Origin: Clostridia bacterium
Lineage (GTDB): Bacteria; Bacillota; Clostridia; Christensenellales; Borkfalkiaceae
Direction: 5' to 3'
Assembly (NCBI GenBank): GCA_017415505.1
Contig: JAFQGG010000002.1
Span: 1 to 63,792, forward strand
Length of the DNA stretch: 63,792 nt
This document shows positions 1 to 63,792 of this stretch, one piece after another. The stretch's first letter is position 1; the number at the start of each line of letters is the position of its first letter. A program made the translations under genes and the position numbers. Below the pieces are notes generated by a model. It was not told the origin of the DNA, ran no database searches, and worked only from the letters and a program-made list of their open reading frames with translations.

Positions 1-252
1 TACCAAGAGACAAGATATTTCTTCGAGAAAAATACGCTTGGGGATATCGTGGCGATATGGGACGGAACGGGACAGGTGGTCGCGGAATACGAGTACGACG
101 CGTGGGGAAATATAACGTACCAAAGCGGAAGTATGGCGAGTGTAAATCCTTTCCGTTATCGTGGATATTATTACGATACGGAAACGGGGCGGGTTGCGAT
201 TGCAACCCGCCCTCAATCTTTTGATTGGATACGCTTGACAAAAAAAGGGTAA
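1..252 (+). pseudogene. Rhs/YD-repeat protein, 3' remnant
   Basis: The frame is open from base 1, so the 5' part lies outside the window. The residues match the RHS-repeat-associated core: a GDIVAIWD segment, EYEYDAWGN, then NPFRYRGYYYDTETG. Intact family members normally continue from DTETG into a LYYLxSRYY motif. Here the sequence switches abruptly to RVAIATRPQSF and stops about 20 codons later, and those last codons are read through a terminator hairpin. I infer a gene truncated at about position 190. Rhs proteins are large secreted or toxin-delivering polypeptides with swappable C-terminal ends. No toxin domain is visible here. An ATG at 49 exists but has no convincing ribosome site. Confidence 0.75.
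187..212 (+). terminator. Intrinsic terminator in the Rhs remnant tail
   Basis: An 11-bp perfect stem (GGGCGGGTTGC / GCAACCCGCCC) with loop GATT is followed by a T-rich stretch. It lies inside the last codons of the Rhs frame. Confidence 0.7.
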
Positions 253-264
253 ATATGGTAGAAT
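235..264 (+). promoter_or_regulatory. Sigma-A promoter for the lipoprotein gene
   Basis: TTGACA at 235-240, an 18-nt spacer and TAGAAT at 259-264. A TTGGAG ribosome site follows, just before the ATG at 300. Confidence 0.65.
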
Positions 265-299
265 AAAAGAAAAAGAAATATTTTTTTGGAGAATCGGTT

Positions 300-1760
300 A
301 TGAAAAAAGTGAAAGCGATTATACTCGGCGCGGTGATTTCCTGTTCGTTGGTTTGCGCGAGCGGTTGCGGGTTCGAGGGTACGGATACCGACGACGGGAT
401 TTACGCGGCGTTGGCAAAAGCTACGCAGGAGTTTGCGGGGTATAAAGGCGCGCTTACCATAGAAATGGATTACTTGGTCGAAGAGGGGGGAGAGGAAACG
501 GAAAACGCCAAATTTATCTATTCCATTGACCCCGAGAAAAAGAGTATGTATTGTACGATGGACGCCAAAAAGACGGACGTTACGGTGAAGGTTTTCGGGG
601 GCGGTGAAAACTCGTATATCATGACCGCCGTTTCCATGCAAAAGGAGTCTAACGGCGGTACGCTCACCTACGAGGCGGACGAATATTACGGGCTTTCGGA
701 AGACTCCGTTCGTTTTTTGACCTCGAAACAATCGTTTTCGAGTTTTTCCGAGCAGGATATAGACTTGCTTTTCCAAGACTACTTATACACCTTCACGCAA
801 ACGAAAGAGGCGTACGAGCGCGTATACGCCGAGCAGGTGGAAAAGGCGAAGCCTTCGGATGAAGATGCATACGCGGAATACAGCATAACGACGGACAAGA
901 GCTTTAACTCCATTTCCTTGCGCGAGTATTCGAAAATCCAAAAGAGCGATTGGAGCAAAACGAACGGATACGGGGTGTTCACGGTCGAAGACACCTCGAA
1001 TATCGTCGGGAAAAGCGGAAAGATTGCGCAGGCGGAAATCGTAAGAGCGATTTCTTTCGCGAAAGATTTTAGCGACTATAAACAAACGGAAAAGAGAACG
1101 GTGCGCATGGATATAGAGTATTCCTTTGATAAAAAGGGGTATGAAAAAATCCAAACGGAGTTGCCGGAATATTTGAACGCGTATCCCTATTCCGAGGATT
1201 TTACAATGCAGTTTAATATCGGCGGAATGACGAAGGAAGCGACCACGACCGCCTACGCGTACAACCCGCAGTTTATCTTTAACAATTTGTCCAAGGGCTT
1301 CAACAAGGGCGGTTGCACGATAGAGTGGTACGCCGACCCCGCTTACACGACGCCGTTCGTCGCGCAAGATATGAGCTACGAGGAGTTTAAGAGCGTGGCG
1401 TGCGTATACGGCAAGGTGACGGTGAAAGAGGGGTACGCAATCGTCGCGAACGACTACCGTGTACGCGACGAACGCTCGGACGATTACAAAGCCGTGTTCG
1501 GTCCGATCCAAGAACCGTCCAAAGACTACGAGGTTTTGGAACGGAAAGAGGCGGGAGAAAGCTACTTTATGACCGTTTTGCCCGATCACGAGAACGCCTT
1601 GAACGGCGAAGTGTACGACGAGAATTCCAACACCGTCGTTTTGGAAGAGGGTAAATTCTATTTGATCACGCGCACGAGCGTGAAAAAGGACGAGGATTAT
1701 TCGATTTTTGATATCGATACCTCTTGGCTTTCCGCTTACGGGGAAGGTATGATAGATTGA
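300..1760 (+). CDS. Hypothetical lipoprotein
   Basis: 486 residues. The N-terminus (MKKVKAIILGAVISCSLVC) is a signal peptide ending in a lipobox, with ASGC placing the lipidated cysteine near residue 23. The mature protein should therefore be anchored on the outer face of the membrane. The rest is hydrophilic, rich in Asp, Glu, Lys and Tyr, with no membrane segment and no domain I recognise. TTGGAG precedes the ATG. The gene has its own promoter and overlaps the acyltransferase start (TGATG), so the two are probably co-transcribed. Its role is unknown; a surface or binding lipoprotein is the most that can be said. Confidence 0.8.
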   Translation: MKKVKAIILGAVISCSLVCASGCGFEGTDTDDGIYAALAKATQEFAGYKGALTIEMDYLVEEGGEETENAKFIYSIDPEKKSMYCTMDAKKTDVTVKVFGGGENSYIMTAVSMQKESNGGTLTYEADEYYGLSEDSVRFLTSKQSFSSFSEQDIDLLFQDYLYTFTQTKEAYERVYAEQVEKAKPSDEDAYAEYSITTDKSFNSISLREYSKIQKSDWSKTNGYGVFTVEDTSNIVGKSGKIAQAEIVRAISFAKDFSDYKQTEKRTVRMDIEYSFDKKGYEKIQTELPEYLNAYPYSEDFTMQFNIGGMTKEATTTAYAYNPQFIFNNLSKGFNKGGCTIEWYADPAYTTPFVAQDMSYEEFKSVACVYGKVTVKEGYAIVANDYRVRDERSDDYKAVFGPIQEPSKDYEVLERKEAGESYFMTVLPDHENALNGEVYDENSNTVVLEEGKFYLITRTSVKKDEDYSIFDIDTSWLSAYGEGMID

Positions 1761-2548
1761 TGGAACGAAAGTATCCCGTAAAGACGGTGTATTACAAGGA
1801 CGAGCGGAATGACGAGTTTTCTTCCGCGGTGATAACGCCCAAGCGTATCGACGAGAATTGGGAGTACGCGCCTAAGGGGTTTTGGTGGCGCGTAAAACGG
1901 TTTTTGCTCTATCGCGTACTCGCCTATCCGATCGGGTTTTTGCTTTGCAAAATCAAATACGGTTGGAAAATCAAGAACCGCGAGGTGAGAAAGCGTATCC
2001 CCAAGGGGCAGGGGTGTTTTCTCTACGCCAACCACACGCAGGACTTGGGCGACCCGTTTTTCCCGTCCTTTGCCGTATGTCCCAAGGGCGTGTTCGTGAT
2101 CGTGCACCCCAACAACGTTTCCATGCCCGTTTTGGGCAGGGCGAATAAATATCTCGGCGCGTTGCCCTTGCCCGACAACCTCAAAGCCACGCGCAATTTC
2201 AAAAAGGCAATCGACGAGCGTTACGACGAGGGGAACTGTATCGCTATCTATCCCGAGGCGCACATTTGGCCCTATTATACGGGGATTCGCGATTTCCCCG
2301 CCGTTTCTTTCCGCTATCCCGTGGAGAAGAACGCGCCCTGTTTGGTGTTGACCACCACCTATCAAAAGCGCGGTTTTTGCAAAAAACCGCGCGCCGTTTC
2401 CTACTTGGACGGACCGTTTTATCCAAACGAAAATCTCCCGCCCAAGGAACGCGCGCAAGACTTGCGCGACCGCGTATACGCGCAAATGCAAGAGCGGAGT
2501 AAGCTCAATACCTGCGAGTATATACGCTACGAAAAGGAGAAAGAATGA
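1760..2548 (+). CDS. PlsC-family lysophospholipid acyltransferase
   Basis: 262 residues. The family transfers an acyl chain to lysophosphatidic acid or a related acceptor at the membrane. Visible motifs are YANHTQDLGDPFFPS, which carries the catalytic His but with five residues to the Asp instead of the usual four, and IYPEAHIWPYY, the substrate-binding block. This HTQ/PEAHIWPY variant is known among clostridial acyltransferases. A hydrophobic stretch (FLLYRVLAYPIGFLL) sits near residues 50-65. The ATG at 1760 overlaps the upstream stop, and the gene ends in an ATGA overlap with the glycosyltransferase. I infer translational coupling and a shared role in making an envelope lipid or glycolipid. 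The exact acceptor cannot be told. Confidence 0.8.
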   Translation: MERKYPVKTVYYKDERNDEFSSAVITPKRIDENWEYAPKGFWWRVKRFLLYRVLAYPIGFLLCKIKYGWKIKNREVRKRIPKGQGCFLYANHTQDLGDPFFPSFAVCPKGVFVIVHPNNVSMPVLGRANKYLGALPLPDNLKATRNFKKAIDERYDEGNCIAIYPEAHIWPYYTGIRDFPAVSFRYPVEKNAPCLVLTTTYQKRGFCKKPRAVSYLDGPFYPNENLPPKERAQDLRDRVYAQMQERSKLNTCEYIRYEKEKE

Positions 2549-3366
2549 TCAATTTGCTGTTTTGCGGGAACGAAAAAGTGTTCGACGGCGTACTCACCGC
2601 CGCGCTTTCCGTCGTTATGCGGTTGGAAAAACCGCGCCCCGTCCGTATTTGGATTTTTACAATGACGCTCACACGCGTGAGCGAGAACTATACGCCCATG
2701 ACGCAGGCGCACGCGACTTTTATCGAAAACGCGCTCAAAAAGCACAACGCGGATACGCAGGTGATTCTCACCGACGTGACGGAGCTTTACGAAACGCATT
2801 TGAAAGAGAACGCGAACGAGGGGTGCTACTGCTCGCCGTATACCCTGCTTCGCCTGCTTGCCGATCTTGCGGATCTGCCCGATAAGGTGCTGTATCTCGA
2901 CGCGGATATTATGCTCAATAAGGATATTTCCCGCCTGTACGATTTGGATATTTCGGGCGTGGAATACGCCGCCGCGCGCGACCATTACGGGAAGTTTTTG
3001 GTACACCCCAACTATATCAATGCGGGCGTGTTGCTGTTCAATATGAAAAAATGCCGTGAAACGGGCATTTTTGAGCGCGCTCGCGCGCTTATCCGCGTGA
3101 AAAAGCTTACCTTTGCCGACCAATCGGCGTTGATTCGCTCGACGAGTAAGAAAAAAATGCTTTCGGGGCGTTTTAACGACCAAAAATTTTTGTATAAAAA
3201 CACGGTGATACGCCATTTTTCCAAACGGCTGTTTTGGCTTCCCTACCCGCATACGGAAAATATCAAACAATGGCAGGTGGAAAAAATGCGCAAGAAATTC
3301 GGCTACCGTCAATTCGACGATATTTTAGACGAATACCTCGCCTTAAAAAAGCAGTTTGAAAATTAA
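2545..3366 (+). CDS. Glycosyltransferase family 8 protein
   Basis: 273 residues. The LYLDADIMLNKDIS block has the DxD metal/nucleotide-sugar site (Asp119 and Asp121) typical of GT8 (LgtC/glycogenin type), retaining enzymes that use UDP-sugars. Other family marks are the N-terminal NLLFCGNEKVFDG strand, YINAGVLLFNM and ADQSALI, and a late HFSKR segment. It starts inside the acyltransferase gene (ATGA overlap) and ends at a strong terminator, so it closes the lipoprotein-acyltransferase operon. The context suggests glycosylation of a lipid or surface polymer. Sugar and acceptor are unknown. Confidence 0.82.
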   Translation: MINLLFCGNEKVFDGVLTAALSVVMRLEKPRPVRIWIFTMTLTRVSENYTPMTQAHATFIENALKKHNADTQVILTDVTELYETHLKENANEGCYCSPYTLLRLLADLADLPDKVLYLDADIMLNKDISRLYDLDISGVEYAAARDHYGKFLVHPNYINAGVLLFNMKKCRETGIFERARALIRVKKLTFADQSALIRSTSKKKMLSGRFNDQKFLYKNTVIRHFSKRLFWLPYPHTENIKQWQVEKMRKKFGYRQFDDILDEYLALKKQFEN

Positions 3367-3370
3367 AAAG

Positions 3371-3404
3371 CGCGCGGGATTTCCGTTTTCGGAAATCCCG
3401 CGCG
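3371..3404. terminator. Bidirectional terminator hairpin
   Basis: A 15-bp perfect stem (CGCGCGGGATTTCCG) with loop TTTT lies between two convergent genes and probably serves both. Confidence 0.75.
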
Positions 3405-3420
3405 GTTCTATTAACCTGAC

Positions 3421-4179
3421 TTAAAGCAACGGTTCGTCGATTAGCTCCAAGCCAAGCTCGCGGACGAGGTTCAACGCCTGCGCTTCCGCTTCTTTTTGCG
3501 TAAACGCCGAGGGCCAATGCGCGTCCACGCCGATAATTACGCGGTTTTTCTCCTCCGCGGCGATTTGGAAAAACGCGCGCGAGGGATAGACGCGGTTGGT
3601 GGCAAGCCCCAAGAGATTTATTTCAAGCGGGATATTTTTCTTTTTCGCGTAGCGACAAATTCGGCGGTATTCCCATTCCGCGCGTTCGCGCGAGCGATTC
3701 CAACCCAACATATCGGGGTGGGCGAGATAGAGGAAATCCCCCGTTGCCAAGCCTGCAATCACTTGCGAGGCGTACGCCGTCGCCGTTTCTTCCCCGCCCT
3801 GATTGTTTGCATAGGGAGTATTTTTCCCGTTCCCGATAAAGTGTTGCCCCAAAAGCAAATAATCGGGGGAAACTTGTCCCAAAAACGCTTTTTCTTCCTC
3901 GTGATAATCGGGATAATATTCGAGTTCAAAACCGCACAAAATACGAATATCGTCCTTATACTTTTTGGCAAGCGCGCGCACGCTTTCGGCGTAGTCCAAA
4001 ATGTGTTCCGTTTTCATTTGGTAATCCGCATGACCATCACAATCGGGGTAAAAGTAGGGGGCGTGGTCGGAAAAACCGAGCGTTTTTACGCCGTTTTGTA
4101 TCGCTTTCTCCACGTATTCTTCGTCTTCGCCGTTTGCGTGACCGCACCGCTTGGTGTGCGTATGATAATTAAAAAGCAT
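3421..4179 (-). CDS. PHP-domain histidinol-phosphatase-like hydrolase
   Basis: 252 residues, about the usual length of the HisJ/HisK family, which releases phosphate from L-histidinol phosphate using three metals bound by His and Asp. Visible metal ligands are the N-terminal YHTHTKRCGHA, GFSDHAPY, the Glu of GFELEYYP, GQHF, LAHPDM and the late GVDAHWP. GAGAGGG precedes the ATG. No other his gene is nearby, so a different phosphoester substrate is possible. The gene converges on the GT8 gene. Its promoter would lie in or beside the left end of the candidate MITE at 4211. Confidence 0.8.
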   Translation of the reverse strand: MLFNYHTHTKRCGHANGEDEEYVEKAIQNGVKTLGFSDHAPYFYPDCDGHADYQMKTEHILDYAESVRALAKKYKDDIRILCGFELEYYPDYHEEEKAFLGQVSPDYLLLGQHFIGNGKNTPYANNQGGEETATAYASQVIAGLATGDFLYLAHPDMLGWNRSRERAEWEYRRICRYAKKKNIPLEINLLGLATNRVYPSRAFFQIAAEEKNRVIIGVDAHWPSAFTQKEAEAQALNLVRELGLELIDEPLL

Positions 4180-4210
4180 AGAAATATCCCTCTCGTTTTT
4201 CTTTTTTATA

Positions 4211-4486
4211 TACTATAAAGGAATAAGCCGAACCTGATTTTAAGCGCCGAATTTTGCGCTATCCTTCATTGAAAGCCTTGATAAACCGTTTGGTTGCTCT
4301 TCGGCTTTCGCCTCGTCTATCTCTAAAATTCGGTTGCTGAAAATTGCTTCGCACCTCAATGTGCGGATTTTTGCGCTATTTTTCGTGAGGAGGAAGCAAT
4401 TATACTTACCGTATTATAATGACGACGAACGGAAAAGAGCCGAAAAGACGCGCTTTGAGGCAGGGTCGTTTTATTTCTTTATAGTA
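4211..4486. mobile_element. Candidate MITE with terminal inverted repeats
   Basis: The roughly 400 bp between the phosphatase and tgt hold no gene. The ends of this segment form an imperfect inverted repeat: 4208-4236 and the complement of 4461-4489 agree at 25 of 29 positions, starting ATATACTATAAAG. Both ends are bordered by TA. Size, lack of coding and a TA border fit a MITE mobilised by an IS630/Tc1-type transposase. No transposase is in the window. Confidence 0.5.
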
Positions 4487-4520
4487 TATTCCTTTTTACT
4501 AAAAAAGTCAAGAAAATGTC

Positions 4521-4549
4521 TTGCGTTTTTTCGTTTTTTATAGTATACT
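4521..4549 (+). promoter_or_regulatory. Promoter for tgt
   Basis: TTGCGT, a 17-nt spacer, then TATACT. The -10 lies in a short palindrome (TAGTATACTA). Confidence 0.55.
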
Positions 4550-4568
4550 ATAAAAGACGAAAAAATAG

Positions 4569-5708
<1,140 letters not shown>

Positions 5709-5714
5709 TAATAG

Positions 5715-5740
5715 ACCCCCGTTTCCTGTGAAACGGGGGT
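5715..5740. terminator. Bidirectional terminator after tgt
   Basis: An 11-bp stem (ACCCCCGTTTC / GAAACGGGGGT) with loop CTGT, followed by TGGTTTTT. It also lies just beyond the convergent ABC ATPase stop. Confidence 0.8.
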
Positions 5741-5746
5741 TGGTTT

Positions 5747-6658
5747 TTATAACACTTTGGATAAGAAATCTTTGAGCCGTTCGTCCTTGGGCGAGGAGAA
5801 AAACTCCTGCGGGGGATTCTCTTCCTTGATAACGCCCCCGTCGATAAAGATAACGCGGTTTGCCACCTCTTTGGCAAAGCCCATTTCGTGCGTCACCACG
5901 ACCATGGTCATGCCCTCTTTGGCAAGCTCGGTCATAACTTTGAGTACTTCGCCCACCATTTCTGGGTCGAGCGCGCTCGTCGGTTCGTCGAAGAGCATTA
6001 CGTCGGGTTCCATGGCAAGCGCGCGCACGATTGCGATACGCTGTTTTTGTCCGCCCGAAAGAGTGGCGGGATAGGCGTTCGCCTTATCCTCCAAACCGAC
6101 CTTTTTGAGTAGCGCCGTTGCCTTTTGCGTGGCTTCCGCCTCGGTAAGCCCCTTTAATTTTTGGGGCGCGAGCGTAAGATTTTGGAGTACGGTGAGGTGG
6201 GGGAAGAGATTGAACTGTTGGAACACCATGCCGATTTGTTGGCGGTGAATGTCAATCGTCTTTTTCACGCGCTTTTCCGTTTCTTTGTCCAAGCGGGCTT
6301 CCGCTTCGTAAGCGGTTTTGATTTTTTGCAGTTCGTCTTGCGCGGTTTCGATCGCCTGTTTATCGCGCGAAAGTTTCGCCGTTTGCATCGCCTTTTTCGC
6401 TTGGCGGTATTCCTCTTTGAGGAGCGCGTGTTTGTTTCGGAACACGTGCTCGCCCTCGAAGACGATTTCGCCCGAGGTGGGCGTTTCCAACAGGTTCAAG
6501 CACCGCAAAAAGGTGGATTTTCCGCAACCGGACGGACCGATCACCGCGATTACGTCGCCCTTGTTTACGTCGATATCGATACCGCGAAGCACCTTCAAAT
6601 CCTTGAATTCCTTATGCAAATCGCGAACGGAGAGAATGGGGGGTAAATTAGCGTTCAT
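5747..6658 (-). CDS. Polar amino-acid ABC transporter ATPase with inserted coiled coil
   Basis: 303 residues from the ATG at 6658, chosen because AGGAGG lies 10 nt upstream. It is a GlnQ-type ATPase that powers the importer with the next two genes. Walker A is GPSGCGKST (41-49), the Q-loop is [19 protein letters not shown] (about 143-161), the signature is LSGGQKQR, Walker B is [12 protein letters not shown] and the switch His is in VVTHEMGFA. Unusually, about 60 highly charged Ala/Lys/Glu/Gln-rich residues (about 74-133) lie between the Walker A region and the Q-loop, predicted to form a helical hairpin; normal GlnQ proteins are about 240 residues. The start overlaps the permease stop by 11 nt. 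Confidence 0.9.
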
Positions 6659-7340
6659 TTTTCGCGAGCCTCCTTTCAATCAATTTCACGATAAGCACCA
6701 TGATATACACGATCACGAGATAGAAACAGCCGACGATAAGACCGCTCGCAAGATAGTTGGGAACGGAGCGGAAAATGGTGCTTGCCGCCGCGTTCAAGTC
6801 AAAAGTGAGCGAACCGGGGGTCGAGCCGACCCAACCGATAATCGAAGTTTCTTTCAAGAGCGCGATCATTTCGTTGCCGATGGCGGGAATGATATTTTTC
6901 ACCGCTTGCGGGAGTACGATCCGAATCATGGTTTGAAGCCAAGTAAAGCCGAGCGCGCGCCCCGCTTCCATTTGTCCTTTGTCCACGGACGCGATCCCCG
7001 CGCGTATGCTCTCGGACACGTACGCGCCCGAGTTGATACCGAAAGTAATAATCGCCGCGTACGGCTTAAAGCCGGGAATGGCAAACACCGCGAACACCAT
7101 GATAAACAGTTGCAACGCCACGGGCGTTCCGCGGAATACGGTGGTGTAAATATCGCAAACGATTTTGAACGGGCGCATCCAAGCGTTATTGGGCGCGATC
7201 TTGACGATCGCCACCACGAACCCGAGGAATAACCCGAGCAAAGCCGCGATCAAAGTGACGAGGAGCGAGTGCCATAAGCCCTCGAAGATATACCCCGTCA
7301 ACTCCGCGTTCGATAAAATTTTGATAATATCGGCAAACAT
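6648..7340 (-). CDS. Polar amino-acid ABC transporter permease
   Basis: 230 residues, integral membrane. It belongs to the HisM/GlnP group: hydrophobic helices from about residue 20 ([20 protein letters not shown]), then the EAA loop [22 protein letters not shown], which docks on the ATPase, and a final helix ([19 protein letters not shown]) before a basic tail. Only one permease gene is present, so the transporter probably uses a homodimer. It lies between the binding-protein gene and the ATPase gene in one minus-strand operon. Confidence 0.92.
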
Positions 7341-7346
7341 ACGAGC

Positions 7347-8171
7347 TTAAAGCCCCAAATGCTCGTTGACGAGCGCTTGGATACCCGCTTCGCCCAATTC
7401 CGCAAGTACCGCGTTGATCGCTTCCAAAAGCTCCGTTTCGCCCTTGGTTACGCAGATTGCGTAAGTATCGATCGCCGCTTCGTCCGCTTCGTTTTCACCG
7501 CCCTTGTAGTAGAGGGGAGCGCAAGTGAGGTTGGATTTGCCTTCGATAAGCTTTTTCGCGGGCAATTCGTCGATAATGAGAACGTCGGAATCCAAACCGA
7601 TATCTTCCACCGCCGTGCTCAACGCGCCGAATCCAACTTTTTTCGCGCCCGTGTCGTAAATCGTACCGCCTTCGTCCAATTCGTCGCCGAGGAACAAGTC
7701 CGCCGTCGTACCGTTTTGTACGGCGATGTTCTTGCCCGCAAGCGAATCCCAATACACGCCTTTCACTTCGTCCGTCGTGGTCGATTCGTATACGCTCGCT
7801 TCACTCGTTTGGTAGATTACGTACAGGTGCGCCGTGTAATATTCGGTGGAGAAATCCACCTTTTCTTTGCGTTCGTCGGTGACGGAAATACCCGCCGCGC
7901 CTACCTTGCAAAGATTGCCCGCGGAAACGGTGTCTACGATCGTATCGAACCCTACGTTTTCGAACTTCACTTTTTTGCCGAGCTTTTCGCCTACGCGGTT
8001 CATGATATCCACGTCTACGCCGACGATTTCGCCGTTTTTAATGTATTCGAACGGCGCGAAACCCGCTTCCGTGTACACGACGAGCGAGTCGTCCCCGCAA
8101 GCGGAGAACCCGAGGGTGGCAGTCGCCGCAACTGCGGCAAGTACGGTAGAAATAACTTTTTTGATTTTCAT
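7347..8171 (-). CDS. Amino-acid ABC transporter substrate-binding lipoprotein
   Basis: 274 residues from the ATG at 8171. A signal peptide ends in the lipobox GFSAC, so the protein is lipid-anchored outside the membrane. The mature part has the family-3 solute-binding fold: TEAGFAPFEYIKNGEIVGVDVDI, GAAGISVTDERKEKVDFSTEYY, AVQNGTTAD and a late DTYAICVTKG. It delivers polar amino acids to the permease. It is the first gene of the operon, with the promoter at 8211-8239. The exact ligand cannot be read from the sequence. Confidence 0.92.
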   Translation of the reverse strand: MKIKKVISTVLAAVAATATLGFSACGDDSLVVYTEAGFAPFEYIKNGEIVGVDVDIMNRVGEKLGKKVKFENVGFDTIVDTVSAGNLCKVGAAGISVTDERKEKVDFSTEYYTAHLYVIYQTSEASVYESTTTDEVKGVYWDSLAGKNIAVQNGTTADLFLGDELDEGGTIYDTGAKKVGFGALSTAVEDIGLDSDVLIIDELPAKKLIEGKSNLTCAPLYYKGGENEADEAAIDTYAICVTKGETELLEAINAVLAELGEAGIQALVNEHLGL

Positions 8172-8210
8172 AACAATAAACCTCTCTTTATTATATTTTA
8201 TATTGAATCT

Positions 8211-8239
8211 ATTGTACTCGTTTTTCTCGCAAAAGTCAA
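8211..8239 (-). promoter_or_regulatory. Promoter of the amino-acid importer operon
   Basis: Reading the minus strand: TTGACT, a 17-nt spacer, then TACAAT. Confidence 0.75.
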
Positions 8240-8311
8240 TACATTTTGCGCGCGCGAAAACACATTCTTTTCCCGTAAAAGAAAAAATATAGAAAATATT
8301 CGTCAAAACGC

Positions 8312-8340
8312 TTGACAAAGCGCGGGAATAGTGATATTAT
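8312..8340 (+). promoter_or_regulatory. Promoter of the ABC-exporter genes
   Basis: TTGACA, a 17-nt spacer and TATTAT. It is divergent from the importer promoter about 70 bp away. AGGAGGG lies just before the ATG at 8373. Confidence 0.8.
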
Positions 8341-8372
8341 TTTGATATCATAACAATAGCAGGAGGGACGAT

Positions 8373-9077
8373 ATGTTACGGATTGAGAACATAACGAAAG
8401 CGTACGGAGAGAAGAAAGCGGTGGACGGCTTGTCTTTGCATATTCGTGCGGGAGAAATCTACGGGTTTATCGGACACAACGGCGCGGGGAAAACGACGAC
8501 GCTCAAAGCGTGCGCGGGGATTCTCGGCGTAGACGAAGGGGAGATTTTCGTGGACGGAATTTCCGTTCGGGAACAGCCGATCGAATGTAAAAAGCGCATG
8601 GCGTATATTCCCGACAATCCCGATTTATACTCGTTTATGACGGGGATAGGTTACTTGAATTTCGTGGCGGATATTTACAAAGTGACGGCGGAGGATCGGC
8701 AGGCGCGGATTAAAAAATACGCGGACGATTTTGGGCTTACCGCCGAACTTGCCAACCCCGTATCCGCCTATTCGCACGGCATGAAGCAAAAGCTCGCGAT
8801 TATCGCCGCGCTCGTGCACGCGCCCAAACTCATTTTGATGGACGAACCGTTCGTGGGGCTTGACCCCAAGGCGGCGCACACCGTCAAGGAAACGATGCGC
8901 GCGCTTTGCGACAGCGGTTGCGCGATCTTCTTTTCCACGCACGTTTTGGAAGTGGCGGAAAAGCTTTGCGATAAGGTGGCGATTATCAAGGACGGGAAAT
9001 TGATAAAAGAGGGTACTATGGCAGAGGTGAAAGGGGATACGAGTTTGGAAGATATCTTCCTTTCCTTGGTGGAATAA
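8373..9077 (+). CDS. ABC transporter ATPase
   Basis: 234 residues. It has Walker A GHNGAGKTTT, the Q-loop region AYIPDNPDLYSFMTG, a degenerate signature (YSHGMKQKLAI), Walker B LILMDEPFVGLD and the switch His in FFSTHVLE. It is of the short CcmA/YtrB-like type that works with ABC-2 style membrane proteins. The large membrane protein starts 11 nt after its stop, so the pair should form one transporter. Direction is probably export. The substrate is unknown. Confidence 0.9.
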   Translation: MLRIENITKAYGEKKAVDGLSLHIRAGEIYGFIGHNGAGKTTTLKACAGILGVDEGEIFVDGISVREQPIECKKRMAYIPDNPDLYSFMTGIGYLNFVADIYKVTAEDRQARIKKYADDFGLTAELANPVSAYSHGMKQKLAIIAALVHAPKLILMDEPFVGLDPKAAHTVKETMRALCDSGCAIFFSTHVLEVAEKLCDKVAIIKDGKLIKEGTMAEVKGDTSLEDIFLSLVE

Positions 9078-9088
9078 GGAGAGAAAGT

Positions 9089-10672
9089 ATGCTCAAAGCT
9101 TTGTTGAAAAAACAGTTTTTGGAAACGGTTTCCGCGCTGTTTACGAGTGCGAAAACGGGGAAAAAACGCTCGCCGATCGTAGGACTTTTGTTGGCGGTTT
9201 TGCTCTTGTACGCGATCGGTGCGCAGGCGTATTTGTTTTTCACGCTGTCGCAGTCGCTTTGCGCCCCGCTCGTGTCCGCGGGCTTGGATTGGGTGTACTT
9301 CGCGCTCGTGGGAATCCTTGCGTTTACGATTGCCTGCGTGATGGGCGCGCTGTTGTCGAAAGCCAAACTCTACGAGGCGAAAGACAACGAACTTTTACTT
9401 GCAATGCCCGTCAAACCGAGCGCGATTTTGCTCGCGCGCATGATCGGGCTGTACGCGTTCGATTTACTGTTCGTTGCGCTCGTGTTCCTGCCCGCGATCA
9501 TTGAATATTTTATCGTAACGGGCTTTTCCGTTTTGCCTTTTGCGTTTTGCCTTATAACCACGCTTATTTTACCGCTCGGCGCGTTGGCGTTGGGGGCGTT
9601 GCTCGGTTGGTTGATCGCTTGGCTTTCGGCGAAACTGCGCGCGAAAAATCTCTTGACTTATCTCGTGTTCATACTCTTTTTCGTGGGGTATTTTTACTTG
9701 ACCTCGAAAATGAACGAGGCGCTGTCTTGGGCGATGGCAAACGGGAACGCGATGGGCGAAAGCCTTTCGGGCGTGTTCGTATTGCGTTGGATTGGAGAGG
9801 CTTGTGCGGGCGACACGCTTTCGTTGCTCTTTTTCGTTTTGCTTTTCGGCGGTGCGTTCGCGCTCGTATATTTCGTGCTCGTCAAAACCTTCTTGGCGAC
9901 GGTAACGATGCAGACGGGCGAACGCAAGCGCGCGTATAAGGAACGCAAAATCAAGCGCGGTTCGGCGTTTTTCTCGCTGTTCAAGAAAGAGGTTTTGCGT
10001 ACGGTGAAGGGACCCATGGTTTTGTTGAACGCGGGCATGGGTTCGATTCTCTCCGTGATTGCTTGCGTGCTCGTGCTCGTCAACGCCGATTTGCTTTCCT
10101 CGCTGTCTAACGCGGTGGGCACGGAAGAGGCGAGCGTGATCGTTTGTATCGTCGCTTGCTTTATCGCTTCGTCGAACGTCGTTACCGCGTCTTCCGTTTC
10201 GTTGGAAGGGGAGAATATTTGGATTTTACAAACCGCGCCCGTGGATACGCGGACGGTGTTCTTGACGAAAATTGCTTGGCATTTCGTACTCACCGCCCTG
10301 CCGACGACGGTTTGCGCAATAATCGCGTGCGCGGTTTTGGGTACGCCGTTTTTCACCGCCGTGACGGTGGTGCTCGCCGTTTGGGCGGTTACGCTGTTTT
10401 GCGCGGGGCTGGGGCTTTTGCTCAATTTGAAAATGCCCAACCTGCATTGGACGAACGAAACGGCGGCGGTAAAACAAAGCCCGTCCGCGCTCCTTGCTCT
10501 GTTCGGGGGCTGGGCTTCGTGCGCGCTTTTGATCGGCGGATATTTTTGGCTGGGCGCGTATATTCCCGCGTGGGGATATTTGCTGGCGGTGACGGCGTTG
10601 TTTGCGCTCGCGTTTTCCTTGCCGTTTGTTTGGGTAATGAAGAGAGGAGTTAAAATATGGGAAACGTTATAG
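9089..10672 (+). CDS. ABC transporter membrane subunit (ABC-2-like)
   Basis: 527 residues with about twelve hydrophobic stretches, in two clusters (about 30-260 and 300-520). The middle has a basic cytoplasmic segment (GERKRAYKERKIKRG). It resembles the large clostridial ABC-2 permeases paired with an upstream ATPase. It ends with TAG, one of the few amber stops in the window, 16 nt inside the next ATPase gene, which argues for translational coupling of the two transporter pairs. The substrate is unknown. Confidence 0.8.
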   Translation: MLKALLKKQFLETVSALFTSAKTGKKRSPIVGLLLAVLLLYAIGAQAYLFFTLSQSLCAPLVSAGLDWVYFALVGILAFTIACVMGALLSKAKLYEAKDNELLLAMPVKPSAILLARMIGLYAFDLLFVALVFLPAIIEYFIVTGFSVLPFAFCLITTLILPLGALALGALLGWLIAWLSAKLRAKNLLTYLVFILFFVGYFYLTSKMNEALSWAMANGNAMGESLSGVFVLRWIGEACAGDTLSLLFFVLLFGGAFALVYFVLVKTFLATVTMQTGERKRAYKERKIKRGSAFFSLFKKEVLRTVKGPMVLLNAGMGSILSVIACVLVLVNADLLSSLSNAVGTEEASVIVCIVACFIASSNVVTASSVSLEGENIWILQTAPVDTRTVFLTKIAWHFVLTALPTTVCAIIACAVLGTPFFTAVTVVLAVWAVTLFCAGLGLLLNLKMPNLHWTNETAAVKQSPSALLALFGGWASCALLIGGYFWLGAYIPAWGYLLAVTALFALAFSLPFVWVMKRGVKIWETL

Positions 10673-11571
10673 AGATTGAAAATTTATATAAAAGCTACGG
10701 CGAAGTGAAAGCGGTGCGCGGAATCTCTTTCCGCGTGAAGAAAGGGGAGCTTTTCGCCTTTCTCGGGCTTAACGGCGCGGGCAAGTCCACCACCATTTCC
10801 ATTATTTGCGGACAGTTGAAAAAGGACGGGGGCAGGGTTGCGTTGAACGGGAAAGAACTCGACGAAAACTTGGAGGAAGCCAAGCGCGCGATCGGCGTGG
10901 TTTTTCAAAATTCCGTGCTCGACAAACCGCTTTCCGTGTACGATAATTTGCAGACGCGCGCGGCGCTGTACGGGATTACGGGCAACGCGTTTTCAGCCCG
11001 TCTTCAACAGCTTTGTTCGCTCTTTGATTTAGACGGTATATTAAAACGCCCCGTCGGGAAGCTTTCGGGCGGGCAAAGACGGCGGGTGGACGTGGCGCGC
11101 GCGCTGTTGCACGAGCCGGAAATTTTGATTTTGGACGAGCCGACGACGGGGCTTGATCCCCAAACGCGCAAGACGGTTTGGGAAGTGGTGGAGAAATTGA
11201 GAAAGGAAAAGGGCATGACCGTCTTTCTCACCACCCATTACATGGAAGAGGCGGCGGAGGCTGATTACGTCGTCATTCTCGACGAGGGTACGGTGGCGGC
11301 GGAGGGTACGCCGTTGCAGTTGAAAAACGAGTACACGGGGGATTTCATTACCCTCTACGGCGGGGACGAAGAGAGCGTGCGCGCACTCGGAAAACCCTAC
11401 GAAACGCGTAAGGACGGGTTTCGGATTCGCGTTGCGGATACGCGGGAAGCAACGAGTTTAATCGTGCAAAATCCCGCGCTGTTTACCGATTACGAAATCG
11501 TCAAAGGTAAAATGGACGACGTATTTCTCGCCGTCACGGGGAAAAAATTGCAAGGAGGTACGGAGAAATGA
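10657..11571 (+). CDS. DrrA-like ABC exporter ATPase
   Basis: 304 residues. Walker A is GLNGAGKSTT, signature LSGGQRRRVDVARALL, Walker B LILDEPTTGLDPQ and switch His in FLTTHYMEEA. The C-terminal extension of about 80 residues is typical of DrrA/NodI-type exporters. GAGGAG precedes the ATG. It overlaps the upstream gene by 16 nt and its own permease gene by ATGA. Daunorubicin-type homology does not fix the substrate; a lipid, peptide or antimicrobial are all possible. Confidence 0.92.
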   Translation: MGNVIEIENLYKSYGEVKAVRGISFRVKKGELFAFLGLNGAGKSTTISIICGQLKKDGGRVALNGKELDENLEEAKRAIGVVFQNSVLDKPLSVYDNLQTRAALYGITGNAFSARLQQLCSLFDLDGILKRPVGKLSGGQRRRVDVARALLHEPEILILDEPTTGLDPQTRKTVWEVVEKLRKEKGMTVFLTTHYMEEAAEADYVVILDEGTVAAEGTPLQLKNEYTGDFITLYGGDEESVRALGKPYETRKDGFRIRVADTREATSLIVQNPALFTDYEIVKGKMDDVFLAVTGKKLQGGTEK

Positions 11572-12482
11572 AAACGGCTACGCCTATGCTCGTCAAACGC
11601 AACGTAAAGCTGTTCTTTAAGGATAAAGGTACTTTTTTCACGGCGTTGATTACTCCGCTCATCTTGCTCGTTTTGTACGCGACCTTCCTCAATAACGTTT
11701 ACCGTGATTCCTTTCTCGCCGTATTCGAGGCGATTCCCACGGGCTTGACGGCGGACGAAGACGTGCTTGACGGACTCGTGGGCGGACTGCTTTTGGCTTC
11801 CCTTCTTTCCGTGAGTACGGTGACGACTTCCTTTTGCGCCAACCTTTGCATGGTGCAGGACAAGGTGACGGGCGCGCGAAACGATTTCACCGTTTCTCCC
11901 GTTTCTTCCCGCTCGATCGCGGCGGGATACTATCTTGCGACGGCGATCAACGGCTCGATTATCAGTCTTTCCGCGACGGCGATCGGGCTTGGGTATTTGG
12001 CGATTACCGGTTGGTATCTTTCGGCGTTGGACGTGCTTGCGCTCTTTGCCGACGTGGTGCTTTTGGTACTGTTCGGTACGGCGCTGTCCTCGCTCGTTTG
12101 CTATCCGCTCTCCTCGCAAGGACAGCTCTCCGCCGTGGGTACGGTGGTGAGCGCGTGCTACGGCTTTATATGCGGTGCGTATATGCCCCTTTCCACCTTT
12201 TCGGAAGGACTTCGGAACGTGCTTGCGTTTTTCCCCGGCACTTACGGTACTTCCCTGCTTCGAAATCACGCGCTCCGCGGCGCGCTTAGCGAGCTTTCCG
12301 CGCAGGGCTTTCCCGATATCGTGATTACGGAGCTTAAAAATATGTCCGATTGCAATTTCGCGTTTTTCGGGAATACGGTAGAGATTTGGCAAATGTACCT
12401 CGTGATCGGCGGGGTGACGGCGGGGTTGATCGTCGCGTTTGCGCTGTTGCATTTCTTTGCATCGCGGAAAAATACGAAATAA
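11568..12482 (+). CDS. ABC-2 type permease
   Basis: 304 residues. It is the membrane partner of the preceding ATPase (ATGA overlap). There are six or seven hydrophobic segments: about 18-38, 65-90, 115-140, 145-170, 180-205 and 270-295. The ABC-2 landmark region is GYYLATAINGSIISLSA followed by VCYPLSSQGQLSAVGTVVS. It ends the exporter operon. No classic terminator follows; the next promoter belongs to yajC. Confidence 0.88.
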   Translation: MKTATPMLVKRNVKLFFKDKGTFFTALITPLILLVLYATFLNNVYRDSFLAVFEAIPTGLTADEDVLDGLVGGLLLASLLSVSTVTTSFCANLCMVQDKVTGARNDFTVSPVSSRSIAAGYYLATAINGSIISLSATAIGLGYLAITGWYLSALDVLALFADVVLLVLFGTALSSLVCYPLSSQGQLSAVGTVVSACYGFICGAYMPLSTFSEGLRNVLAFFPGTYGTSLLRNHALRGALSELSAQGFPDIVITELKNMSDCNFAFFGNTVEIWQMYLVIGGVTAGLIVAFALLHFFASRKNTK

Positions 12483-12542
12483 CGAATTTGCATGAAAAAA
12501 CGGTGAAGATAAGAAAAAATTGGAAAATGCGGTGAAAAACGC

Positions 12543-12571
12543 TTGCAAAAAAATAAAAAAAAGGCTATCAT
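12543..12571 (+). promoter_or_regulatory. Promoter for yajC
   Basis: TTGCAA, a 17-nt A-rich spacer and TATCAT. Confidence 0.65.
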
Positions 12572-12625
12572 AATAATAATAAAAGTTAAGGCGGGCGCAA
12601 AACGCCCGAGAAAAAGGAGAAAATT

Positions 12626-13072
12626 ATGTTTTTCAATTTGTTAACTTCTTCGGGTACGGGAGAAGCGGGAAGCCCTATTAGCACCTATATCATGCTCGGT
12701 ATCATGGTCGTTGCCATTATCGTGTTGCTCGTGTTCAATCGCCGTTCGCAAAAGAAGAAGCAACAGGAAGCAATGGATATGCTCAACGCAATCAAGCCCG
12801 GCAATAAGGTCAAGACGATCGGCGGGATTTGCGGTATCGTCGTAGAGCTTTGCCCCGAAGACAACACCTTCGTGTTGGAAACGGGTACGGAAGCAAGCGG
12901 GAAGTCGTATATCAAGTTCGACAAACAAGCGGTATACCAAACGGACGCGGTAGTGGAAAAGCCCGCGCAAACGACGGAAAAGCCCGCTCCCGTTGACGAA
13001 ACGCCGAAGGAAGTCGTAGACGAAACGGCGAAAGAAGTCGTAGACGAAACGAAGACGGACGAAAATAAATAA
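12626..13072 (+). CDS. yajC: Preprotein translocase subunit YajC
   Basis: 148 residues. One transmembrane helix (about 20-41, IMLGIMVVAIIVLLVFN) is followed by the conserved RRSQKKKQQEAMDMLNAIKPGNKVKTIGGICGIV, which identifies YajC. The protein associates with SecDF to aid Sec-dependent export. After residue 110 there is an unusual acidic tail with repeats of the type P-KEVVDET-A-KEVVDET-K. That part should be cytoplasmic. AAAGGAG precedes the ATG. It heads the Sec/SCIFF block. Confidence 0.95.
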   Translation: MFFNLLTSSGTGEAGSPISTYIMLGIMVVAIIVLLVFNRRSQKKKQQEAMDMLNAIKPGNKVKTIGGICGIVVELCPEDNTFVLETGTEASGKSYIKFDKQAVYQTDAVVEKPAQTTEKPAPVDETPKEVVDETAKEVVDETKTDENK

Positions 13073-13085
13073 GCATAAACGAAAG

Positions 13086-13121
13086 CCACCTCCGCATACG
13101 ATAATGCGGAGGTGGTTTTTT
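13086..13121 (+). terminator. Terminator hairpin containing the next gene's ribosome site
   Basis: A 12-bp perfect stem (CCACCTCCGCAT / ATGCGGAGGTGG) with loop ACGATA is followed by six T's at 13116-13121. The next start codon begins at 13122, and its GGAGG Shine-Dalgarno (13108-13112) lies in the 3' arm of the stem. Confidence 0.8.
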
Positions 13122-13499
13122 ATGCAAGACAAGTCTACGGTTGGAAACGGTTTGTTTCAAGTCATCAAAGGCGCGGGGCTCGCGCTGGCGTTTTCGTTTT
13201 TGGCGGCGGTGGTGTTCGCCAATATTTTGCGGTTTACTCCGTTGCCCGATTCGGTGATTTATCCCGTCAATCAAACGGTGAAAATTATCGCCGTGTGTTT
13301 GGGTACGCTCGTGTTCGTGCGCGGGGAAAAGGGATTTATAAAGGGCGGGGGGATCGCGCTCGTTTTCACCGCGCTTTCCTACCTCGCGTTTTCTTCGCTC
13401 GGCGGGGATTTTTCCCTTTCGTGGTTGATATTCGCCGAACTTGGCGTCGCGCTGTTTGCGGGCGTCGTGAGCGGTGCGGTGGCGGTGAATATGCGTTAA
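13122..13499 (+). CDS. TIGR04086-type four-helix membrane protein
   Basis: 125 residues from the ATG at 13122. There are four hydrophobic helices, about 14-36, 47-65, 70-92 and 98-122, with few charged residues between. This small membrane family is recurrent next to yajC in Clostridia; its function is not established. The ribosome site GGAGG lies inside the terminator stem before the gene, so expression may be low or depend on the hairpin opening. An ATG at 13104 is within the stem and has no ribosome site. Confidence 0.75.
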   Translation: MQDKSTVGNGLFQVIKGAGLALAFSFLAAVVFANILRFTPLPDSVIYPVNQTVKIIAVCLGTLVFVRGEKGFIKGGGIALVFTALSYLAFSSLGGDFSLSWLIFAELGVALFAGVVSGAVAVNMR

Positions 13500-13555
13500 A
13501 AGGAAAAATTGCACGCCTTTTGCGGGAAAAAATCGGGCAAACCGCCCGTAACCGC

Positions 13556-13584
13556 TTGCAATTTTGGGGAAAGTATATTATAAT
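13556..13584 (+). promoter_or_regulatory. Promoter for scfA
   Basis: TTGCAA, a 17-nt spacer and TATAAT, about 36 nt before the scfA start. It is among the best matches in the window. Confidence 0.85.
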
Positions 13585-13619
13585 AGTATCATAAAATTCA
13601 AAACAGGAGAAAAAACGCT

Positions 13620-13772
13620 ATGATTAAAACCATCGCAAAACCCGCAGAAAAGAAAGTGACCGCTTGCGGCGAATGCAGAAGCACCTGCCAATCCGCTTGC
13701 AAAACGAGCTGTACGGTAGGCAATCAGTCCTGCGAAAGAATTACGCGCGAAGAAAAAATCGAACGCAAATAA
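13620..13772 (+). CDS. scfA: SCIFF six-cysteine ranthipeptide precursor
   Basis: 50 residues. Cysteines are at 16, 19, 23, 27, 31 and 38, in the arrangement AC-GEC-RSTC-QSAC-KTSC-TVGNQSC, which matches the SCIFF family (six cysteines in forty-five residues). The radical SAM enzyme ScfB forms thioether links from these cysteines to nearby residues. The natural role of the mature peptide is unsettled; work in other Clostridia points to signalling. ACAGGAG precedes the ATG. It has its own strong promoter, and a terminator between it and scfB should yield more precursor than enzyme. Confidence 0.96.
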   Translation: MIKTIAKPAEKKVTACGECRSTCQSACKTSCTVGNQSCERITREEKIERK

Positions 13773-13813
13773 TTTCGATCGCGCGACGAAAAGTCGCAAA
13801 AATAACCGCAACG

Positions 13814-13842
13814 AACGGCGTATTGAAAAGTACGCCGTTTTT
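13814..13842 (+). terminator. Terminator/attenuator between scfA and scfB
   Basis: A 9-bp stem (AACGGCGTA / TACGCCGTT) with an 8-nt loop is followed by TTTTT. A further inverted repeat lies downstream (about 13853-13922, GAATTGAAT with ATTCAATTC), so the scfB leader is strongly structured. Confidence 0.7.
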
Positions 13843-13972
13843 AGCCAAGCAAAACCGAATTGAATCAGTCTAAAAGCAGTATTAGACGAGATTATCGTCA
13901 AAAACCTAATTCAATTCCGTCTTACTCGGCTAATCAAGCAAAACCAAAGGAATAAAGGATAATAGAATTACC

Positions 13973-15301
13973 GTGATTCACGTATTTTCTTACAGAGATA
14001 AAAATTACATTTACGACGTAGGGAGCGGTTCTTTGCACGAATGTGACCGCCCCACCGCCGATTACCTCAAAGCCAAGGAAGAGGGCGAGGATATCGATAT
14101 CACCTATATCACCGACGAGCAAATCAAGGAGATCGTTTCGGATATAGAGGGCTTAAAGGAACAGGGGCTTTTGTTCAAGGACGAAGTGAAAGCGTATCCC
14201 GTGAAAAGCAACGATATTAAGGCGCTTTGTATTCATATTTGCCACGATTGCAACTTCCGCTGTCGGTATTGCTTTGCCGACGAGGGCGCGTACCACTCCA
14301 AGCGCGAGTCGATGGATTTCGAAACGGCGAAAAAAGCCGTGGATTTCCTTATCGCGAACAGCGGAAACAGAAAGGTCTTGGAAATGGACTTTTTCGGCGG
14401 TGAACCGCTCATGAACTTCGAAGTTTTGAAAAAGACGGTGTACTACGCCAAGGAAGCGGGGGCGAAGGCAGGTAAGAAATTCCTGTTCACCACCACGACG
14501 AACGCCCTGCTCTTAAACGACGAGATTATCGAGTTTTTCAACGCGGAAATGGAGAATATCGTTTTGTCGCTCGACGGGAGAAAAGAGGTACACGACGCCA
14601 TTCGGACGACGGTGAACGGCAAGGGCACTTTCGATCTTATCATAGACAAAATCAAGAAATTCATTTCCTTGCGCGGGAATAAGAGTTACTACGTTCGCGG
14701 TACTTTCACGGCGAAAAACCTCGACTTTGGACAAGACGTACTCTTTATCGCCGATCAAGGCGTGGATTCCATTTCCATGGAACCCGTCGTGACGGATATT
14801 CCCGATTTGCAAATCCGCGAAGAGCATATTCCCGCGATTGAAAAGGAATACGAAAATCTTTGCGACGCGTACCTCAAACGCGAAGCGGAGGGGAAGGGGT
14901 TCAATTTCTTCCACTTCAATATCGATTTAGAGGGCGGACCTTGCCTTTCCAAGCGCGTTTCCGCGTGCGGTGCGGGCAACGAATATTTCTCGGTAACGCC
15001 CAACGGCGATTTGTATCCCTGCCACCAATTCGCGGGCGACGAAAACTTCCGCATGGGTAGCGTTTTCGAGGGGATTACCCGTACGGATATTCGCGAGAAG
15101 TTCAAAAATTCCTGTCTGTTCACCCGCAAGAAGTGCGAGGGATGCTTTGCGAAATTTATTTGTTCGGGCGGTTGTAGCGCGAACAACTATCATTTCAACG
15201 GCGATATCGAAGAGCCGTACGAAACGACTTGCGCCATGATGAAAAAGCGCGTGGAGTGCGCTATGCATATTATTGCGGAGCGCAAAGCGAGAGAAAATTG
15301 A
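13973..15301 (+). CDS. scfB: Radical SAM/SPASM thioether maturase of SCIFF
   Basis: 442 residues from a GTG start. The N-terminal residues MIHVFSYRDKNYIYDV-SGSLHE form the peptide-recognition (RRE-like) region usual in ScfB. The radical SAM cluster is C93-NFR-C97-RY-C100. The C-terminal SPASM part has cysteines in SACGAGNEYFSV, LYPCHQF and the CEGCFAKFICSGGCSANNY block, which bind auxiliary iron-sulfur clusters. AAAGGA lies about 13 nt before the GTG, a longer gap than usual. It acts on the peptide encoded 200 bp upstream. The neighbouring secDF genes are a conserved association in Clostridia. Confidence 0.96.
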   Translation: MIHVFSYRDKNYIYDVGSGSLHECDRPTADYLKAKEEGEDIDITYITDEQIKEIVSDIEGLKEQGLLFKDEVKAYPVKSNDIKALCIHICHDCNFRCRYCFADEGAYHSKRESMDFETAKKAVDFLIANSGNRKVLEMDFFGGEPLMNFEVLKKTVYYAKEAGAKAGKKFLFTTTTNALLLNDEIIEFFNAEMENIVLSLDGRKEVHDAIRTTVNGKGTFDLIIDKIKKFISLRGNKSYYVRGTFTAKNLDFGQDVLFIADQGVDSISMEPVVTDIPDLQIREEHIPAIEKEYENLCDAYLKREAEGKGFNFFHFNIDLEGGPCLSKRVSACGAGNEYFSVTPNGDLYPCHQFAGDENFRMGSVFEGITRTDIREKFKNSCLFTRKKCEGCFAKFICSGGCSANNYHFNGDIEEPYETTCAMMKKRVECAMHIIAERKAREN

Positions 15302-15371
15302 GCTTTTGAGCGAAAATTTAGGCTAATTTTCAAAAAAACGCAAAAAATTTTTATTCGGCTTTCACTATTGC

Positions 15372-15401
15372 TTGACGGAAAGCCTATAAATAATGTATAA
15401 T
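15372..15401 (+). promoter_or_regulatory. Promoter for secD-secF
   Basis: TTGACG, an 18-nt spacer and TATAAT, about 55 nt before secD. Confidence 0.75.
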
Positions 15402-15455
15402 AAACAAGTATCATTGTAAAATCGGAGAAAATCCGAATACACAGGAGGCACCAAT

Positions 15456-16928
15456 ATGGGCAAGAAAAAATCGGTGGTATTGATGGTTTTGCTTACCATC
15501 GTAATCGTCGTATTGACGGCGCTCACGGTTTTGCCGACGTTTTCCATTCCGGGAACGCCGAAAAAATGGCAACCCGTAGCATTGCAGTACGACTTTGGCA
15601 CGGATCTCGGCGGGGGCTACTACGCGTACTATTATCCCGAGGGGGTAATTACGCAAACGGAATTCGAGAGCAACGGCGAGTCGGAAGAGGACTACCTCAA
15701 AGTAGGTAGTTTATACCTTTCCAAAGACGAAGACGACGGGATCGTTTCGAACGGCGCGGTGACGGAAGAATTCAAAACCGCGTTCAACGCGGCGGCGAAA
15801 GAAATCGCAAACCGCTTTGAAGCAAAAGGCTTCTCCGATTACCGTCTTTCTATCGTGGACAACTATTCCATTCGCGTGGAATTGCCTGCGTCGCAATCGA
15901 GCGAAGTGGGTTCGGTCATGGCGTATCTCGCGCTTACGGGCGAAGTGGATATCCAAATGAGCGGCGCGACGGTGGACGAGCTGAAAGAAGAAGGCGTAAC
16001 GGCGAAAGACCTCATTAAGAGCGTTTCCGTTGCGACGAAGTATAAGACGGCGTATATGAAAGTCAATTTCACCTCGCTCGGTAAATCGATGATCGAGCGC
16101 GTGAAGGAAGACCTTTCTACTGCGCCTACCTCTTCTTCCGCGGACACTTCCTCCGACGTTACCTTGAATATCATGATCGGCGAGCAAGTGATTGCCGCGG
16201 TGTACCAAGACACGATCACTTCCAACAACAGCGAAGCGCGCGTGTTGGCGGTTGCGCAAGATTATAAAGCGACGGTGGAAACCTTTGCGATTTTGCTTAA
16301 CTCGGCGTTGAACAACGGCGGTTACGATATTTCCTTCCGCGAAGTAGCGAACAGCGATATCCGCGCGTTCGAACCCGTGTACGGCGAAAACGCGGTGACG
16401 CTTTTGTATATCGCGCTTGCGATCGTACTCGTACTCGTGCTCGTCGTTCCCGCGTTGGTGATGGGCAGATACGGTTTGGTGGCGTCCTATTCGTCCCTTT
16501 CCTATTTGATCGTCGTGGGTATGTGCTTTGCGTTTATCACCAACGGCGTGTTCGAAATCACGCTCGGCTCGGTGCTCGTGTTCCTTGCGGGACTCGTGCT
16601 TATGAACGCGTTGCATTATAGCGTTTACGGCGCGATCAAGAAGGAATTTGACAACGGTAGAACGGTGGAAGCTTCCGTGAAGAGCGGTTTCAACAAGACG
16701 CTTTGGAACACGGTGGATATCTACGCGGTATTGCTCCTCGGCGCGCTTGCGTTGCTCCTTGGGGTAGCGGGTACGTACACCCTTGCGTTGCAAGCGATCA
16801 TTTGCGTAGTGACGGGTGCGTTCTGCAACTTGCTTTGGGCGCGTGCCATCAACTATACGTTCCTTTCCGCAAGCAAAAACAAGTATAAATATTTCCGCTT
16901 CGTAAGGGAGGATGACGACGATGAATAA
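15456..16928 (+). CDS. secD: Protein translocase subunit SecD
   Basis: 490 residues. One N-terminal helix (about 7-29) precedes the YDFGTDLGGGYYAYYYP block, which corresponds to the family's G-DL-GG motif. A large extracytoplasmic domain follows, then five C-terminal helices (about 308-480) with QAIICVVTGAFCNLLWARAI near the end. SecD works with SecF, using the proton-motive force to pull exported proteins off the translocon. The sequence is shorter and more divergent than E. coli SecD. It ends in an acidic run (REDDDDE). AGGAGG precedes the ATG. Confidence 0.9.
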   Translation: MGKKKSVVLMVLLTIVIVVLTALTVLPTFSIPGTPKKWQPVALQYDFGTDLGGGYYAYYYPEGVITQTEFESNGESEEDYLKVGSLYLSKDEDDGIVSNGAVTEEFKTAFNAAAKEIANRFEAKGFSDYRLSIVDNYSIRVELPASQSSEVGSVMAYLALTGEVDIQMSGATVDELKEEGVTAKDLIKSVSVATKYKTAYMKVNFTSLGKSMIERVKEDLSTAPTSSSADTSSDVTLNIMIGEQVIAAVYQDTITSNNSEARVLAVAQDYKATVETFAILLNSALNNGGYDISFREVANSDIRAFEPVYGENAVTLLYIALAIVLVLVLVVPALVMGRYGLVASYSSLSYLIVVGMCFAFITNGVFEITLGSVLVFLAGLVLMNALHYSVYGAIKKEFDNGRTVEASVKSGFNKTLWNTVDIYAVLLLGALALLLGVAGTYTLALQAIICVVTGAFCNLLWARAINYTFLSASKNKYKYFRFVREDDDDE

Positions 16929-18279
16929 GATCTTGACGAAAACGGTTAAAAAAGTAACTTTGCTTTCCATCATTCTTGCCGTGATCCTCGTGGCGGCGTT
17001 GGTAGTTACCCGTTTGCTCGGCGTAAATTACGCGGCGACGATTGACAACGCGAAAACGCTTACGGTGACGGGCGGTTATTTCACGGAAACGCAACTTGAA
17101 GATTTGCAAGAGCTTTGCGAATCGGAATTTGATAAACAGGGCGTAGACCCCTTGTACGCAATCGACGGCGGTCGCGTGGGCGCGGATAACGAAATCGTTT
17201 ACGTGTTCTCGGCGGACACCGACCTTACGGCGGTGAAAACCGCGTTGGATACAGCCTTTGAGGGCGAAGCTTGGAAGGACGCCGTTCTCAACGTACGCGT
17301 GGCTTCCGATACCGTCGTGGACGGCGTGGAAATGCCTTGGTCGTACGTGCTTTGGGCGGTGGGCGCAGTCGTACTCTTCGCGGTGCTTACTTTCGCCTAC
17401 GTGTCCTTGCGTTACCGCTTGAATATGGGTATCACGACGGCGATTAGCGTGCTCGTTGGCGCAATCGTTTCCGCTTCGGTATTGCTCCTTTGCAGAATCC
17501 CGCTGAACAATTCTTCGCTGTACGCGGTGGCAGTTTCCTGCTTGCTTACGGCGGTGTTCACGCTCTTCACTTTCAACAAACTCCGCGCAAACCTTAAATC
17601 GGAAGAATATAAATCCAAGAAAGCGTCGGAAGTAATCGCGGAATCCTCCGCAACGAAAGAAACGCTCGCTTTGACGGTGGCACTCGGCTTGTCCCTCGTG
17701 CTCGTCGGCGCGCTCGGCACGGTTTCCGTGCGTTGGTTCGCACTCTCCGCGCTCGTCGCGTTGATCGTTTCGGCGTTCGTAGGTTTGGTTTACGCGCCCG
17801 CGCTTTACCTGCCCTTCAAAAAATCGGCGGATAAGAAAGCGGAAGGCAAGACGGCAAGCGGTTACGTCGGCGCAAAAGCTAAAAAAGCAAAGACGGTTGT
17901 AAAAGAAGAAAAGAAAGAAGAACCCGCTCCCGTAGCGCAACCCGCGCCTGCGGAAGAACCCGCGCCCGCGGAAGAACCCGCGCCCGTGGAAGAACCCGCT
18001 CCCGTGGAAGAACCCGCGCCTGCGGAAGAACCCACGCCTGTGGAAGAACCCGCGCCCGTGGAAGAACCCACGCCCGTGGAAGAACCCACGCCTGCGGAAG
18101 AACCCGCTCCCGTGGAAGAACCCGCGCCTGCGGAAGAACCCACGCCCGTGGAAGAACCCGCGCCTGTGGAAGAACCCGCGTCCGCGGAAGAACCCACGCC
18201 CGTGGAAGAACCCGCGCCTGTGGAAGAACCCGCACCCGTGGAAGAACCCGCGCCTGCGGAAGAATCCGATGAAAACTAA
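16921..18279 (+). CDS. secF: SecF-like translocase subunit with long Pro/Glu repeat tail
   Basis: 452 residues from the ATG at 16921, which lies 10 nt after AAGGGAGG; an ATG at 16912 is too close. It overlaps secD by 8 nt. An N-terminal helix (about 11-31) and a periplasmic part are followed by five C-terminal helices (about 140-300), the SecF plan, though divergent. From about residue 313 the protein becomes basic and then runs into 17 hexapeptide repeats of the form EEPAPV/EEPAPA/EEPTPV, ending ESDEN. This tail should be cytoplasmic and extended. Tails of this kind are not part of canonical SecF. Confidence 0.85.
   Translation: MNKILTKTVKKVTLLSIILAVILVAALVVTRLLGVNYAATIDNAKTLTVTGGYFTETQLEDLQELCESEFDKQGVDPLYAIDGGRVGADNEIVYVFSADTDLTAVKTALDTAFEGEAWKDAVLNVRVASDTVVDGVEMPWSYVLWAVGAVVLFAVLTFAYVSLRYRLNMGITTAISVLVGAIVSASVLLLCRIPLNNSSLYAVAVSCLLTAVFTLFTFNKLRANLKSEEYKSKKASEVIAESSATKETLALTVALGLSLVLVGALGTVSVRWFALSALVALIVSAFVGLVYAPALYLPFKKSADKKAEGKTASGYVGAKAKKAKTVVKEEKKEEPAPVAQPAPAEEPAPAEEPAPVEEPAPVEEPAPAEEPTPVEEPAPVEEPTPVEEPTPAEEPAPVEEPAPAEEPTPVEEPAPVEEPASAEEPTPVEEPAPVEEPAPVEEPAPAEESDEN
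17953..18258 (+). repeat. 17 tandem 18-bp coding repeats in secF
   Basis: The 18-nt unit GAAGAACCCGCGCCTGTG is repeated 17 times without frame change. Copies differ mainly at GCG/ACG and GCG/GTG codons. Copy number is likely to vary between strains. Confidence 0.95.
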
Positions 18280-18297
18280 TTAACGATCGTAAACGAA

Positions 18298-18331
18298 CGG
18301 GCGGGAGGGGGAGTGTGCCCCAACCCGCCCG
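18298..18331 (+). terminator. Terminator after secF
   Basis: The stem CGGGCGGG...CCCGCCCG has an inner GGGG/CCCC and is followed by a T-rich run. Confidence 0.75.
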
Positions 18332-18465
18332 ATTGCTTTCTTTTTGACAAAAGAAATATAAGAGAACCAAGATTTTATCGAAGGATTTAATCGTCTACTG
18401 CGTAAAAAGCCTTAAGGAATAAGGCAAAACCGTTCGTTCGCGGGGGAAACCCGCAAAGAGGAATT

Positions 18466-20787
18466 ATGAAAAAAATCGTTCCCGAATACACCTTTTCGGC
18501 GGAACAACTGAATAGAATTTCCGTGCTGTCCAAAGAAACGGGGTTGACGGAACAGGTCACGCGCGTGTTGTACGCGCGCGGGATAGACGACGTGGGGAAG
18601 ATACGGCGTTTTATGCAACCTTCCCGCCGTAATTTCCTTTCGCCCTTTTTAATGAAAGGTATGCAAGAGGCGGTGGATATGATTACTTCGGCGCGCGACG
18701 AGGGTAAAACGGTCGCGGTGTTCGGAGATTACGACGCCGACGGTATTTGCGCTTCCGCGATTATGTATTACGCGTTGAAAGAGTTTGGCATAGAACCGCA
18801 TATCTACGTGCCCGAGCGCGCGGACGGTTACGGCTTGTCGGTGGAAGCGATCGACCGCATTTTCGACGAGTGCAACCCCGAGCTGTTTATCACGGTGGAC
18901 TGCGGTATATCCTGCGCGGACGAGGCGCAATATATATACGAGCTTGGCTCGGACGTGATCGTCACCGACCACCACGAATTGCCCGAGCGTTTGCCCGATT
19001 GCGTAATCGTCAATCCCAAATTGGAAGACGATTACCCGTACGACAACCTTTGCGGGGCGGGGGTAGCGTTTAAGCTTGCCTGCGCGTTGATTGGGGAAAA
19101 GGCGTACGCGTATCTTGATTTCGCCACGCTTGCCACCGTGGCGGACAGCGTTCCGCTCACCAACGAAAACCGCGATATCGTCACGGAGGGTTTGAAACTG
19201 TTCAACGCAAATCCGCGCCCCTGTTTTGCGGGTTTGCTCGGCAAAACCTACGACGGAGTGACGGCGCAAACGCTTGCGTTCACCGTCGCGCCGCGCGTAA
19301 ACGCGGCGGGGCGTATGGGGGACGCGTGGGCGGCGTTTCGACTGTTCGTATCCGACAGCGAAACGGAAATTTACGATCTTTCGGTCAAGCTTTGTCTATA
19401 CAATACGCAACGGCAAAAATATTGCGACGAGTTATACGCGTCCGCGAAGAAGAAGCTTCGGGAAAAGGGCGCGTACGGCAACGTGATCATGCTTTCCGAC
19501 GAGAGTTGGAACGCAGGCTTTATCGGGATCGTCGCGGCACGGCTCGCGGAGGAATTCAACCGCCCCGCGCTGTTGTTCGTGCATAACGGCGATATGCTCA
19601 AAGGGAGCGCGCGGAGTATTGAAAGTATCAATATTTTCACGGCGTTGAAAAATTGTGCGGAATATATAGAGGAATTCGGCGGACACGCGCAAGCGGCGGG
19701 CGTGAACGTACGCGCGGAGAACTTCGAGAAACTCGAAAACGCGTTGAGCGCGGAGATTGCGGATAAATACGAACCGTCCGATTTCGAACAACGAGTGCCC
19801 GTGAGCGAGGAAATTACCTCGCACTTCCCCGAAAAATTCGCACGGGAATTGATGGCGCTCGAACCGTACGGCGTAGGGCATCGCCGTCCGCAATTCGTGC
19901 TTTCCGCGGGGGCTTGCCCCGTCAAACCGATCAAGACGGCTTCCCCGCATTTGAGCGTAAAGAGCGACTATATCGAGCTTACCTATTTCTCGGGCGCGAA
20001 GCACGCGAAAATTCTCGAAAGCGACGTGCGCAAAAAAATCGTGTTCGACGTGGGCATTTCCTACTTTAAGGGCAGGGAGTATATCAAAGGCTACGTGCGC
20101 GAGTTGCTCTACGACGGCAAGACGGGCAGGAGTACGGCAGACCGCATTTTCGCCAACGCCGTCAACCGTTTCTACGCGAAAAAGGTGGATTTGAAAAAAC
20201 GGGTGCTGACGACGGCGGAAACGCAGGCGTTGATAGAGGAAAAGCGCGCGCTTTGTCCCTACGGGCTTTGTTTGATCGCTTCGGACAGAAGAACGCTTCG
20301 CTACTATCAAGGGCTGGAAGAGTTCGGTTGCGATTTGTTCTACCCCTCGTCGCGGAACTTGGCGAATATGCTTATCGTATCGCCCGCCTCGGACGCGGAC
20401 CTTTCGGGGTACAGGGATTTTATCTTCCTCGACGCGCCTTCCGATTTCCATATCGAGGCGTTAGAGGGTAGGCAGGTATGCGTGAACGGGGAAATTAGCG
20501 GGCTTACGATGTTTGAAACGCTCACCGCCACGCGCGAGAGATTGTTGGAAATTTTCTCCGCGCTTCGAAAGGAAGTGAACGGCTTGACGGGCGAAACGGT
20601 AGAGGAGGTCGCGGTTTCTTGCGACGGTTTGGGGTTTGAGCGGAGAGAGCTTATTTTCGCGCTCACGGTGTTCAAGGAACTTGGACTCGTTGCGATCGAG
20701 GACGGGAAACTTATCGTGTATCGCGGTGTGAAAGCCGAGCTTACCGACTCGGAGATTTACCGAAAAGTTTGCGCGCTCCAAGCGTGA
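18466..20787 (+). CDS. recJ: Single-stranded-DNA-specific exonuclease RecJ
   Basis: 773 residues. It is a 5'-3' ssDNA exonuclease used in recombination and repair. The DHH-family motifs are FGDYDADGICASAIMYY, FITVDCGIS, VTDHHELPE (Asp168-His169-His170) and a late NAAGRMGDA; the DHHA1 part has SARS and GGHAQAAG. The C-terminal third carries the extra domain seen in clostridial RecJ, which are longer than the E. coli protein. AGAGGA precedes the ATG. A TTGACA at 18344 has no good -10 partner, so the promoter is unclear. Confidence 0.95.
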   Translation: MKKIVPEYTFSAEQLNRISVLSKETGLTEQVTRVLYARGIDDVGKIRRFMQPSRRNFLSPFLMKGMQEAVDMITSARDEGKTVAVFGDYDADGICASAIMYYALKEFGIEPHIYVPERADGYGLSVEAIDRIFDECNPELFITVDCGISCADEAQYIYELGSDVIVTDHHELPERLPDCVIVNPKLEDDYPYDNLCGAGVAFKLACALIGEKAYAYLDFATLATVADSVPLTNENRDIVTEGLKLFNANPRPCFAGLLGKTYDGVTAQTLAFTVAPRVNAAGRMGDAWAAFRLFVSDSETEIYDLSVKLCLYNTQRQKYCDELYASAKKKLREKGAYGNVIMLSDESWNAGFIGIVAARLAEEFNRPALLFVHNGDMLKGSARSIESINIFTALKNCAEYIEEFGGHAQAAGVNVRAENFEKLENALSAEIADKYEPSDFEQRVPVSEEITSHFPEKFARELMALEPYGVGHRRPQFVLSAGACPVKPIKTASPHLSVKSDYIELTYFSGAKHAKILESDVRKKIVFDVGISYFKGREYIKGYVRELLYDGKTGRSTADRIFANAVNRFYAKKVDLKKRVLTTAETQALIEEKRALCPYGLCLIASDRRTLRYYQGLEEFGCDLFYPSSRNLANMLIVSPASDADLSGYRDFIFLDAPSDFHIEALEGRQVCVNGEISGLTMFETLTATRERLLEIFSALRKEVNGLTGETVEEVAVSCDGLGFERRELIFALTVFKELGLVAIEDGKLIVYRGVKAELTDSEIYRKVCALQA

Positions 20788-20815
20788 GCGACGGAAGAGG
20801 AAGTACGGAAAGAAT

Positions 20816-22963
20816 ATGGAAAAGACTTTGGAGAAGATAAAGCAAAATTACGAAGGCGACGAGCTTGCCATGCTCGAACGGGCGTACGGCTACGCGAAGG
20901 AGGCGCACGCCAATCAAAAGCGCGCCTCGGGCGAGCCGTATTTTATCCACCCTTGCGCCGTGGCGGATATCCTTATGGAGCTTGGTTTGGACGCGGCGAC
21001 GATTGCCGCCGCGCTTTTGCACGACGTAATCGAGGATACCGAATCGACGGCGGAGGACATTCGCGAGGAATTCGGCGAACAGGTACTCTTGCTTGTGAGC
21101 GGTGTTACCAAGCTGGAAAAAATCGTTTTCAAATCGCAAGAGGACGCCGACGCGGAGAACTTCCGTAAGATTTTCGTTGCCATGGCAAAGGACGTGCGCG
21201 TTATTATTATCAAGCTTGCCGACCGTTTGCACAATATGCGTTCGCTCAACTTCCTTTCCTACGAACGCCAACAACGAATGGCGAGCGAAACGCTGGAAAT
21301 TTACGCGCCTTTGGCGGGCAGACTCGGTATTTCGCAAATCAAGTGCGAATTGGAAGACTTGTGCTTGAAATACCTCGACCCCGAAGCGTACGAATACCTC
21401 GTGTACAACATTCGTGAACGGCTTTCCGAGCGCAAGGATTTCGTCAACCGTATCGTGGAAGAAATCAAAGAACTCATGCGCGCGGACGGCGTGGAAGGGG
21501 AAGTGTTCGGGCGACCCAAGCATTTCTATTCCATTTATAAAAAAATGAAAAACAAGGGCAAGACCCTCGATCAAATTTACGATTTGTCGGCGGTGCGCGT
21601 GATCGTGAAAGACGTGCGCGCGTGCTATACCGTACTTGGGGAAATCCACGAGAAATGGAAGCCTATCCCCGGGCGTATCAAGGACTATATCGCCACGCCC
21701 AAACCCAACAAATATCAATCCCTGCACACCACGGTTATGACGAGCTACGGACAGCCGTTCGAAATTCAAATCCGAACGGAAGAAATGCACCGCATCGCCG
21801 AGTTCGGTATCGCGGCGCATTGGAAGTACAAAGAGGGTAGGACGGACGAGGAAAATAGCAACTTTGAAAACCGACTCGCTTGGCTTCGGGAAGTAATGGA
21901 ATGGCAGGGGGATTTGAAAGACTCCCGCGAGTTTATCGACGCGCTCAAAACGGAGCTGTACAGTCACGAGCTACTCGTGTTCACTCCGCGCGGAAAGGTT
22001 ATTTCCTTACCGCCCGAGGCGACGCCCGTGGACTTTGCGTACGCAATTCACTCGGAAGTGGGCAACCGCTGTACGGGCGCGCGGGTAAACTCGAAAATCG
22101 TGCCCCTTTCCACTACGCTCGAAGTGGGGGACGTGGTAGAGATTATCACCTCGCCCAACTCCAAAGGACCTTCCCGCGATTGGCTCAAATTTATTAAATC
22201 GTCGAGCGCGCGCGCGAAGATTCGGCAGTTCTATAAAAACGAGTTAAAGGAAGAAAATATCAAGCTCGGGCAAGCGAAGCTCGAAGAAGAGGCGAAAAAA
22301 CGCGGGTACGCGCTTTCGAATATCCTCACCGAGGACAGCTTCAAACGCATTTCCGAACGCTTTTCCTTTAATACCATGGACGAAATGTTCGCGGCGGTGG
22401 GCTACGGCTCAATCTCCGTTAATCAAATTTTGTTCAAGCTCATTGACTTTTACCGCAAGGAAACGCCCCTTGCGTTGGAAGTGCGCGGGGGCGATAGCGG
22501 AAACCGCGCGCCGGGCGGTGTGCTTATCAACGGACAGGCGGGTATGCTCGTGCGGTTCGCAGGTTGTTGTTCGCCCGTACCCGGTGACGAGATTATAGGC
22601 TATACTTCCCGCGGTAGAGGGGTGGTGGTGCACCGCGCCGACTGCCCGAATATCAAAGGCGTGGACGGGCAAAGACTGCTCCCCGCTTCGTGGCGGATCG
22701 AGGCGGGCGCGAAGCAACGCTACAACGCGAATATATCCATTCGCGCGACCGATCAAGGCTCGGCGCTGTCCGTGCTTTCGTTCGTGGTGTCCGACTTGAA
22801 ACTGTCCATTACCGCCGTCAACGGCAGAATCGACAAGAACGGCGACGCCGTTTTGGAAGCGTCCGTGTCGCTCACCGACATTTCCGAAGTGGATTTGCTC
22901 ATTAAAAAAATGCAGGCGGACAAGCGTATTTACGAAGTGCACCGTATCACTTCGTTAAGTTAA
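20816..22963 (+). CDS. relA: Bifunctional (p)ppGpp synthetase/hydrolase
   Basis: 715 residues, standard length for the Rel family. Domains in order are the HD hydrolase (His45, His69-Asp70, with HDVIEDTE), the synthetase (about 220-340, with YDLSAVRVIVKD and PNKYQSLHTTVM), TGS (about 380-440, VFTPRGKVISLPPEATPVDFAY), a zinc-finger-like segment (RFAGCCSPVPGDEI...HRADCPN) and a C-terminal ACT domain. The intact HD motif implies both activities. It follows recJ by 28 nt. The apt gene often found between recJ and relA is absent. Confidence 0.96.
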   Translation: MEKTLEKIKQNYEGDELAMLERAYGYAKEAHANQKRASGEPYFIHPCAVADILMELGLDAATIAAALLHDVIEDTESTAEDIREEFGEQVLLLVSGVTKLEKIVFKSQEDADAENFRKIFVAMAKDVRVIIIKLADRLHNMRSLNFLSYERQQRMASETLEIYAPLAGRLGISQIKCELEDLCLKYLDPEAYEYLVYNIRERLSERKDFVNRIVEEIKELMRADGVEGEVFGRPKHFYSIYKKMKNKGKTLDQIYDLSAVRVIVKDVRACYTVLGEIHEKWKPIPGRIKDYIATPKPNKYQSLHTTVMTSYGQPFEIQIRTEEMHRIAEFGIAAHWKYKEGRTDEENSNFENRLAWLREVMEWQGDLKDSREFIDALKTELYSHELLVFTPRGKVISLPPEATPVDFAYAIHSEVGNRCTGARVNSKIVPLSTTLEVGDVVEIITSPNSKGPSRDWLKFIKSSSARAKIRQFYKNELKEENIKLGQAKLEEEAKKRGYALSNILTEDSFKRISERFSFNTMDEMFAAVGYGSISVNQILFKLIDFYRKETPLALEVRGGDSGNRAPGGVLINGQAGMLVRFAGCCSPVPGDEIIGYTSRGRGVVVHRADCPNIKGVDGQRLLPASWRIEAGAKQRYNANISIRATDQGSALSVLSFVVSDLKLSITAVNGRIDKNGDAVLEASVSLTDISEVDLLIKKMQADKRIYEVHRITSLS

Positions 22964-22973
22964 GAGGGTAGTT

Positions 22974-23594
22974 ATGCAAATTATTCGAATTTCCCCGCGC
23001 GGGTTCGGCGCGAATACCTACGCGCTTACCGAGGACGGTAAAAACGCAATCGTGATAGACCCCGCGCAAAAACGCGTAGAGGGCGAGCTTATCAAGCTCG
23101 GACTCACCCCCGCGTTCGTGCTTTTAACGCATTGTCACTTCGACCACGTGGACGGCGTTCGCGCGTTGCAGGAGGCGGGCGCAAAGGTGCTTTGCTCGGA
23201 GGCGGAAAAACCGCTCGTGGGCACGCGTGCGGATTTGTACGAACTGTTCGGCGCGCCCCGCAACCCCTACCGCGTGGACGAAACGCTAAAAGACGGGGAA
23301 ACGCGGGAGTTTTGCAAGATAAAAATAACCGCGCTCGTTACGCCGGGGCATACGGCGGGGAGCGCGTGCTATCTCGTCGAGGACGAGGACGGGAGCAAAT
23401 ACCTCTTTTCGGGCGATACGCTCTTTGCGGGCACGATCGGCAGAACGGATTTCCCCACGGGGGATTTAACCGCTTTGCGGGAAAGCTTGCGCCGTCTTGC
23501 GGGGTTGGAAGATATGCCCGTGTACCCGGGACACGAAGAGGAAACCACGCTTGCGCGGGAGCGAAAGGAAAACCCGTTTCTTTGTGATTTTTAA
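22974..23594 (+). CDS. MBL-fold metallo-hydrolase (glyoxalase II-like)
   Basis: 206 residues. The metal-binding THCHFDHVDG (His53, His55, Asp57, His58), the later GHTAGSACY, FSGDTLF and the final PGHEEETTL place it in the small hydroxyacylglutathione-hydrolase-like group. The natural substrate is unknown; the family includes thioesterases acting on small thiol conjugates. It lies 10 nt after relA and 8 nt before hemZ, in the usual clostridial order, so one transcript is likely. Confidence 0.88.
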   Translation: MQIIRISPRGFGANTYALTEDGKNAIVIDPAQKRVEGELIKLGLTPAFVLLTHCHFDHVDGVRALQEAGAKVLCSEAEKPLVGTRADLYELFGAPRNPYRVDETLKDGETREFCKIKITALVTPGHTAGSACYLVEDEDGSKYLFSGDTLFAGTIGRTDFPTGDLTALRESLRRLAGLEDMPVYPGHEEETTLARERKENPFLCDF

Positions 23595-23602
23595 GGAGAA
23601 CT

Positions 23603-24976
23603 ATGCTCGTCACCGATTGTAAGTTTTTGGAAAACGAACTTCTCGACGCGGCGCGACTTTTCAAAAATCGCCCCGACTCGATTACGCACTCGTTCCGCTT
23701 TGCGGAGGGAGTGTTTTACAATGCGTTTACGGTGGACGGGGAATCCTACGCCTTTGAAGATAGGGAGCAGGTATGCGACGAGCTGGATTTCAAGCGTTTG
23801 GAACGCCGTTTTGCTAAGCTCCGCCTATACGAGATTTTAAGCGCGAAATACGGCGAGGAAATGCCGTGGGGCGCGTTGACGGGGATTCGTCCCACCAAGC
23901 TTGCGTATACGGAAACGGAGCGCGGGCGCGACTATAAAACGCTCTTTCAAAAAATGCACGTGCGCGAGGAGAATATACGGCTCGTCGAGCGGGTGCTTTG
24001 CGCGCAAGAGGGGATTTACGAGAAAAAGGACGGGAATACCGATTTGTTTATTTCCCTGCCCTTTTGCCCGACGAAATGCGCCTATTGCTCGTTCATTACC
24101 GCGCCGATTGACAAGACGCGCGCCTTTTTGCCCGCGTATCTTGATTGTTTGGAAAAGGAGCTTTCCGCTTCCCTTTCTCTAATCGGGAATTTGCGGAGCG
24201 TATATATCGGCGGGGGTACGCCGTTCGCGCTCGATACGCCCGATTTGGAGCGGGTACTTAAAGCCACCGCGCCCGTGTTTGAGAAATTTGGACGGGCGGA
24301 ATACACCGTCGAGGCGGGGCGTCCCGACGTGTTTACGGAGGAGAAACTTTCTCTGTTGCAAGACTACGGCGTGACGAGAATTTGTATCAACCCGCAAACT
24401 TTTTCGGACGAAACTTTGAAAAAGATCGGGCGCAAACACACGGTCGCGGATTTCTACCGCGCGTTGGAACTTTCCGAAAAGTACGGTTTTTTAGTCAATA
24501 TCGACTTGATCGCGGGCTTGGAAGCGGAGAGTGCGGAAACTTTCGCTTCGGGCGTGGAAAAGGCGGTGGAAACGGGCGCGGACAATATCACCGTGCATTG
24601 TTTGTGCTTAAAATCGGGCGCGAAGCTCAAAGAGGAAATTTCGTACATTGAAAACGAACTCGTTTCAACCATGGTAGCCTCTTCGCGGGAAATTCTTTCG
24701 CAAAACGGGTACGAGCCGTACTATATGTACCGCCAAAAATATCAAGCGGGGAACAACGAGAATGTGGGTTGGACGAAACGCGATCGCGCGTGCGTGTATA
24801 ATATCGACGTTATGGAAGAGGTGGCGGATAACCTCGCGGTGGGCGCAAACGCCGTTTCCAAGCGCGTTTTCAACGAAAAAGGGCTGATCACCCGTTTCGC
24901 CTCGCAAAAGGATTTGCGTACCTATATTGAAAATATTCAAACGATTATCGAGAAAAAAAGGAAATTTTTTGAATAA
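23603..24976 (+). CDS. hemZ: Coproporphyrinogen dehydrogenase-like radical SAM protein HemZ
   Basis: 457 residues. An N-terminal domain of about 150 residues precedes the radical SAM core, whose cluster motif is C-PTK-C-AY-C in LPFCPTKCAYCSF. Further SAM-domain marks are VYIGGGTP, TVEAGRPD, ICINPQTFSDETLKKIGRKH and NIDLIAGL. HemN/HemZ proteins were named for oxygen-independent coproporphyrinogen oxidation. No other haem gene is in the window, so the actual reaction may differ. AAGGAG precedes the ATG. Confidence 0.9.
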   Translation: MLVTDCKFLENELLDAARLFKNRPDSITHSFRFAEGVFYNAFTVDGESYAFEDREQVCDELDFKRLERRFAKLRLYEILSAKYGEEMPWGALTGIRPTKLAYTETERGRDYKTLFQKMHVREENIRLVERVLCAQEGIYEKKDGNTDLFISLPFCPTKCAYCSFITAPIDKTRAFLPAYLDCLEKELSASLSLIGNLRSVYIGGGTPFALDTPDLERVLKATAPVFEKFGRAEYTVEAGRPDVFTEEKLSLLQDYGVTRICINPQTFSDETLKKIGRKHTVADFYRALELSEKYGFLVNIDLIAGLEAESAETFASGVEKAVETGADNITVHCLCLKSGAKLKEEISYIENELVSTMVASSREILSQNGYEPYYMYRQKYQAGNNENVGWTKRDRACVYNIDVMEEVADNLAVGANAVSKRVFNEKGLITRFASQKDLRTYIENIQTIIEKKRKFFE

Positions 24977-25012
24977 ATACGGAAAAAAAAACGAAAAACG
25001 AGGTAAATTCGA

Positions 25013-25041
25013 TTTACATTCTTCGTAGAATGTGGTAAAAT
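25013..25041 (+). promoter_or_regulatory. Promoter for rpsO
   Basis: TTTACA, a 17-nt spacer and TAAAAT. The roughly 80-nt leader that follows could hold an S15 binding site, but I could not define one. Confidence 0.65.
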
Positions 25042-25125
25042 AATAGTAACGGTCGCCAAGAGAATCGATTCTCCACGTTTCCCTTAGCGATACGCGATAA
25101 AAATTCCATAGGAGGATAAAAAGAA

Positions 25126-25380
25126 ATGGAAAAGAACGAAATCATTGCTAAATTTGCTACCCACGAAGGTGACACGGGTTCGCCCGAAGTGCAGATCGCA
25201 CTTTTAACGTACAGAATCAATCACCTTAACGAACACCTCAAAAGCCACAAGCAGGACAACCACTCCCGTCGCGGTCTTTTGAAGATGGTTGGTAAGCGCA
25301 GAGGTCTTCTCGATTATCTTAAAGAAAAAGATATCGCGAGATACAGAGCAATCGTTGAAGCGTTAGGGCTTCGTAAATAA
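25126..25380 (+). CDS. rpsO: Ribosomal protein S15
   Basis: 84 residues, a few shorter than the usual 88-89, with the N-terminus trimmed. It carries the S15 signature [23 protein letters not shown] and the RNA-binding [20 protein letters not shown]. It binds 16S rRNA early in 30S assembly. AGGAGG lies 10 nt before the ATG. A terminator follows, then pnp, the classic rpsO-pnp order. Confidence 0.97.
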
Positions 25381-25391
25381 TGCGAAACGCG

Positions 25392-25421
25392 AAAGAGCGG
25401 GTGTTTTAACTCGCTCTTTTT
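25392..25421 (+). terminator. Terminator after rpsO
   Basis: An 11-bp stem with one G-U pair (AAAGAGCGGGT / ACTCGCTCTTT), loop GTTTTA, followed by T's. Confidence 0.8.
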
Positions 25422-25424
25422 CGT

Positions 25425-25476
25425 GCCGTACGACGCGGACAAGCCTCGGCATGGGCGAACTCTTTCGTTGCACGGC
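25425..25476 (+). other. Possible long-range hairpin in the pnp leader
   Basis: GCCGTACGACG (25425-25435) can pair with CGTTGCACGGC (25466-25476) with one mismatch and one wobble. It may be an autoregulatory or RNase-sensitive structure as known upstream of pnp in other bacteria, but this is inference. Confidence 0.35.
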
Positions 25477-25550
25477 GATAAAAACCCGTAGACGGGCGTT
25501 TACGGGAACAAGAACAAACAAGAATTAAAGTACAAGGAGAAAAAATTATT

Positions 25551-27653
25551 ATGCCGGATTTAAGCAATTACAAAGTATTCAAAACGGATTATGCGGGGAA
25601 AGAACTCGTAGTGGAAATCGGTAAATACGCCGAACAGGCGAACGGCGCGTGTCTTGTTCGCTGTGGAGATACGGCGGTGCACGTTTCCGTATGTATGTCG
25701 GAAACGGCGAGAGAGGGTATGGATTTCTTCCCTCTTTCCGTGGACTACGAAGAAAAAATGTTTGCCGTGGGTAAAATCCCCGGCGGTTTCAAAAAGCGTG
25801 AGGGCAGAGCGTCGGACAAGGCAATTTTGACGAGCCGTTTGATCGACAGACCTATCCGCCCCCTTTTCCCGAAGGGAATTTTCAACGACGTAGTGGTTAT
25901 CGCCACCGCGCTTTCCGTTGATCCCGATATCGCGCCCGAGCCTCTCGCTATGATCGGCTCGTCCGTCGCGCTTTCTATCTCCGATATTCCTTGGGCAGGT
26001 CCTACGGGTTCGGTCGTCGTGGGTATGGTAGACGGTAAATACCTCATCAACCCCAACGTAGAAGAAAGAGCGAAGAGCGCGATTCACCTCAACCTTGCAG
26101 GTACGAAAGACGCGATTCTTATGATCGAAGCGGGCGCGAACGAAGTTACGGACGCGGAAATGGTCGGCGCGATCATGTACGGTCACGAAGAAATCAAGAA
26201 GATTTGCGCGTGGATTGAAAACGAAATCGTTCCCGTGGCGGGCAAGCCCAAGAAGGAAATGGAATTCTACCATATCCCCGAGGACTTGGACGAAGCGGTG
26301 AAAGCGTACGGTTATGCGAAGCTCGAAGCCGCGCTCGATACTTTCGACCGTCAAGAAAGACAGGAAAGACAAGCGGCTGCGGAAAAGGAAATTATCGAGC
26401 ATTTCGCGGAAATCTATCCCGATCAAATGCGCGAAGTGAAAGATTCCATTTACTATATCGTAAAGAGTATCGTTCGTTCGAAGATCTTCGATAAGGGTAT
26501 CCGTCCCGACGGTCGTAGCTTGAAAGAGGTTCGTCCTATTTGGTGCGAACACGGACTTTTGCCCCGCGTACACGGCTCGGCTGTGTTCACGAGAGGTCAA
26601 ACGCAAGCGCTTACCACCTGTACGCTCGGTATGCTCGGCGAAGCGCAAAGAATGGAAGGTCTTGACGAAGAGGAAGAAAAGAGATATATGCACCAATACA
26701 ACTTCCCCGGCTACTGCACGGGCGAAGCGAAGGCACTCCGTAGCCCCGGTCGCCGTGAAATCGGTCACGGTGCGCTCGCGGAACGCGCGTTGATTCCCGT
26801 AATTCCTCCCGAAAGCGAATTCCCTTACGCAATCCGCGTGGTATCGGATATCTACTCCTCCAACGGTTCGTCTTCGATGGCTTCCGTTTGCGGTTCGACG
26901 ATGGCGCTTATGGACGCAGGCGTGCCCATTAAAGCTCCCGTTGCGGGCTGTGCTATGGGTCTTGTGAAAGATCCCGAAACGGGCAAGTACGTTATCTTGA
27001 CGGATATCCAAGGCTTGGAAGACTTCCTCGGCGATATGGACTTCAAGGTTGCGGGTACGGACAAGGGTATCACGGCAATCCAAATGGATATCAAGATCAA
27101 GGGTATCTCCGAAGAAATCATGCTCGACGCGATCGCGCAAGCGCAAGAAGCGAGAAAGCATATCCTTGGCAAGATGCTCGAATGTATTCCTACGGTAAGC
27201 GAAGAGCTTTCCCTTTACGCGCCGAAGATTATCACCTTCAAGATCAACCCCGAGAAGATCGGTGACGTCGTTGGTAAGCAAGGTAAGGTTATCAACAAGA
27301 TTATCGAACAAACGGGGACGAAGATCGATATCGAGGACGACGGTACGGTATGTATCGCGTGCTACGGCGACGTGGCGAACGCAAACCGCGCGAAAGCGAT
27401 CGTCGAATCGATTGCGCACGATCCCGAAGTGGGCGATATGTTCGTGGGCGTAGTCGTGAGAATCCTTTCCACGCTCGGCGCGTTCGTTGAATTTGCGCCC
27501 GGCAAGGACGGTATGATCCACATTTCCAAGCTCTCGGATAAGAGAGTGAACAAGGTGGAAGACGTGCTCAATATCGGCGATAAGGTGAAAGTAGAAATCA
27601 TCAAAATCGGCGACAAGGGTATCGACCTCCGTTTGCTTGAAAAAATGGACTAA
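25551..27653 (+). CDS. pnp: Polyribonucleotide nucleotidyltransferase (PNPase)
   Basis: 700 residues, full length. It degrades RNA from the 3' end with phosphate. Domain order is a first RNase PH-like domain, an alpha-helical linker (about 240-320), a second RNase PH domain with GTDKGITAIQMDIK, then KH (about 560-615, KIGDVVGKQGKVINKI) and S1 (about 625-695, VGDMFVGVVVRILSTLGAFVEF). AAGGAG precedes the ATG. A terminator follows the stop. Confidence 0.98.
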   Translation: MPDLSNYKVFKTDYAGKELVVEIGKYAEQANGACLVRCGDTAVHVSVCMSETAREGMDFFPLSVDYEEKMFAVGKIPGGFKKREGRASDKAILTSRLIDRPIRPLFPKGIFNDVVVIATALSVDPDIAPEPLAMIGSSVALSISDIPWAGPTGSVVVGMVDGKYLINPNVEERAKSAIHLNLAGTKDAILMIEAGANEVTDAEMVGAIMYGHEEIKKICAWIENEIVPVAGKPKKEMEFYHIPEDLDEAVKAYGYAKLEAALDTFDRQERQERQAAAEKEIIEHFAEIYPDQMREVKDSIYYIVKSIVRSKIFDKGIRPDGRSLKEVRPIWCEHGLLPRVHGSAVFTRGQTQALTTCTLGMLGEAQRMEGLDEEEEKRYMHQYNFPGYCTGEAKALRSPGRREIGHGALAERALIPVIPPESEFPYAIRVVSDIYSSNGSSSMASVCGSTMALMDAGVPIKAPVAGCAMGLVKDPETGKYVILTDIQGLEDFLGDMDFKVAGTDKGITAIQMDIKIKGISEEIMLDAIAQAQEARKHILGKMLECIPTVSEELSLYAPKIITFKINPEKIGDVVGKQGKVINKIIEQTGTKIDIEDDGTVCIACYGDVANANRAKAIVESIAHDPEVGDMFVGVVVRILSTLGAFVEFAPGKDGMIHISKLSDKRVNKVEDVLNIGDKVKVEIIKIGDKGIDLRLLEKMD

Positions 27654-27669
27654 TCGCGAAAACGCGAAC

Positions 27670-27702
27670 TTCCCCGACGGCAACGCCGTCGGGGAAATTT
27701 TT
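27670..27702 (+). terminator. Terminator after pnp
   Basis: A 12-bp stem (TTCCCCGACGGC / GCCGTCGGGGAA) with loop AAC, then ATTTTT. Confidence 0.88.
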
Positions 27703-27726
27703 ATACGCGCGAATGGGCGCAAGCGT

Positions 27727-27755
27727 TTGACTTTTTACGGCGTATATTGTATAAT
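27727..27755 (+). promoter_or_regulatory. Promoter for the leucine-rich-repeat gene
   Basis: TTGACT, a 17-nt spacer and TATAAT. An in-frame ATG at 27747 overlaps the -10 box and so cannot be the start; translation must begin at 27777. Confidence 0.8.
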
Positions 27756-27776
27756 GAAAGAAGACGAGGGACAAAA

Positions 27777-28586
27777 ATGAAAAGAAAATATATCGACGAA
27801 AACGGCACGCTCACGATCCCCGAGGGCGTGGAGAGGATTCGAAGCGAAGCGTATAAAAATTGCGCCGAGATCAAACGGGTGGTTTTACCCAAAAGTTTGC
27901 GCTTGATCGGCAGGCGCGCCTTCCAAGGCTGTGAAAATCTTTGCGAAATCGTATCAAACGGCGGGCTTACGCATATCAACGATTTTGCCTTTTCCAACTG
28001 TTGGAACTTGCGCGCGCTCACCCTGCCCGATACGCTTGCGAGGGTCGGGCATCACGCCTTTTACGGTTGCGGAAAATTGACGGGTTTCCGTTTTGGCAAA
28101 AGCGTGAAAAGCGTAAAATCGAGCGCGTTCGAGCGTTGCGTCGGAATATCCGCGTATACCGTGGACGGAGCGAACCCGTATTTGCAAGCGGTGGACGGCG
28201 TGCTGTATAGCAAAGACGGCGAGAAATTGCTCGCGTATCCGCGAGGCAAGACGGACGGAAAATGCGCCGTAATCGACGGAACGAAAGAGGTTTGCGCGTA
28301 CGCCTTTCAAGGCAACGACTATCTCGTTTCCGTCAAATTCCCCGACGGACTAAGCAAAATCGGGGAGCGGGCGTTTCAATACTGCTCGTCGTTGCAGGCG
28401 GTCAATATCCCCGCAAGCTTGCGCAAAATGGGGCAATCGGCTTTTTACGACTGTCCGAGGGTGAAACAAGTGCACTATAAGGGTGACTCTTTGCGGTGGC
28501 GCGCGATTACCAACGGGTTAAATACCTTTTCTTGGAAAGCCAACCCGCGCGTGTATGCAAAAGACGAATCGTTTTTGCATTGTTGA
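27777..28586 (+). CDS. BspA-type leucine-rich-repeat (LRR_5) protein
   Basis: 269 residues made largely of LRR_5 repeats of about 23 residues: I..-AF..C..L..V.LP..L..IG..AF, for example LRLIGRRAFQGCENL, INDFAFSNCWNL, VGHHAFYGCGKL, IGERAFQYCSSL and MGQSAFYDCPRV. It has no signal peptide or membrane segment, so it is probably cytoplasmic, unlike the surface BspA proteins. Repeats of this kind bind other proteins. No partner is indicated; the GT2 gene starts 28 nt later and may be co-transcribed. Confidence 0.82.
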   Translation: MKRKYIDENGTLTIPEGVERIRSEAYKNCAEIKRVVLPKSLRLIGRRAFQGCENLCEIVSNGGLTHINDFAFSNCWNLRALTLPDTLARVGHHAFYGCGKLTGFRFGKSVKSVKSSAFERCVGISAYTVDGANPYLQAVDGVLYSKDGEKLLAYPRGKTDGKCAVIDGTKEVCAYAFQGNDYLVSVKFPDGLSKIGERAFQYCSSLQAVNIPASLRKMGQSAFYDCPRVKQVHYKGDSLRWRAITNGLNTFSWKANPRVYAKDESFLHC

Positions 28587-28614
28587 AAACGGGTAGAATA
28601 AAACGAGGTGTATT

Positions 28615-29547
28615 ATGTATAAATATTCCGTGATCGTTCCCGCGTATAACGAGGAAAAGAGCTTGCAACTTTTCTACGACGCGGTAACGGAAAAATTCGA
28701 TTCTACGGGCGAGCCGTACGAAATTATATTTGTCAACGACGGCAGTAGCGACGAAACGGCGAATATCGCCAACGCGCTCGCCGAAAAGGACGCGCGCGTA
28801 AAGGTGTGCCATTTTTCCCGCAACTTCGGGCAACAAGCCGCCCTTTTGTGCGGTTTGGAGCACGCGAGCGGGGAAGCGGTGATCGCAATGGACGCCGATT
28901 TGCAAGACCCGCCCGAGGTCGCACTCGAAATGATAGCCAAGTGGAAAGAGGGCTACGAGGTGGTGCACGGCAAACGCCGTAAACGCGAGGGCGAAACGGT
29001 GTTCAAACGGGCGACCGCGTTTTTGTTTTACCGTTTCATGCGCAAAATTACGGGCTTGGATATGCCCCGCGATACGGGCGATTTCAAACTGTACGATAGA
29101 AAGGTGGTAAACGCGATCCTGTCGCTCGGCGAACACGATAGACTTTTGCGCGCGCAAACGACTTGGGTGGGGTTCAAACAGGCGATTATCGAGTTCGACC
29201 GCCCCGAACGGGTGGCGGGCGAAACGCATTACACGCTCAAAAAAATGGTCAAGCTCGCGCAGGCGGGCGTGTTCCCCAACACCGATTACACGCTCACTTT
29301 CCCGATAAAACTCGGTTTGTTTTTAGGGATTGCAAGCCTTCTTTGCTTTATTACCTTTATCGTGCTTTCGTGCGTGGGCGTGTGGTTCGGCGGATTGACG
29401 GCGTGGCTGTTCCCGACGGTGGGGCTTGCGATTGCCCTCGTGCTCATCTTCCAAGGCGTTTCCAATATCCATTTGAGTATGGTGTATAAAGAAGTGCAAA
29501 ACCGCCCGAAATATATCCTTGCGGAGAAACGCAATTTTGAGAAATAA
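28615..29547 (+). CDS. Membrane-anchored glycosyltransferase family 2 (DPM1/GtrB-like)
   Basis: 310 residues. The N-terminal GT2 domain has YSVIVPAYNEEKSL, IIFVNDGSSDET, the DxD-type IAMDADLQDPPE and RDTGDFKLYDRK. Two C-terminal helices (about 226-250 and 260-285) complete the DPM1/GtrB plan. These enzymes transfer a sugar from a nucleotide donor to undecaprenyl phosphate on the cytoplasmic face. Sugar and pathway are unknown. AGGTG precedes the ATG. A terminator lies downstream. Confidence 0.9.
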   Translation: MYKYSVIVPAYNEEKSLQLFYDAVTEKFDSTGEPYEIIFVNDGSSDETANIANALAEKDARVKVCHFSRNFGQQAALLCGLEHASGEAVIAMDADLQDPPEVALEMIAKWKEGYEVVHGKRRKREGETVFKRATAFLFYRFMRKITGLDMPRDTGDFKLYDRKVVNAILSLGEHDRLLRAQTTWVGFKQAIIEFDRPERVAGETHYTLKKMVKLAQAGVFPNTDYTLTFPIKLGLFLGIASLLCFITFIVLSCVGVWFGGLTAWLFPTVGLAIALVLIFQGVSNIHLSMVYKEVQNRPKYILAEKRNFEK

Positions 29548-29571
29548 GCGTACCGTGTACGCGTTGAAAAG

Positions 29572-29597
29572 AAAACAGCCCGTTTGGGCTGTTTTTT
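29572..29597 (+). terminator. Terminator after the GT2 gene
   Basis: A 10-bp stem (AAAACAGCCC / GGGCTGTTTT) with loop GTTT and a T run. Confidence 0.85.
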
Positions 29598-29648
29598 CAT
29601 GGCTATATCGCAAAGAATGGTATCGCGTTTTGAAGAGAAAATACAAGT

Positions 29649-29864
29649 TTAATATTCGTTGGTGAGTCCCAGCCAAAAATCGGCGGAAACGCCGAACGCT
29701 TTCGACATTTGTTTCAAAATATCGTAGCCGGGCTTGGCTTTCCCTTTTAGCCACTCGCTCACTTGGCTTTGCTTAATCCCAACGATGGAGGCAAACTTCG
29801 TTTGCGTTAAATCGTTCTCTTTGAGAAAGTTTTTCAATATATCCCTAAATTCTAATCCGTTCAT
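29649..29864 (-). CDS. XRE-family HTH repressor
   Basis: 71 residues, essentially one helix-turn-helix domain: LTQTKFASIVGIKQSQVSEWLKGKAKP (about 19-45), then a dimer-like end ADFWLGLTNEY. It is like small phage or toxin-antitoxin regulators. Its best -10 box ends within a few bases of the ATG, and GAGG sits only about one base before it, so the message may be leaderless. Three palindromes in the divergent intergenic region are its likely operators. The gene is AT-rich compared with its neighbours, suggesting acquisition. Confidence 0.85.
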   Translation of the reverse strand: MNGLEFRDILKNFLKENDLTQTKFASIVGIKQSQVSEWLKGKAKPGYDILKQMSKAFGVSADFWLGLTNEY

Positions 29865-29872
29865 ACCTCTAT

Positions 29873-29901
29873 TATATAGAAAATTCTATTAAATATATCA
29901 A
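29873..29901 (-). promoter_or_regulatory. Promoter of the XRE repressor gene
   Basis: On the minus strand: TTGATA, a 17-nt spacer and TATATA. The -10 and spacer overlap the first palindrome (29876-29889), consistent with autorepression. Confidence 0.6.
29876..29889. promoter_or_regulatory. Candidate operator 1 (ATAGAA-AA-TTCTAT)
   Basis: A perfect 14-bp palindrome over the -10/spacer of the repressor gene's own promoter. Confidence 0.65.
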
Positions 29902-29903
29902 TT

Positions 29904-29919
29904 TATAGAATTTTCTATA
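29904..29919. promoter_or_regulatory. Candidate operator 2 (TATAGAA-TT-TTCTATA)
   Basis: A perfect 16-bp palindrome between the two divergent promoters, upstream of both -35 boxes. Confidence 0.7.
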
Positions 29920-29928
29920 TATTTTTTA

Positions 29929-29957
29929 TTGACGGGCGCGTCGAAAAGTGATATAAT
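29929..29957 (+). promoter_or_regulatory. Promoter of the zinc-ribbon membrane protein gene
   Basis: TTGACG, a 17-nt spacer and TATAAT. Confidence 0.8.
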
Positions 29958-29960
29958 TTA

Positions 29961-29980
29961 ATTATAGAATATTCTATAAT
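29961..29980. promoter_or_regulatory. Candidate operator 3 over the +1 site
   Basis: A perfect 20-bp palindrome (ATTATAGAA-TA-TTCTATAAT) directly after the -10 box, placed to block initiation. Confidence 0.75.
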
Positions 29981-30000
29981 ATAAAAAGAGGTGCAAAAGA

Positions 30001-30369
30001 ATGAAGTGTTTTATTCACGGGGCAAAAGAAGCGGTTGCGGCTTGTAAAAAGTGCGGAAAGGGTATGTGCTCCAACTGTTCTGCATATAGCGGGCATACGG
30101 GGATTTGTCCCGAATGTAGAAAAGAAGGCTTTTTAATAGAAATTATACGGTTAAAAGATAAGGATAAAGAATGGGGAAAAGTAGTCGCCAAGCGGTGGTG
30201 CTTGACTATTTTATTTTCTTGGACGATAATCGGTTTGATTATCGGCATTTGCATAATCAACACAAGCAAAGAAGAGCGAGAAAAAGACAGAAAAAGAATA
30301 GAATTTTTGCAAGGAGAGGTCTTAAAATTGGAAAATGCAATGATTGCGCACGGCGAAGGCGTTATTTGA
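30001..30369 (+). CDS. Small zinc-binding (B-box-like) membrane protein
   Basis: 122 residues. The first 40 carry metal ligands in the order C-x-H, C-KK-C, C-SN-C, H, C-PE-C (CFIHGAKEAVAACKKCGKG through GICPECRKEG), resembling a B-box-type double zinc site. One transmembrane helix follows (about 67-90, LTILFSWTIIGLIIGICII), then a charged coiled-coil tail (KEEREKDRKRIEFLQGEVLKLENAM). Function is unknown. Its promoter is overlapped by an operator for the divergent XRE protein. AT-rich, probably acquired with that regulator. AGAGGTG precedes the ATG. Confidence 0.78.
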   Translation: MKCFIHGAKEAVAACKKCGKGMCSNCSAYSGHTGICPECRKEGFLIEIIRLKDKDKEWGKVVAKRWCLTILFSWTIIGLIIGICIINTSKEEREKDRKRIEFLQGEVLKLENAMIAHGEGVI

Positions 30370-30383
30370 GATTAAACAAAAAT

Positions 30384-30413
30384 TTACCCCGAAAGCTTTG
30401 GCTTTCGGGGTAA
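30384..30413. terminator. Terminator between convergent genes
   Basis: A 13-bp stem (TTACCCCGAAAGC / GCTTTCGGGGTAA) with loop TTTG. Confidence 0.8.
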
Positions 30414-30425
30414 CTCTTTGTCGCG

Positions 30426-30755
30426 TTATTTTTTTTGCGGTTCGGCGGGGGCGATACCCACTACGCTGTCCACGGGCAGGGAAAAGGCTATGCCCTGACC
30501 GGGGGAATCCAAACCCACTTCTTTATATAAGGCGTGCAAAATGTCGTCCTTGCACTCGGTAGGAACGAGGATCATAACGATTTCCTTTTCCGGTTCGACG
30601 GTGATATTGAAAAACTTTTCGGCGTCCTTGCCCGCCGTACCGCGCGCGTTGATAACCGTTCCGCCTCGCGCGCCGAATTTTTTTGCGGCTTCCATCACCG
30701 CTTCGCTATATCCGCTGTTGACGATACAAAAAATCGCTTCGTGTTTGTATTTCAT
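30426..30755 (-). CDS. PII-like regulatory protein
   Basis: 109 residues. Start (EAIFCIVNSGYSEAVMEAAKKFGARGGTVINARGT) and end (GIAFSLPVDSVVGI) follow the PII (GlnB-like) ferredoxin fold. The usual uridylylated T-loop tyrosine is not seen, so it is not a classical nitrogen PII. It lies in an operon with a second PII-like gene and a DUF1538 membrane protein, as found in many bacteria. A role in gating that membrane protein through nucleotide or ion sensing is inference. Confidence 0.85.
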   Translation of the reverse strand: MKYKHEAIFCIVNSGYSEAVMEAAKKFGARGGTVINARGTAGKDAEKFFNITVEPEKEIVMILVPTECKDDILHALYKEVGLDSPGQGIAFSLPVDSVVGIAPAEPQKK

Positions 30756-30766
30756 AATCTTACTCC

Positions 30767-31168
30767 TTACGCCGTTCTGTTGTCGCTTAAAAAGCGGTAA
30801 ATCGCCACGCCGATTACGCTGGAAAGGGGAATGGTGAACGCGATCCCTTTGCCACCGCGAACCGAGTGAAATTTATCTTCTATCGTGTGCATGACCTTTT
30901 CCGAATCGTCCTCTTTAATCACGCTAAAAAGCACGCTCTTGTCCGAATCTTCCAATCCGAGCAGGTGGAGCATATCCGACCGCGCCGTGCCTTGTGCGGG
31001 AACGATCGCTTGCATATTCGCGCCCAAATCCCCGATAAGGTCGATAAAGAACTCCGTTTTGTTGCGGTTGACGACCGTCACCAAAAGTTTGAGTTTTTTG
31101 AAGTCGGAGGAAACCGTCTTTTCCTTTTTTTCTTTTTTCGGTTTTCGTAAAATATCCGTTATTCCCAT
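30767..31168 (-). CDS. Second PII-like regulatory protein
   Basis: 133 residues. A lysine-rich N-terminal extension (about 1-25) precedes a PII-like fold: KLLVTVVNRNKTEFFIDLIGDLGANMQAIVPAQGTA and GGKGIAFTIPLSSVIGVAIYRFL. It is 11 nt from the other PII-like gene and 13 nt from the DUF1538 gene. Two different PII-like proteins may form mixed trimers or sense different ligands. AGGTAGG precedes the ATG. Confidence 0.82.
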   Translation of the reverse strand: MGITDILRKPKKEKKEKTVSSDFKKLKLLVTVVNRNKTEFFIDLIGDLGANMQAIVPAQGTARSDMLHLLGLEDSDKSVLFSVIKEDDSEKVMHTIEDKFHSVRGGKGIAFTIPLSSVIGVAIYRFLSDNRTA

Positions 31169-31181
31169 ACCTGCCTACCTC

Positions 31182-32699
31182 TTACATAAATCGAATGATT
31201 TGTTCGTCGTCTTCGCCAAGGATTCGGCGCATGGCGATCTTTTCGCGCAAATGCTTGGAAGCCACCGCCTTAAAGCCGAGCGCTTGAATGGAGATGAGCG
31301 GGGTCATAGCGACCATGGAAACGAGCCCGAACGCGTCCAAAAGGATTTTGCTTTCCCCCTGCAACACGGCGCAAACGCCGATAATAAAAGGGAGAATGAA
31401 GGTCGAGGTGAGCGGACCGCTCGCCACTCCGCCCGAGTCGAACGCGATCGCCGTATACAGCTTGGGCACGAAGAAGGAAAGCCCGAGCGAGATAAAATAG
31501 CCGGGAATTAAATAATACAAGATCGAGAAATCGAAAATCGCGCGGATCACCGAAAGCGCGATAGCGATTCCCACGCCCACGGAGAGCGCGATGAGCATGG
31601 AACGCTTCCGCACCGCACCGCCCGTCACCGTTTCCACTTGCCGATTCAATACGTGAATGGCAGGCTCGGCGAGGACGACCGTCATACCCAAGAAGAACGC
31701 GAACGCGACGAGCACGACGGGATTTCCGCTTGCGAGCTGTTCGCCCATTTTATACCCGATCGGCATGAACCCGATAACGACGGCGGCGAGGAAAATCACC
31801 AAACCGAAGAAGGTATAGAAAATACCGACGATAATTTGTAAAATACGCGCCTTGGGCAGTTTTAAGCAAAGGAATTGTAACAGGAAGAAGAACGCGACGA
31901 TGGGAACGATGGCAATCGCCACCTCTTTGCATTTGAGCAAAAGCTCGTGAAAAATCGAGCCTGCGTCCGCGTTCACCTCGTACACGGGTAATTCGTATTG
32001 CACGCTACCCTCGGAAAAGAGTCCAAGTAAGAGCACCGCAAGAATCGGACCGATCGAGCAAAGGGCGATAAAGCCGAAACTGCTTTCTCTATCCCGTTTA
32101 TCGCCGAGCGCGGCGGAAACGCCCACGCCGAGCGACATGATAAAGGGTACGGTGATCGGACCCGTCGTCACTCCGCCCGAGTCGAAGGACAGGGGGAGGA
32201 AGTTTGCGCCCTCGTTTGCCAAAATCAACGCCGCGAGGGCGAACATGAGCATGTAAAAGAAAGTTATCAAATGGGCGAGATTGAGCCTAAAAATCACGCG
32301 CAACACACCCAAGACGAGGAACAAACCCACGCCCACGCCGATCGTGATAACGAGCGTGGTGGAATCGATAGGCACTTGCGAAGCTAAAACGGATAAATCG
32401 GGTTCGGCAACGGTGACGAACACGCCCATGGCGAACGCTACGAGAAGTAAGGTTTTCACCTTTCCCGTTTTGGGAAGCCCCGCGCCGACCTGTTCGCCCA
32501 TAGGGGTCATAGCCACGTCCGCACCGAGGTTGAAAAGCGCCATACCGATAATGAGCGCAACCGCCGAGCACAGGAAAACCACCGTTTCCGTCGTCGTGAA
32601 GGACACGAGAGAGAAAAGGTTCAAAAGGAGCACGATCAGCGTGACGGGAAGCACCGACACCGCCGCTTCTTTCAATTTTGTCCAAAGTGCTTTTAACAT
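31182..32699 (-). CDS. DUF1538 integral membrane protein, duplicated domain
   Basis: 505 residues with about twelve to fourteen hydrophobic helices. The protein is a tandem duplication: AMTPMGEQVGAGLPKTGK...DSGGVTTGPITVPFIMSLGVG in the first half is echoed by FMPIGYKMGEQLASGNP...DSGGVASGPLTSTFILPFIIGV in the second. The pseudo-symmetric halves and paired DSGGV-GP loops look like a channel or transporter. The function of DUF1538 is not established. The ATG sits only a few bases from the predicted transcription start with no Shine-Dalgarno, so this is a candidate leaderless message. Two PII-like genes follow. Confidence 0.88.
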   Translation of the reverse strand: MLKALWTKLKEAAVSVLPVTLIVLLLNLFSLVSFTTTETVVFLCSAVALIIGMALFNLGADVAMTPMGEQVGAGLPKTGKVKTLLLVAFAMGVFVTVAEPDLSVLASQVPIDSTTLVITIGVGVGLFLVLGVLRVIFRLNLAHLITFFYMLMFALAALILANEGANFLPLSFDSGGVTTGPITVPFIMSLGVGVSAALGDKRDRESSFGFIALCSIGPILAVLLLGLFSEGSVQYELPVYEVNADAGSIFHELLLKCKEVAIAIVPIVAFFFLLQFLCLKLPKARILQIIVGIFYTFFGLVIFLAAVVIGFMPIGYKMGEQLASGNPVVLVAFAFFLGMTVVLAEPAIHVLNRQVETVTGGAVRKRSMLIALSVGVGIAIALSVIRAIFDFSILYYLIPGYFISLGLSFFVPKLYTAIAFDSGGVASGPLTSTFILPFIIGVCAVLQGESKILLDAFGLVSMVAMTPLISIQALGFKAVASKHLREKIAMRRILGEDDEQIIRFM

Positions 32700-32708
32700 A
32701 ATATAATT

Positions 32709-32737
32709 ATTATATCCTATTTCCGTGCGTTTGTCAA
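32709..32737 (-). promoter_or_regulatory. Consensus promoter of the DUF1538-PII operon
   Basis: On the minus strand: TTGACA, a 17-nt spacer and TATAAT, exact consensus. The -10 box lies about 10 nt before the ATG. Confidence 0.85.
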
Positions 32738-32751
32738 GTCAAACGGTCGGT

Positions 32752-33783
32752 TTAATCGCGGACGACGGAGAATTTATAGACGGTTTTTTCGCGATAAGTA
32801 TCGCCCGCTTTCAAAACGGTGGAGGGATAAGCGGGGCAGTTGGGGGAGTTGGGGAAGCCTTGCGTTTCCAAGCACAGCGCGCTGTGATCCCCAAAGTGCC
32901 GTCTACCCTTGACGCTCATATGGCAAGCGGTGTACAGCTGTACGCCGGGCAGGGTTGTGTAGCAGTCCATTCTTCTGCCCGATTCGCTGTCGTATACGTA
33001 GGCAAAATGCTCCAAACCCGCGCCCTCGCGCTCTAAGCAGTAATTGAAATCGTAGCCGTTGCACGCCTTAATCATAGGCGCGTCCGAGAACATATCCTTG
33101 CCCAAGAGTTTGCCCTCGTAAAAGCTGTACGGCGTGCCGTCGATATCCATATATTCGCCGTGAGGGATAAGCTCGCCGTCCACGGGAGTCATTTTTCTCG
33201 CTTTGATCATGAGCTTATGCGAGAGTACCGTTTCCTGCCCGCCGATATTGAAATACGCGTGGTTGGTCAAATTGCAAAGGGTGTCTTTGTCCGTCGTGGC
33301 GAAGTAATCGATCACCACTTCGTTTTCGTCCGTCAAGGTAAAGGTGACTTCCACCTGCATATTGCCCGGATATCCGCCCGCGCCGTCGGGGGAGAAATGG
33401 GAAAGCGCGAGAGAGTCGCCCTTTATACTCGCTTTCCAATTCATTTTATCGAAGTTCGCGCTCGAACCGCCGTGGAGGGAGTTCTTGCCGTTGTTGGCTT
33501 CCAAGGTATACTCCACACCGTTCAAGGTGAATTTTGCCCCGCCGATACGGTTGCCGTATCTGCCGATGGTTGCGCCGTGGTAAATTTTCGAATCGCAGTA
33601 TTCTTCGGGACGGGCAAACCCGACGATCACGTCGTCGTAGTTCCCGTTTTTATCGGGTACGGAAATGCGGGTAATGCGCGCGCCGTAGGTGAGGATATCC
33701 ATTTCACAGCCCGACGCGTTGCGCAAAGTATACACTTCGTAAGTTTCGCCGTTCTTTTCAAAAGCATAGGTTTTGGTAATCAT
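32752..33783 (-). CDS. galM: Aldose 1-epimerase (mutarotase)
   Basis: 343 residues. It interconverts alpha and beta anomers of galactose or glucose. Visible are YGARITRISVPDKNGN, GATIGRYGNRIGGA, ANNGKNSLHGG, the catalytic His in LTNHAYFNIGG and, near the end, the Glu of LCLETQGFPNSPN. AGGAG precedes the ATG. It is separate from galK at 53.85 kb but probably serves the same Leloir route. It lies upstream of the DUF1538 operon on the same strand. Confidence 0.94.
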   Translation of the reverse strand: MITKTYAFEKNGETYEVYTLRNASGCEMDILTYGARITRISVPDKNGNYDDVIVGFARPEEYCDSKIYHGATIGRYGNRIGGAKFTLNGVEYTLEANNGKNSLHGGSSANFDKMNWKASIKGDSLALSHFSPDGAGGYPGNMQVEVTFTLTDENEVVIDYFATTDKDTLCNLTNHAYFNIGGQETVLSHKLMIKARKMTPVDGELIPHGEYMDIDGTPYSFYEGKLLGKDMFSDAPMIKACNGYDFNYCLEREGAGLEHFAYVYDSESGRRMDCYTTLPGVQLYTACHMSVKGRRHFGDHSALCLETQGFPNSPNCPAYPSTVLKAGDTYREKTVYKFSVVRD

Positions 33784-33887
33784 AAGACGCTCCTGTCATT
33801 ATATTCTCGTCTTGAACATTATATCACGAAAAAGAAGAAAAATCTACCGTTTGCGTGAAAAAAAATTAAAAAAGGGGTAAAATTCCG

Positions 33888-33917
33888 TTGACAAACGCCA
33901 CGCTTTTGTGTTATGAT
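33888..33917 (+). promoter_or_regulatory. Promoter of the glycine-riboswitch transcript
   Basis: TTGACA, an 18-nt spacer and TATGAT. Confidence 0.75.
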
Positions 33918-33949
33918 AGAAAAAATTTCATAAAGCGCGCTATGTGAAG

Positions 33950-34200
33950 GTTGTAGAAGATGGGCGAGAAAAAGCCCGACCGAAGGAGTAAATCTCTCAG
34001 GTGATCGTAAGATTGGGAACTGCAATCGGATAGCACTCCGGAGAAGCTCGCCTTGCGCGAGTGCCGAAGGGGCAAAGCGGATATTTCCGCCAATCTCTCA
34101 GGCAAAAGGACAGAGAATAGCTTTCATAAACCTCTTTCAAAGAGGGGTGTTTTGCATATTTTCGTATGTTTCGACGGAGCGCGACGCGCTCCGTCTTTTT
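33950..34200 (+). promoter_or_regulatory. Tandem glycine riboswitch with terminator platform
   Basis: Two aptamers are visible. The first (about 33955-34038) has CCGAAGGAGTAAATCTCTCAGG and GCACTC. The second (about 34036-34117) has TGCCGAAGGGGCAAAG and the hallmark TCTCTCAGGCAAAAGGACAGAG, here split at 34093-34114. A small hairpin (34131-34145) and a strong terminator stem (GACGGAGCGC, 34173-34195, then TTTTT) follow. Glycine binding normally turns such switches on. The target gene is the AGCS symporter 32 nt later. Confidence 0.93.
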
Positions 34201-34231
34201 ATCGCTAATTTTTTTTACGGGAGGTTCTTTT

Positions 34232-35833
34232 ATGGACAAAATCTTCGAGTTTATCGCAAAAGTGAACGGCGCAATCAACGGCGTCGTTTGGGGCTGGCCG
34301 ATGATCGTGCTCATTCTCGGTACGGGCATCTACCTCACGGTGCGCACCAAGGCGTTGCAGGTGCGCAAGTTCGGTACTTCGTGGGGGGAAACGATTATCC
34401 CCACCGTCAAGCATATCGGCAAAAAAGAAAAATCGCTCACGGGCGAAAAGACCATTTCCCCGTTCGAGGCGTTCGCCACCGCCATTTCCGGTACGGTGGG
34501 TACGGGGAACATTATCGGCGTTACCTCGGCGATTATGACGGGCGGACCGGGCGCGGTGTTTTGGATGTGGATTTCCGCGTTCTTCGGTATGGTGACGAAC
34601 TACGCGGAAAACGTCTTGGGTATGTATTTCCGTAAAAAGGACGAGGCGACGGGCGAGTTCTCGGGCGGACCTATGCAGTATCTTTCCGAGGGTATGGGTC
34701 GCGGTATGAACGGCAAGGGCGGTTCTTTCCTTAAAACGCTCGGCAAAATTCTCGGCGTAATGGCGGCGGTATTTTGCGTGTTTGCGGCAATCGGTATGAG
34801 CGGTGCGCAAACGAACAATATCGCGGGTACTTTCGAGGATATTTTCGGGGGCGTGCAAGGCGTGAACACGAACGTGGTTACGCTGATCGTGGGAATCGTT
34901 ATCGCCGTAATGCTCGCGCTCGTGATTATCGGCGGTATCAAGAGTATCGGTCGCGTGACCTCTATATTAGTACCGTTCATGTCGCTCGTGTTTATCGTGA
35001 TGGCGCTCGCGATTATTATTGCCAATATCTCCATGGTCGGTAGTGCGTTCGCGTTGATTTTCACGAATATTTTCAGTTTCGAATCGGCGGTTGCCGGCGT
35101 AGGCGGTTACGCGTTCGCGCAAATCATTCAAAAGGGTCTTGCCCGCGGTGTGTTCTCCAACGAAGCGGGACTCGGTTCGTCCGTAATCGCGCACAGCGCG
35201 TCGGCGAACCGCGAACCTGTAAAACAGGGGCTTTGGGGGATCTTCGAGGTATTCTTCGATACCTTTATCATTTGTACGCTTACCGCGCTCGTTATTCTCG
35301 TTTCGTTCGGGAACGAAGCGGGTATGCAAAACACCCTCTACTACACGGACGAGGCGGGTAAACAGCTCTCCACCACCGTCGTTTCCATGCGTGCGTTCCA
35401 AGGTCTGTTCGGGGACGTGGGTACGGTGATTTACGCCGTGATTATCCCGCTGTTCGCGTTCACCACCATTCTCGCGTGGTCGTATTACGGGGAAAAATGC
35501 GTGCAGTTCCTCTTCCGCAAAACGGGCGCAAAGGGTCAAAAGATCGCGACTTACGCGTTCAAAATCCTCTACGTGCTTCTCGTCGTGGTTGCCGCCGTTA
35601 TGGACAACACCCTCGCGTGGGAAATTTCCGATACCTTCAACGGTTTGATGGCGCTTCCAAACCTTATCGGGCTCGTGTTTATGGGCGGTTTGGTGGCGAA
35701 AATCACTAAAAACTATTTCGACCGCAAAAAAGGCTTGACGGTAACGCCTATGCTTTCCGCGTATCCTGAGCAAAACGCGCAGTTTATTGCCGACCTCGCC
35801 GTGCAAAACGCGCCCGAAACGGACGAAAAATAA
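34232..35833 (+). CDS. AGCS-family sodium:alanine/glycine symporter
   Basis: 533 residues from the ATG at 34232, after GGGAGG. It has about ten membrane helices and the family marks ATAISGTVGTGNIIGV, GPGAVFWMWISAFFGM, GMSGAQTNNIA and FSNEAGLGSSVIAHSAS. It moves alanine or glycine with a cation. The glycine riboswitch in its leader points to glycine as the physiological substrate. When glycine binding turns the switch on the protein may work as an overflow route, but its direction cannot be read from the sequence. Confidence 0.93.
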   Translation: MDKIFEFIAKVNGAINGVVWGWPMIVLILGTGIYLTVRTKALQVRKFGTSWGETIIPTVKHIGKKEKSLTGEKTISPFEAFATAISGTVGTGNIIGVTSAIMTGGPGAVFWMWISAFFGMVTNYAENVLGMYFRKKDEATGEFSGGPMQYLSEGMGRGMNGKGGSFLKTLGKILGVMAAVFCVFAAIGMSGAQTNNIAGTFEDIFGGVQGVNTNVVTLIVGIVIAVMLALVIIGGIKSIGRVTSILVPFMSLVFIVMALAIIIANISMVGSAFALIFTNIFSFESAVAGVGGYAFAQIIQKGLARGVFSNEAGLGSSVIAHSASANREPVKQGLWGIFEVFFDTFIICTLTALVILVSFGNEAGMQNTLYYTDEAGKQLSTTVVSMRAFQGLFGDVGTVIYAVIIPLFAFTTILAWSYYGEKCVQFLFRKTGAKGQKIATYAFKILYVLLVVVAAVMDNTLAWEISDTFNGLMALPNLIGLVFMGGLVAKITKNYFDRKKGLTVTPMLSAYPEQNAQFIADLAVQNAPETDEK

Positions 35834-35872
35834 AAAATATTCGTAAAAATTGAAAAATGCCACGCAAAACCG

Positions 35873-35901
35873 TTGACATTCATTCTCTCGTGTGCTATGA
35901 T
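35873..35901 (+). promoter_or_regulatory. Promoter for ilvE
   Basis: TTGACA, a 17-nt spacer and TATGAT. Confidence 0.85.
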
Positions 35902-35973
35902 ATTGTATAATCATTTTATATAATAATGAAATGATATTTTATGCAAAAAACGAATTGAAACGAGAGGTTGAAT

Positions 35974-37035
35974 ATGGAGATCAGGATTACGCAAACGACG
36001 ACGCCGAGCGAATTACCGCCCGAAGACAAACTTGGATTCGGTAAAGTATTTACCGACCATATGTTTCTCATGGACTATGAAGAAGGTAAGGGTTGGCACG
36101 ACGCGCGAATCGAGCCGTTCGGTCGGATAACCCTGCATCCCGCGTCAACGGTTTTGCATTACGGCGCGGAGATATTCGAGGGGTTGAAGGCGTACCGTCG
36201 CAAGGACGGGGGCGTGCAACTGTTTAGACCGATGGAGAATATTCGGAGAATGAACAATTCCGCCGAGCGCATGAGCTTACCGCAAATCGACGAAGGGGAT
36301 ATGCTCCAAATTTTGGAAACCTTCGTACGCCTTGAAGAGCGGTTCGTGCCCAAGTCGTTTGGAACGTCGCTGTACTTGCGCCCGTTCACCTTCGGGAACG
36401 ACGAAACGCTGGGCGTGCACGCGGTAAAACGCGCGACCTTTATGCTGATTGCCTCGCCGAGCGGAAGTTATTACGCGGAGGGAATCAACCCCGTCAAAAT
36501 CATGATTGAAAGCGAGGACGTACGAACGGTGCGGGGCGGAACGGGTTACGCCAAGTGTGGCGGGAACTACGCGGCGAGCACCCGCGCGGGAGAACGCGCG
36601 GCGAAGAAAGGGTATTCGCAAGTGCTTTGGTTGGACGGCGTGGAAAGAAAATATATCGAAGAAGTGGGCGCAATGAACGTCATGTTCAAAATCGACGGCG
36701 AAATCGTAACGCCCGCGTTGACGGGATCGATTCTACCGGGAATCACGCGCAAAAGCTGTATTGAAGTGCTCAAATCGTTAGGGTACGCGGTAAGCGAGCG
36801 GTTGCTGTCGGTAGACGAACTGCTGACCGCGATGAAAGCGGGCAAATTAGAAGAGGCGTGGGGTTGCGGTACGGCAGCCGTCGTATCTCCGATCGGCAAA
36901 CTCGCCTACGGCGACGACGAATACGAAATCGGCGGCGGAAAAATCGGTCCGCTCACGCAAAAACTCTACGATATCCTCACGGGAATCCAATGGGGGGAGG
37001 TAGAGGATACTTTCGGTTGGATCCACAAATTGTAA
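35974..37035 (+). CDS. ilvE: Branched-chain amino-acid aminotransferase
   Basis: 353 residues from the ATG at 35974 (GAGAGG just upstream; a TTG two codons earlier is less likely). It is a fold-type IV PLP enzyme that makes Val, Leu and Ile from their keto acids. Visible are HYGAEIFEGLKAYRRKDG, LYLRPF, GGNYAASTRAGERA, the catalytic region VLWLDGVERKYIEEVGAMNVMF, GSILPGITRKS and EEAWGCGTAAVVSPIG. It is transcribed from its own promoter and separated by a repeat region from the T-box-controlled leuA-ilv genes. Confidence 0.96.
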   Translation: MEIRITQTTTPSELPPEDKLGFGKVFTDHMFLMDYEEGKGWHDARIEPFGRITLHPASTVLHYGAEIFEGLKAYRRKDGGVQLFRPMENIRRMNNSAERMSLPQIDEGDMLQILETFVRLEERFVPKSFGTSLYLRPFTFGNDETLGVHAVKRATFMLIASPSGSYYAEGINPVKIMIESEDVRTVRGGTGYAKCGGNYAASTRAGERAAKKGYSQVLWLDGVERKYIEEVGAMNVMFKIDGEIVTPALTGSILPGITRKSCIEVLKSLGYAVSERLLSVDELLTAMKAGKLEEAWGCGTAAVVSPIGKLAYGDDEYEIGGGKIGPLTQKLYDILTGIQWGEVEDTFGWIHKL

Positions 37036-37198
37036 AACAAAGAATCCGCTTCGTAATACAGCGTTGGACTGCGTTTTTCCTCGCTCGTTTACGCCAAGTA
37101 AACTCCCGTCGGAAAAGCCTCGTCCGCCTTGTCTTACTCGCGTCTTGCTTTGTTTTACTTCGCTCGATGCAGGGTGGAGCGAAAAACCAACAATTTAC

Positions 37199-37226
37199 CC
37201 AAAACTTAACCATGGTTAAGTTTTGG
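37199..37226. repeat. Palindromic repeat centred on CTTAACCATGGTTAAG
   Basis: A perfect 28-bp palindrome. The same core occurs as full palindromes at 44848-44873 and 45171-45196, and as half-sites (CCATGGTTAAGTTTTTGG) within the tandem units at 37380 and 37491. A 24-bp hairpin sequence beginning CAACTCTACTGTGAGTAG follows at 37253 and recurs exactly at 45131. Confidence 0.85.
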
Positions 37227-37278
37227 AAAGCGTAAAAACCGCCCGAAAAACACAACTCTACTGTGAGTAGAGTCGGGG

Positions 37279-37655
37279 TTTTTAGAAATTAGGTTAGTGA
37301 GAGCAAAAAAGCTGTCAAAACGGCGGTGTAGTAACCCGACCGAGAATGATAGATAAAACTAGGTGCAGGCTTAGCCTGCCCATGGTTAAGTTTTTGGAAA
37401 AGGGCTGGTGAGAGCAAAAAAGGCTGTCAAAACGGTGGTGTAGTAACCCGACCAAGAATGATAGAAAAAACTAGGTGCAGGCTTAGCCTGCCCATGGTTA
37501 AGTTTTTGGAAAAAGAGTTGGTGAGAGCAAAAAGGCTGTCGAAACGGCGGTAAGATACCCCGACCAAGAATGATAGATAAAGTTAGGTGCAGGATTATCC
37601 TGCTGCGCTCCACGCGAAGCGTTATTCCCGTTAGGGAAAGGATGGTTAAGTTTTC
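37279..37655. repeat. Three tandem ~112-bp non-coding repeats
   Basis: Units begin at 37297, 37408 and 37521 with GTGAGAGCAAAAA, spaced 111 and 113 bp. Each contains AACGGCGGT or a close variant, GAATGATAGA and a hairpin GCAGGCTTAGCCTGC (changed in the third to GCAGGATTATCCTGC, which keeps the stem). They fill the gap between ilvE and the leuA leader. An inverted copy lies at 44741-44852. No gene is visible. Confidence 0.9.
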
Positions 37656-37706
37656 AAAAAAATCCGTTTTTTTCATAAAAAACCGAAAAAAGGTAACGGT
37701 ACTTTC

Positions 37707-37735
37707 TTGACAAAAACGGAAAAGTAGTATACAAT
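37707..37735 (+). promoter_or_regulatory. Promoter for the leuA T-box transcript
   Basis: TTGACA, a 17-nt spacer and TACAAT. Confidence 0.85.
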
Positions 37736-37764
37736 ATATATAATCAAATTTTTCAAAGGCAAAG

Positions 37765-38002
37765 ACGGGAAAAAAATTCGTGGAAATTCGCTTTTGCAGA
37801 GAGTCGGCGGTAGGTGCGAGCCGATACGAACCGCGAAATATAGCTCCTCCCCGAGCCTCCGAGAGAACGGCGCGACGCGCCAAGTAGATTCGGACGGATT
37901 TCCCCCGTTATCGGAAGGTCTTTTAAGGACACGAGTGGGCGCGGTTTGCGCCAAGCAGAGTGGTACCGCGGAGAAAATTCTTCGTCTCTTCCGTGCGTTT
38001 TT
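37765..38002 (+). promoter_or_regulatory. Leucine T-box leader
   Basis: Stem I has the AGAGAG...GGTGCGAGCC region (37798-37823) and a specifier region TATAGCTCCTCC in which CTC (37844-37846) would be a leucine codon. The T-box core TGGTACCGCG is at 37961-37970. The competing terminator pairs CGCGGAGA (37967-37974) with TCTCTTCCGTGCG, followed by TTTTT at 37998-38002. Uncharged tRNA-Leu would stabilise the antiterminator and allow leuA-ilv transcription. Confidence 0.9.
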
Positions 38003-38047
38003 AGCGCGCGAAAGGGGCGTTATTTCTTTCGGGCAAAAGGAGTTCGT

Positions 38048-39706
38048 ATGCAAAATTCTCAAAAGTATATAAAACAGTATTTCAACCCGCAAGGCGTGAC
38101 GATGGATTGGGCGAAAAAGACCTCCATCGAAAAACCGCCGATTTGGTGTAGCGTCGATTTACGCGACGGCAACCAAGCGTTGATCATTCCCATGAGCTTG
38201 GAAGAAAAACTCGAATTTTTCACCTTGCTTTGTCAAATCGGTTTCAAGGAAATCGAGGTAGGCTTTCCCGCGGCGAGCGAAACGGAGTACGAGTTTTGCC
38301 GTGCGCTTATCGAGCGCAACCTCATTCCCGACGACGTGACCATACAGGTACTCACGCAATCCCGCGAGCACATTATCGCCAAAACCTTCGAGGCGCTCGA
38401 AGGCGCGAAGCGGGCTATCGTGCACTTATACAATTCCACCTCCAAAGCCCAGCGCGAGCAGGTGTTCCGCCGTTCCAAGCAAGAAATTATCGATATCGCC
38501 GTGTTCGGCGCGAAGCTTTGCAACGAGTACAAAAAGAACGCCAAGGGCAAAATTACTTTCGAGTATTCCCCCGAAAGCTTTACGGGCACGGAACCCGAAT
38601 TTGCGGCGGAGATTTGTAACGCGGTGCTCGATATTTGGCAACCGACGGCGGAGGATAAGGCGATTATCAACCTGCCCGTGACCGTGGAAAATTCCATGCC
38701 ACACGTGTACGCCAATCAAGTGGAGTATATGTGCAAGCACTTGCACGGCAGGGAGAACGTCGTGATTTCCCTGCACCCGCACAACGACCGCGGTTGCGCG
38801 ATTGCGGACAGCGAAATGGGCTTGCTCGCGGGCGGGGATAGAATAGAGGGTACGCTCTTTGGTAACGGCGAACGCACGGGGAACGTGGATATCGTCACCT
38901 TGGCGTTGAATATGTATTCGCAAGGCGTCGATCCCAACCTCGATTTTTCCGACCTGCCGAGCATTACGCGGGTGTACGAGCGCGTTACGAGAATGAAAGT
39001 GGGCGAAAGACAGCCGTACAGCGGACAACTCGTTTTCGCGGCGTTCTCCGGCTCGCACCAAGACGCGATCGCCAAGGGCATGAAGTACCGCGCGGAGCGG
39101 GAAGAGCGCACTTGGACCGTACCCTATTTGCCCCTCGACCCCGCGGACGTGGGTAGGGTGTACGAGGCGGACGTGATCCGTATCAATTCCCAATCGGGCA
39201 AGGGGGGGATTGGATATATCCTCGAAACGCAGTTCAATTTGGTCTTGCCTCCGAAGATGCGCGAGCAGTTCGGCTACCATATCAAGAGCATTTCCGACCA
39301 CGAGCACAGGGAGCTTGCCTCTACGGAGGTATACGAGATTTTCCTTCGCGACTTTGTAAACCTCACCGAAAAACTCAACGTATTGGAAGCGGGTTACGAC
39401 AGTTTGTCCGCCGAGCATATCAAGGGCAAAATCGTCATTGAATACGCGGGCAAGGCGGTGACGGTGGAAGTGGAAGGAAACGGTCGGCTCGACTGCGTGA
39501 GCAAGGCGATCAAGCAGGTGACGGGCAGAAACTATATTTTGGAAAACTACGTGGAGCACGCGTTGGAAGGGAAATCCACTTCGCAGGCGGCTTCGTACAT
39601 TTGTATCGTCGAAAACGGCACGCCGTTCTGGGGCGCGGGAATCCATACGGATATCATGACCTCGTCCGTACGGGCGTTGGTGTCGGCGGTGAATAGAACG
39701 TTATAA
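38048..39706 (+). CDS. leuA: 2-isopropylmalate synthase (type 2)
   Basis: 552 residues from the ATG at 38048 (AAAGGAG upstream; earlier in-frame starts lie inside the T-box). It condenses acetyl-CoA with 2-ketoisovalerate, the first committed leucine step. It shows WCSVDLRDGNQAL, EIEVGFPAAS, SLHPHNDRGCAIADSEMGLLAGGDRIEGTLFGNGERTGNVD and a C-terminal regulatory domain (about 430-550). Length and wording match the LeuA2 group rather than the E. coli type. Leucine feedback is expected. Confidence 0.96.
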   Translation: MQNSQKYIKQYFNPQGVTMDWAKKTSIEKPPIWCSVDLRDGNQALIIPMSLEEKLEFFTLLCQIGFKEIEVGFPAASETEYEFCRALIERNLIPDDVTIQVLTQSREHIIAKTFEALEGAKRAIVHLYNSTSKAQREQVFRRSKQEIIDIAVFGAKLCNEYKKNAKGKITFEYSPESFTGTEPEFAAEICNAVLDIWQPTAEDKAIINLPVTVENSMPHVYANQVEYMCKHLHGRENVVISLHPHNDRGCAIADSEMGLLAGGDRIEGTLFGNGERTGNVDIVTLALNMYSQGVDPNLDFSDLPSITRVYERVTRMKVGERQPYSGQLVFAAFSGSHQDAIAKGMKYRAEREERTWTVPYLPLDPADVGRVYEADVIRINSQSGKGGIGYILETQFNLVLPPKMREQFGYHIKSISDHEHRELASTEVYEIFLRDFVNLTEKLNVLEAGYDSLSAEHIKGKIVIEYAGKAVTVEVEGNGRLDCVSKAIKQVTGRNYILENYVEHALEGKSTSQAASYICIVENGTPFWGAGIHTDIMTSSVRALVSAVNRTL

Positions 39707-39722
39707 CGCAAAAGGAGGCAGT

Positions 39723-41399
39723 ATGATTTTAACGGGCGCACAAATTTTAGTAAGAACGCTTATCGAGCAGGGCGTAACCGATATTTTCGGGTATCCCGGC
39801 GGGCAGGTTATCAATATTTACGACGCGCTGTACGAATACAGAGCGGAAATCAATCACGTACTCACCGCGCACGAGCAGGGCGCGGCGCACGCGGCGGACG
39901 GGTATTCCCGTGCGACGGGCAAAGTGGGCGTTTGTTTGGCGACGAGCGGTCCGGGCGCGACCAACCTCGTAACGGGTATCGCTACCGCGATGCTCGATTC
40001 CATTCCCATGGTGGCGATCACGGGCAACGTGCCTTGTTCGCTGATCGGGAAAGACAGTTTTCAAGAAATCGATATTACGGGCGTGACTTTGCCCATTACC
40101 AAGCATAACTATTTCGTTTCGGATATTGCACAGCTTGCGGACACGCTCCGCGAAGCGTTCGCGGTGGCGAAATCGGGTAGACCCGGTCCCGTACTCGTGG
40201 ATATTCCCAAGGACGTGCAAGTGGGAAAATACGAATACGAACCGAAAGGGGTGGTAGAAAAGACCCCGTTACCCACGGTGGAAGAAACGCTTATCGAGCA
40301 GGCGGTAGATTTGATCTCGCAGGCGAAACGCCCGTATATTTACGTGGGCGGCGGTGCGGCAGGCTTGGGCATGGGACGGGCAATCGTCGAGTTTGCCAAT
40401 AAAATCGACGCGGTAATCGGCTGTTCGTTCATGGGACTTTCCGCCGTTCCGCAGGAAAACGAGCGGTTTCTCGGTATGCAAGGTATGCACGGGCATTACG
40501 CTTCGTCCATGGCGCAAAACGAGGCGGATTTGATACTCGGTATCGGCGTGCGCTTCTCCGACCGCGCGACGGGCAACGTCGCGAAATTTGCAAAGCAAAG
40601 CAAAATTATCCAGCTCGACCCCGACTGCGCGGAAATCAACAAGAACGTGCGCGTGGATTTGGGACTCGTGGGCGACGTGTGCGATTCGTTTAGCCGTATC
40701 GCGAAAAAGTGCGAAGCGAAGAGCAATCCCGCTTGGCTTGCGCGGGTGAATAGACTCAAAGAAGAGGAAGCTTCGTTCGAGGCGGAAATCGCGGCGGCGA
40801 ATCAAGCTCCGCTTTCGCCCAAGCAGGTGTTCGAGATTATCAACGCGGAAAAGAAAGCGGGCACGGTGATCGCCACCGACGTGGGACAGCACCAAATGTG
40901 GACGGCGCAATACGCCTACTTCGACCGCCCGCGCAGGATCGTTTCCAGCGGCGGTTTGGGTACGATGGGCTTTGGCTTGGGCGCGGCGATCGGCGCGTAC
41001 ACGGCGACCAAAGACCCCGTAATCCTCATTACGGGCGACGGCAGTTTCGGTATGAACCTCAACGAGCTTGCCACCGCCGTCACCTATAAAATCCCCGTCG
41101 TAATCGTGCTTATGAACAACGGCGTGTTGGGTATGGTTCGGCAATGGCAAACGCTCTTTTTCGGGAAACGGTATTCGAGCACGGTGCTCGAAAGAAAGAC
41201 GGATTTCGTTGCGCTTGCCAAGGCGTTCGGGTTAGACGGGTGCGTGGCGGAAACGCCCGTGGAATTCCGCAAAGCGTTCCAAGGCGCGGTGGCGGGGAAT
41301 AAGCCGTTCGTCATCGATGTGCGTATCGACAAAGACGAAATGGTGTTGCCCATGTTGCCCCCGGGCGGAGCGATTAGCGACATTATCACCAAGATATAA
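39723..41399 (+). CDS. ilvB: Acetolactate synthase, large subunit
   Basis: 558 residues. This ThDP/FAD enzyme makes acetolactate and acetohydroxybutyrate. The catalytic Glu lies in LTAHEQGAAHAADGYSRATG; the ThDP-binding region is GDGSFGMNLNELATAVTY...NNGVLGMVRQWQ. The middle part contains the FAD-binding segment GIGVRFSDRATGN. AGGAGG precedes the ATG. It is 16 nt after leuA and 14 nt before the small-subunit gene. Confidence 0.97.
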   Translation: MILTGAQILVRTLIEQGVTDIFGYPGGQVINIYDALYEYRAEINHVLTAHEQGAAHAADGYSRATGKVGVCLATSGPGATNLVTGIATAMLDSIPMVAITGNVPCSLIGKDSFQEIDITGVTLPITKHNYFVSDIAQLADTLREAFAVAKSGRPGPVLVDIPKDVQVGKYEYEPKGVVEKTPLPTVEETLIEQAVDLISQAKRPYIYVGGGAAGLGMGRAIVEFANKIDAVIGCSFMGLSAVPQENERFLGMQGMHGHYASSMAQNEADLILGIGVRFSDRATGNVAKFAKQSKIIQLDPDCAEINKNVRVDLGLVGDVCDSFSRIAKKCEAKSNPAWLARVNRLKEEEASFEAEIAAANQAPLSPKQVFEIINAEKKAGTVIATDVGQHQMWTAQYAYFDRPRRIVSSGGLGTMGFGLGAAIGAYTATKDPVILITGDGSFGMNLNELATAVTYKIPVVIVLMNNGVLGMVRQWQTLFFGKRYSSTVLERKTDFVALAKAFGLDGCVAETPVEFRKAFQGAVAGNKPFVIDVRIDKDEMVLPMLPPGGAISDIITKI

Positions 41400-41413
41400 C
41401 GGGAGGGAACGAT

Positions 41414-41911
41414 ATGGAAAAGAGATTTATCATAGCCGTTTACGTAGAGAATAAATCGGGCGTACTTACCCGCGTGACGGGTATGTTCACCCGCCGAGGG
41501 TTTAACATCGACACGCTCACGGTGGGCGCGACGGAACGGGAGGAGTTTTCCCGTATCACCATTTGTATGCGCGGGGATAAATACGTGCAAGAGCAAATGA
41601 TCAACCAATTAAAAAAATTGCTCGTCGTGAAAAAGGTGGAAGTGATCGAGGAAGAACCCATTCAACGGGAGCTTATGCTCATTAAAGTCGTCAACGACGC
41701 GAAAAACCGTAGCGATATTATGACGGCGGTAGACGTGTTCCGCGCGAGCGTTATCGACTATTCCCCCGAGGGAATGTGTATCGAGGTGACGGGCAGTCCT
41801 TCGAAAATCGACGCGTTCGTGAAACTTATGCAACCGTTCGGTATTTTGGAAATGTGCCGTACGGGTATCGTAGCACTTGACAGAGGGGTAACGACTCTCT
41901 TTTCAAAATAA
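41414..41911 (+). CDS. ilvN: Acetolactate synthase, small (regulatory) subunit
   Basis: 165 residues. An N-terminal ACT domain (IAVYVENKSGVLTRVTGMFTRRGFNIDTLTVG) binds valine for feedback control. The C-terminal part (ELMLIKVVNDAKNRSDIM...) activates the large subunit. GGGAGG precedes the ATG. Also called IlvH in some genomes. Confidence 0.95.
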   Translation: MEKRFIIAVYVENKSGVLTRVTGMFTRRGFNIDTLTVGATEREEFSRITICMRGDKYVQEQMINQLKKLLVVKKVEVIEEEPIQRELMLIKVVNDAKNRSDIMTAVDVFRASVIDYSPEGMCIEVTGSPSKIDAFVKLMQPFGILEMCRTGIVALDRGVTTLFSK

Positions 41912-41921
41912 ATTCAAATAG

Positions 41922-42950
<1,029 letters not shown>

Positions 42951-42961
42951 CCGAATTTCTA

Positions 42962-43032
42962 CCGCGCAAGGGCGACGCCCTTGCGCGGAGGGAAAAGAAC
43001 GCGACGCGTTTGCGTCGCTTTGACGCTTTTTT
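42962..43032 (+). terminator. Hairpins between ilvC and ilvD, possible attenuator
   Basis: First comes a 12-bp stem (CCGCGCAAGGGC, 42962-42988) without T's. Then GCGACGC/GCGTCGC (43001-43018) competes with GCGTC/GACGC (43012-43026), and the second is followed by TTTTTT, so it can terminate. Confidence 0.5.
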
Positions 43033-43051
43033 GCAAAGACAGGAGAGAATT

Positions 43052-44710
43052 ATGATTAAAGATACGATTGTAGACGGCTTTCACAATGCGCCGCACCGCT
43101 CGCTCTATCACGCGTTAGGTCTTACGGACGAGGAACAAGCCCGCCCCCTTATCGGGGTCGTTTGTTCGTATAACGAAATCGTGCCGGGGCATATCAACCT
43201 CGACAAAATCGCGGACGCGGTAAAAATGGGCGTGGCGATGGCGGGCGGAACGCCGATCCTGTTCCCCGCAATCACCGTTTGCGACGGGATTGCCATGGGG
43301 CATACGGGTATGAAATATTCCCTCGTCACTCGCGATTTAATCGCAGACTCCACCGAGGCAATGGTTATGGCGCACGGGTTCGACGGACTCGTCATGATTC
43401 CCAACTGCGATAAAAACGTGCCGGGGCTGTTGATGGCGGCGGCGCGGTTGAATATTCCCACCGTGTTCGTGTCGGGCGGTCCGATGCTCGCGGGTAGGGT
43501 AGCGGGCAAAAAACGCTCGCTGTCGAGTATGTTCGAGGCGGTGGGCGCGTATACGGCGGGCAAAATCGACGAGAATCAACTTTGCGAGTTTGAAAGAAAG
43601 GTTTGCCCCACTTGCGGTTCGTGTTCGGGTATGTACACGGCAAACTCCATGAATTGCTTGACCGAAGTACTCGGCATGGGTTTGCGCGGGAACGGCACCG
43701 TTCCCGCGGTATATTCCGCGCGGATAGAGCTTGCCAAGCACGCGGGTATGCAAGTAATGGAGCTTGTGAAAAAGAATATCCGCCCGCGCGATATCATGAC
43801 GGCGCAGGCGATTAAAAATGCGATCACCGCGGACATGGCGCTCGGCTGTTCGACGAACAGTATGTTGCATTTGCCCGCAATTGCCAACGAGCTGGGCGTG
43901 CCCTTCGATTTGGACGAGGTAAACGAGATCAGCGAAAGAACGCCCAATTTGTGCCACCTCGCGCCCGCAGGTCCTACCTATATGGAAGACTTGAACGAGG
44001 CGGGCGGGGTGTACGCCGTATTGAAAGAGTTGGAAGGCTTGGGGCTTTTGGATACTTCCGTCTTGACCTGTACGGGCAAGACGATGGCGGAGAACCTCGA
44101 CGGCGTGGAAAATTTGGATACGGAAGTGATAAGAAAACCCGAAAACGCGTTCGGGAAAACGGGCGGTATCGCGGTGTTGAAAGGGAATCTTGCGCCCGAC
44201 GGTTGCGTGGTGAAGCGCGCGGCGGTGGCGGAGGAAATGCTCGTGCACGAAGGACCTGCCAAGGTGTTTGAAAGCGAAGAGGAATGTATTTCGGCGATCT
44301 ACGGCGGGAAAATCGTCAAGGGCGACGTGGTGGTGATTCGCTACGAAGGCCCTGCGGGCGGACCGGGTATGCGCGAAATGCTTTCGCCTACTTCCGCAAT
44401 CGCGGGTATGGGCTTGGACAAGGACGTCGCGCTTATCACCGACGGTAGATTCTCGGGCGCAACGCGCGGTGCGTCGATCGGGCACGTTTCCCCCGAGGCG
44501 GTGTCGGGCGGTCCGATTGCGTACGTGCAGAACGGGGATATAATTGCAATCGATATCCCTGGCTATAAGATAGAACTTAAAGTTTCGGACGAGGAGCTTG
44601 CAAAGCGCAAAGCGGAAACGAAGCTTAAAAAGAAAGAGGTTACGGGGTATTTGAAGCGTTACGCGGCGCAGGTAAGCTCGGCGGACAAGGGCGCGATTAT
44701 CAATAAGTAA
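43052..44710 (+). CDS. ilvD: Dihydroxy-acid dehydratase
   Basis: 552 residues from the ATG at 43052 (AGGAGAG upstream; an earlier in-frame TTG lies within the hairpins). It is an iron-sulfur enzyme removing water from dihydroxyisovalerate. Cluster cysteines lie in [10 protein letters not shown] and [17 protein letters not shown]; other blocks are [15 protein letters not shown] and [22 protein letters not shown]. It is the last gene before the repeat region. Confidence 0.97.
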
Positions 44711-44740
44711 CGAAGTGAATACGGGGCAAGGGAATTTTGC

Positions 44741-44852
44741 TCCGCAAAATGGCAAGCTAAGCCTGCACCTAATTTTATCTATCGTTCTTTTTCGGTGTAA
44801 ATTACCGCCGTTTCGACAGCTTTTTTGCTCTCACTAACCTAATTTCTAAAAA
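44741..44852. repeat. Inverted copy of the 37.3-kb repeat unit
   Basis: The complement of this stretch matches the unit at about 37279-37390, including a near-exact run of about 45 bp (TTTTTAGAAATTAGGTTAGT onward) and GGTGCAGGCTTAGC. Together the two copies bracket leuA-ilvB-ilvN-ilvC-ilvD in opposite orientation. Confidence 0.85.
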
Positions 44853-45053
44853 CTTAACCATGGTTAAGTTTTTAGTAATATGGGTCAAGGGACGAAGTTC
44901 CTTGCGCGGTTTGGGCGCGAAGCCCAAGACCCGCTGTCAAGCGCGCCGATAGGCGTAACAAGCCCAAGTCAAGCAACCGTAGGTTGCGCCCTACGCGAAG
45001 CGTTATCCTCGTCAGAGGACGACGATAAGATAATGAAATTCGGCTACGCCGAA
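44847..45053. repeat. 207-bp direct repeat, copy 1
   Basis: Begins with the palindrome TAAAAACTTAACCATGG and ends GGCTACGCCGAA. It contains several small hairpins (GAAGTTCCTTGCGC, TTTGGGCGCGAAGCCCAA, GTCAGAGGACGAC). It aligns without net gaps to 45170-45376. No gene is visible. Confidence 0.9.
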
Positions 45054-45110
45054 TGAAATTCGCTTAACGCGGGTGAAATTGCTACGCAATGAAATTTTGC
45101 TTTGCAAAAT
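45034..45110. repeat. Series of short hairpins joined by TGAAATT
   Basis: Small stems such as TTCGGC-TAC-GCCGAA, TTGC-TAC-GCAA and TTTTGC-TTT-GCAAAA are separated by TGAAATT. Strings of this type recur in intergenic DNA of gut Clostridia. Confidence 0.7.
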
Positions 45111-45169
45111 GGTGGCATGACTCCAAAAGGCAACTCTACTGTGAGTAGAGTCGGCATTTTAAGGCAACA

Positions 45170-45376
45170 TAAAAACTTAACCATGGTTAAGTTTTTAGTA
45201 ATATGGGTCAAGGGACGAAGTTCCTTGCGCGGTTTGGGCGCGAAGCCCAAGACCTGCTGTCAAGCGCGCCGTAAGGCGAAGTATGCCCAAGTTAAGCAAC
45301 CGTAGGTTGCGCCTTACGCGGAGCGTTATCCTCGTCAGAGGACGACGATAAGATAATGAAATTCGGCTACGCCGAA
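45170..45376. repeat. 207-bp direct repeat, copy 2
   Basis: Second copy of 44847-45053, offset by exactly 323 bp, with scattered substitutions. The leuC leader follows: a short hairpin ATCGCCAAAGCGGTTGGCGAT and the AAGGAG site. No promoter is obvious, so leuC may be read from ilvD or from within the repeat. Confidence 0.9.
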
Positions 45377-45443
45377 GGAACAGGAATCTATCGCCAAAGC
45401 GGTTGGCGATAAACGATAAGTGCTTTATTAGAAGGAGAAAACT

Positions 45444-46709
45444 ATGTCAATGACGATGACGCAAAAAATTCTCGCGGCGCACGCGGGATTGGATAAAGTG
45501 GAGGCGGGTCAGCTCATTTTGGTGAGCGTGGACCGCGTGCTGGGAAACGATATCACTTCCCCCGTTGCGATTCGCGAGTTTGAGCGAATCGGGGCAAAGG
45601 AAGTCTACGATAAGGAAAAGGTGACGATGGTCATGGACCACTTCGCGCCCAACAAGGATATCAAGGCGGCGACGCAATGCAAAATGTGCCGTGACTTTTG
45701 CGAAAAACACGAGGTAACGAATTTCTTCGACGTGGGTCGCATGGGGATCGAGCACGCGCTTTTGCCCGAAAAGGGGCTGGTCGTGGCGGGCGACGTGGTA
45801 ATCGGCGCGGACTCGCACACCTGCACCTACGGCGCGCTCGGCGCGTTTTCCACGGGCGTAGGCTCGACGGATATGGCGTGCGGTATGGCGACGGGCAAAG
45901 CTTGGTTCAAAGTGCCTTCCGCAATCAAGTTCGTGCTCAAAGGCAAACTTTCGAAGTTCGTGTCGGGCAAGGATTTGATTTTGCATATCATTGGCAAAAT
46001 CGGCGTGGACGGCGCGCTGTACAAATCCATGGAATTCGTGGGCGAAGGCGTTGCCTCGCTCACCGTATACGATAGACTCACCGTGGCGAATATGGCGATT
46101 GAGGCGGGCGCGAAGAACGGTATTTTCGAGGTGGACGAGCAAACGGAAGCGTATATAAAAGCGCGTACGGACAGACCGTTCGTTTCGTACAAGGCGGACG
46201 AGGACGCCGTGTACGACGAAACTTACGAGATCGATCTTTCCGCGATTACGCCCACCGTAGCGTTCCCGCATTTGCCTGAGAATACCCGCACCTTCGACGA
46301 GATCGGGGAAGTGCCTATCGACCAAGTTGTAATTGGCTCTTGCACGAACGGGCATTATAAAGACCTCGCGGAAGCGGCGGAGATTTTCAAGGGCAGAAAG
46401 ATTGCCAAGCGTGTGCGCGCAATCGTCATTCCCGCTACGCAGGATATCTATTTGCAAGCGGTGGAGAACGGGCTTGTGAAAATATTTATCGAAGCGGGTT
46501 GCGTGGTGTCTACGCCCACCTGCGGACCGTGCCTCGGCGGATACATGGGTATCCTCGCCAAGGGCGAGAGAGCGGTAGCGACGACGAATAGAAACTTCGT
46601 CGGGCGCATGGGGCACGTGGAGAGCGAAGTGTATTTGGCAAGCCCCGCGGTGGCGGCGGCGAGCGCGATTGCAGGGAAAATCGCAAGCCCTTGGGAGGTA
46701 GTGAAATGA
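45444..46709 (+). CDS. leuC: 3-isopropylmalate dehydratase, large subunit
   Basis: 421 residues, the shorter archaeal/clostridial type. It isomerises 2- to 3-isopropylmalate with LeuD. Aconitase-family marks are [26 protein letters not shown], the cluster cysteines in VIGSCTNG and [10 protein letters not shown], and [18 protein letters not shown] precedes the ATG. It overlaps leuD by 4 nt. Confidence 0.96.
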
Positions 46710-47200
46710 AATTTACGGGAAAAGCAATTAAATACGGCGATAACGTGGATACGGACGTTATCATTCCCGCGCGGTATTTGAATACGATTGATAAAAAGGA
46801 ACTTGCTTCTCATTGTATGGAAGATATCGACAAGACTTTCAAAGACAAAGTGGAAGCGGGGGATATCATGGTCGCGGGGAACAACTTCGGTTGCGGTTCT
46901 TCGCGCGAGCACGCGCCCATCGCGATCAAAGAGAGCGGTATATCGCTCGTGATCGCGAGAAATTTCGCGCGCATTTTTTACCGCAACGCCATCAATATCG
47001 GGCTTGCGATCGTCGAGTGCGACGAAGCGGTGGACGGCATTTCGGAAGGGGATAAGGTAGAGGCGGATTTGGACAACGGCGTGATTTACAACCGTACGAC
47101 GGGCAAGCGTTTTCAAACGCAACCCTTCCCGCCTTTTATCCAAAAAATTATCGCCAACGGCGGGTTGGTAGAAAGTATTAAAAACGGGGAGATCGTCTAA
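46706..47200 (+). CDS. leuD: 3-isopropylmalate dehydratase, small subunit
   Basis: 164 residues from the ATG at 46706, overlapping the leuC stop (ATGA); GGGAGG is upstream. It contains [33 protein letters not shown] and [14 protein letters not shown], the swivel domain of the enzyme. It ends in TAATG shared with leuB. Confidence 0.96.
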
Positions 47201-48270
47201 TGAAATCGTATACTATTGCATTGCTTCGCGGGGACGGTATCGGTCCGGAAATCGTAGACAGCGCGGTGCGCGTGTTGGAAGCGGTGGGCGAAAAGTTTGC
47301 CATTCAATTTTCCTTCAAACCCTATTTGATCGGCGGGGCGGCGATAGACGCTTGCGGAGAGCCGTTGCCCAAAGCGACGGTGGAAGGGTGTCTTGCCGCC
47401 GATTCCGTATTGCTCGGTGCGGTGGGCGGTCCGAAATGGGACAATCTGCCCGGGCATTTGCGCCCCGAAAAGGCGCTACTTGGGATTCGCTCGGCAATGG
47501 GCTTGTTCACGAATTTGCGCCCCGCCAAACTGTATCCCGCGTTGAAAGGGGAATGTCCGCTTCGCGCGGATATCGTGGAGAACGGGTTCGATATCATGAT
47601 CGTGCGCGAGCTTACGGGCGGTATCTATTTCGGGGAAAGAGGATATCGCGAGGGCAAGTACGGCGAAGAAGCGTACGACACGGAAGCGTACAGCCGTTTC
47701 GAGATCGAACGGATCGCGCGCGTAGCGTTTGAAACGGCGAGAAAACGCTCTAAGCGTTTGACGAGTATCGATAAGGCGAACGTGTTGGAAACTTCGCGCC
47801 TTTGGCGAAAGGTCGTGCACGAAATTGCGCAAGAATATCCCGATATCGAGGTGTGCGATATGCTCGTGGATAACGCGGCGATGCAACTCGTGCGTAACCC
47901 GTCGCAATTCGACGTAATCGTGACGAGCAATATGTTCGGGGATATCCTTTCGGACGAGGCTTCGCAAATCACGGGTTCTATCGGTATGTTGCCTTCGGCG
48001 TCGCTCAACGAGGGGAAACGGGGGCTGTACGAGCCGATCCACGGTAGCGCGCCCGATATCGCAGGGCAGGGCAAAGCCAACCCGATTGCAACCGTACTTT
48101 CGGCTGGTATGATGCTCTTGTACGCGTTCGGTGAAACGGAGGCGAGCGAGGCGATCGTTTCCGCCGTGGATAAGGTTTTGGAAGCGGGTTACCGCACGGC
48201 GGACCTTGCGCACGGCGCACCCGCCCTTTCCACGACGGAAATGACGGATATGATTATAAAAATGCTTTGA
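47200..48270 (+). CDS. leuB: 3-isopropylmalate dehydrogenase
   Basis: 356 residues. It oxidises 3-isopropylmalate with NAD. Visible are [21 protein letters not shown], the substrate arginines in [18 protein letters not shown] and [29 protein letters not shown] and [15 protein letters not shown]. Its ATG overlaps the leuD stop. It is 2 nt from the DUF815 gene. Confidence 0.97.
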
Positions 48271-48272
48271 TT

Positions 48273-49454
48273 ATGGAAAGTAAATTGCAAACGCTGTATG
48301 AAAAAATTTGTACCTGCGCCGTGTTTTATAGGGTGACGGAGCAACCGCTCTTTCGCGCGTTTGAACGGTATTGCCACGCGGAAAACAGCGCGGAAAAGCG
48401 TAAGGCGTATTCCGCGTTCGTCCGCGAGATTTACGAAAACGGCGGTTCGCTTACCGAGCTTGTATCTCGGCTCGTATTCGAGGACGAAAACGCTTATATA
48501 AAAGCGGTGGCGAAAGGACGAGAAGCGGACGTAAAAGTGCGCGATTCGGCAAAGCGCGAGCTTGCGATTTTCTCCGCGTTCGCGTCCTTGACGCGCGCGG
48601 ACTTCGCCTTGGATATGGGCTTAGAAGCAATGGAACTTTCCGATTTTCGGTCGGTGAACGCATACCTGTACCCCACCTACGAAGAAAGATTGAAAAACGT
48701 CGGCAAATACGGCTACGGGATTTTTTCCGCAAGCGGTATGTTCCGCCTTTCCGACGAGAAAGAGATTTGCCCGATCGTGAGCGCGGACGAAACGCAAACG
48801 GACGATTTCGTGGGGTACGAAGAGGAACGGGAAAAGGTGTTTGCCAACACCCGCGCGTTCGTGGCGGGCAAGCCCGCGGCAAACGCGCTCTTGTGCGGGG
48901 ACGCGGGCACGGGAAAATCGTCCACGGTGAAAGCGGCGGCGAACGCGTTTTTCTCCGAGGGCGTACGGCTTATCGAGATCCGCAAGGATCAACTTTCGCA
49001 CCTGCCCCTCGTTATGGCGAAAATCAGCGGGAATCCGCTTAAATTTATCCTGTTTATCGACGACCTTTCTTTTGGTAAAAACGACGACAGTTTCAGTATG
49101 CTCAAAGCGGTGTTGGAAGGCTCGGCGAGCGTGACGGCGAAAAACGCCGTTATTTACGCGACGAGCAACCGTCGGCATATCGTCAAGGAAAGTTTTTCCG
49201 ACCGCGACGGCGACGACGTGCATATCAACGACACCCTGCAAGAAACGCTTTCCCTGTCCGAGCGGTTCGGGCTCGTGGTGCATTTCTCTAAACCGAGCAA
49301 GGCGCTGTATTTGGAGATCGTTCAAAAATTGGCGCAAAAGCGGGGCGTGCAAATGGAAGAAGAGGAGCTTTACAGGCGAGCCGAGGAATTTGCCCTTCGA
49401 AAAGGCAGTCGTTCCGCCCGTTGCGCCAAACAGTTTATAGATAGTTTATTATAA
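48273..49454 (+). CDS. DUF815-family AAA-like ATPase
   Basis: 393 residues. Walker A is GDAGTGKS (209-216), Walker B FILFIDDLSFG, sensor-like IYATSNRRHIV, and an Arg-rich segment follows. The N-terminal 170 residues are a helical region special to the family. Function is not established; DUF815 proteins resemble AAA+ loaders. It starts 2 nt after leuB, so it is probably co-transcribed by position rather than by pathway. Confidence 0.88.
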   Translation: MESKLQTLYEKICTCAVFYRVTEQPLFRAFERYCHAENSAEKRKAYSAFVREIYENGGSLTELVSRLVFEDENAYIKAVAKGREADVKVRDSAKRELAIFSAFASLTRADFALDMGLEAMELSDFRSVNAYLYPTYEERLKNVGKYGYGIFSASGMFRLSDEKEICPIVSADETQTDDFVGYEEEREKVFANTRAFVAGKPAANALLCGDAGTGKSSTVKAAANAFFSEGVRLIEIRKDQLSHLPLVMAKISGNPLKFILFIDDLSFGKNDDSFSMLKAVLEGSASVTAKNAVIYATSNRRHIVKESFSDRDGDDVHINDTLQETLSLSERFGLVVHFSKPSKALYLEIVQKLAQKRGVQMEEEELYRRAEEFALRKGSRSARCAKQFIDSLL

Positions 49455-49473
49455 AAGGCTTTGTCACGACGCT

Positions 49474-49547
49474 CGGTTGATTTTTGACGGGAAAATCCTG
49501 TGAAATACTTCGTGTTTCGCAAAAAAATATTTTGCGTAAATCAACCG
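49474..49547 (+). other. Structured leader before ilvA
   Basis: CGGTTGATTT (49474-49483) can pair with AAATCAACCG (49538-49547), enclosing CGCAAAA/TTTTGCG (49518-49536). No T-box or known riboswitch motif is seen. No clear promoter was found. Confidence 0.45.
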
Positions 49548-49589
49548 TTTTCCGTGGCGTAACCTTATAAAAATTATAGAGGTGAAATT

Positions 49590-50783
49590 ATGCTTACCAT
49601 TGACAACGTATACGCGGCGAGTAAGGTGCTCAAAAGCGTAATTAGAAAGACGGACGTTATCCACGCGCCCAAGCTTTGCGAGGGTTTGGATTTGTATTTG
49701 AAAACGGAGAATTTGCAAGTCACGGGTTCGTTCAAGGTGCGCGGTGCGTATTATAAAATGACCAAGCTTTCCAAAGAGGAAAAACGGCGCGGGGTAATCG
49801 CCTGTTCGGCGGGCAACCACGCGCAGGGCGTTGCGCTTGCGGCGCAAAAGAACGGTATTAAATCGGTGATTTGTTTGCCCGACGGCGCGCCTATTTCTAA
49901 GGTGGAGGCGACGAAGAGCTACGGCGCGGAAGTGTGCCTCGTCGAGGGCGTATACGACGACGCGTACCAAAAGGCGTTACAGCTTCGCGACGAAATGGGG
50001 TATACCTTTATCCACCCCTTTAACGACGAGGACGTGATTGCGGGACAAGGCACGATCGGGCTTGAACTTATGGAACAGATACCCGAGCTGGACGCGGTGC
50101 TCGTACCCGTGGGCGGAGGCGGTTTGATTTCGGGAATCGCGTACACGCTCAAAACGCTCAACCCCAAAGTAAAGGTATACGGCGTGGAGGCGGCGGGTGC
50201 GCCGTCCATGAAAAATGCGTTGGGCAAAGGGCAGGTGGAATCGCTTTTGGAGGTATCCACGATCGCGGACGGGATCGCCGTGAAAACGCCGGGCGAACTT
50301 ACCTACGAGCTTTGCAAAAAATACGTGGACGAGATCGTGACGGTGACGGACGACGAGATTTCCGCGGCGATTCTCGCGCTCATGGAACGGCATAAACTCG
50401 TGACCGAGGGCGCGGGCGCAGTACCCGTCGCGGCGGCAATGTTCAACAAAGTGGATTTGAAAGGCAAAAAGGCGGTGTGCGTGCTTTCGGGCGGGAATAT
50501 CGACGTGACCATTCTCTCCCGCGTGATTAGCCGAGGGCTTTTGATGTCGGGTAGGAGCTGTCAACTCATGATTGAGCTGGTGGATAAGCCCGGGCAACTC
50601 ATGCGCGTGGCGAGCACGATCGCGAGCTTGGGCGGAAACGTGACTTCCGTGCGCCACGAACGCTCGAACGAGGGCTCGGACGTAAACGGCTGTTATTTGC
50701 GGATTATTTTGGAAACGAGAAATTTCCAACATATCGAAGATATTAAAAACGGCTTGAAGGACGCAGGCTTCAAGCTACTCTAA
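49590..50783 (+). CDS. ilvA: Threonine ammonia-lyase (dehydratase)
   Basis: 397 residues. It makes 2-ketobutyrate for isoleucine. The PLP lysine is Lys49 in TGSFKVRGAYYKM; other blocks are ACSAGNHAQGVAL, VPVGGGGLISGIAY, EGAGAVPVAA and VLSGGNIDV. A C-terminal ACT-like domain (about 325-397, IELVDKPGQLMRVASTIASLGGNV) is of the shorter TdcB/clostridial kind. AGAGGTG precedes the ATG. ridA follows 19 nt later. Confidence 0.95.
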   Translation: MLTIDNVYAASKVLKSVIRKTDVIHAPKLCEGLDLYLKTENLQVTGSFKVRGAYYKMTKLSKEEKRRGVIACSAGNHAQGVALAAQKNGIKSVICLPDGAPISKVEATKSYGAEVCLVEGVYDDAYQKALQLRDEMGYTFIHPFNDEDVIAGQGTIGLELMEQIPELDAVLVPVGGGGLISGIAYTLKTLNPKVKVYGVEAAGAPSMKNALGKGQVESLLEVSTIADGIAVKTPGELTYELCKKYVDEIVTVTDDEISAAILALMERHKLVTEGAGAVPVAAAMFNKVDLKGKKAVCVLSGGNIDVTILSRVISRGLLMSGRSCQLMIELVDKPGQLMRVASTIASLGGNVTSVRHERSNEGSDVNGCYLRIILETRNFQHIEDIKNGLKDAGFKLL

Positions 50784-50802
50784 AAATTAGGAGGATAGAA
50801 TT

Positions 50803-51180
50803 ATGGAACTGAAAAAAGTATCGACGGAAAACGCGCCCGCGGCGATCGGACCGTATTCGCAAGCGGTGATTTGCGGGGAAACGGTGTTCACTTCGGGGCA
50901 AATCCCCATTAATCCCGCGACGGGCGCGGTGGAAGCGGTGACGATCGAGGGGCAAACGGAGCAAGTTATGAAAAACCTCGGCGCGGTATTGCAGGCGGCG
51001 GGAACTTGCTTTGAAAAAGCGGTCAAAACCACCTGTTTCTTGGCGGATATCAACGACTTTTCGGCGTTTAACGCCGTGTACGCGAAGTATTTCACGACCA
51101 AGCCCGCGCGTAGTTGCGTGGCGGTGAAAGACCTGCCCAAGGGCGTGAAAGTGGAAGTGGAAGTGATAGCGGTTCTTTAA
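50803..51180 (+). CDS. ridA: RidA enamine/imine deaminase
   Basis: 125 residues. It hydrolyses reactive enamines released by PLP dehydratases such as the adjacent IlvA. Visible are APAAIGPYSQAVICGETVFTSGQIP, GQTEQVMKNLGAVL and the active-site Arg in KPARSCVAVKDLPKGVKVEVEVIA. AGGAGG precedes the ATG. The ilvA-ridA order makes the functional link strong. Confidence 0.96.
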   Translation: MELKKVSTENAPAAIGPYSQAVICGETVFTSGQIPINPATGAVEAVTIEGQTEQVMKNLGAVLQAAGTCFEKAVKTTCFLADINDFSAFNAVYAKYFTTKPARSCVAVKDLPKGVKVEVEVIAVL

Positions 51181-51251
51181 CGCAATCCAAACCAGCCCCA
51201 AAGCCGTCCTTTTGGCTTTTCGGCTCGTCGTCATTATAATACTTTATGAAC

Positions 51252-51280
51252 ACGCCGCGCGGGAATCTCCCGCGCGGCGT
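51252..51280. terminator. Terminator between convergent genes
   Basis: A 13-bp stem (ACGCCGCGCGGGA / TCCCGCGCGGCGT) with loop ATC. A weaker hairpin (AAAGCC...GGCTTT, then TT) lies at about 51200-51220 after ridA. Confidence 0.75.
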
Positions 51281-51286
51281 ACTTCG

Positions 51287-52354
51287 TTATTTGCATTTTT
51301 TCAGTAATTTTTTTAAGACGGGCGCAATCGTTTCCGCCATGCGGTAGAACCCGAGATCGTTGGGGTGCGCGCCGTCCACCGTGCAACCGTCCCGACCTTC
51401 CTTTTGGAAGAGCATGTGCCCGTCCACGAACGCCACCTTTTTATCCCCGCGCTTCTTTGCCGTTAAATAGGTGTTTTTCACGATATCGCGACGCTCGTCG
51501 CTGTTTGCGAAAAAGTCGCTGTCGGGGTGGGAAATCATCAAGATGGGCGCGTCCTTATGCTTGGCGCGGATTGCCTCGTAGAGGGGCAGGTGCGTGTTGC
51601 GCAGGTGCTCGGGGTTGGGCGCGTTGTGGTCGTAATCGAGCACGAATACGCTCGCCTCTTGGCTTGCGATATACTCGACCATTTCCTTTTCGGCGCGCGC
51701 GCTACCCGAAAAACCGAGGTTGATATAATCGAAATCAAACTTTCTTGAAAGCAGGGAAATATAATCGTTCCCGGGGCGGGAGGCGCAACCGCCTTGCGTG
51801 ATCGAACTGCCGTAGAATAGTACGGGCTTGGCGTAGCGGTACGCTTTGGGCGGTTGCAACGAACAGCCCTTTTTCAAACCGATAAACACCTTTCTCGCGC
51901 CGTTATACAGCGGGAAATAAATATCCGCGTTGCAAAGGGCGTAGGAGTGCAAATAAGCAATCCCCTCAAAGGCAATATCTTCGCCCTCGTTTTGTTCGAT
52001 AGGGGGGAAATACGCCTTTTGGAATTTGCCGTCTACATATAGCGTAAAGCCGTGCGAACCCGAAGCGGGCATATGTGGCATAGCCCAACCCTTTTGTACG
52101 ACGGCGCGCAGGGCGATATAGGGGGAGTCGGTGATAAAGCGGACTCTTCCGCCCGCCGTGTTGTGGTTGAGCACGCGTACGCCGTCGTTGATAGAATCGG
52201 CTACGGCGCGGGGTAACCGCAAATACTGCTCTTCCTTTTCGTCGTAAAATACGCCGTGAATAGAAAAGGGCGCGTCGTCGATATCATACCAAACGATATC
52301 CTCTTCTTTGACCGTATCGAGCTTAAAATTCTTGTCGATATCCTCTAATTTCAT
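51287..52354 (-). CDS. SGNH/GDSL-family hydrolase with N-terminal beta domain
   Basis: 355 residues, cytoplasmic by appearance (no signal peptide). The second half is the SGNH hydrolase: Ser in FYGSSITQGG, Gly in NLGFSGSAR, Asn in DYDHNAPNPEH and the Asp-His pair in VDGAHPNDLGFYRM. The first 150 residues are beta-rich, as in carbohydrate-esterase-like SGNH proteins. It probably removes acyl groups from a carbohydrate; the substrate is unknown. AGAGGTG precedes the ATG. It is 18 nt after uppP on the same strand. Confidence 0.85.
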   Translation of the reverse strand: MKLEDIDKNFKLDTVKEEDIVWYDIDDAPFSIHGVFYDEKEEQYLRLPRAVADSINDGVRVLNHNTAGGRVRFITDSPYIALRAVVQKGWAMPHMPASGSHGFTLYVDGKFQKAYFPPIEQNEGEDIAFEGIAYLHSYALCNADIYFPLYNGARKVFIGLKKGCSLQPPKAYRYAKPVLFYGSSITQGGCASRPGNDYISLLSRKFDFDYINLGFSGSARAEKEMVEYIASQEASVFVLDYDHNAPNPEHLRNTHLPLYEAIRAKHKDAPILMISHPDSDFFANSDERRDIVKNTYLTAKKRGDKKVAFVDGHMLFQKEGRDGCTVDGAHPNDLGFYRMAETIAPVLKKLLKKCK

Positions 52355-52372
52355 AATTCACCTCTTTTGTTT

Positions 52373-53224
52373 TTATAAAAGTGCGGGCAATACGAGTGTG
52401 GCGAGCACGAGCACGCCGAGCGCGATTCTGTACCACCCGAATATTTTGAAATCGTGTTTTTTCACGAAGTTCATTAAAAATTTAATCACGAGCATGGAAA
52501 CGGCGAACGCGACCGCGCAACCGACGGCAAGCGCGATAATTTCCGCGGAAACGAGCGTGTTTCCTTCCAGGATAAAATCAAGGATTTTATACCCGCTCGC
52601 GCCGACCATGGTAGGGATCGCGAGTAAAAAAGTGAACTCCGAGGCGGTCGGGCGGGACACCAAAAGCAGGAGCGCGCCGATAATGGTAATGCCCGAGCGG
52701 GAAGTGCCGGGGATTACGGCAAGGAGCTGAAAACAGCCGATAAAAAACGCCGTTTTATACGAAAGCTCGTTTACGCTCGAAACTTGGGGCTGTTTGCCCG
52801 CGTTCCGCGTTTCTACGATCAGGAAAACCGCACCGTAAACGACGAGCGCGCAGGCGATCGTCAACGCTTCCGTAACCGAATCGAGATTGCTCAAAAAAAG
52901 TTTATCGATCACGAAAGCGAGTAGGGCAGGTATGCAGGCAACGAGCACTTTTCCCCAAAGAGAAAGCGAATCTTTCTTCCAGCGAAGTCCGCCTTCTTCC
53001 TTTTTCTCGATCGGAAAAATCTTTTTCCAAAAGAGGATTACTACCGCGAGAATGGCGGCGAGCTGTATCACGTACTCGAACATATCTTGAAACGCGGGAG
53101 AGAATCGAAGGGGCAGGAATTTATCGAAGAGAATCAAGTGCCCCGTACTCGATACGGGCAACCATTCCGTAATTCCCTCTACGATTCCGTATAAAACGAT
53201 TTTTAATATATCCAAAAATTCCAT
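52373..53224 (-). CDS. uppP: Undecaprenyl-diphosphatase
   Basis: 283 residues from the ATG at 53224 (GGTGGAG upstream; a GTG five codons earlier is less likely). This membrane enzyme recycles the cell-wall carrier undecaprenyl pyrophosphate and gives bacitracin tolerance. The two signatures are GIVEGITEWLPVSSTGHLIL near residue 14 and IPGTSRSGITIIGALLL near residue 175. Seven or eight helices are visible. A TATAAT at 53250-53255 (complement) may be its -10 box. Confidence 0.95.
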   Translation of the reverse strand: MEFLDILKIVLYGIVEGITEWLPVSSTGHLILFDKFLPLRFSPAFQDMFEYVIQLAAILAVVILFWKKIFPIEKKEEGGLRWKKDSLSLWGKVLVACIPALLAFVIDKLFLSNLDSVTEALTIACALVVYGAVFLIVETRNAGKQPQVSSVNELSYKTAFFIGCFQLLAVIPGTSRSGITIIGALLLLVSRPTASEFTFLLAIPTMVGASGYKILDFILEGNTLVSAEIIALAVGCAVAFAVSMLVIKFLMNFVKKHDFKIFGWYRIALGVLVLATLVLPALL

Positions 53225-53358
53225 AGTCGTTCGCTCCACCGTTCATATCATTATACGCGTCACCGTTTTAGTATAACACAAAAAAGGCGGAAAGTCTACT
53301 AAATCGCGTAAAAATATAAAAAAATCCCAAAAAATGAAAAAAATTTTCGAGAAAGCTA

Positions 53359-53387
53359 TTGCAATTATGAAAAAAATATGTTATAAT
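53359..53387 (+). promoter_or_regulatory. Promoter of the cold-shock gene
   Basis: TTGCAA, a 17-nt spacer and TATAAT. An approximately 85-nt untranslated leader follows, long as is usual for csp genes. Confidence 0.85.
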
Positions 53388-53479
53388 AGAGAAGCAAGCA
53401 CGGGGAAGGGACTACGGTTGGGTAGTTTGAATAGTACGAACGGAACGGTGAGGGTAGAATAAGTAAGGAGGACCTAAGG

Positions 53480-53692
53480 ATGAGTCAAGGTACTGTGAAG
53501 TGGTTCAGCGCGGAAAAGGGCTATGGATTTATCGCCAATGATGAGGGTGGCGACGACGTGTTCGTACATTTTTCTGCGATTCAAGCGGAAGGGTATCGTC
53601 GGTTGAAGGAAGGGCAAAAGGTTTCGTTCGAAATTGAGAGCGATCCGAAAAATCCCGCAAAGCTTCGCGCGATAAACGTGGTTGCGCTGTAA
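53480..53692 (+). CDS. Cold-shock-domain protein
   Basis: 70 residues. A single cold-shock domain with RNP1 (KGYGFIAND) and RNP2 (VFVHFSAIQ) binds single-stranded nucleic acid and melts mRNA structure. AAGGAGG precedes the ATG. A terminator follows. Confidence 0.97.
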
Positions 53693-53707
53693 TCCGAAAA
53701 GAAAAGC

Positions 53708-53748
53708 AAATTCCCTGTGCGTAAATCTCGGCGGGGAATTTTCTTTTT
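53708..53748 (+). terminator. Terminator after the cold-shock gene
   Basis: The stem AAATTCCC / GGGAATTT has an 18-nt loop and is followed by a run of T's. Confidence 0.65.
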
Positions 53749-53791
53749 TTGCCGAGCGAAAAGAAAAAACGTGGAAAGCGCGTTGGAAGAA

Positions 53792-53820
53792 TTGACAAAT
53801 TTATCCGTTTGTCGTATACT
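53792..53820 (+). promoter_or_regulatory. Promoter for galK
   Basis: TTGACA, a 17-nt spacer and TATACT, 30 nt before the start codon. Confidence 0.85.
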
Positions 53821-53849
53821 TATACTATACTATTTTACGAGGTGTAAAT

Positions 53850-55007
53850 ATGGAAAGAAACGAAGCGATGCAAGCATTCAAAGAGATATTCGGCGCGGAC
53901 GCGGAAGACTTGTTCACGGCGGCGGGCAGAATTAACGTCATTGGCGAGCACGTCGATTATTGCGGGGGCAAAGTGTTCCCCGCCGCGCTCAATTTGCGCT
54001 GTAACGTTTACGGTCGCAAAGTGGGCGGAAATAAGATCCGTATGGCGTTTCGCGGGATCGAGGGGATCGTGGAGGTGGAAACGGACAAACTCGATTCCTA
54101 CCGCGATTTGAAAATCGGGAACTATCAAGCGGGCGTTGCTTACTTCCTGCAAGAAAAGGGCGTGGAAATCGTAGGTTGCGATTTGTATTACGACTGCACC
54201 GTACCGTTTGGTAGCGGGCTTTCGTCTTCCGCGGCGATCGAAGTGGCGACGGCGGTCACGCTTTGCGAATACGCGGGCGTTGCGTACGATAAAGTGGAAC
54301 TTGCGTTGCTTTCGCAAAAGGCGGAGAATAAATACGCGGGCGTAAACTGCGGGATTATGGACCAATTCGCTTCCGCGATGGGGAAAAAGAATCACGCCGT
54401 TTTGCTCGACTGTTCCACGCTTGAATACGAGTACGTGCCCTTGGAGCTTGGCGAGTACTGCCTCGTCGTGGCGAATTGCAACAAACCGCACAACCTCGTG
54501 GAAAGCAAATACAACGTGCGCCGTCAAGAGGTGGAAGTTGCGCTCAAAACCGTGCAAACGGTGAAGCCCGTGAAAAATCTTGCCGAGCTTTCGCCTGCGG
54601 ATTTTGCGGAAGTGAAATATTTGCTTTCGGGCGTGGTGGCAAAGCGCGCGGAGCACGTGGTTAGCGAATGCGACAGAGTGCGTCGCGCCGTTATCGCGTT
54701 GAAGGCGGGCGACTTGCACGAGCTTGGTAGACTTCTTAACGAAAGCCATTACAGCCTTCGCGACCTTTACGAGGTGACGGGCAAAGAACTCGATACCCTT
54801 TCCGCGCTCGCGAGAAAGGAAGCGGAGTGCCTTGGTTCGCGCATGATCGGCGCGGGGTTCGGCGGTTGCACCATTTCTATCGTCAAAAAGACGGCGGTGG
54901 CCGGCTTTATCCGTCGCGTAGGCACGGCGTACGCGGATGCGATCGGGTACAAGGCGAGCTTTTACGAAACCTCGATCGAGGACGGAATCACGGTGGAAAA
55001 ATTGTAA
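53850..55007 (+). CDS. galK: Galactokinase
   Basis: 385 residues. It phosphorylates galactose in the Leloir pathway. GHMP-kinase marks are GRINVIGEHVDYCGG, PFGSGLSSSAAIEVA and GAGFGGCTISIV; CGIMDQFASAMG holds the catalytic Asp. ACGAGGTG precedes the ATG. galM is at 32.75-33.78 kb; galT and galE are not in the window. glpK starts 21 nt later and may be co-transcribed. Confidence 0.95.
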   Translation: MERNEAMQAFKEIFGADAEDLFTAAGRINVIGEHVDYCGGKVFPAALNLRCNVYGRKVGGNKIRMAFRGIEGIVEVETDKLDSYRDLKIGNYQAGVAYFLQEKGVEIVGCDLYYDCTVPFGSGLSSSAAIEVATAVTLCEYAGVAYDKVELALLSQKAENKYAGVNCGIMDQFASAMGKKNHAVLLDCSTLEYEYVPLELGEYCLVVANCNKPHNLVESKYNVRRQEVEVALKTVQTVKPVKNLAELSPADFAEVKYLLSGVVAKRAEHVVSECDRVRRAVIALKAGDLHELGRLLNESHYSLRDLYEVTGKELDTLSALARKEAECLGSRMIGAGFGGCTISIVKKTAVAGFIRRVGTAYADAIGYKASFYETSIEDGITVEKL

Positions 55008-55028
55008 AAGCAAGGGGGCAGGGTTGAG

Positions 55029-56516
55029 ATGAGATACTTGCTTGCGTTAGATCAAGGAACGACTTCCTCGCGCGTGGTGCTCGTGGACGAACGGGGCGAG
55101 ATCGTTGCCCAGCTCGGACGGGAGTTTACGCAAATTTATCCCCGCGAGGGTTGGGTGGAACACGACCCTATGGAGATTTGGTCGAGTCAATACGGCGTGA
55201 TGATGGAGCTTGTCGCAAAAAGCGGTGTTTCTCCAAAAGATATCGTAGGGATCGGCATTACCAACCAACGGGAAACGACGGTCGTTTGGGATAAAAACAC
55301 GGGCAAGCCCGTGTACAACGCGATCGTGTGGCAATGCCGTCGGAGCGCGTCGCGCATTGAGGAGATCAAAAACCTCGGCTTGGCGGAAACCGTCCGCGAG
55401 AAGACGGGGTTGATCCCCGACGCGTATTTTTCCGCGAGCAAAATCGAGTGGATACTCAACAACGTAGCGGGCGCGCGCGAAAAGGCGGAGCGGGGCGAGC
55501 TGTTGTTCGGTACGGTGGATTCTTGGCTTATATGGAAACTCACGGGCGGAAAAGTGCACGCCACCGACGCGACGAACGCGTCGCGCACCATGCTGTTCAA
55601 TATCCGTAAAATGGATTGGGACGACGAGCTGTTACGGCTCTTTTCCGTACCGAAAAGTATGTTGCCGACGGTGCGCACCTCGGGCGAGATTTTCGGGTAT
55701 ACGAATATCGGCGGGGAGCGCGTGCCTATTGCGGGCGTGGCGGGCGACCAGCAATCCGCGCTGTTCGGGCAGGGCTGTTTTGAAAAGGGCGAAGCGAAAA
55801 ACACCTACGGCACGGGTTGTTTCTTGCTCATGAACACGGGCGAGGAATGTTTCAAAAGCGAAAACGGATTGCTCACGACGGTGGCGGCGACCCGCGCGGG
55901 GCAAAAACCGCAATACGCGCTCGAAGGGAGCGTGTTTATCGGCGGGGCGGTGATTCAATGGCTTCGCGACGAAATGCGCTTTTTGAGCGACAGTCGCGAC
56001 GCGGAATATTACGCGCAAAAAGTACCCGATACGGGCGGGGTGTATATCGTGCCCGCGTTTACGGGTTTGGGCGCGCCCTATTGGGACGCGTACGCACGCG
56101 GGAGCATTTTCGGGATTACGCGGGGTACGAAACGGGAGCATATCGTTCGGGCGGCGTAGGAATCGATTGCCTATCAATCGGCGGAGCTCGTAGAAGCCAT
56201 GGAGCGGGACGCGGGAGAAAAACTCCGTTCCTTGCGCGTGGACGGGGGCGCGTCGCGCGACGCGTTTTTAATGCAGTTCCAAGCGGATATTTTGAACGCG
56301 GAAGTCGTCAAGCCCGCGTCGCACGAAACGACCGCGCTCGGCGCGGCGTATTTGGCGGGGCTTACCGTGGGCGTTTGGAAGGACGAAAACGAGGTGCGTT
56401 CGCGCCAGCCGATTGAACGGCGGTATGCGCCGAATATGTCGGAAGATGCGCGAAAGGAAAAGCTTCGCAAGTGGCGCAAGGCGGTGGAACGCGCGCGCGG
56501 TTGGGAAGAACCGTAA
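55029..56516 (+). pseudogene. glpK: Glycerol kinase interrupted by an in-frame TAG
   Basis: The reading frame 55029-56516 would encode 495 residues, standard for GlpK, but codon 377 (56157-56159) is TAG. The frame before it has [30 protein letters not shown] and [13 protein letters not shown]; after it comes ESIAYQSAELVEAMERDAG, LRVDGGASRDAFLMQF and TTALGAAYLAG, all GlpK. Family members usually have Leu at the stop position (ATLESIAYQ), so TTG to TAG is the simplest cause. A downstream ATG at 56199 could restart a fragment. Options are a recent pseudogene, a sequencing error or readthrough. Confidence 0.92.
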
Positions 56517-56530
56517 CGGACGGAAGAAAG

Positions 56531-56568
56531 CCCCGCCCCGATTGCAAACGCAATCGGGGCGGGGTTTT
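56531..56568. terminator. Terminator after glpK
   Basis: A 15-bp stem (CCCCGCCCCGATTGC / GCAATCGGGGCGGGG) with loop AAAC, then TTTT. It lies between convergent genes. Confidence 0.88.
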
Positions 56569-56577
56569 CGTAGCTAC

Positions 56578-57921
56578 TTATAGTTTTCTCGCGAGAAAGA
56601 GCAAACGGCTCGTTTGATTGTCCTTGGGATTGACGGCAGTATGCGTGAGAAGCTTCGTGAGCGTTTTGGAAATCTCCGGCGCGGGAATCCCGATAGCAAG
56701 CAGTTCCTTGCCCGTCACGGCAAGTTGTTTTAAGGTAAGGGGCGCGCCCTCGGCTTGCATTTTTTGGAGGATTCGTTTCCACTTTTCAACGGTGGGCGCG
56801 GGGGAAAGAACGTCCGTACAGGCGGAATAATCCGCCTGTTTGAGCGCGAGCAGGTCGTCTAAAATTTCGCCGTGGGTCGCAAAGAAACGGCGGAGCTTGT
56901 TCTCGCCCGTTTGGCAATCGAAATCGTACATATGCAGACGGATAAGCGTTTCCGCTTGTACGAGCAGGCGTTTGGGGGCTTTGAGCAAAGAGAGGGCTTC
57001 TACCGCGAGGCGCGCGCCCTCTTCGGGGTGCGCGTAGGAATTGCCGTCCCGCTCCTTGCAAAAGGGTTTGCCCAAATCGTGCAAGAGGGCGATAAGCCGT
57101 AGGTTTCGAGGCGCGTACGACGCGGCGCGCAAGCTGTGTTCAAGGACGTCGTATTTATGGTAATCGGCGCGCTGTTGCATGCCCCTTCCGCGCGTAAGCG
57201 CGGGGAAAATTTCGTCGAGTACCCGCGTTTCGTCGAGTACTTTCAAGCCGATATAATGCCCGTTAGGTACGCCGTAACGCCCGTCGGCGCAAAGGATTGC
57301 GGTAAGCTCGGCGAAGATCCGTTCGGGGGAAACGTCGCGAAGAAGGTTGGCGTTGGCGGTTGCGCCTTGTAAACAGTCTGCGTCGGGGCGAAAGCCGAGC
57401 TGTGCGGAAAAGCGGGCAAGGCGCATAAGGCGCAGTCCGTCCTCGCCGAATACCTTTTCGGCGGGTGCGACGGTGGAAAGGCGTTTTTCGCGTAAGTCGG
57501 CGATCCCGCCCAAGGGGTCGGCGTATGCGCCTTTGGCGATATCGTAATAAATCGCGTTGACGGTGAAATCGCGACGGCGCGCGTCGAGCGTGATATCCGT
57601 CGTAAAGGTGATTTCCACGGGCGTATGCAAACCGCGGATATATTTATCCGAGCGGAAACAGCTGTACTCGAAATCGTTGTTTTCCCCGTCGGAAAGTTTG
57701 ACCGTGCCCGTGTTTTTATAGACGGCTTGGACGGTAAACCCCGCCCCGCGCGCGATTTCCACGAACCGTTCGGCGAGGGTGGGGGAACAAATATCCCAAT
57801 CGCGGGGCGTGCTTGCCGTAAGCCCCGCGAGGTGGTCGCGGACGCTTCCGCCTACGATATATAGGGGCGCGTTACAGGCGTTTGCCAAGCGCAAAAGGGA
57901 GGGTGGGAGTATTTTTTGCAT
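56578..57921 (-). CDS. cca: CCA tRNA nucleotidyltransferase
   Basis: 447 residues. It adds or repairs the 3' CCA of tRNAs. The head has LYIVGGSVRDHLAG and RDWDICSP, where the metal-binding DxD is D-W-D; then come RRDFTVNAIYYD and DPLGGIADLREKRL. An HD domain follows (about 245-340, LIALLHDLGKPFCKERDG), as in many bacterial CCA enzymes of class II. The one tRNA gene in the window already encodes CCA, so repair is the likely use for that tRNA. Confidence 0.93.
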   Translation of the reverse strand: MQKILPPSLLRLANACNAPLYIVGGSVRDHLAGLTASTPRDWDICSPTLAERFVEIARGAGFTVQAVYKNTGTVKLSDGENNDFEYSCFRSDKYIRGLHTPVEITFTTDITLDARRRDFTVNAIYYDIAKGAYADPLGGIADLREKRLSTVAPAEKVFGEDGLRLMRLARFSAQLGFRPDADCLQGATANANLLRDVSPERIFAELTAILCADGRYGVPNGHYIGLKVLDETRVLDEIFPALTRGRGMQQRADYHKYDVLEHSLRAASYAPRNLRLIALLHDLGKPFCKERDGNSYAHPEEGARLAVEALSLLKAPKRLLVQAETLIRLHMYDFDCQTGENKLRRFFATHGEILDDLLALKQADYSACTDVLSPAPTVEKWKRILQKMQAEGAPLTLKQLAVTGKELLAIGIPAPEISKTLTKLLTHTAVNPKDNQTSRLLFLARKL

Positions 57922-57990
57922 AAAAAACCTACTTTTTACAAAAATTTTTAATTTCTTTCACATTAAAAGTATATCAAAATCAAAAATAAA

Positions 57991-58019
57991 TTGCAATTCT
58001 TTGAAAAGTGTTGTATAAT
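57991..58019 (+). promoter_or_regulatory. Promoter of the lipid-kinase gene
   Basis: TTGCAA, a 17-nt spacer and TATAAT. A TTG at 58036 is in frame but lacks a ribosome site; the ATG at 58066 is preferred. Confidence 0.8.
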
Positions 58020-58065
58020 AGAAATATAAAAAACGTTGAATTTTTTTCAAACGAAGGAAAAGAAT

Positions 58066-58935
58066 ATGAAAACCTACCACATTATCACGAATCCCGTCGC
58101 GGGGAAAAATAAAGGGTTGAAAGCGTTGGAAGCGGTTCGTCGGGTTTTTGAAACGGCGAAGGTGAAGTTCAGCACGCATATCTCGAAAGGCGAAAAGGAC
58201 GCAACGAGTATCGCGCGCGCGCTGACCGAAGCGGGCGAAACGGAAATTATCGCCCTCGGTGGCGACGGCACGCTTCACGAGGTACTCAACGGACTTTCCG
58301 ACCCCTCGAAGTGTAACCTCGGTTTGATCCCGTCGGGTACGGGCAACGATTTTGCCGAGCACGCGGGGATTCCCATGGAGGCGGATAAGGCGGCGGAGCT
58401 TATTTTAAGGGGCGAGCCGAAGGAAACGGACTTTATCGAGGTCGGTGGCGTGCGCTGTATGAACGTGGCGGGGATCGGTATGGACGTGGACGTTTTGGAG
58501 CGTTGCAAAAAAGGAAAATTAAAAGGCAAGCTTAAATATTTATTGAGCCTCGTGCAAAGTTTGTTCGCGTTTAAGGGCTACGAGGTGGAGATTGAAAGCG
58601 AGGGCGTGGAAGAAAAACGCAACGTCTTGCTCGCGTCCGTTTGTAACGGTTCGCAATTCGGTGGCGGGATTCGCATTTGCCCCGTCGCCGATTCCACGGA
58701 TAAGAAACTCGACGTGGTAGCCGTGGACTGTATCGGCGGAAAGTTAAAAATCATTAAGGCGTTTTTGCAATTAATGAAAGGGAAGGTGTTAGAGCTTCCC
58801 GAAGCGTTGCACTATCTTTGCGATAGCGTGAAATTTAAGTGCCTTTCGCCTTGCTCGGTACAGCTCGACGGGGAATTGTATAAGGACTTGGATTTTACGG
58901 TGAAGCTTGGAAGCGGATTGCATTTCTACCGATAA
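58066..58935 (+). CDS. DagK/YegS-family lipid kinase
   Basis: 289 residues. The diacylglycerol-kinase catalytic domain shows ITNPVAGKNKG at the start, IIALGGDGTLHEVLNGL and LIPSGTGNDFAEHAGIP. The C-terminal part has SVCNGSQFGGGIRICP and SVQLDGE. It phosphorylates diacylglycerol or a related lipid with ATP. AAGGA precedes the ATG. The PP2C gene follows 32 nt later. Confidence 0.92.
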   Translation: MKTYHIITNPVAGKNKGLKALEAVRRVFETAKVKFSTHISKGEKDATSIARALTEAGETEIIALGGDGTLHEVLNGLSDPSKCNLGLIPSGTGNDFAEHAGIPMEADKAAELILRGEPKETDFIEVGGVRCMNVAGIGMDVDVLERCKKGKLKGKLKYLLSLVQSLFAFKGYEVEIESEGVEEKRNVLLASVCNGSQFGGGIRICPVADSTDKKLDVVAVDCIGGKLKIIKAFLQLMKGKVLELPEALHYLCDSVKFKCLSPCSVQLDGELYKDLDFTVKLGSGLHFYR

Positions 58936-58967
58936 GTAGGTAGCAGGTATTAGACGAAGAGGGTTTT

Positions 58968-60053
58968 ATGACTACGGGAACGTATAAAAAAATATTCGAC
59001 CGATTCCCCGAAGGGGTGTTCGTGTTCGACGATAAATTCCGCGTGCGGTTTGCCAACGCGGCGTTTCGGCGTTCCTTTGGCGAGGGTACGAAAGCAAAGG
59101 GCAAACTTTCCGAAGTGCTCGGTTGCGGGAAAGGCGTAAAGTGCGAGGACGGAAAACAATGCCACGGCTGTACGCTTCTTAAAATTATGCGCGAAGCCGT
59201 GCGCGATAAGACGGAAAAGACGGAAACGGTGGAAAAGGAAGTGAAGAGCCAAGGTCGCACGGATAAGGCGTCCGTGCGGATTCGCGTGTTTCCCGTAGAC
59301 GAAAAAGGTAAGCTGTTTTTGGGCTTGACCGCAGGGAGCTATCAGTCGGAAATGGAACGGGATTTGCTCTCCGCGCAACGCGTGCAACAAAGATTGTTGC
59401 CCGCGGGTAAAAGTATGGGCGGAGTACCGTATTCGTTTATGTATATTCCGTGTCTTGGCGTGGGCGGGGATTTGCCCGACGTGTACGAGTTGAACGGACA
59501 AACCTACGGCGTGCTCGCCGACGTTTCGGGAAAAGGCGTTTCCGCGGGTATGCTGTCCGCGTTCGTGAAAGCGGGATTTGATAGAAAACAGCCCGATTTG
59601 GGTAAGGCGCTTTCCACGCTCGCGGTAAAGTTCAACGAGCTTGGACAGGACGAACGCTCGTATATCACCGTCGCGGCGGTGCGAATCGATAAAAAGGAAC
59701 AAAAGCTCCGCTACGCGCTCGCGGGGCATAACGCGCCGATATTGCTTAAAAATTCGCTTGGGATTAACGAGATCGAAACGCCCGCGCCACCGATATCCAA
59801 TTGGATACCGGAATTTAGCTACCGCGAGAACGAATTGCCTTATACGCAGGGCGATTTGCTCGCGCTCGTCACCGACGGCGTGACGGAATGTATGAACGCC
59901 AAAGGGGAGCTTTTTGGGATCGAACGCACGGAAAGCGTGCTTATGCAGTCGCATAGCGCGGAGGACTTTATCGGGAAGTTGAAGACGGCACTCGGCGTTT
60001 TCAGCGGTGGAAAATTCTCGGACGATATCACGGCAATCGCGTTTGATTTATAA
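58968..60053 (+). CDS. PAS-PP2C (SpoIIE/RsbU-type) phosphatase
   Basis: 361 residues. The N-terminal PAS-like domain (about 1-115) contains RFPEGVFVFDDKFRVRFANAAF and a cysteine cluster C-GKGVK-C-EDGKQ-C-HG-C. After a short linker the SpoIIE phosphatase domain starts (QRVQQRLLP) with metal-binding GVGGDLPDVY, ADVSGKGVSAGM, LVTDGVTE and FSDDITAIAF. Such enzymes dephosphorylate anti-sigma antagonists. The four cysteines may bind metal or an iron-sulfur cluster and sense redox or gas; that is inference. No partner STAS or anti-sigma gene is nearby. Confidence 0.88.
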   Translation: MTTGTYKKIFDRFPEGVFVFDDKFRVRFANAAFRRSFGEGTKAKGKLSEVLGCGKGVKCEDGKQCHGCTLLKIMREAVRDKTEKTETVEKEVKSQGRTDKASVRIRVFPVDEKGKLFLGLTAGSYQSEMERDLLSAQRVQQRLLPAGKSMGGVPYSFMYIPCLGVGGDLPDVYELNGQTYGVLADVSGKGVSAGMLSAFVKAGFDRKQPDLGKALSTLAVKFNELGQDERSYITVAAVRIDKKEQKLRYALAGHNAPILLKNSLGINEIETPAPPISNWIPEFSYRENELPYTQGDLLALVTDGVTECMNAKGELFGIERTESVLMQSHSAEDFIGKLKTALGVFSGGKFSDDITAIAFDL

Positions 60054-60098
60054 TTTTCGAGTTTTTTTGAAGAAATCGAAAAAAATAGGCAAAAACAG

Positions 60099-60127
60099 TT
60101 GACAAAAGTAAAAAAAAGGCTTATACT
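60099..60127 (+). promoter_or_regulatory. Promoter of the tRNA-Arg transcription unit
   Basis: TTGACA, a 17-nt spacer and TATACT. The transcript would begin near 60134, run through the tRNA-like segment and end at the terminator after tRNA-Arg. Confidence 0.8.
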
Positions 60128-60155
60128 ATATAAGCATTTTGAAAGAAGATAGCAA

Positions 60156-60182
60156 GCACTGTTAGCGCAACAGGATAGAGCG
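60156..60182 (+). pseudogene. 5' half of a tRNA-Arg copy
   Basis: The 27 bases match the acceptor strand and D-arm of the intact tRNA at 60338 with two changes (GCACTGTTAGCGCAACAGG, then ATAGAGCG). The anticodon arm of the same copy appears 115 bp later at 60298-60319 and the T-arm is missing, so this is not a working tRNA. Confidence 0.75.
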
Positions 60183-60297
60183 ACGAGCTACCCGTAAAGC
60201 AAAGCATTGATAATGCTTTGTAGGGGCGAGATGAGCGAGCGCATAAGCGGGCGCGAGCGTTGACCGAACGCAACGAAAACCGCGCGTTGCGTGAGAA
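60183..60297 (+). ncRNA. Structured repeat element, copy 1
   Basis: A segment of about 115 bp splits the tRNA fragment. It forms hairpins CAAAGCATT-GAT-AATGCTTTG (60200-60220) and ACGCAACG...CGTTGCGT (60268-60292). The second copy at 60512 keeps both stems with paired substitutions. It would be transcribed with tRNA-Arg. Whether it is a functional RNA or a mobile repeat is not known. Confidence 0.55.
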
Positions 60298-60337
60298 GGT
60301 CTACGGAACCGAAGGCTATCAAATAAATTAAATATTT

Positions 60338-60414
60338 GCACTGTTAGCTCAACTGGATAGAGCGTTGGTCTACGGAACCAAAGGCTAGGAGTTCGAACCT
60401 CTTACGGTGCACCA
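60338..60414 (+). tRNA. tRNA-Arg (anticodon ACG)
   Basis: A cloverleaf with 7-bp acceptor GCACTGT/ACGGTGC (one wobble), D-arm GCTC...GAGC, anticodon stem TTGGT/ACCAA around CTACGGA (anticodon ACG, read CGN after inosine formation), T-arm with GTTCGAAC, discriminator A and encoded CCA (60412-60414). A terminator follows 4 nt later. Confidence 0.95.
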
Positions 60415-60417
60415 GGA

Positions 60418-60451
60418 AACACCCCTGCGACGTTGGTCGCGGGGGTGTTTT
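60418..60451 (+). terminator. Terminator after tRNA-Arg
   Basis: A 14-bp stem with one G-U pair (AACACCCCTGCGAC / GTCGCGGGGGTGTT), loop GTTG, T run. Confidence 0.88.
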
Positions 60452-60460
60452 CCTGCGTGC

Positions 60461-60479
60461 AAGAGCTTCGAACTCCTAT
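60461..60479 (-). repeat. Inverted fragment of the tRNA-Arg T-arm
   Basis: On the minus strand this reads ATAGGAGTTCGAAGCTCTT, matching the T-arm of the intact tRNA (60385-60403) at 17 of 19 positions. Confidence 0.65.
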
Positions 60480-60511
60480 GTAACGAGGTTGACGTCATAC
60501 GGAACGGAAGG

Positions 60512-60630
60512 ACGAGCTGCCCGTTAAGAAAAGCATTAATAATGCTTTTTAGGGGCGAGATGAGAGAGCGCATATGCAACGCGCGAACGGTGACCGAGCG
60601 CAAAGCAAACCGCACTTTGCGCGAGAAAAG
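60512..60630 (+). ncRNA. Structured repeat element, copy 2
   Basis: Closely similar to 60183-60297. It keeps the hairpins AAAAGCATT-AAT-AATGCTTTT (60529-60549) and GCGCAAAG...CTTTGCGC (60598-60622), and the shared loop AAACCGC. It is preceded by TACGGAACGGAAGG, like the tRNA anticodon arm, and followed by AGTTCGATTTGGGTGACGTGC-like T-arm/acceptor remains to about 60650. No promoter is seen for this copy. Confidence 0.55.
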
Positions 60631-60721
60631 AGTTCGATTTGGGTGACGTGCGTTTGTGTTTTTACGGCGTTTTTCGATAAAAAGATAACGGCGTGGTAGT
60701 TTTGCTATCACGCCGTCAATA

Positions 60722-61459
60722 TTAGTCTAATCTTGTAACCCAAGTTTTATCAAATTTTAATGCTTCTAAAATACTCGCTTTGTCTAATTTTTTAGGAACT
60801 CTTATTTTTAAGTGGTATCTCTCGTCGGGGATTTCTTCTATAATTGTGAATTGGCTTCCGTGTGGTTGCCAAGTAAATTTATGGATATGTTTATCTTTTG
60901 TATATCCTTCTAAATTACCGCGATTATTCCACTCAAAAGTATATTGGTCGGCATCATAACGAACGGTTTCTATTTCAAAAATCAAATATTCGCTATAATC
61001 TAAACCTTTAACCAAAACAACAGTTCGTGCAAATTTGAAATATTGTCGTATTCCTGAAACTCGTTCATTCCAAATATCCAAAACCATTTTTCCAATAGAA
61101 TTAGGTTTGGCTTCGGTTATTCTATCAACGCCAAAACTATATGTAGGGGAATTTCTACCGCTAATTAAACGTACAGTTTTTTGAGTAGCGATATTGCTAC
61201 TTGCTTTAACGGTTTTTGCACTCCAACAGCAATTATCTAATATTACGTCGTCCAATCCTACATTAGAAGGTCGCCATTCCGCCCCTATACAATTTGCAAA
61301 TATTTGCTCCCACTCATTCCCTTCCAAAGACATTGTATCTTTTGTTGCCAACATATAAACAATTTCTTCGGCAAATTTTTCAATAAAAGCGGAAGGAAAT
61401 TTATTCATTGGATAAGGTGGTACAGCCTTATTGACCGTTCTTAATTTAGGTTCAGCCAT
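60722..61459 (-). CDS. Probable type II restriction endonuclease
   Basis: 245 residues, AT-rich like the neighbouring methyltransferase. The segment GLDDVILDNCCWSAKTVK (Asp71, Asp75, Lys82, Lys85) fits a PD-(D/E)xK nuclease core with a variant x-x-K end. The N-terminal half has FIEKFAEEIVYMLATKD and GNEWEQIFA. The gene is divergent from an m5C methyltransferase 167 bp away, the usual arrangement of a restriction-modification pair. I cannot read the recognition site. A role other than restriction is possible but less likely. Confidence 0.7.
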   Translation of the reverse strand: MAEPKLRTVNKAVPPYPMNKFPSAFIEKFAEEIVYMLATKDTMSLEGNEWEQIFANCIGAEWRPSNVGLDDVILDNCCWSAKTVKASSNIATQKTVRLISGRNSPTYSFGVDRITEAKPNSIGKMVLDIWNERVSGIRQYFKFARTVVLVKGLDYSEYLIFEIETVRYDADQYTFEWNNRGNLEGYTKDKHIHKFTWQPHGSQFTIIEEIPDERYHLKIRVPKKLDKASILEALKFDKTWVTRLD

Positions 61460-61553
61460 AAAATCACTCCAATCGTTATTTTTAATATTATAACATATTT
61501 AATAAAAAAAGTATAGCGTTCTAAAATAATTTTGAATTATATTTGAATTTTCC

Positions 61554-61582
61554 TTGACATTTATTTTGGTTTGAGTTATACT
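61554..61582 (+). promoter_or_regulatory. Promoter of the methyltransferase gene
   Basis: TTGACA, a 17-nt spacer and TATACT. A small palindrome GAAG-TTTT-CTTC at 61589-61600 lies at the expected start of transcription and could be an operator. Confidence 0.75.
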
Positions 61583-61626
61583 AAATGTGAAGTTTTCTTC
61601 TCATAGTTGATAAAAGGAAATGAAAT

Positions 61627-62820
61627 ATGATAGCAAATGTTGAATTACAAAGAAAAAGAGTAGGTTTAACGCAAACGGAATTATCAACTCGTGTGGGCAT
61701 TAGTCGGCGCGCACTTTCGTCAATAGAAAAATCAACGGCAATTCCGTCCGTTGATATTGCATTAAAACTTGCTACTATTTTGAATACAACCGTAGAAAAT
61801 TTATTTGCATTAGACGAAACGAAAACGATAGAAAATCTTACTGTGCCTATTGCTCAATCTAATATTGAAACGGCAAGTTCTAATAAGTGGCAAGAATTTA
61901 GATTTATAGATTTATTTGCTGGTATTGGCGGGATTCGTCTTGGATTTGAAAGTGTAGGTGGAAAGTGTGTTTTTTCTTCTGAATTTGACGAAGACGCTTG
62001 TAAAACTTATCAGGCAAACTTTGGAGAACATCCATCGGGAGATATTACAAAAATTGAAGCGAAAGATATTCCCGATTTTGATATATTATTAGGGGGATTT
62101 CCCTGTCAATCCTTTTCTATTATTGGTAAAAAGGAAGGCTTTGCAAATGAAACGTGTGGGACTTTATTTTTTGATATAGAGCGTATTCTTAAAGAAAAAC
62201 GTCCACCTGCTTTTATGCTTGAAAATGTAAGAAATTTGGTGGCTCACGATAACGGAAATACATTTAAGGTTATTCGTGAACATTTGGAAGCATTAGGGTA
62301 TCACGTTCACGCAAAAGTCCTTAATGCACTTGATTACGGCGTTCCACAAAAAAGAGAGAGAATTATTATTGTAGGATTTCTAAATGATATACCTTTTGAA
62401 TTTCCCGAACCGATTATGGAAAGCGAAAGAACAAGTTTAGCGGATATTCTTGAAGAAAATGTTGACTCTCGTTATTATGTTAAAGAAAATATAAAACAAT
62501 CAAGATTGGAACGACTTCGTGATAAGGAATATCCTAAACCTTATATTTCTCACGAAAATATGGCAGGTTCAGTAACTCCACACCCTTATTCTTCGGCATT
62601 AAGGGCTGGGGCTTCCGCGAATTATATTTTGATAAACGACGAACGCCGTCCTACGGAAAGAGAAATGTTGAGAATACAAGGTTTCCCCGATTCTTTCAAA
62701 ATTGTTTTACCTTATGGCAAAATAAAGAAACAATGTGGTAATTCCGTTGCTGTTCCCGTGATAAAAGCGGTTGCAAGCCAAATGTTAAACGCTCTTCGTG
62801 AACACGATAAAAGCGAGTAA
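61627..62820 (+). CDS. DNA cytosine-5 methyltransferase with N-terminal HTH
   Basis: 397 residues. Residues 1-65 are an XRE-type helix-turn-helix (RVGLTQTELSTRVGISRRAL). The m5C methylase motifs follow: I FIDLFAGIGGIRLGFE (about 93-108), IV GGFPCQSFS with catalytic Cys160, VI AFMLENVRNL, VIII DYGVPQKRERIIIVGF, the variable target-recognition part and X CGNSVAVPVIKAV. Fusion to an HTH is known in M.EcoRII/M.SsoII-type enzymes, which repress their own promoter. AAAGGAAATGAAATATG gives the ribosome site. It protects DNA from the divergent endonuclease. Confidence 0.94.
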   Translation: MIANVELQRKRVGLTQTELSTRVGISRRALSSIEKSTAIPSVDIALKLATILNTTVENLFALDETKTIENLTVPIAQSNIETASSNKWQEFRFIDLFAGIGGIRLGFESVGGKCVFSSEFDEDACKTYQANFGEHPSGDITKIEAKDIPDFDILLGGFPCQSFSIIGKKEGFANETCGTLFFDIERILKEKRPPAFMLENVRNLVAHDNGNTFKVIREHLEALGYHVHAKVLNALDYGVPQKRERIIIVGFLNDIPFEFPEPIMESERTSLADILEENVDSRYYVKENIKQSRLERLRDKEYPKPYISHENMAGSVTPHPYSSALRAGASANYILINDERRPTEREMLRIQGFPDSFKIVLPYGKIKKQCGNSVAVPVIKAVASQMLNALREHDKSE

Positions 62821-62927
62821 TTTTTTCGCTTGGGTGTATTAAATGTTTCGATTTTGAGGACGTAGGTTCGAGATAGTCTATTAAAACCCGGTTTTGACCG
62901 ACATTGAAAAATAAGCAAAAAATAAAC

Positions 62928-62964
62928 AAAACCCTATGATTTCCGCTAAAAATCATAGGGTTTT
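62928..62964 (+). terminator. Terminator downstream of the methyltransferase
   Basis: A 15-bp stem (AAAACCCTATGATTT / AAATCATAGGGTTTT) with a 7-nt loop. Confidence 0.82.
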
Positions 62965-62985
62965 ATCATTTTAGGAAGTTTTCGT

Positions 62986-63141
62986 TCAAATTTCCGTCAT
63001 TTTGGCGCGGTAGGCGCGCGGGGTTAAGCCGTAATGCTTTTTGAATACCGCAAAGAAATGGTTTTCCGTCGTGAAACCGCTGAGGGTCATGACCTCGACG
63101 ATCTTCAAATTCGTTTGGCAAAGATAGTTCCGTGTTACAGC
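62986..63141 (-). pseudogene. AraC-family regulator, 3' remnant
   Basis: A 51-codon open stretch without a start codon encodes the second HTH of an AraC regulator: RNYLCQTNLKIVEVM, SGFTTENHFFAVFKKHYG and LTPRAYRAKMTEI followed by TGA. The rest of the gene is gone; the frame is closed by TAA upstream at about 63142. It is thus a decayed fragment next to the restriction-modification genes. Confidence 0.85.
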
Positions 63142-63251
63142 TTATTTGCGGTTTGTCTTACTATTTCGTTGCGGTGAAGGAAAGGAGTGAGCAAAAAGTC
63201 ACGGCGGTCGCGCCGTGCGAGGCGTTGGATAAATCCGTCGTAGAAAAATAA
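63132..63251 (+). pseudogene. Unidentified coding remnant
   Basis: An open frame from GTG to TAA encodes 39 residues (LQLICGLSYYFVAVKERS, then VTAVAPCEALDKSVVEK). It looks like the 3' end of a lost gene, abutting the AraC fragment in the other orientation. I do not recognise it. A terminator follows. Confidence 0.35.
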
Positions 63252-63265
63252 TTTTTTATAAGTTG

Positions 63266-63297
63266 CGCCCCCGCCTTATCCAAGGCGGGGGCGTTTT
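63266..63297 (+). terminator. Terminator before the collagen-like gene
   Basis: A 12-bp stem (CGCCCCCGCCTT / AAGGCGGGGGCG) with loop ATCC, then TTTT. Confidence 0.88.
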
Positions 63298-63400
63298 GCT
63301 TGCACCCTTTTCCCGTTGCCGTACATAGTATATAGTACGAGGAATAAACGGCGCGCTTTTTTGCGTCGGGTTTGTTTCTTTTACTTTTGGAGGAAACTTT

Positions 63401-63792
63401 ATGTGTTACGATGAATTTTACGGAAACGGTTGCTGTGGCTACGGGAGCTGTGGCAGAGTGGTTTACTTGACGGGTCCGCGCGGACCGCAAGGACCGCAAG
63501 GCTTACAAGGACAGCCGGGGGCAACGGGCGCGCAAGGTCCTGTCGGTCCACAGGGCGAACAAGGGATTCAAGGCGAGGTCGGTCCGCAAGGTCCTGTCGG
63601 TCCACAGGGCGAACAAGGGATTCAAGGCGAGGTCGGTCCACAAGGTCCTGTCGGTCCACAGGGCGAGCAGGGGATTCAAGGCGAAGTCGGTCCACAAGGT
63701 CCTGCCGGTCCACAGGGCGAGCAGGGGATTCAAGGCGAAGTCGGTCCACAAGGTCCTGCCGGTCCACAGGGCGAGCAGGGGATTCAAGGCGA
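63401..63792 (+). CDS. Collagen-like Gly-X-Y repeat protein (5' part)
   Basis: The ATG at 63401 follows GGAGG; the frame stays open to the window end (at least 130 residues). A short Cys/Gly/Tyr-rich head ([18 protein letters not shown]) is followed by [20 protein letters not shown] and then Gly-X-Y triplets. This plan resembles bacterial collagen-like surface proteins such as the BclA group of spore coats or phage-tail collagens. Spore surface is possible but not shown, and the C-terminal domain is outside the window. Confidence 0.85.
63536..63792 (+). repeat. 54-bp tandem repeats encoding Gly-X-Y
   Basis: Units begin at 63536, 63590, 63644, 63698 and 63752 (last one cut). Each encodes [21 protein letters not shown]. 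Near identity at DNA level implies recent expansion. Confidence 0.92.

Follow-up and report, generated by a model that had tools for sequence, protein, structure and literature searches.

Bacterial genomes often carry small palindromic repeats; some classes of these, such as the CGTC-type REPs, lack a linked transposase and have no known mover (PMC3733652). The Rickettsia palindromic elements (RPE) are palindromic sequences of 105-146 bp that are found between genes as well as inside genes, including those for tmRNA and RNase P RNA, and they have been modelled as long stem-loops with 12 bp terminal inverted repeats (PMC2229807). The REP/REPIN sequences with their protein TnpAREP are short dispersed palindromes, with reported strand-specific recognition of the folded single strand and conserved mismatches in some stems (PMC8266576, PMC3733652). 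Furthermore, a survey of stem-loop repeat families removed tRNA-related clusters (PMC2267715).

The element analyzed here, called E, is a small palindromic repeat of a new kind, for which no mover is known; it lies mostly off tRNA genes but occurs repeatedly at identical structural positions in broken copies of tRNAs. Like the CGTC-type REPs, it is a short dispersed palindromic repeat without a linked transposase. E is, however, about three times longer than REPs, forms three hairpins, carries no GTAG tag at its ends, and the presence of Y1 transposase does not follow it. REPs bear a GTAG or CGTC tag, unpaired at one end of a short stem; the complement of the 5' end of E reads CTCGTC, though in an element of different size and plan. 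RPE is the nearest known kind, since E with about 116 nt falls within the RPE size range and occurs outside tRNAs as well as in partial tRNA copies. It differs from RPE by three separate GA-based hairpins, by its ends GACGAG...GAGAA that are not inverted repeats, and by its residence in partial tRNA copies and in Clostridia. With its 171 distinct copies, E provides a covarying fold of three hairpins, an unusual tandem G-A hairpin grammar, a usable test of DNA versus RNA selection, and a structural tRNA landing site in two genera and at several tRNAs. MITEs are small, non-autonomous elements with several copies per genome, terminal inverted repeats and target site duplication; E shares the small size, the non-autonomous nature and the several copies per genome, but has neither terminal inverted repeats of the MITE kind nor target duplication. 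The attC sites of integrons are characterized by attC boxes and by the integron integrase.

The tRNA-Arg locus of the window

The window, i.e. the whole stretch of 63,792 nucleotides analyzed from a Clostridia bacterium (contig JAFQGG010000002.1), contains near its 3' end an intact tRNA-Arg gene, around which the initial annotation had placed a duplicated structured element amid tRNA fragments. This layout was borne out. A predicted sigma-70-like promoter (60099-60127, plus strand; TTGACA at 60099, a spacer of 17 nt, TATACT at 60122) lies upstream of the tRNA-Arg unit, and TTGACA...TATACT-like sequences were also read upstream of many tRNA-Arg loci in relatives. The unit begins with a tRNA-Arg 5' part that runs from nucleotide 1 through the D stem (60156-60181, plus strand), in which 24 of 26 letters match the intact tRNA, and continues with E copy 1 (60182-60297, plus strand), a series of three hairpins with GA/GA at their bases, and an anticodon-arm remnant, GGTCTACGGAACCGAAGGCTA (60298-60318, plus strand; 95% to the intact tRNA). 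The intact tRNA-Arg(ACG) with CCA follows at 60338-60414 (plus strand; ARAGORN, and Rfam tRNA with 61.5 bits), then a terminator-like hairpin with 15-nt arms of 93% complementarity (60417-60450, plus strand) and an inverted T-arm piece (60461-60478, minus strand), which is 94% complementary to 60386-60403 in the tRNA 3' part.

The second copy is embedded differently. By reading, an anticodon-arm-like stretch, ACGGAACGGAAG (60499-60510, plus strand), was recognized at its 5' side, for which the counterpart in relatives is GGAACGGAAG in L038 and GGAACAGAAG in L067 and L092. The three-hairpin E copy 2 (60511-60627, plus strand) is followed by AAGAGTTCGATTT and by a T-arm-like remnant, likewise assigned by reading (60628-60640, plus strand), which is better kept as AGGAGTTCGAACC 3' of E in L038, L067 and L092. 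While the T-arm-like piece of the first description stands, the acceptor-like end that it had added is doubtful; GGTGACGTGCGTTTGTG 3' of copy 2 resembles the right half of the post-tRNA hairpin in L198 and L220, two relatives that lack E downstream. The two copies share 84.6% identity and differ by the three matched pair changes already described, to which an A-A mismatch in hairpin 2 of copy 2 has to be added. Their covariance scores of 123.5 and 126 bits prove nothing alone, because both copies were in the training set of the model R1; the pair is not due to chance, since the same element is present in many other genomes.

Fold of the element and its folded form

E comprises about 116 nt and three hairpins with the consensus C-GA-hairpin 1-GA-G, short linker, hairpin 2, GTGACCGA, hairpin 3, GAGAA; the linkers between the hairpins are unpaired and conserved across genera. 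Its base pairing is well supported. Standard pairs account for 92.4% of the pair cells in alignment A1, both-sided changes occur at 23 of 33 pairs, and the covariation score of 0.359 compares with 0.144 after shuffling and 0.047-0.102 with slid pairing, whereas further pair types, one of five covariation measures, were not above the shuffles (37 vs 40.2). The initial annotation had tied its reading to the existence of further copies and of covariation beyond the three pairs, and both exist, which favours it. For hairpin 2 the share of standard pairs in A1 is only 70%, owing to a register shift between two loop types and to the frequent G-A pairs at its base. Of 171 distinct copies, 164 carry GA at the 5' base of hairpin 3 and 167 at that of hairpin 1, the latter constancy being partly selected in the genus copies because the collecting pattern fixed letters around hairpin 1, with hairpins 2 and 3 outside it. 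The basal two-pair step of hairpin 2 was parsed in 139 copies and proved to be GA/GA in 88, Watson-Crick in 46 (AA/TT 29, TT/AA 5, GC/GC 4, CC/GG 3, others 5) and mixed in 5; hence, tandem G-A pairs exchange here as a block with Watson-Crick pairs. The copies from other genera, which were found by the model, follow the same plan, but their hairpin 1 is longer and bulged on its 5' side.

The strong covariation together with the tandem G-A pairs would fit a structured RNA module, for example a small RNA, a processing signal or a transcript-end element, which has been copied widely and at tRNA-Arg is transcribed under the tRNA promoter and excised together with the tRNA. The promoter-like sequence ahead of copy 1 points in the same direction, and because of it a small RNA transcribed with the tRNA is possible. 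Selection on RNA normally tolerates G-U but not A-C. With a stem finder scoring G-T and A-C alike, the E stems (3477 cells) contained 3426 Watson-Crick, 10 G-T, 7 A-C and 34 other cells, compared with 576 Watson-Crick, 63 G-T, 4 A-C and 5 other among the 648 cells of the tRNA acceptor and T stems at the same loci; the G-T/A-C proportions differ (Fisher p 0.0009), with the restriction that related copies are not independent. The hairpins after the tRNAs, i.e. the terminators, gave 853 Watson-Crick, 18 G-T, 3 A-C and 9 other cells, and the proportion in E (10/7) did not differ significantly from theirs (18/3; p 0.08). Hence, E shows no sign of RNA selection in that a G-U excess relative to the tRNA stems is lacking, but the terminator control keeps this indecisive. 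Moreover, the window copies exceeded their shuffles more as DNA (folding z -3.1 and -3.6) than as RNA (-1.7 and -1.8), while DNA and RNA folding hardly differed among 167 copies, with a slight difference for hairpin 1 only. Rfam was blank at the copies scanned, which also speaks against an RNA module; matches to mir-448 and sodF_sRNA were far under the gathering scores and lie on the tRNA/terminator palindrome, outside E. Although rated slightly higher because of the terminator control, the RNA module is in our view unlikely.

The stem counts and the z values of the window copies favour folded single-stranded DNA without proving it, and perfecting of palindromes alone would have removed the G-A pairs that are kept. 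The latter point bears on another explanation, in which replication slippage and template switching at hairpins generated E and its neighbours as by-products, with palindromes being perfected and tRNA tandems arising without a mobile enzyme or selection. The nearly perfect Watson-Crick stems agree with such an origin, as do partial tRNA tandems free of E (L230, L231) and the inverted tRNA 3' ends past terminators in the window, L053 and L120. Perfecting would, however, erase G-A pairs, yet almost every copy retains them at the same positions (in hairpin 1 of the genus copies partly through pattern selection), unpaired linkers such as GTGACCGA are conserved across genera, and slippage does not carry one sequence to many unrelated sites, which makes it a decidedly unlikely source of E.

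On balance, we lean towards E being a non-autonomous dispersed palindromic DNA repeat, comparable to RPE and REPs, that acts as folded single-stranded DNA and lands also at tRNA-fold junctions. One strand of E folds into three hairpins closed by tandem G-A pairs, with the conserved unpaired stretches between them, and this folded single DNA strand may be recognized and then copied or inserted by a cellular or mobile enzyme. Its sites comprise intergenic positions, other palindromic repeats and the junctions of the tRNA fold, namely the border between D stem and anticodon stem and the variable region. At tRNAs it lies in partial tRNA gene duplicates, which probably came first, next to an intact gene by which the function is kept.

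Distribution and landing sites

BLAST with the locus revealed four further copies in the window's own genome (in C1 and C45, and at contig ends in C22 and C49). Among the 41 genomes in the first set of relatives, 18 showed matches; all 18 belong to one genus, and some of the matches cover the tRNA remnant only. A pattern scan of genome contigs yielded 78 stretches, all titled as Clostridia or Clostridiales MAGs, with 51 of the titles pointing to gut samples from sheep, goat or deer. The covariance model R1, built from 53 copies, matched 36 of 57 genus genomes including the window's own, with up to 21 matches in one genome (G011), and 14 of 297 genomes of the order, of which 12 belong to the window's family, one to another family (G106, 55 bits) and one is a weak partial match (G096, 28 bits). 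The second model R2, from 20 copies of which 18 stem from other genera, detected E in 72 of 201 family genomes and 8 of 18 genera, and in 2 of 391 genomes of the class, namely that of the window and another from its family; since limited candidates were scored per genome and the genomes are incomplete, all copy numbers are minimum values and absences have to be taken with caution. The viral contigs, phages and plasmids searched gave no E match, and no publication on E was among the matches listed from the open literature by title and abstract start. E is a real and apparently undescribed structured repeat family. In the samples searched it is lineage-specific, with copies in one gut Clostridia family and a single genome from a second family of the order.

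Some copies show special arrangements. Tandem head-to-tail copies occur in MAG RGIG8495 (L076:731-960, L095:4738-4960, L125:2661-2886). In genus g20 (L178, L179, L276, L315, L316), E is nested mid-way in another dispersed hairpin repeat (ttgcccacccctcgag...gggtgtcaccgtaggtgacggaaggggtg and variants).

The upstream regions of 46 intact tRNA-Arg(ACG) loci of the genus were read, leaving out L240 with 3 nt upstream and L242 and L243 without a tRNA. At 18 of them R1 detected E upstream of the intact tRNA, preceded by a tRNA 5' part that ends at the D stem (one of these, L226, starts inside E at a contig end, with the 5' part outside the sequence). A full E is absent ahead of the tRNA at the other 28, which speaks against an RNA module; L051 carries a broken E. 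A partial tRNA can exist without E, since L230 harbours an E-free partial tRNA of about nucleotides 1-50 and L231 an E-bearing unit followed by an E-free partial copy. The same layout of 5' part, E and intact tRNA was found in genus g18 at tRNA-Arg (L185, L271, L304, L295) and ahead of other tRNAs (L172, L195); the window's genus has it at tRNA-Glu (L065) and at a similar tRNA (L121). This recurrence of 5' tRNA part, E, more sequence and intact tRNA in two genera and at several tRNAs is consistent with an RNA module, and so is the finding that none of the 71 copies with enough right flank, out of 83, showed E in reverse sense against a tRNA 5' part. By eye, E is opposite in sense to the neighbouring tRNA-Gly in L116. 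Downstream of tRNA-Arg, E was found in L201, L209, L210, L214, L221 and L223, preceded either by an anticodon-like stretch (L201, L210, L214, L221) or by another hairpin module (L209, L223). A different module, also made of GA-based hairpins (GGAGCG..hairpin..GACGGAATAGCGAACGCTTTGCGTGAGCGTCAGG) occupies the variable-region site of E downstream of tRNA-Arg in L212, L213, L215, L224 and L225.

In a strict 80% test, 11 of the 83 copies from the pattern scan abut a tRNA piece (8 a 5' part and 3 a 3' part), a count that is raised by looser cases recognized by eye (L121, and L090 and L109 with altered D loops). Recurrence at tRNAs and these counts make tRNA copies a favoured but minority site of E. 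Thus, from the earlier suggestion of a tRNA-targeting mobile repeat the dispersed repeat and the recurrent tRNA site with fixed position and orientation were retained, whereas tRNA targeting as main habit was not, because most copies are not at tRNAs by the tests made. A single ancestral lineage of tRNA-site copies was likewise not supported: after 35 copies without genome label had been dropped, the nearest copy of the 14 labelled 5'-site copies was another 5'-site copy in 3 cases, one from the own genome in 4 and a non-tRNA copy elsewhere in 7. It is quite unlikely, in our estimation, that insertion is guided by the tRNA fold itself, i.e. that an enzyme recognizes the cloverleaf of the single-stranded tRNA gene, or of the RNA, and inserts E in one sense at the junctions (D stem/anticodon stem border, variable region), with the partial duplicate as landing pad. 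The enzyme of E, once found, would tell if a folded tRNA gene can be a transposition target.

The initial annotation had also considered a decayed intron-like insertion. This was not supported, because the tRNA 3' part is missing downstream of copy 1 and excision would therefore not yield a tRNA; a self-splicing intron was rejected for the missing 3' exon and the Rfam blank at the copies scanned.

Mobility and neighbouring genes

The movement of E by an enzyme, as assumed for a dispersed DNA repeat, may be reflected in G063, where two conserved stretches, taken as genes, flank E and other repeats, and where R1 detected E while it did so in none of nine orthologous loci fetched. The two stretches are 248-345 bases apart in L255, L259, L261 and L262 versus 617-768 in G063; they are separated by more than 1000 bases with other sequence between in L256 and L258, and the second stretch was unmatched in L257, L260 and L263. 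In L158 (G063:C27, about 1460-1860), a hairpin module of the GGAAGTCAAGGAACTCAGTTCCTTG type precedes E and a similar module is found inverted at the far side of the insert. The nearest relative came from the same genome for 83 of 124 non-tRNA copies, a proportion favoured by the fetching of several copies per genome. The two letters 5' of E are biased: 98% of the copies have a purine at the first and 75% have G at the second. Target duplications were not found, as border repeats of 4-8 nt were no commoner than in shuffled flanks among 166 copies, and GC skew indicated no strand preference (41 of 85 non-tRNA copies, 64 of 114 in all). A general insertion into hairpin loops was also rejected, with a flank pairing of -14.86 for 81 copies versus -14.59 for shuffled flanks (sd 0.36).

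The search for a mover was confined to the families of Y1 transposase and reverse transcriptase, and both candidates were dismissed because their presence does not follow E. The Y1 transposase domain (PF01797) was found in 11 of 36 E-bearing versus 10 of 21 E-free genus genomes and reverse transcriptase (PF00078) in 4 of 36 versus 4 of 21, and G011 with its 21 E matches has neither of them. No protein family recurred in more than 6 of 78 loci, frames through E aside; the underlying ORF survey included numerous spurious frames crossing E, and only this absence of a recurrent neighbour was taken from it.

In the window, the tRNA-Arg locus is adjoined by genes for a 245-aa protein without Pfam match and a C-5 cytosine DNA methyltransferase with N-terminal HTH (PF00145, PF01381), at 60722-61459 (minus strand) and 61627-62820 (plus strand), which look like a restriction-modification pair. 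The methyltransferase gene would be in line with E being an att-like recombination site of integrative elements that use tRNA genes, and tRNA 3' ends were indeed found on both sides of tRNA-Arg inserts in L213 and L224, which hold the other module and not E. Most copies, however, are away from tRNAs by the strict test, no gene recurs beside the copies, and G005 (L200) has sequence similar to the window's neighbourhood 3' of tRNA-Arg with E absent there, so that we regard an att-like role as very improbable.

Two further features of the window may be mentioned. The tRNA 3' part, the terminator and the inverted tRNA 3' part form one long palindrome at several tRNAs, in the window at 60386-60478 and likewise in L053, L120 and L133. 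Finally, a frame of collagen-like Gly-X-Y repeats occupies positions 63401-63790 (plus strand) and runs past the window end.
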